The position numbers and the translations under genes were made by a program. A stretch of 12,815 nucleotides of DNA. It comes from Deltaproteobacteria bacterium (GTDB taxonomy: Bacteria; Desulfobacterota; DSM-4660; Desulfatiglandales; Desulfatiglandaceae). The stretch is taken from contig JAFCZI010000031.1 of assembly GCA_019314425.1 (NCBI GenBank), positions 1-12,815 on the forward strand, given 5' to 3'. Each line of letters starts with the position of its first letter. Position 1 is the stretch's first letter. Shown piece by piece: positions 1 through 12,815 of this stretch. The notes below the pieces were generated by a model, which was given only the letters and a program-made list of their open reading frames with translations, had not been told where the DNA came from and searched no databases.

Positions 1-227
1 CGGGCTTCAATGAGTTTGGCGAAGAAATCGGATACACCGCCGCAGATCAGGGTGCCGACCCCCAGTTCTTCCAGGGTTGCGGCCCGGGAAAAAGGGGAGA
101 TGCAATCAAAGGGTACCCGGTGCTTTTCGGTGACCACGTGACTGTGAATATCCGCGATGAGCAATGTACGCGTGGCATCGAAAAGAGGCGAAATGCGATT
201 TTCCCAAACGGTGACAGCCACCTTCAT
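1..227 (-). CDS. NifB/NifX-type Fe-Mo cluster-binding protein (3' end outside window)
   Basis: The first 75 codons are visible and begin MKVAVTVWENRISPLFDATR, the usual opening of small dinitrogenase iron-molybdenum cofactor family proteins (PF02579, NifX/NafY/NifB C-terminal type). Later residues read ELGVGTLICGGVSDFFAKL, matching the region of this fold that often carries a Cys/Gly-rich turn. Such proteins bind or carry Fe-S/Mo clusters; outside nitrogen-fixation operons, as here, the cargo and partner are usually unknown. The ATG at 227-225 is chosen because GGAGG lies 10 nt upstream (238-242) and a sigma-54 promoter lies just beyond. The gene is transcribed away from the PAS sigma-54 activator, in the same direction, 195 bp downstream of it. 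That spacing and the promoter suggest direct control by that activator. The C-terminus cannot be judged. Family confidence is good; function is inferred. Confidence 0.8.
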   Translation of the reverse strand, partial: MKVAVTVWENRISPLFDATRTLLIADIHSHVVTEKHRVPFDCISPFSRAATLEELGVGTLICGGVSDFFAKLIEA

Positions 228-257
228 TTGTCATAATCCTCCCATGCGCCACACACG

Positions 258-276
258 AAGCAATTTTCATGCCAAT
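258..276 (-). promoter_or_regulatory. Sigma-54 (-24/-12) promoter of the NifX-like gene
   Basis: The minus strand reads TTGGCATGAAAATTGCTTC. It fits the sigma-54 consensus TGGCAYR-N4-TTGCW, with GG (273-272) and GC (261-260) separated by exactly 10 nt. The predicted start of transcription is near 249, leaving a leader of about 20 nt that contains the ribosome binding site at 242-238. The neighbouring gene encodes a sigma-54 activator, which strengthens the call. The promoter is seen in sequence; its use is inferred. Confidence 0.85.
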
Positions 277-290
277 CTTGTGTAGGCGTT

Positions 291-300
291 CGTAACGTCG
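291..300 (-). promoter_or_regulatory. GACGTTAC site upstream of the -24 element
   Basis: The minus strand reads CGACGTTACG about 16 nt upstream of the -24 box. The core GACGTTAC recurs at 2132-2139 within the inverted repeat covering the regulator's own promoter. This is a candidate binding site for the adjacent regulator or another shared factor. A single 8-bp match is weak evidence by itself. Confidence 0.35.
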
Positions 301-371
301 GAATAAGATAGGAATTGGAGATAGTTGTTTAAATTTCAGAAGAGTTGAAAGGTGCTGAGGATGGCAGGTAA

Positions 372-389
372 AGTCTCAAAAATGAGACT
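372..389. promoter_or_regulatory. Perfect 18-bp palindrome, candidate activator (UAS) site
   Basis: AGTCTCA-AAAA-TGAGACT is a perfect 7+7 inverted repeat. It lies between the regulator stop codon and the NifX-like gene, about 100 nt upstream of the -24 box, which is the usual distance for a sigma-54 enhancer site. A partial half-site TGCGACTCT follows at 415-423. The alternative reading is a terminator of the regulator gene: on the minus strand the stem is followed by only three T, so a terminator is less likely. Confidence 0.5.
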
Positions 390-421
390 CTGGGTGTCGA
401 TACGATCTCTTTTTTGCGACT

Positions 422-1804
422 CTACGGAAGGCTTTTCCGTTTGCTTCGCCCGTCTGTTTTCGGCAGCTGAATCCCCAGTTGCTTTATTTTTCGAAACAGC
501 GTGCTTTTGTGCATCCCCAGTTCCCGGGCGGTGGCCAGCCGGTTGAATTGATTTCGTTTGAGCGCATCCTGTATGACCTGGGATTCGGTTAATTTCAGCG
601 CGGCATTGATCCCTGCAGGAAGCGGTCGAGCCGCCAGGCTTTGCAGGTTTTCCGGCAGACAATGGATGCCGATTTCACCTTCCGGGCACAATACCAGCGC
701 ATGCTCAATGATATTTTCCAGTTCCCGAATGTTGCCCGGGTAGTCATGGAACATGAGGAGCGAAAGGGCCTCCTGGCTGATGCCGGTGACCATTCTACCC
801 TGTAACCGGTTGAACCGCTTAATGAAATGCAGCACCAAGGTGGCAATATCTTCCCGACGTTTTCGCAAAGGGGGCAGGTCCAGCCGCACCACGTTAATCC
901 GATAAAACAGGTCCTGCCTGAAAACGCCACTTTTCACCAGCTCAGTCAAATCTTTGTTGGCGGCGGCAATGACGCGCACATTTGCCTTGAGCTCCCGGGT
1001 ACCGCCCAGGGGCTGAAACGTTCTTTCCTGAAGCACGCGCAGGAGTTTGACCTGAAATGCCGGGCTGAGATCCCCGATTTCATCCAGCATGATGGTCCCC
1101 CCCTCGGCCATTGCGAAGTGCCCCGGTTTGTCCTTTAAAGCGTCCGTAAAGGCACCGGCTTTGTAACCGAAAAGTTCTGATTCCAGAAGATTGTCCGGCA
1201 GGGCGCCACAGTTGATGGCCACAAAGGGCTTGTCCCGGCGGGGGCTCAAGTTGTGAAGGGCCCGGGCCAGAAGCTCCTTCCCCGTGCCGGTCTCACCCTG
1301 GATCAGGATGGTGCTGTCGCTTTCCGCCACCTGGGGCAGAATCTTGAACATCCGGTGCATGGCGGGGCTGCGGCTGACCATATCCCCCACCTGGTAGCGT
1401 GCATCCAGTTCCCTGCGCAACTCTTCCACCACAGACATGTCGCGAAAGGTCTCCACCCCGCCCAGCACCGTGTTCTTCCCGTCTTTCAACAGGCTGGTGG
1501 ACACCACCACGGGAATGCGGTGTTTGTCGCTGTCCACGATATAGGTGGCGGTGTCCACAAAGTCTTTGCCTTGTTTCATGGTACGACGAAGGGCACAGTC
1601 CGTTTCACACATGTTGGAGCGAAACACCTCCCAACAGTGCTTGCCCAGGGCTTCTTCACCGGGAATCCGGGTAATCCGTTCCGCAGCCCGGTTAAAGGAC
1701 GTAATGCGCCAGTCATGATCCACCGTGAACACCCCGTCGGAAATGCTGTCCAGGATGATTTCGGTCACATGGGAGGGAATCTGGTAGGGTTTTTCTTTTT
1801 TCAT
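422..1804 (-). CDS. PAS / AAA+ / Fis-type HTH sigma-54-dependent transcriptional activator
   Basis: The 460-residue protein starts MKKEKPYQIPSHVTEIILDS. A PAS domain spans roughly residues 14-125 and carries three cysteines, C57, C66 and C70 (CX8CX3C), as in the redox- or metal-sensing PAS of many deltaproteobacterial activators. The AAA+ domain follows: Walker A GETGTGKE at 170-177, the sigma-54 contact loop as GAFTDA at 217-222 (G to D variant of GAFTGA), and Walker B TIMLDEIG at 237-244. A Fis-type helix-turn-helix lies near the C-terminus (ATARELGMHKSTLFRKIKQL). The protein should activate sigma-54 promoters, most obviously the one at 258-276. Its ATG overlaps the stop of the preceding short PAS gene (ATGA), and no clear Shine-Dalgarno precedes it, so translation probably depends on coupling. 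The frame stays open upstream to 1933, but those residues are a shadow of the short PAS gene. Confidence 0.88.
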   Translation of the reverse strand: MKKEKPYQIPSHVTEIILDSISDGVFTVDHDWRITSFNRAAERITRIPGEEALGKHCWEVFRSNMCETDCALRRTMKQGKDFVDTATYIVDSDKHRIPVVVSTSLLKDGKNTVLGGVETFRDMSVVEELRRELDARYQVGDMVSRSPAMHRMFKILPQVAESDSTILIQGETGTGKELLARALHNLSPRRDKPFVAINCGALPDNLLESELFGYKAGAFTDALKDKPGHFAMAEGGTIMLDEIGDLSPAFQVKLLRVLQERTFQPLGGTRELKANVRVIAAANKDLTELVKSGVFRQDLFYRINVVRLDLPPLRKRREDIATLVLHFIKRFNRLQGRMVTGISQEALSLLMFHDYPGNIRELENIIEHALVLCPEGEIGIHCLPENLQSLAARPLPAGINAALKLTESQVIQDALKRNQFNRLATARELGMHKSTLFRKIKQLGIQLPKTDGRSKRKSLP

Positions 1805-2049
1805 AGTCTGCACTGGCCGATCCCGGTAGGACAGGTCTTGGAAAAACACCGGCTGAAGTTGAGGAACATGCAACTTTTCCCAAGGGCCTCCCCCGCAGTG
1901 TAACCGGTGATACGTTCCATGGATGCATTCCATGAGGTAATTTTTCCCTTGTCATCCAGGGTGAATACCCCGTCCGCCATGGTTTCCAGAAGCAACCGCG
2001 CAAAGTTGGGATCCAGGATATCTTGAATGCCGCTTTGACTCTTGGACAT
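1801..2049 (-). CDS. Short truncated PAS protein, coupled upstream of the sigma-54 activator
   Basis: The 82-residue reading frame begins MSKSQSGIQDILDPNFARLL and contains the first half of a PAS domain (DGVFTLDDKGKITSWN, then RITGYTAGEALGKSC). It ends in a cysteine-rich stretch, C-X7-C-X4-C-X6-C, and stops (TGA 1803-1801) where related proteins continue into the second half of PAS. It has its own promoter and a modest AAGG ribosome site, so it is probably translated. The stop overlaps the ATG of the activator. The two frames differ, so one could read this as a frameshifted two-PAS regulator, or as the first part of a second, paralogous regulator joined to this one by deletion. The latter fits better because the activator's own PAS looks complete. 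A deliberate small PAS partner protein is possible but less likely. Confidence 0.6.
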   Translation of the reverse strand: MSKSQSGIQDILDPNFARLLLETMADGVFTLDDKGKITSWNASMERITGYTAGEALGKSCMFLNFSRCFSKTCPTGIGQCRL

Positions 2050-2103
2050 TTGTCGCCTTTTTGATTTTATGGGGGTTGTTGTATAAACACCAACGATTTA
2101 AAT

Positions 2104-2156
2104 GTTACCGTAACGCTACGAAACGGCTTTAGACGTTACCAGCATTGTAGGTAACG
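2104..2156. promoter_or_regulatory. GTTACC operator array across the regulator promoter
   Basis: Two inverted repeats of the same half-site lie here: GTTAC-C-GTAAC at 2104-2114 and CGTTACC-N9-GGTAACG at 2134-2156, the latter with perfect 7-bp arms. The -10 hexamer on the minus strand occupies the 9-nt spacer of the second repeat, so a bound protein would block RNA polymerase. The first repeat lies in the leader. Negative autoregulation by the encoded activator is the simplest reading; any other regulator could bind instead. Confidence 0.6.
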
Positions 2157-2173
2157 ATTGTTCTATTTGTCAA
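2144..2173 (-). promoter_or_regulatory. Sigma-70-type promoter of the PAS regulator genes
   Basis: The minus strand has TTGACA at 2173-2168, an 18-nt spacer, and TACAAT at 2149-2144, matching 6/6 and 5/6 consensus bases. Transcription would start near 2137, giving a leader of about 88 nt before the ATG at 2049. Confidence 0.7.
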
Positions 2174-2367
2174 TGCATACGCATTTTCCCTTTCAGAACA
2201 ACTCATGCTATTTTTATTGGTGCGTATATTTATATTTTGATTCCAGCATGTTATATTTTTTATAGCCTATTTTCCCTGGTTTTATGCAAGCCTTGGCATG
2301 ATTATTGATGAAGCCTGAAACGTCGCGATTTCATTGCACAACCAAAATTTCCGGAGGAGGGAAAATT
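2157..2367. other. AT-rich intergenic region between divergent genes
   Basis: Together with 2050-2156 this forms a 318-bp gap between divergent genes. Beyond the -35 of the regulator promoter it holds an AT-rich stretch without open frames. On the plus strand TTGGCATGATTATTGATG (2293-2310) resembles a sigma-54 promoter but has GG-N10-GA rather than GC at -12, so it is only a weak candidate for the thioredoxin gene. Confidence 0.4.
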
Positions 2368-2695
2368 ATGGTACTTAAAACAGTACAAACAAGAGAGGAT
2401 AGAGGATTATGAAATGGCCATTGAAAACGGCCTGACGCTCATGGATTTCAACGCCCCCTGGTGCGCCCCCTGCCGTACTCAGGAGCCGATTCTGGAAGAA
2501 ATTTCAGCGCAGTTCGAAGGGAAAGCGCTTGTTGCGGCCATGAATGTGGATGAAAACCAAAATGTTGCCGCATCTCTTGGGATACAAGGCATTCCCACAT
2601 TGATTATTTTCAAAAGCAACAAGGAAATCCAGCGTTTTGTGGGCGTCCAATCCCATGGTGACTTGTCTGATGCCCTCAATAAACTGATGGAATGA
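2368..2695 (+). pseudogene. Thioredoxin-family gene, frameshifted near the 5' end by a 7-bp tandem duplication
   Basis: The original start is the ATG at 2368, preceded by a strong GGAGGAGGG site at 2353-2361. That frame reads MVLKTVQTRED and hits TGA at 2410. The body of the protein is in another frame from 2414 (MAIENGLTLMDFNAPWCAPC) to 2695. AGAGGAT occurs twice in tandem (2394-2400, 2401-2407); removing one copy restores T-R-E-D-Y-E-M-A-I-E-N-G and a normal thioredoxin of about 107 residues. The protein has the WCAPC active site and the conserved cis-proline region GIPTLIIFK, so it would be a disulfide oxidoreductase. Translation could restart at ATG 2414, because GAGG of the second copy lies 8 nt upstream. 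The product would be 93 residues and lack the first strand and part of the first helix. Confidence 0.85.
2394..2407 (+). repeat. Tandem duplication (AGAGGAT)x2 disrupting the thioredoxin frame
   Basis: Two perfect adjacent copies of AGAGGAT. The 7-bp length shifts the frame, and the second copy supplies a GAGG motif suited to the downstream ATG at 2414. Slipped-strand replication is the likely origin. Confidence 0.9.
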
Positions 2696-2779
2696 ATAGG
2701 GGGTGTGCTGTTTTTTTTATTTGACGTTTATTGTTGTTGAGTTCGTTGGAAGTCACAAATTCATCTTTTCGAAGGTTGG

Positions 2780-2889
2780 GTAAATATTCGGCCAGAACCC
2801 CATCTTCGCCTATTTTGGCCTGATCACATAGCATTAGTATGCTACGCAGTCCCAAATAGACGAATATGAAGCACTGGCCGAATATTTAC
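2780..2889. repeat. 110-bp imperfect palindrome
   Basis: The outer 16 bases of each arm are perfectly complementary: GTAAATATTCGGCCAG at 2780-2795 pairs with 2874-2889. The arms stay alignable, with mismatches and a small gap, to the tip TAGCAT-TAGT-ATGCTA (2829-2844). The left arm recurs at 5180-5223 with 41 of 44 identical bases. The right arm contains the ATG of the transporter stump, so the element sits exactly at the break in that gene. It resembles a MITE-like or REP-like hairpin element or the fused ends of an excised insertion; no target duplication was found. Confidence 0.75.
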
Positions 2890-3168
2890 GGGTATGGTTT
2901 TTATTTCGGAATTTTCACCGTGTTAATGTTGTTGACCATGATCGATAAATTTGCGAAAGTACCTTTCTTCATCTCATGGTGGGACTATACGTTTCCATTG
3001 AATGCCGTCACCCTGTCTACGGCGCTCATGTACGAATTAACCCATTCCATGTTTTTCAAAGTCCTGGCGGGAATTTTCATGGGGTTTACCATCCTGATCA
3101 TTCTGTTTGTGCTGATCAAAACCGTTCAGGCGGTCAGTCGAGGACGGTTATGCGTTCCGGAAGGATGA
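2866..3168 (+). pseudogene. 3' remnant of a TDT/SLAC1-type anion or tellurite-resistance transporter
   Basis: The 100-residue frame matches the C-terminal part of the TDT (TehA/SLAC1) permease family: a transmembrane helix FYFGIFTVLMLLTMI, the PFFISWWDYTFPLNAVTLS segment typical of the late helices, and a last helix VLAGIFMGFTILIILFVLI. Family members have ten helices and about 320 residues, so roughly two thirds of the gene is missing. The ATG lies inside the 110-bp palindrome, has no ribosome binding site, and is preceded by an in-frame stop (2857-2859). The stop TGA overlaps the downstream HD gene, suggesting the two once formed an operon. It is unlikely to yield a working transporter. The family call is based on the SWW-YTFPL region. 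Confidence 0.7.
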
Positions 3169-4004
3169 ACGTAAATGAATTGCTGCATTATACCGGAGAA
3201 ATGAGATTGAGTGTGGATTTACAGACCTTTCTGCCGGAACTTAAAAACCGGTTTGAACAATATGTCAAGCAGTTTGCTTCTCCAGACCCGGATGTTCAAG
3301 CGGTCCTGGATTTGAAACAGGCCCATACCCGACGGGTCTGTGAGGCCATCCTGGATATCGGGGGGCACGAGGGGCTCTCAGGCGAAGAACTTCGCATGGC
3401 GGAAGCGGCGGCCCTGCTCCACGATATCGGTCGGTTTGAGCAATACCGAAAATATAAAACCTTTTCAGACATACGTTCGGAAAACCATGCCCTTCTCGGC
3501 GTTAAAGTGATCGGGGAAAACAGGATTCTGGAAGGCATTGATCCGGGAAAGGCCAAAGTTATCATTCGCGCGGTGGAATGCCATAACCGGGCGGCTCTCC
3601 CGGTCGGTGAGAATAGTCGAGGTCTGTTATTCATGAAGCTTCTGCGAGACGCGGATAAAGTGGATATCTGGCGGGTGGTGACCGACTATTATCGCAATGC
3701 CCACCGGGAACGAAACCAGACCATTGAATTGAACCTCCCCGATGAGCCCGAAATATCGGATTCGGTCTGCCGATCTCTGATGAAAGGCAATATCGTGCAA
3801 ATGACGGATATCAGGACCCTGAACGATTTCAAGTTGCTTCAGATCGGATGGATCTACGATGTGAACTTTCGCCGCACATTTCAGATTGTGAAAGAGAAAG
3901 GATATCTTGGACAGATTCGAGGAGCGCTTCCCGAAAATTCCATTCGCATAGCGGAAGTTTACGAACGGGCGCTGGCTTTTTTGAACCTGAAGCGGCGTTT
4001 TTAA
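3150..4004 (+). CDS. HD-domain phosphohydrolase-like protein
   Basis: The 284-residue protein has the HD superfamily pattern: H59 (QAHTRRVCEAI), the H91-D92 pair (AALLHDIGRFEQY), H113 and H145 (AVECHN), and D168 in LLRDADKVDIWRVV. These are the expected metal ligands of a phosphohydrolase acting on a nucleotide or phosphoester; the substrate is unknown. No other enzymatic domain or membrane segment is visible. ATG 3150 is preferred because GAGG lies 6 nt upstream (3140-3143). ATG 3165 (MNVNELL) overlaps the transporter stop as ATGA but has an SD-like GGAAGG directly abutting it. The open frame extends to 2976, but that part lies over the transporter stump. It is followed after 27 bp by the UGA-containing thioredoxin-fold gene and is probably cotranscribed with it. 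Confidence 0.82.
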   Translation: MRSGRMNVNELLHYTGEMRLSVDLQTFLPELKNRFEQYVKQFASPDPDVQAVLDLKQAHTRRVCEAILDIGGHEGLSGEELRMAEAAALLHDIGRFEQYRKYKTFSDIRSENHALLGVKVIGENRILEGIDPGKAKVIIRAVECHNRAALPVGENSRGLLFMKLLRDADKVDIWRVVTDYYRNAHRERNQTIELNLPDEPEISDSVCRSLMKGNIVQMTDIRTLNDFKLLQIGWIYDVNFRRTFQIVKEKGYLGQIRGALPENSIRIAEVYERALAFLNLKRRF

Positions 4005-4031
4005 CCCACAAATTGAAAGGAGAAAAAAGAG

Positions 4032-4307
4032 ATGATTGATGTAGAGGTGTTTCACAGCGGCAACCCCGGCTGAAGGAGTTGCCAGGCGGCCATAGGTGTG
4101 GCCGAAAAAATCAAGGAGAAAATGGGGGATGCCATCAACCTGGGCGTTTTTGCCAATGGTTCTATGGAAGCCATGAAATATAAGATCAAGAGCGCCACCA
4201 CTGTTTTCGTAAACGGCGAGCAGCTTTCCCTGGAGACGGCGCTTTCCGCTGAAAAATTGGAGGAATACTTGACCGGATTAACTCAAGACCTTTTTTCACA
4301 GCCGTGA
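4032..4307 (+). CDS. Thioredoxin-fold selenoprotein with UxxC motif (in-frame UGA at 4071-4073)
   Basis: Starting from ATG 4032, with AGGAG 9 nt upstream (4018-4022), the frame reads MIDVEVFHSGNPG, then UGA, then RSCQAAIGVAEKIKEKM, and continues open to TGA 4305-4307. Decoding UGA as selenocysteine gives a 91-residue protein with Sec14-Arg-Ser-Cys17, replacing a CxxC redox motif exactly where it should lie, between the first strand and first helix of a thioredoxin fold. The later part (ATTVFVNGEQLSLETALSAEKLEEYL) fits the last strands and helix of small glutaredoxin/thioredoxin-like proteins. A 6-bp hairpin with loop UAGGUG starts 13 nt after the UGA, as expected for a bacterial SECIS. A standard gene caller would report only the part from GTG 4098. 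The alternative is a nonsense mutation at a Cys codon, but the absence of other damage argues against it. The physiological role is unknown. Confidence 0.8.
4087..4104 (+). promoter_or_regulatory. SECIS-like hairpin after UGA 4071-4073
   Basis: CGGCCA-UAGGUG-UGGCCG: a perfect 6-bp stem with a 6-nt loop. The loop begins 19 nt after the UGA and contains G-G-U, the feature SelB recognises in E. coli fdhF (loop AGGUCU). Distance and loop fit bacterial SECIS elements. Confidence 0.7.
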
Positions 4308-5072
4308 AGCCCGATCGGGCGGGAAATCCCCCGGATTCCTCTCTACACGGGCCCCAGCCCCTATGTGCTGGGGCAGGAGGGCCGCACGGATCTGGGCAAA
4401 CGGAAACTGATCAACAATTTCTGAATATCCCCCATCTCCAACTGGTGCAGGTGTACCAGCTGCCACCCGGGTTACGGATGGAAAGACGAAAATTTTGATT
4501 TTACGGATGCCACGCGCGTTGACTGCCTGGTCTGCCATGATGCCACAGGCACATACACTAAAACACCCGCAGGCTGCGGACGTGAAAAGCAAGGTCTCGA
4601 CCTGACGACAATCACGCAGCAGGTGGGGCTTCCCACCCGCGCCAATTGCGGGTCGTGCCACTGGTGTGGCGGTGGCGGGGATGCCATCAAGCACGGAGAT
4701 CTGGACAGCACCCTGAAACATCCGACGGCCTTGCAGGATGTTCATATGGGTGGCCAGGATTTCACCTGCCAGGAATGCCATACGACCACTAAACACAAAA
4801 TTTCGGGTGTCAGTAATACCGCCGCCGTCAGCGAGGGGCGTGTCTCCTGTACGGACTGTCATTGCGATACCATCGCGTGTCAGACCTGCCATATTCCCAC
4901 CTTTGCCAGGAACAAGCCGACCCTCATGTTCTGGGACTGGTCCAAGGCGGGAAGGGCCGTTGAACTGTCGCCGAAGGATCCCTACTGCATCACCACCCAT
5001 AGCAAGAAAAAGGGTGTTCTCATCAAACGACAGAACGTTCAGCCGGTTTACGCCTGGAACAACTTTTTGTAA
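4308..5072 (+). pseudogene. Internal fragment of an octaheme tetrathionate-reductase-family cytochrome c, with an in-frame UGA
   Basis: A single frame reads IPLYTGPSPYVLGQEGRTD, then GKRKLINNF, UGA (4422-4424), ISPISNW and six CxxCH heme sites: CTSCH, CLVCH, CGSCH, CQECH, CTDCH and CQTCH. Flanking signatures (GYGWKDENFDFTD, GGGGDAIKHGDLDS, NVQPVYAW) match the octaheme OTR family of periplasmic multiheme cytochromes that reduce tetrathionate, nitrite or related compounds. The N-terminus (signal peptide and about two hemes) and the C-terminus after NVQPVYAWNN are missing, so the fragment cannot be exported or fold fully. The UGA stands where I recall family members having Cys (NNFCI), and it is followed by a hairpin like that of the upstream selenoprotein. 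No start codon precedes it: the frame continues directly from the stop of the selenoprotein gene. The 3' break coincides with transposase sequence. Confidence 0.8.
4442..4459 (+). promoter_or_regulatory. Second SECIS-like hairpin after UGA 4422-4424
   Basis: CUGGUG-CAGGUG-UACCAG: five Watson-Crick pairs plus one G-U, and a 6-nt loop differing from the 4087-4104 loop at one base. It starts 17 nt after the UGA. It lies in coding sequence of a truncated gene, so it may be chance or a relic. Confidence 0.4.
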
Positions 5073-5226
5073 GCGGTCTTGATGGTGGCTTTTGGTTCGT
5101 CATTGGATAAAAGGGGGTTATGAAATCTTTCGGGGTATACTGACTGCCCTGATCTGTGTTGAATATTTCAGGTTTCGATGGTAAATATTCGGCCAGCACT
5201 CCATCTTCGTCTATTTTGGCCTGCAT
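5073..5226 (-). pseudogene. Fragment of an IS3-family transposase
   Basis: On the minus strand the frame reads SKPEIFNTDQGSQYTPKDFI, the block around the second catalytic Asp of the rve/DDE integrase core of IS3-family OrfB transposases. Upstream residues (QAKIDEDGVLAEYLP) are encoded by the repeat arm at 5180-5223, not by normal transposase sequence. After KDFI the frame runs into unrelated residues and covers the broken 3' end of the cytochrome gene. Only about 20 recognisable residues remain, so this is a relic, probably of the event that truncated the cytochrome. Confidence 0.65.
5180..5223 (-). repeat. Third copy of the palindrome arm
   Basis: It matches 2779-2822 at 41 of 44 positions in the same orientation, and shares the 16-base core with the opposite arm at 2874-2889. 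No matching right arm follows here. It borders the IS3 transposase scrap, linking the repeat to insertion or deletion events in this region. Confidence 0.8.
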
Positions 5227-5312
5227 TGGATATTTCGAGGATTAAAATTTTAGATTAACGCAGAGATCGGGCAAAAGGGGGCGTTTTGAAACTGGCTCTT
5301 TGGTTAGGATTA

Positions 5313-6683
5313 TCAGCGGTGCTTCTCCCGAACTTGGGAGACCAGCTGTTTCAAACGGGGGATCTGGCGTTTCTGGGTGCTATCCCAGCAAGGGAGGAGC
5401 GAATTGTTATGAAACAAGGGCTCCGATGAAAGGTCAAACATTGAGGTGTCTACCGCTTTTTCCCAGAGCTGGGTGTGGGGAATAGGAGAATATTCTGCAA
5501 GGTAGGGGATGGCGCCGCAGCGATCCGCATGATGGATGGTTTCGGCCACGGCATCCGGAGATTGCCCCGGCAGTCCCATCATGATGTAAGCGCCGATCTG
5601 CCCGGGATGAAAACCGGCACCTCTCAGGTGCTCCATGGCACGGGAAAAATCGCCTTTTGATATTTTTTTGTCCAGGTCCCAGCGTTTGCCGCTGTCTGAC
5701 GCCTCCAGACCCAGTCGAATGGTTTGAAACCCGGTTTGGTGAAGAAGCCTGGCGATGGGTTTCGTGATTTCTCTGACATGAATGGCATTCGGGGTGTGAA
5801 ATCTGAGATCAAGATTGAAGCGGGCGACACGGTCCAGGAGTACCTCCGTGTGGGTATTGGATGACACCAGCAATGCGTCGTCGTAAAAAGCAAAATCCCG
5901 AATGTCCCATTTTCTGTGCCAGAAAAGGATTTCTGCCAGAATTTCATCCGGGTCGGTCTGAATGAATTCGGGAAAAAGGAAGTGGCTGGCGCAGTAATGG
6001 CACCGGTAGGGACAACCGGTAGATGTCATGAGACAGATGTAATGATTTTTTCGCAACAGGTCAAAGGCGGGATAATGGGGTTTGGTTTCATCCGGCACTT
6101 CACCGGGAATGGAAATCCCGAGATTTTCCAGGGTGTCATATATGGCGGGAATGCCCCGGGCTGAAACCACCCGATCGGCGTTTGAATATCGGATGGCGTG
6201 GTCCCGGCATAGCCTGGCATAACCGCCGCCTAAAATGACCGGGACCTCCGGGTGTATTTTCCGAGTGCGCCGGATCGCCTCAAAAACACCGGGATACCAG
6301 TAGGTCATAAGGGACGTCACCAGGATGGCCGAAGGGTTTTTGATTCGCCTTACGGCTTCCTCAAAGATCTCCGGTAAAAGCCCGTAGCGGCTGTAGGGCC
6401 GATCGGTTCCTTCAAGGGCGGTGGGTTTCGAGATGATTTGACGCCAGAATTTCCCGGTGCCGTATTGCCGCCTCTTGGGGGACTTGAGCGTTGAATGCTC
6501 GATCATCGCGGGGTGGTCCACATCCATGCAGTCGATGAAATGGATGTCAAACCCCTTCCGCCTGAGATCTGTTGCCAGTGACAGAAGTCCCAGGGGTTTA
6601 CTCCAGAGATCGTAGGCGGCAAAATCGTAAATCCAGGGGTTGATGAGAATCAGTGACGGTTTCATGGAAAATCGCAAACCCAT
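5313..6683 (-). CDS. B12-binding-domain-type radical SAM protein
   Basis: The 456-residue protein has an N-terminal cobalamin-binding-like Rossmann region (SLILINPWIYDFAAYDLWSK, then PVILGGGYARL) and a radical SAM core from about residue 215 with C224-X3-C228-X2-C231 (STGCPYRCHYC), which binds the [4Fe-4S] cluster. Later segments (FYDDALLV, IRLGLEASDSGKRW, YIMMGLPGQSPD) are typical of the B12-binding/radical SAM group that includes methyltransferases and ring-forming enzymes. The substrate cannot be told. The cobalamin motif DxHxxG is not evident, so B12 may not be bound. Start is uncertain: ATG 6683 gives the longest frame, while ATG 6665 (MKPSLILINPW) is the more usual beginning; neither has a strong ribosome site. 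It lies about 100 bp after the 48-residue gene and may be the last gene of the EF-G operon. Confidence 0.85.
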   Translation of the reverse strand: MGLRFSMKPSLILINPWIYDFAAYDLWSKPLGLLSLATDLRRKGFDIHFIDCMDVDHPAMIEHSTLKSPKRRQYGTGKFWRQIISKPTALEGTDRPYSRYGLLPEIFEEAVRRIKNPSAILVTSLMTYWYPGVFEAIRRTRKIHPEVPVILGGGYARLCRDHAIRYSNADRVVSARGIPAIYDTLENLGISIPGEVPDETKPHYPAFDLLRKNHYICLMTSTGCPYRCHYCASHFLFPEFIQTDPDEILAEILFWHRKWDIRDFAFYDDALLVSSNTHTEVLLDRVARFNLDLRFHTPNAIHVREITKPIARLLHQTGFQTIRLGLEASDSGKRWDLDKKISKGDFSRAMEHLRGAGFHPGQIGAYIMMGLPGQSPDAVAETIHHADRCGAIPYLAEYSPIPHTQLWEKAVDTSMFDLSSEPLFHNNSLLPCWDSTQKRQIPRLKQLVSQVREKHR

Positions 6684-6784
6684 TTCTAGCTTTTGTTTAG
6701 ACCCTTATCAGCTGGTTTTCTGTCACAAAAAACAAGAAGTTCATTGACTGAAAAACCTAAAATTCAAAACTGCTGCTTTCCGCT

Positions 6785-6931
6785 TCAGTCCAGGTCCAGT
6801 TCCTTCTCAAGGATGGCGATCTGTTTTTCGATTTCCTTGCGCTCTTTGGTGTTGACCGGCACTTCCTTGAGGCGCAGCTTCAATCCCAGCAGCGCCATGC
6901 TTTTTCGATATTCCTGACAATTGACTTTCAT
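6785..6931 (-). CDS. Small 48-residue hypothetical protein
   Basis: The frame runs from ATG 6931 to TGA 6785 and reads MKVNCQEYRKSMALLGLKLR, then LKEVPVNTKERKEIEKQIAI and LEKELDLD. It is charged and predicted to be mostly helical, with a C-terminal amphipathic segment able to form a short coiled coil. There is one cysteine and no membrane segment. It starts 24 bp after the ATPase stop, in the same direction, with only a weak GAG ahead of the ATG. The regular heptad-like pattern and tight packing argue that it is a real gene. I do not recognise a named family; it could be a partner of the ATPase or of EF-G. Confidence 0.6.
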   Translation of the reverse strand: MKVNCQEYRKSMALLGLKLRLKEVPVNTKERKEIEKQIAILEKELDLD

Positions 6932-6955
6932 TTGGCGGACTCGCAGGTACGTTTT

Positions 6956-7651
6956 TTAATCCAAAGCCAGGAAAGTGTTGGGGTCCAGCTTTACGCTGAT
7001 GTTGGAATCGCCTGGTTTGTCATGGTCTTTGAGCAACCGCAGAAAAATGCCGGATGGCTCGGGGACCAGCTGGATAATGATGCTCAACTGATCATCAATG
7101 TCAGCACACGGGTGGGGAATACCCCGTTCGTTGGTTTCGGTAATGTGACGGTGGGAAAGTGCTGATAACCATATATCCGCTCCGAAATTCCGACCCATTT
7201 TTCTAAGGCCTTCAAGCATATCTCTCCCTGTTTTTTCAAAATCAAGGCCGTCAATAATGACGGTGTTAGGCCTGAAATCCAACCGATCGGCCAGGTTTTT
7301 CAGGTTGGCTTCCAGACGACCCAGCTCAAAACTCTGATTCAGGTAGGCCAGGATCATACGATTCCGATCGATGCGCATGCGGTGCTCGTCATTATCCGGC
7401 AGGTTCAGGGCTTTTAACAGATCGTAATAGATGACATTATAATAAGCGGTTACTTTTTCGGGACCTTCTTCAAGAGAAACATGGATCAGCTTTTCCCCCC
7501 GGAAGATTCTGTCCAATGCGATATGAATCAGACAGGCGGTTTTTCCGACGCCTGCGCGCGCAATCAAAACCCCCAGATTTCCCGGCCCCAGGCCCCGGCG
7601 TGATGATTGCTCAAGAATTTTTAGCGGGCTGACGGATATGAAATCTTTCAC
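6956..7651 (-). CDS. RecA/KaiC-like P-loop ATPase
   Basis: The 231-residue protein has Walker [10 protein letters not shown] (31-39), a [10 protein letters not shown] segment with a catalytic-type Glu pair as in KaiC/RadA-like ATPases (near 58-67), and Walker [12 protein letters not shown] (129-139), followed by a [14 protein letters not shown] sensor-like motif. It is a single RecA-fold domain with no DNA-binding or kinase domain attached. It starts with GTG inside the EF-G stop (GTGA overlap), with GGAGG 9 nt upstream, so it should be translationally coupled to EF-G. Function is unknown; the coupling suggests a role linked to translation or stress signalling, but that is inference. Confidence 0.8.
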
Positions 7652-9738
7652 GATTTCCCACCTCCTTTTGAGTTTTTCTTTGCGTTTATGATGAGCTCTT
7701 CTGAAAGGGATTCGGGAAGCCTGGTGTATTTGGAAAATTCCATGGTGAATTCTGCCTTTCCCTGGGTCAGAGACCTGAGGGTTGTTGCGTAACCGAACAT
7801 TTCAGCCAGGGGGACTTCCGCTTCTGTGGTGGAGTCAGCGCCGTCTTCCGTGTTGCTGAGGATAATCCCGCGCCGCTGGTTAATGGAAGCCATCACGTTG
7901 CCTTGAAACTCGGATGGGCCTTCCACTGAGACCTTCATAATGGGTTCTAAAACCACGGGCTTTGCTTTCATGTAAGCCTGTCTGAAGGCGCCCATGGCAG
8001 CTTGGGAAAAGGCCATCTCAGAGGAATCCACGCTGTGGCTTTTTCCGTCGTTAACGGTGATGGACATTCCCAGCACCGGAAACCCGATGAGTTTCCCTTT
8101 GATTAGGCAGGATTGGAATCCCTTGTCCACGGCGGAAATGTATTCGGTGGGGATGGACCCACCCTTGATGGCGTTTATAAATTCGTATTCACCCTCCTCG
8201 GAGGGTTCCATGAATCCCGCAACACGTCCGAACTGTCCTGAACCACCCGTCTGTTTTTTGTGAATGTAATCGAAAGGTGCATGGCATGTGATGGCTTCCC
8301 GGTAGGCTACTTGGGGCATGCCGGTTACCACGTTGGCCTGGAATTCCCGTTTCATCCTTTCCACATAGACTTCCAGATGAAGTTCCCCCATTCCGGAGAT
8401 AATGGTTTCCTTCGATTCAGGATCCACATGGGACCGAAACGTGGGGTCTTCTCTGGTGAAGCGGCCCAGGGCCTTGCTCATGTTGTTCTGGCTCTTGTTG
8501 TCTTCGGGGGTGATGGTAAGCGATATGACCGGCTCCGGAACAAACATGGAACTCATGCTGACGTTCATTTTGCCGTCGGTAAAGGTGTCTCCGGACGAGC
8601 ATTCAACTCCGAAGAGGGCCACAATATCGCCGGCACGGGCCGACGCGCGATCCTCCATCTGATTCGCGTGCATCCGAACCAGACGTCCCACCTTGATCTT
8701 CCGGCCGGTCCGGGTAATCACCAGATCATCGCCTTTTTTAACGGCGCCCTGGTAGACCCTGAGATAAGTCAACTGACCATAAGGGGTCACTTCCAGTTTG
8801 AAGGCAATGGCAACCAGGGGCTTTTCGGGGTCGGTTTCAAGGGTCACCTCTTCCTCATCCCGGTCGAGATCAAGGGCCGTATTGGTAATGTCCGCCGGAT
8901 CGGGAAGATACCGGTTGATGGCGTCCAGCACGGTTTGAACCCCGATATTTTTGTAAGCGCTTCCCATAAAGACCGGGACCAGCAGTCGCGAGATGGTTCC
9001 CTTCCGCACCGCTTCAAAAATCAATTCTTCGGTGACCGCCTCTTCAAATATGGCCTCCATCAATTCATCTGAAAACATTGAGACGGCATCCAGCAATTCT
9101 TCTCTTCGGGCCAGCGCTTCTTCCATGAGGTGATCCGGAATATCATCTACCCTGATCTTTTCCCCGTTCGGGCCTTCAAAGTAAAGGGCCTTCATGGCAA
9201 CCAGATCCACCACACCTTCGAAATTGGATTCCAGCCCGATGGGGATCTGCATGAGAACGGCGTTCAGACTCAGTTTCTCGTGAAGCTGGCCCACCACCTT
9301 ATAAGGGTCTGCCCCGGACCGGTCGCACTTGTTGATAAACGCGATTCGAGGGACTTCGTATCGCTTCATCTGCCGGTCCACGGTGATGGATTGGGACTGA
9401 ACCCCGCCCACGGAACACAAGATGAGGATGGCGCCGTCCATGACCCTTAAAGCCCGCTCCACCTCAATGGTGAAATCCACATGGCCGGGGGTGTCGATGA
9501 TATTGATTTTGTGCCCCTTCCATTCACAATGGGTGGCGGCGGACGCGATGGTGATGCCCCGCTCTCGTTCCAGTTCCATGGAGTCCATGGTCGCACCCAC
9601 ACCGTCTTTTCCTTTGACTTCATGTATGGCAAAGATTCGATCGGTGTAAAACAGAATTCTTTCGGTCAGGGTGGTTTTCCCGGAATCAATGTGGGCACTG
9701 ATGCCGATATTTCTTAAATTTTTAATCTCATTTTTCAT
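7648..9738 (-). CDS. fusA: Translation elongation factor G, mtEFG1/spdEFG1 type
   Basis: The 696-residue protein is full length. GTPase motifs are G1 AHIDSGKT (15-22), G2 RGITI (60-64), G3 DTPGH (82-86) and G4 NKCD (136-139). Domains II to V follow, including the domain IV loop region [14 protein letters not shown] and the domain V segment with [23 protein letters not shown] catalyses ribosomal translocation in the cytoplasm. Features such as AHIDSGKTT instead of [33 protein letters not shown] and [15 protein letters not shown] are those I associate with the mitochondrial-EFG1-like EF-G of spirochaetes, planctomycetes and deltaproteobacteria, where it handles translocation and a second EF-G handles recycling. 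It is not next to rpsL, rpsG or tuf, consistent with that class. The start ATG 9738 has no strong ribosome site. Confidence 0.93.
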
Positions 9739-9766
9739 AAGGTTTCAACTCTATTTGTGTTCCGAC

Positions 9767-9798
9767 AAAAAAAGAGGCTCCGCTCCCGCAGACCCTCT
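9767..9798 (-). terminator. Intrinsic terminator between the acyl-CoA dehydrogenase remnant and EF-G
   Basis: On the minus strand AGAGGGTCTGC pairs with GCGGAGCCTCT across the tetraloop GGGA: nine Watson-Crick pairs, one G-U and one G-G mismatch. Seven consecutive T (9773-9767) follow, the first of them pairing at the base of the stem. It ends 28 nt before the EF-G start. It can stop transcription from the upstream remnant, or act as a leader attenuator if the EF-G promoter lies further upstream. Confidence 0.75.
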
Positions 9799-9897
9799 CT
9801 TCCGTGTCAAATTGCAGTTTGAAAGTTTAGAAGGGATAGGCTCCAGATCAATGATCCGGTCTGCAATCTCTCACTTTAAACTCACGGCGTCTATGGG

Positions 9898-10493
9898 TTA
9901 ATAACGGACCAGTTTCTTGATGCCTGCCAGCTATGTTCGAAGCATGTCGCCGTCTTCCACGTAGGCAATCACCTGTCTGGCCCAGCTTTCAACCCTGGGA
10001 ATCGCCTCGTCTACGTAAACCCCGACGGCGTCGATTCGATATTTTGCCTCTTCTTCCCCTTTCTTTGTCAATTATTTTGAGGGTCCTTAACAGACCGCTT
10101 TCCATGGCGAATATCTCAATAACAATATCGGCCACCTCGCCGAGCACTTTCTGCTCTTTGGCCAGGTTCTGCTGGAATTTCTGCGCGGCACCGCCAGCAA
10201 CCATCAGCATAATCTTTTTCGGCCATTCTAATCATGTGTTCCTGAAGTGCAAGGGGGGTATCGGGTAATTGTACGGAAAGGGGCGAATAACGCATGAGAT
10301 CTCCGGCAATGGCCTAGGCCGCAGGCAGCAGATTCAACCGACCTTTCATGGCCCGCTGCATCAGGGTCCCCGAAATCAGCATACGATTGATTTCGTTGGT
10401 GCCTTCCCGGATGCAGAGCCGAGCATCGATGTTCACCCTGTTGTAGTCCTCAATGAGCGCCATGATTTCTTTTACTTCTTTCTAATCGGCCAT
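9898..10493 (-). pseudogene. 3' remnant of an acyl-CoA dehydrogenase gene
   Basis: Joined frames give DARLCIREGTNEINRMLISG, TLMQRAMKGRLNLLPA, then IMLMVAGGAAQKFQQNLAKE, VLGEVADIVIEIFAMESGLL, YRIDAVGVYVDEAIPRVESW and finally LAGIKKLVRY. EGTNEINR is the conserved C-terminal motif of the acyl-CoA dehydrogenase flavoprotein family; the extra C-terminal helical domain matches the long form used in fatty-acid beta-oxidation by sulfate reducers. The N-terminal three quarters are absent. Damage in the rest: in-frame TAG at 10482-10484, 10314-10316 and 9931-9933, and one-base frameshifts near 10213-10219 and 10055-10064, both in homopolymer runs. It is not functional. Homology upstream of about 10470 is not convincing. 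Confidence 0.85.
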
Positions 10494-10751
10494 CCGTATT
10501 TACCGCCTGTATTTGCTGAAATCTCCAGAATAGCAACCCGGATTACAGCCCCCCCGAAGTTTCCTCGATAAGGCTGTAAGCGTCACAGGTTAGTCCCGCA
10601 TCAGGATAAGTTCTTTCAACTATATCATTATTTTTCAAATCGCAAGATTTTTTTGAAAGTTGTCTTTTTCCAATCCACCATGGTATCTTACATACCAAAC
10701 TCATAATATTCATGAAACATCTATCAGAATCACTGAGAAAGGGGACGTCTA
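10494..10751. other. Intergenic region upstream of xseA
   Basis: No convincing gene. It holds a 7-bp inverted repeat TTTCAAA/TTTGAAA near 10635-10660 and a possible weak promoter, TTGTCT-N18-TATCTT, ahead of xseA (4/6 matches in each hexamer). An antisense open frame here overlaps the xseA start and looks random. Confidence 0.35.
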
Positions 10752-12131
10752 TTGCCAATCTCGCCGGAAAGCCAGGGGCCAAAGGTATATGGTGTTCAGG
10801 AGCTCACCGAAGAAATAAGAGATCTCCTTGAGGGAAACCTTGATTTCGTGTGGGTTGAAGGAGAAATATCCAATTTCAGCGCGCCGAGGTCCGGCCATTA
10901 CTATATGGTGCTCAAAGACGTAAACGCTCAGATCCGGGCGGTCATGTTTCGCCTTCAGGCCGGACATTTGAAATTCCTCCCGGAGAATGGCATGAAGGTC
11001 ATTGCTCAGGGAAGGGTGGGTGTTTATGCCCCCAGGGGAGAATATCAGCTAATCCTGGATTATTTGGAACCCATAGGCGTGGGTGCGCTGGCCCTGGCCT
11101 TTGATCAGGTCAAAAACAAGCTGGCAAAACAGGGCGTTTTTGATCAGGCCATTAAAAAGCCCCTGCCTTTCCTGCCCAAGCGGATCGCCTTGATCACATC
11201 GCCCACGGGCGCCGCAGTGCGGGATTTTCTGAATGTCGTTCAACGCCGGTTCGCCAATCTGGAAATCAGCATCCTCCCCGTCCGGGTGCAAGGGGAGCAG
11301 GCCTGTGGGGATATAATCAAAGCCCTTGAAGCAGTTAACCGCGACCTCAATGTGGATGTGATCGTTTTGACCCGGGGCGGGGGCTCCCTGGAAGATTTGT
11401 GGGCTTTTAATGAGGAGGCACTGGCCCTCGCCGTCAGGCGTTCCCGCATACCGGTGGTGTCGGCCGTGGGGCACGAGATTGATGTGACCATCTGCGATCT
11501 GGCATCCGATTTCAGGGCCCCAACCCCTTCTGCGGCCGCCGAACTTCTGGTAACGGAAAAGGCGGCCCTGAAAAATCGCTTGAATGATTTGCAATCTCGA
11601 TTGGTGGCAATGATAAGACAGCATCAAAATCATCACCGAGAGGTTCTGGAAAAGCTCAAAAACCGCCTTCGAGACCCGAGAAAACGGTTGGCCGATGCCT
11701 GGATTCACTTGGATGATTTGCAACAGCGACTGATCCGCTTGATCCGCCTGGTTTTTCACCACAACCGCATGGCCTTAAGTGAGAAATTAAATGGTCTGCG
11801 GATCCATTCTCCTAAGGGCATGATCGCTTCGGGCAGACAAAATCTCGATTTTCAAAGGACTTCCCTCATCCGCGCCACGGAAGCAAAACTTCGGGAACTT
11901 CGAATGCGTCTCATTGTGCTGGAAAAAGGATTGGGGGATCTGAATCCCATGGCGATTTTGAACCGGGGATACAGCATTGCGTTTCACCTGCCGGAGAAAC
12001 GGATTTTAAAAGAGGTTTCCGCTGTGCGTCAGGGGGATCAGGTTATGGTTCTGCTGGGGGAGGGGCGGTTAACGTGCCGGGTAGAAACTGCCGAACTGGG
12101 GTCAGGGTTTTCTCTAAAGGATTTAATATGA
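10752..12131 (+). CDS. xseA: Exodeoxyribonuclease VII large subunit
   Basis: The 459-residue protein has the usual length. An N-terminal OB-fold DNA-binding domain spans about 10-105 (VYGVQELTEEIRDLLE, VWVEGEISNF, HYYMVLKD). The catalytic domain has KRIALITSPTGAAVRDFLNV near 143-162, TRGGGSLEDLWAFNEE near 207-222 and SAVGHEIDVTICDLASDFRA near 237-256, followed by a long coiled-coil region and a C-terminal LNPMAILNRGYSI segment. With several XseB subunits it degrades single-stranded DNA to oligonucleotides from either end. The start is TTG 10752, with an AAAGGGG site about 7 nt upstream. The usual xseB does not follow; the next frame is a molybdoenzyme fragment overlapping by ATGA, so the operon has been rearranged. 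Confidence 0.95.
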   Translation: MPISPESQGPKVYGVQELTEEIRDLLEGNLDFVWVEGEISNFSAPRSGHYYMVLKDVNAQIRAVMFRLQAGHLKFLPENGMKVIAQGRVGVYAPRGEYQLILDYLEPIGVGALALAFDQVKNKLAKQGVFDQAIKKPLPFLPKRIALITSPTGAAVRDFLNVVQRRFANLEISILPVRVQGEQACGDIIKALEAVNRDLNVDVIVLTRGGGSLEDLWAFNEEALALAVRRSRIPVVSAVGHEIDVTICDLASDFRAPTPSAAAELLVTEKAALKNRLNDLQSRLVAMIRQHQNHHREVLEKLKNRLRDPRKRLADAWIHLDDLQQRLIRLIRLVFHHNRMALSEKLNGLRIHSPKGMIASGRQNLDFQRTSLIRATEAKLRELRMRLIVLEKGLGDLNPMAILNRGYSIAFHLPEKRILKEVSAVRQGDQVMVLLGEGRLTCRVETAELGSGFSLKDLI

Positions 12132-12250
12132 TGGAAACAGATATACGGTGGACCAGAACCCATTGCGCCAGGATGGACCACGGCGGGTGCGGCATTTTGG
12201 TGGGGACGAAAAACAACCGCATTGTCAAAATAAAAGGGGACCCCGAATGA
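12128..12250 (+). pseudogene. N-terminal fragment of a molybdopterin oxidoreductase
   Basis: The 40-residue frame has HCARMDHGGCGILVGTKNN followed by RIVKIKGDPE, the N-terminal [4Fe-4S]/MopB domain start of the DMSO-reductase family. Family members continue to a fourth Cys (YVCPKG) and hundreds more residues, but here TGA follows GDPE at once and downstream sequence is unrelated. The first ATG overlaps the xseA stop (ATGA), placing it as the next gene of that operon before truncation. The DUF4338-like fragment begins 34 bp later. Confidence 0.75.
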
Positions 12251-12259
12251 ATGAGGGCC

Positions 12260-12284
12260 GGCGGCATCAACTTTCCAAGCCGCC
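12260..12284. repeat. GGCGGC/GCCGCC inverted repeat before the DUF4338-like ATG
   Basis: Perfect 6-bp GC-only arms separated by 13 nt, the right arm ending directly at the ATG 12285. It could form an RNA hairpin hiding the start codon region, or be part of the end of a mobile element. Confidence 0.4.
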
Positions 12285-12416
12285 ATGACCCGTTACTGTG
12301 GTCGGGATTTCACACCCGCAGAATTTCAACAGATTCGATCCCTCATAAAACAAAATCCCGAGTTCACCCGGATGTTTCAATGGTTAAAGCCTGACCCCCT
12401 AATCCCCTATGGGTGA
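12285..12416 (+). pseudogene. N-terminal fragment of a DUF4338/DruA-like protein
   Basis: The 43-residue frame opens MTRYCGRDFTPAEFQQIRSL, the typical start of DUF4338 proteins (the family that includes DruA of Druantia defence loci and transposase-like proteins in mobile regions). Homologs continue for about 250 residues; here the sequence departs after RSLIKQNPEFTR and ends with an unrelated tail (KPDPLIPYG). It converges with and overlaps the end of the AAA_14-type gene on the other strand. It has no ribosome binding site. Too little remains to say whether the original was a defence gene or a transposase. Confidence 0.6.
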
Positions 12417-12815
12417 CCCGGGGACAAGGTTCCGTAGAAACTGGTCGCAGGGAAGACAGAGGATGTTATTTATTAAAAGCCGTTCATTGCCGCGGTAGAG
12501 AAGGAGTGCTTGTGCCTCTGGATAGTCATATTGAAAAGCCGATAGTCCTTTAAGCATTTTGCTATTGATCCTGGCGGAATTCTTCACCTCTATGGCCCAG
12601 AAAGTACAAAATCAACCTCTTCGATCAGCTCATGCACGACATCAAGAAGTTCAGGGATTTTTTGGACTTCATCGATAATTATGGTCTTTCCCTTTGATCC
12701 TCTTGTCACCTCACGTAATCGTTCCGGCCTTGCCGAATATATACGAAACACCTCAGGTGCCAGGAGATCAATCACCTCGGCTCCCGGGTAATACTGTTTA
12801 AGCCAGGTTGACTTT
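12399..12815 (-). pseudogene. AAA_14/DUF4143-type ATPase with internal deletion (5' end outside window)
   Basis: From the right edge the minus strand reads KSTWLKQYYPGAEVIDLLAP (end of Walker A and following helix), then GKTIIIDEVQKIPELLDVVH (Walker B with the IDEVQ signature) and EEVDFVLSGP, stopping at TAG 12592-12590. Another frame then gives FWAIEVKNSARINSKMLKGL, YPEAQALLLYRGNERLLINN and ILCLPCDQFLRNL, the C-terminal nuclease-like end of DUF4143 proteins, to TAG 12401-12399. The middle (lid and DUF4143 core, probably more than 150 residues) is missing. Normal family length is about 400. These ATPases are common in accessory regions and behave like toxin or mobile-gene cargo, without clear function. 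Confidence 0.8.

Follow-up and report, generated by a model that had tools for sequence, protein, structure and literature searches.

The window, a stretch of 12,815 nucleotides from a Deltaproteobacteria MAG, very probably carries a real selenoprotein gene, tsoX, at positions 4032-4307 of the plus strand, with a thioredoxin-like redox carrier as its predicted product. Compared across related loci, the case for this putative selenoprotein rests on the conserved position of an in-frame UGA, a conserved hairpin, and selenocysteine (Sec) machinery in the genome. The gene has ninety-one codons when the UGA is read as Sec, from the ATG at 4032 to a TGA stop at 4305-4307. An earlier, sequence-only reading of this DNA had pointed to a ribosome site, an ATG at 4032, and a single in-frame UGA (4071-4073). 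All are there, the Shine-Dalgarno-like AGGAG lying at 4018-4022, 9 nt before the ATG. The Cys that it placed three codons past the UGA is encoded by the TGC at 4080-4082, making Sec14 and Cys17 the ends of a U-R-S-C pair. It had also put an HD-domain gene 27 bp upstream, and the stop of that gene does end at 4004 (3180-4004, plus strand, start approximate; Pfam HD 33.8 bits, cut-off 22).

We scanned both strands mechanically for frames with an ATG and a ribosome-site-like motif, at least 80 codons when read through a single UGA, a Cys three codons past it, and a 6-bp hairpin 8-20 nt downstream of it. Under these criteria, all of them chosen after the feature was known, the window holds two read-through frames, and the Cys and hairpin occur only in 4032-4307.

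The window protein scores 108.5 bits (cut-off 52; profile 3-81 over 2-80 of 82) against the NCBIfam family NF045809, 'HSGNPxU motif (seleno)protein TsoX'. It bears HSGNPGURSC, i.e. the HSGNPxU motif plus UxxC. None of fourteen control genomes matched NF045809. The table of a 2026 review (PMC13188914) includes TsoX with the motif UxxC and credits it to Haft and Tolstoy (2025, mSystems e0141724). Judged by family names in titles and the beginnings of abstracts, no other publication on the family was evident among the best matches. The window tsoX is a further member of an already catalogued selenoprotein family, and the sequence-only reading identified it correctly. Its word 'overlooked' applies to this gene model and not to the family, which already stands as NF045809.

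Gene calling starts the product at 4098, as had been predicted, and the resulting database entry (P0002) has 69 residues. A collection of some 5.8 billion proteins returned twenty-two relatives, this 69-residue version included, and all of them begin past the UGA. The Pfam label on the shortened proteins is PF26315; five of them, scanned against a library without PF26315, gave no family over its cut-off. A uniform start past the UGA is also what would be seen if the UGA were a true stop and translation began at the GTG at 4098, yielding the 69-residue protein of the databases. We consider this highly improbable: twenty-three aligned proteins share a conserved stretch ahead of the UGA, in which H8 and G10 are invariant, the UGA and hairpin are themselves conserved, and a product started at 4098 would be without its first strand and its active-site pair.

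Relatives of TsoX were found in six genomes of a first set of sixty-one (the window's own included). A class search of eighty-five genomes gave six over the cut-off, and a phylum search of 395 gave twenty-one, with exactly one UGA in twenty of the twenty-one matches and none in the other. Four further genomes in the phylum search had matches below the cut-off. A plasmid search gave no match. We examined twenty-four tsoX loci. Besides the window they comprise two contigs of public MAGs (L008 from Deltaproteobacteria bacterium AUK313 and L009 from Desulfobacteraceae bacterium UBA2771) and twenty-one stretches of other genomes.

Codon 14 is UGA in 23/24 of these loci and TTA (Leu) in the remaining one, L107 (genome G367), which retains Cys17. 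The sequence-only reading had looked for homologs with Cys or UGA aligned at residue 14; UGA is what was found, and none of the twenty-four loci has Cys there. This leaves a gap in the usual Cys/Sec pair argument within the TsoX family. The protein alignment has twenty-three rows, with L009 omitted as its gene is broken off past about residue 64, and the other twenty-two proteins are 32-80% identical to the window protein. All twenty-two extend upstream of residue 24, as the same reading had asked of homologs, and carry FHSGNPxU or a close variant (FHTGNPAU, VHSGDPNU) that runs up to the UGA or, in one case, to the Leu codon. H8, G10, C17, and A24 are invariant across the twenty-three rows, and M1, F7, S9, N11, and P12 are kept in at least 90% of them.

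These comparisons also bear on whether the gene is simply damaged. Genes near tsoX have decayed (a solute-binding protein, an octaheme cytochrome, and a TDT transporter fragment, all described below), and the tsoX of L009 is itself broken off, as might be expected if a pseudogene or a sequencing error had put a nonsense codon into a Cys gene. We give that explanation almost no credence, with the identical UGA recurring at all but one locus and third codon positions varying most; between the window and L008, 26 of 47 nucleotide differences in tsoX fall at third positions.

The sequence-only reading had also described a 6-bp hairpin 13 nt downstream of the UGA, and this bSECIS-type element is present at 4087-4104 (plus strand). 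Thirteen nt (4074-4086) separate the UGA from CGGCCA (4087-4092), after which come the loop UAGGUG (4093-4098) and UGGCCG (4099-4104). Taken alone the hairpin is weak: when the 42-nt stretch was shuffled 1000 times by mononucleotides, 3.1% of the products folded equally well. The case for it comes instead from its conservation among relatives. In an ungapped 42-nt alignment of all twenty-four tsoX loci (twenty-three distinct rows), 83.3% of the helix cells are paired, compared with 8-42% after shifting one side by 1-3 columns. Covariation supports the hairpin by three of five measures: the percentage paired, the covariation score, and the number of cells changed on both sides (twelve) were each attained in 0/500 shuffles. 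The other two are less striking, with three pairs changed on both sides (attained by 79/500 shuffles) and seven further pair types (59/500). Eight of the twelve double-changed cells belong to one inner pair, which is UA in fourteen rows, CG in seven, and AU in one. This pair links the wobble positions of codons 20 and 23, and its changes are silent, as expected under selection on the RNA. The outermost bases, a CG pair in the window, fail to pair in 18/23 rows, which leaves the inner 5 bp as the conserved core of the hairpin. An Rfam search of window positions 3900-4600 gave no match.

The MAG of the window spans 2.8 Mb at about 80% completeness and 5% contamination. It encodes all four Sec genes that the sequence-only reading had proposed to look for, each over its family cut-off: selC (70.7 bits, cut-off 47), selB (390 bits, cut-off 242), selA (611 bits), and selD (387 bits), which carries one UGA itself. 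Among the fourteen control genomes, tRNA-Sec was over the cut-off in five, selB in two, selA in one, and selD in two, so these cut-offs do discriminate. All twenty-two other genomes checked, each with a tsoX over the cut-off, also had tRNA-Sec over the cut-off. Two findings had been named as fatal to the selenoprotein interpretation, an absence of homologs reaching upstream of residue 24 and a genome lacking selB and selC; neither was made, and from sequence the frame is best read as a putative Sec redox protein. A general reassignment of UGA was considered and rejected, since neighbouring genes stop at UGA (e.g. the thioredoxin gene at 2414-2695) and the Sec machinery is present.

An AlphaFold2 model of TsoX built from the twenty-three-row alignment (pLDDT 85, pTM 0.71) has a strand at residues 2-8 and a helix at 15-34 directly after Sec14. 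Among the fifty PDB matches listed for this model, most were thioredoxins (best E 3.3e-4; TM-score 0.52-0.70 on the model). The thioredoxin-like fold that had been claimed is supported at the level of this prediction: as modelled, TsoX would have a small thioredoxin-like fold with the U-x-x-C pair opening its first long helix. By sequence, the nearest solved chain is the thioredoxin 1fo5 (E 2.8e-4), which we take to be MJ0307. TsoX shares the small thioredoxin fold with the MJ0307 family (TIGR00411) and scores 29 bits against it, but it falls below the cut-off of 92.75, has Sec for the first Cys, and lacks a Pro before T56. It is likewise under the cut-off for Pfam Thioredoxin_3 (19.1 bits, cut-off 24.8), and its active-site pair is UxxC, not the CxxC of thioredoxins. 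In thioredoxins, the strand that faces the active site is preceded by a cis-Pro. In TsoX the residue preceding T56 is Ser or Ala in all twenty-three rows, as read by eye from the alignment. Without the cis-Pro, general thioredoxin activity is not assured, and the substrate range of TsoX may differ. The review's table also holds other small thioredoxin-like selenoproteins (SaoT, HUIPC motif, Sec.1, and Sec.2; PMC13188914), but as families separate from TsoX; the HUIPC model gave the window protein 15.9 bits (cut-off 105).

The gene order thioredoxin, HD gene, tsoX is common to the window and L008. The window copy adjoins the HD-domain gene, unlike family members that lie next to TsoA and TsoR. 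In 8/24 loci, the window not among them, the 1.6 kb upstream of tsoX include a TsoA-like gene, and at least seven of these eight also have a TsoR-like regulator. A gene like TsoY, a SLAC1-family protein, follows tsoX in at least 2/24. These neighbour counts are lower bounds, as several loci have a short flank (154 bases upstream in L107). All eight upstream TsoA-like genes have a UGA at the position of the LULAxC motif. Of the two that were scored with the TsoA model, L017 reached 205 bits (cut-off 170) and L109 102 bits, below it; the TsoR and TsoY copies of L094 are over their respective cut-offs. TsoA was over its cut-off in 10/80 genomes searched and was not found in the window's own genome (80% complete) or in G001 (incomplete). 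With TsoA and TsoR found upstream in only part of the loci, this arrangement is not strictly defining for TsoX. At least four loci (L018, L019, L105, and L108) have a whole or partial methyltransferase gene no more than 1.1 kb from tsoX, that of L019 being partial.

Window positions 2866-3168 correspond to the C-terminal third of a TehA/TDT (SLAC1-superfamily) transporter. The fragment is without its N-terminal part and looks decayed (TIGR00816, 48.9 bits, cut-off 237). We considered it as the TsoY partner and rejected it, since its resemblance to a TsoY is not meaningful (E 0.71).

At one of the twenty-four loci, L109 (G222:C195:1500-12000, about 5089-6312), TsoX continues in frame into a thioredoxin-disulfide reductase, the reductase part of which scores 384 bits against TIGR01292 (cut-off 343). 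In L093 part of a reductase-like sequence, covering 44% of the query, lies upstream of tsoX. Just upstream of the L109 fusion are the TsoA-like gene with its UGA and another reading frame interrupted by a UGA (VGVUPPCA), which is DsrE-like by eye and to which NCBIfam gave no family.

We propose that SelB with Sec-tRNA would decode the UGA at 4071-4073 by means of the hairpin, and that TsoX would then act as a thioredoxin-like thiol/selenol redox carrier. The Sec14 selenolate would attack a disulfide or other oxidised substrate, and Cys17 would resolve the adduct to a selenenylsulfide. Because of the single TsoX-reductase fusion, a flavoenzyme of the thioredoxin-reductase type is the likely candidate for recharging this selenenylsulfide. 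The neighbouring TsoR genes, which are regulators of the ArsR/SmtB type, suggest that TsoX of some relatives may be linked to metal(loid) or reactive-sulfur stress.

The same neighbours could be taken further. If Sec and Cys served as ligands, TsoX would be a selenoprotein for binding or transferring metal(loid)s or selenium or sulfur species and not a disulfide carrier. The TsoR-like and TsoA-like genes upstream in several loci are in keeping with this, as is a neighbour in L101 that resembles part of the metal-binding selenoprotein MbdU (356 bits, under the cut-off of 600). Against it stand the thioredoxin reductase fusion in L109 and the predicted thioredoxin fold of the model, and we think it somewhat unlikely. 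We prefer the redox carrier.

Beyond about 4272 the window is a patchwork of two fragmentary genes, one for a solute-binding protein and one for an octaheme cytochrome. DNA homology between the window tsoX and its relatives stops at 4271-4272. The end of tsoX runs into what is left of a family-5 solute-binding protein gene (4273-4356, plus strand), which matches L009 at 7589-7642 and 7751-7794, within a PF00496 gene. The final residues of the window TsoX and its stop at 4307 seem, from this DNA comparison, to derive from the junction with the decayed gene, a further difference from the family; the L008 protein terminates in '...EGL' and most database relatives in '...KGL'. A second tsoX piece was seen in the same MAG (L021, G000:C389, 515-675, minus strand). 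It is 5'-truncated from about residue 30, follows an unrelated reading frame, has 93% DNA identity over 153 bases, and ends in '...KGL', unlike the window copy.

The octaheme c-type cytochrome remnant (TIGR04315) lies at 4356-5072 on the plus strand and scores 271.7 bits (profile 53-308 of 440), below the cut-off of 375. Its N- and C-terminal parts and eighteen internal residues are missing, and it is most likely non-functional. An in-frame UGA at 4422-4424 (plus strand) aligns with the Cys of NNFC in relatives. In L009 both genes are longer and side by side, the cytochrome (7916-9343) behind a family-5 solute-binding protein gene. For comparison we took twenty other loci, namely eighteen octaheme-family loci from a search of the order plus L008 and L009; L008 had no match and L057 did not cover the UGA position, leaving eighteen. 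The codon there is UGA in six (L009, L047-L051), Cys in nine (L041-L046, L055, L056, L058), and another residue in three (L052, L053, L054). Two more octaheme matches from the order search carry one UGA each (G018, G035) and were counted apart from the eighteen aligned. A Sec octaheme cytochrome is already known in kind, since the review lists the family as a GenBank-annotated selenoprotein (PMC13188914).

A 59-base repeat was also seen at four places in the window's own genome, among the loci examined: at window positions 6704-6762, in L021 (437-495), in L027 (1814-1872), and, over thirty-five bases, in L028 (2362-2396). The copies are 89-95% identical to that of the window. It is possibly a small mobile or regulatory repeat.

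One broader scenario would join these systems. TsoX might be a specialised seleno-thioredoxin served by a thioredoxin reductase of its own (fused to it in G222), and in the lineage of the window it might have left the Tso operon and become tied to a second selenium redox system, made up of a Sec-bearing octaheme cytochrome and its solute-binding protein. A remnant of that pair would survive in the window, and L009 would keep the pair itself, with a full frame behind its own broken tsoX. We regard this scenario as quite doubtful.

Finding tsoX corrects a shortened gene model of the window, and its close relatives in the database, all twenty-two of those returned, are shortened likewise, which hides their active site. 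How TsoX could be recharged can be approached concretely through its fusion with thioredoxin reductase, which may already be in print. The putative Sec that some octaheme cytochromes of the order share at a fixed position is a good biochemical target.
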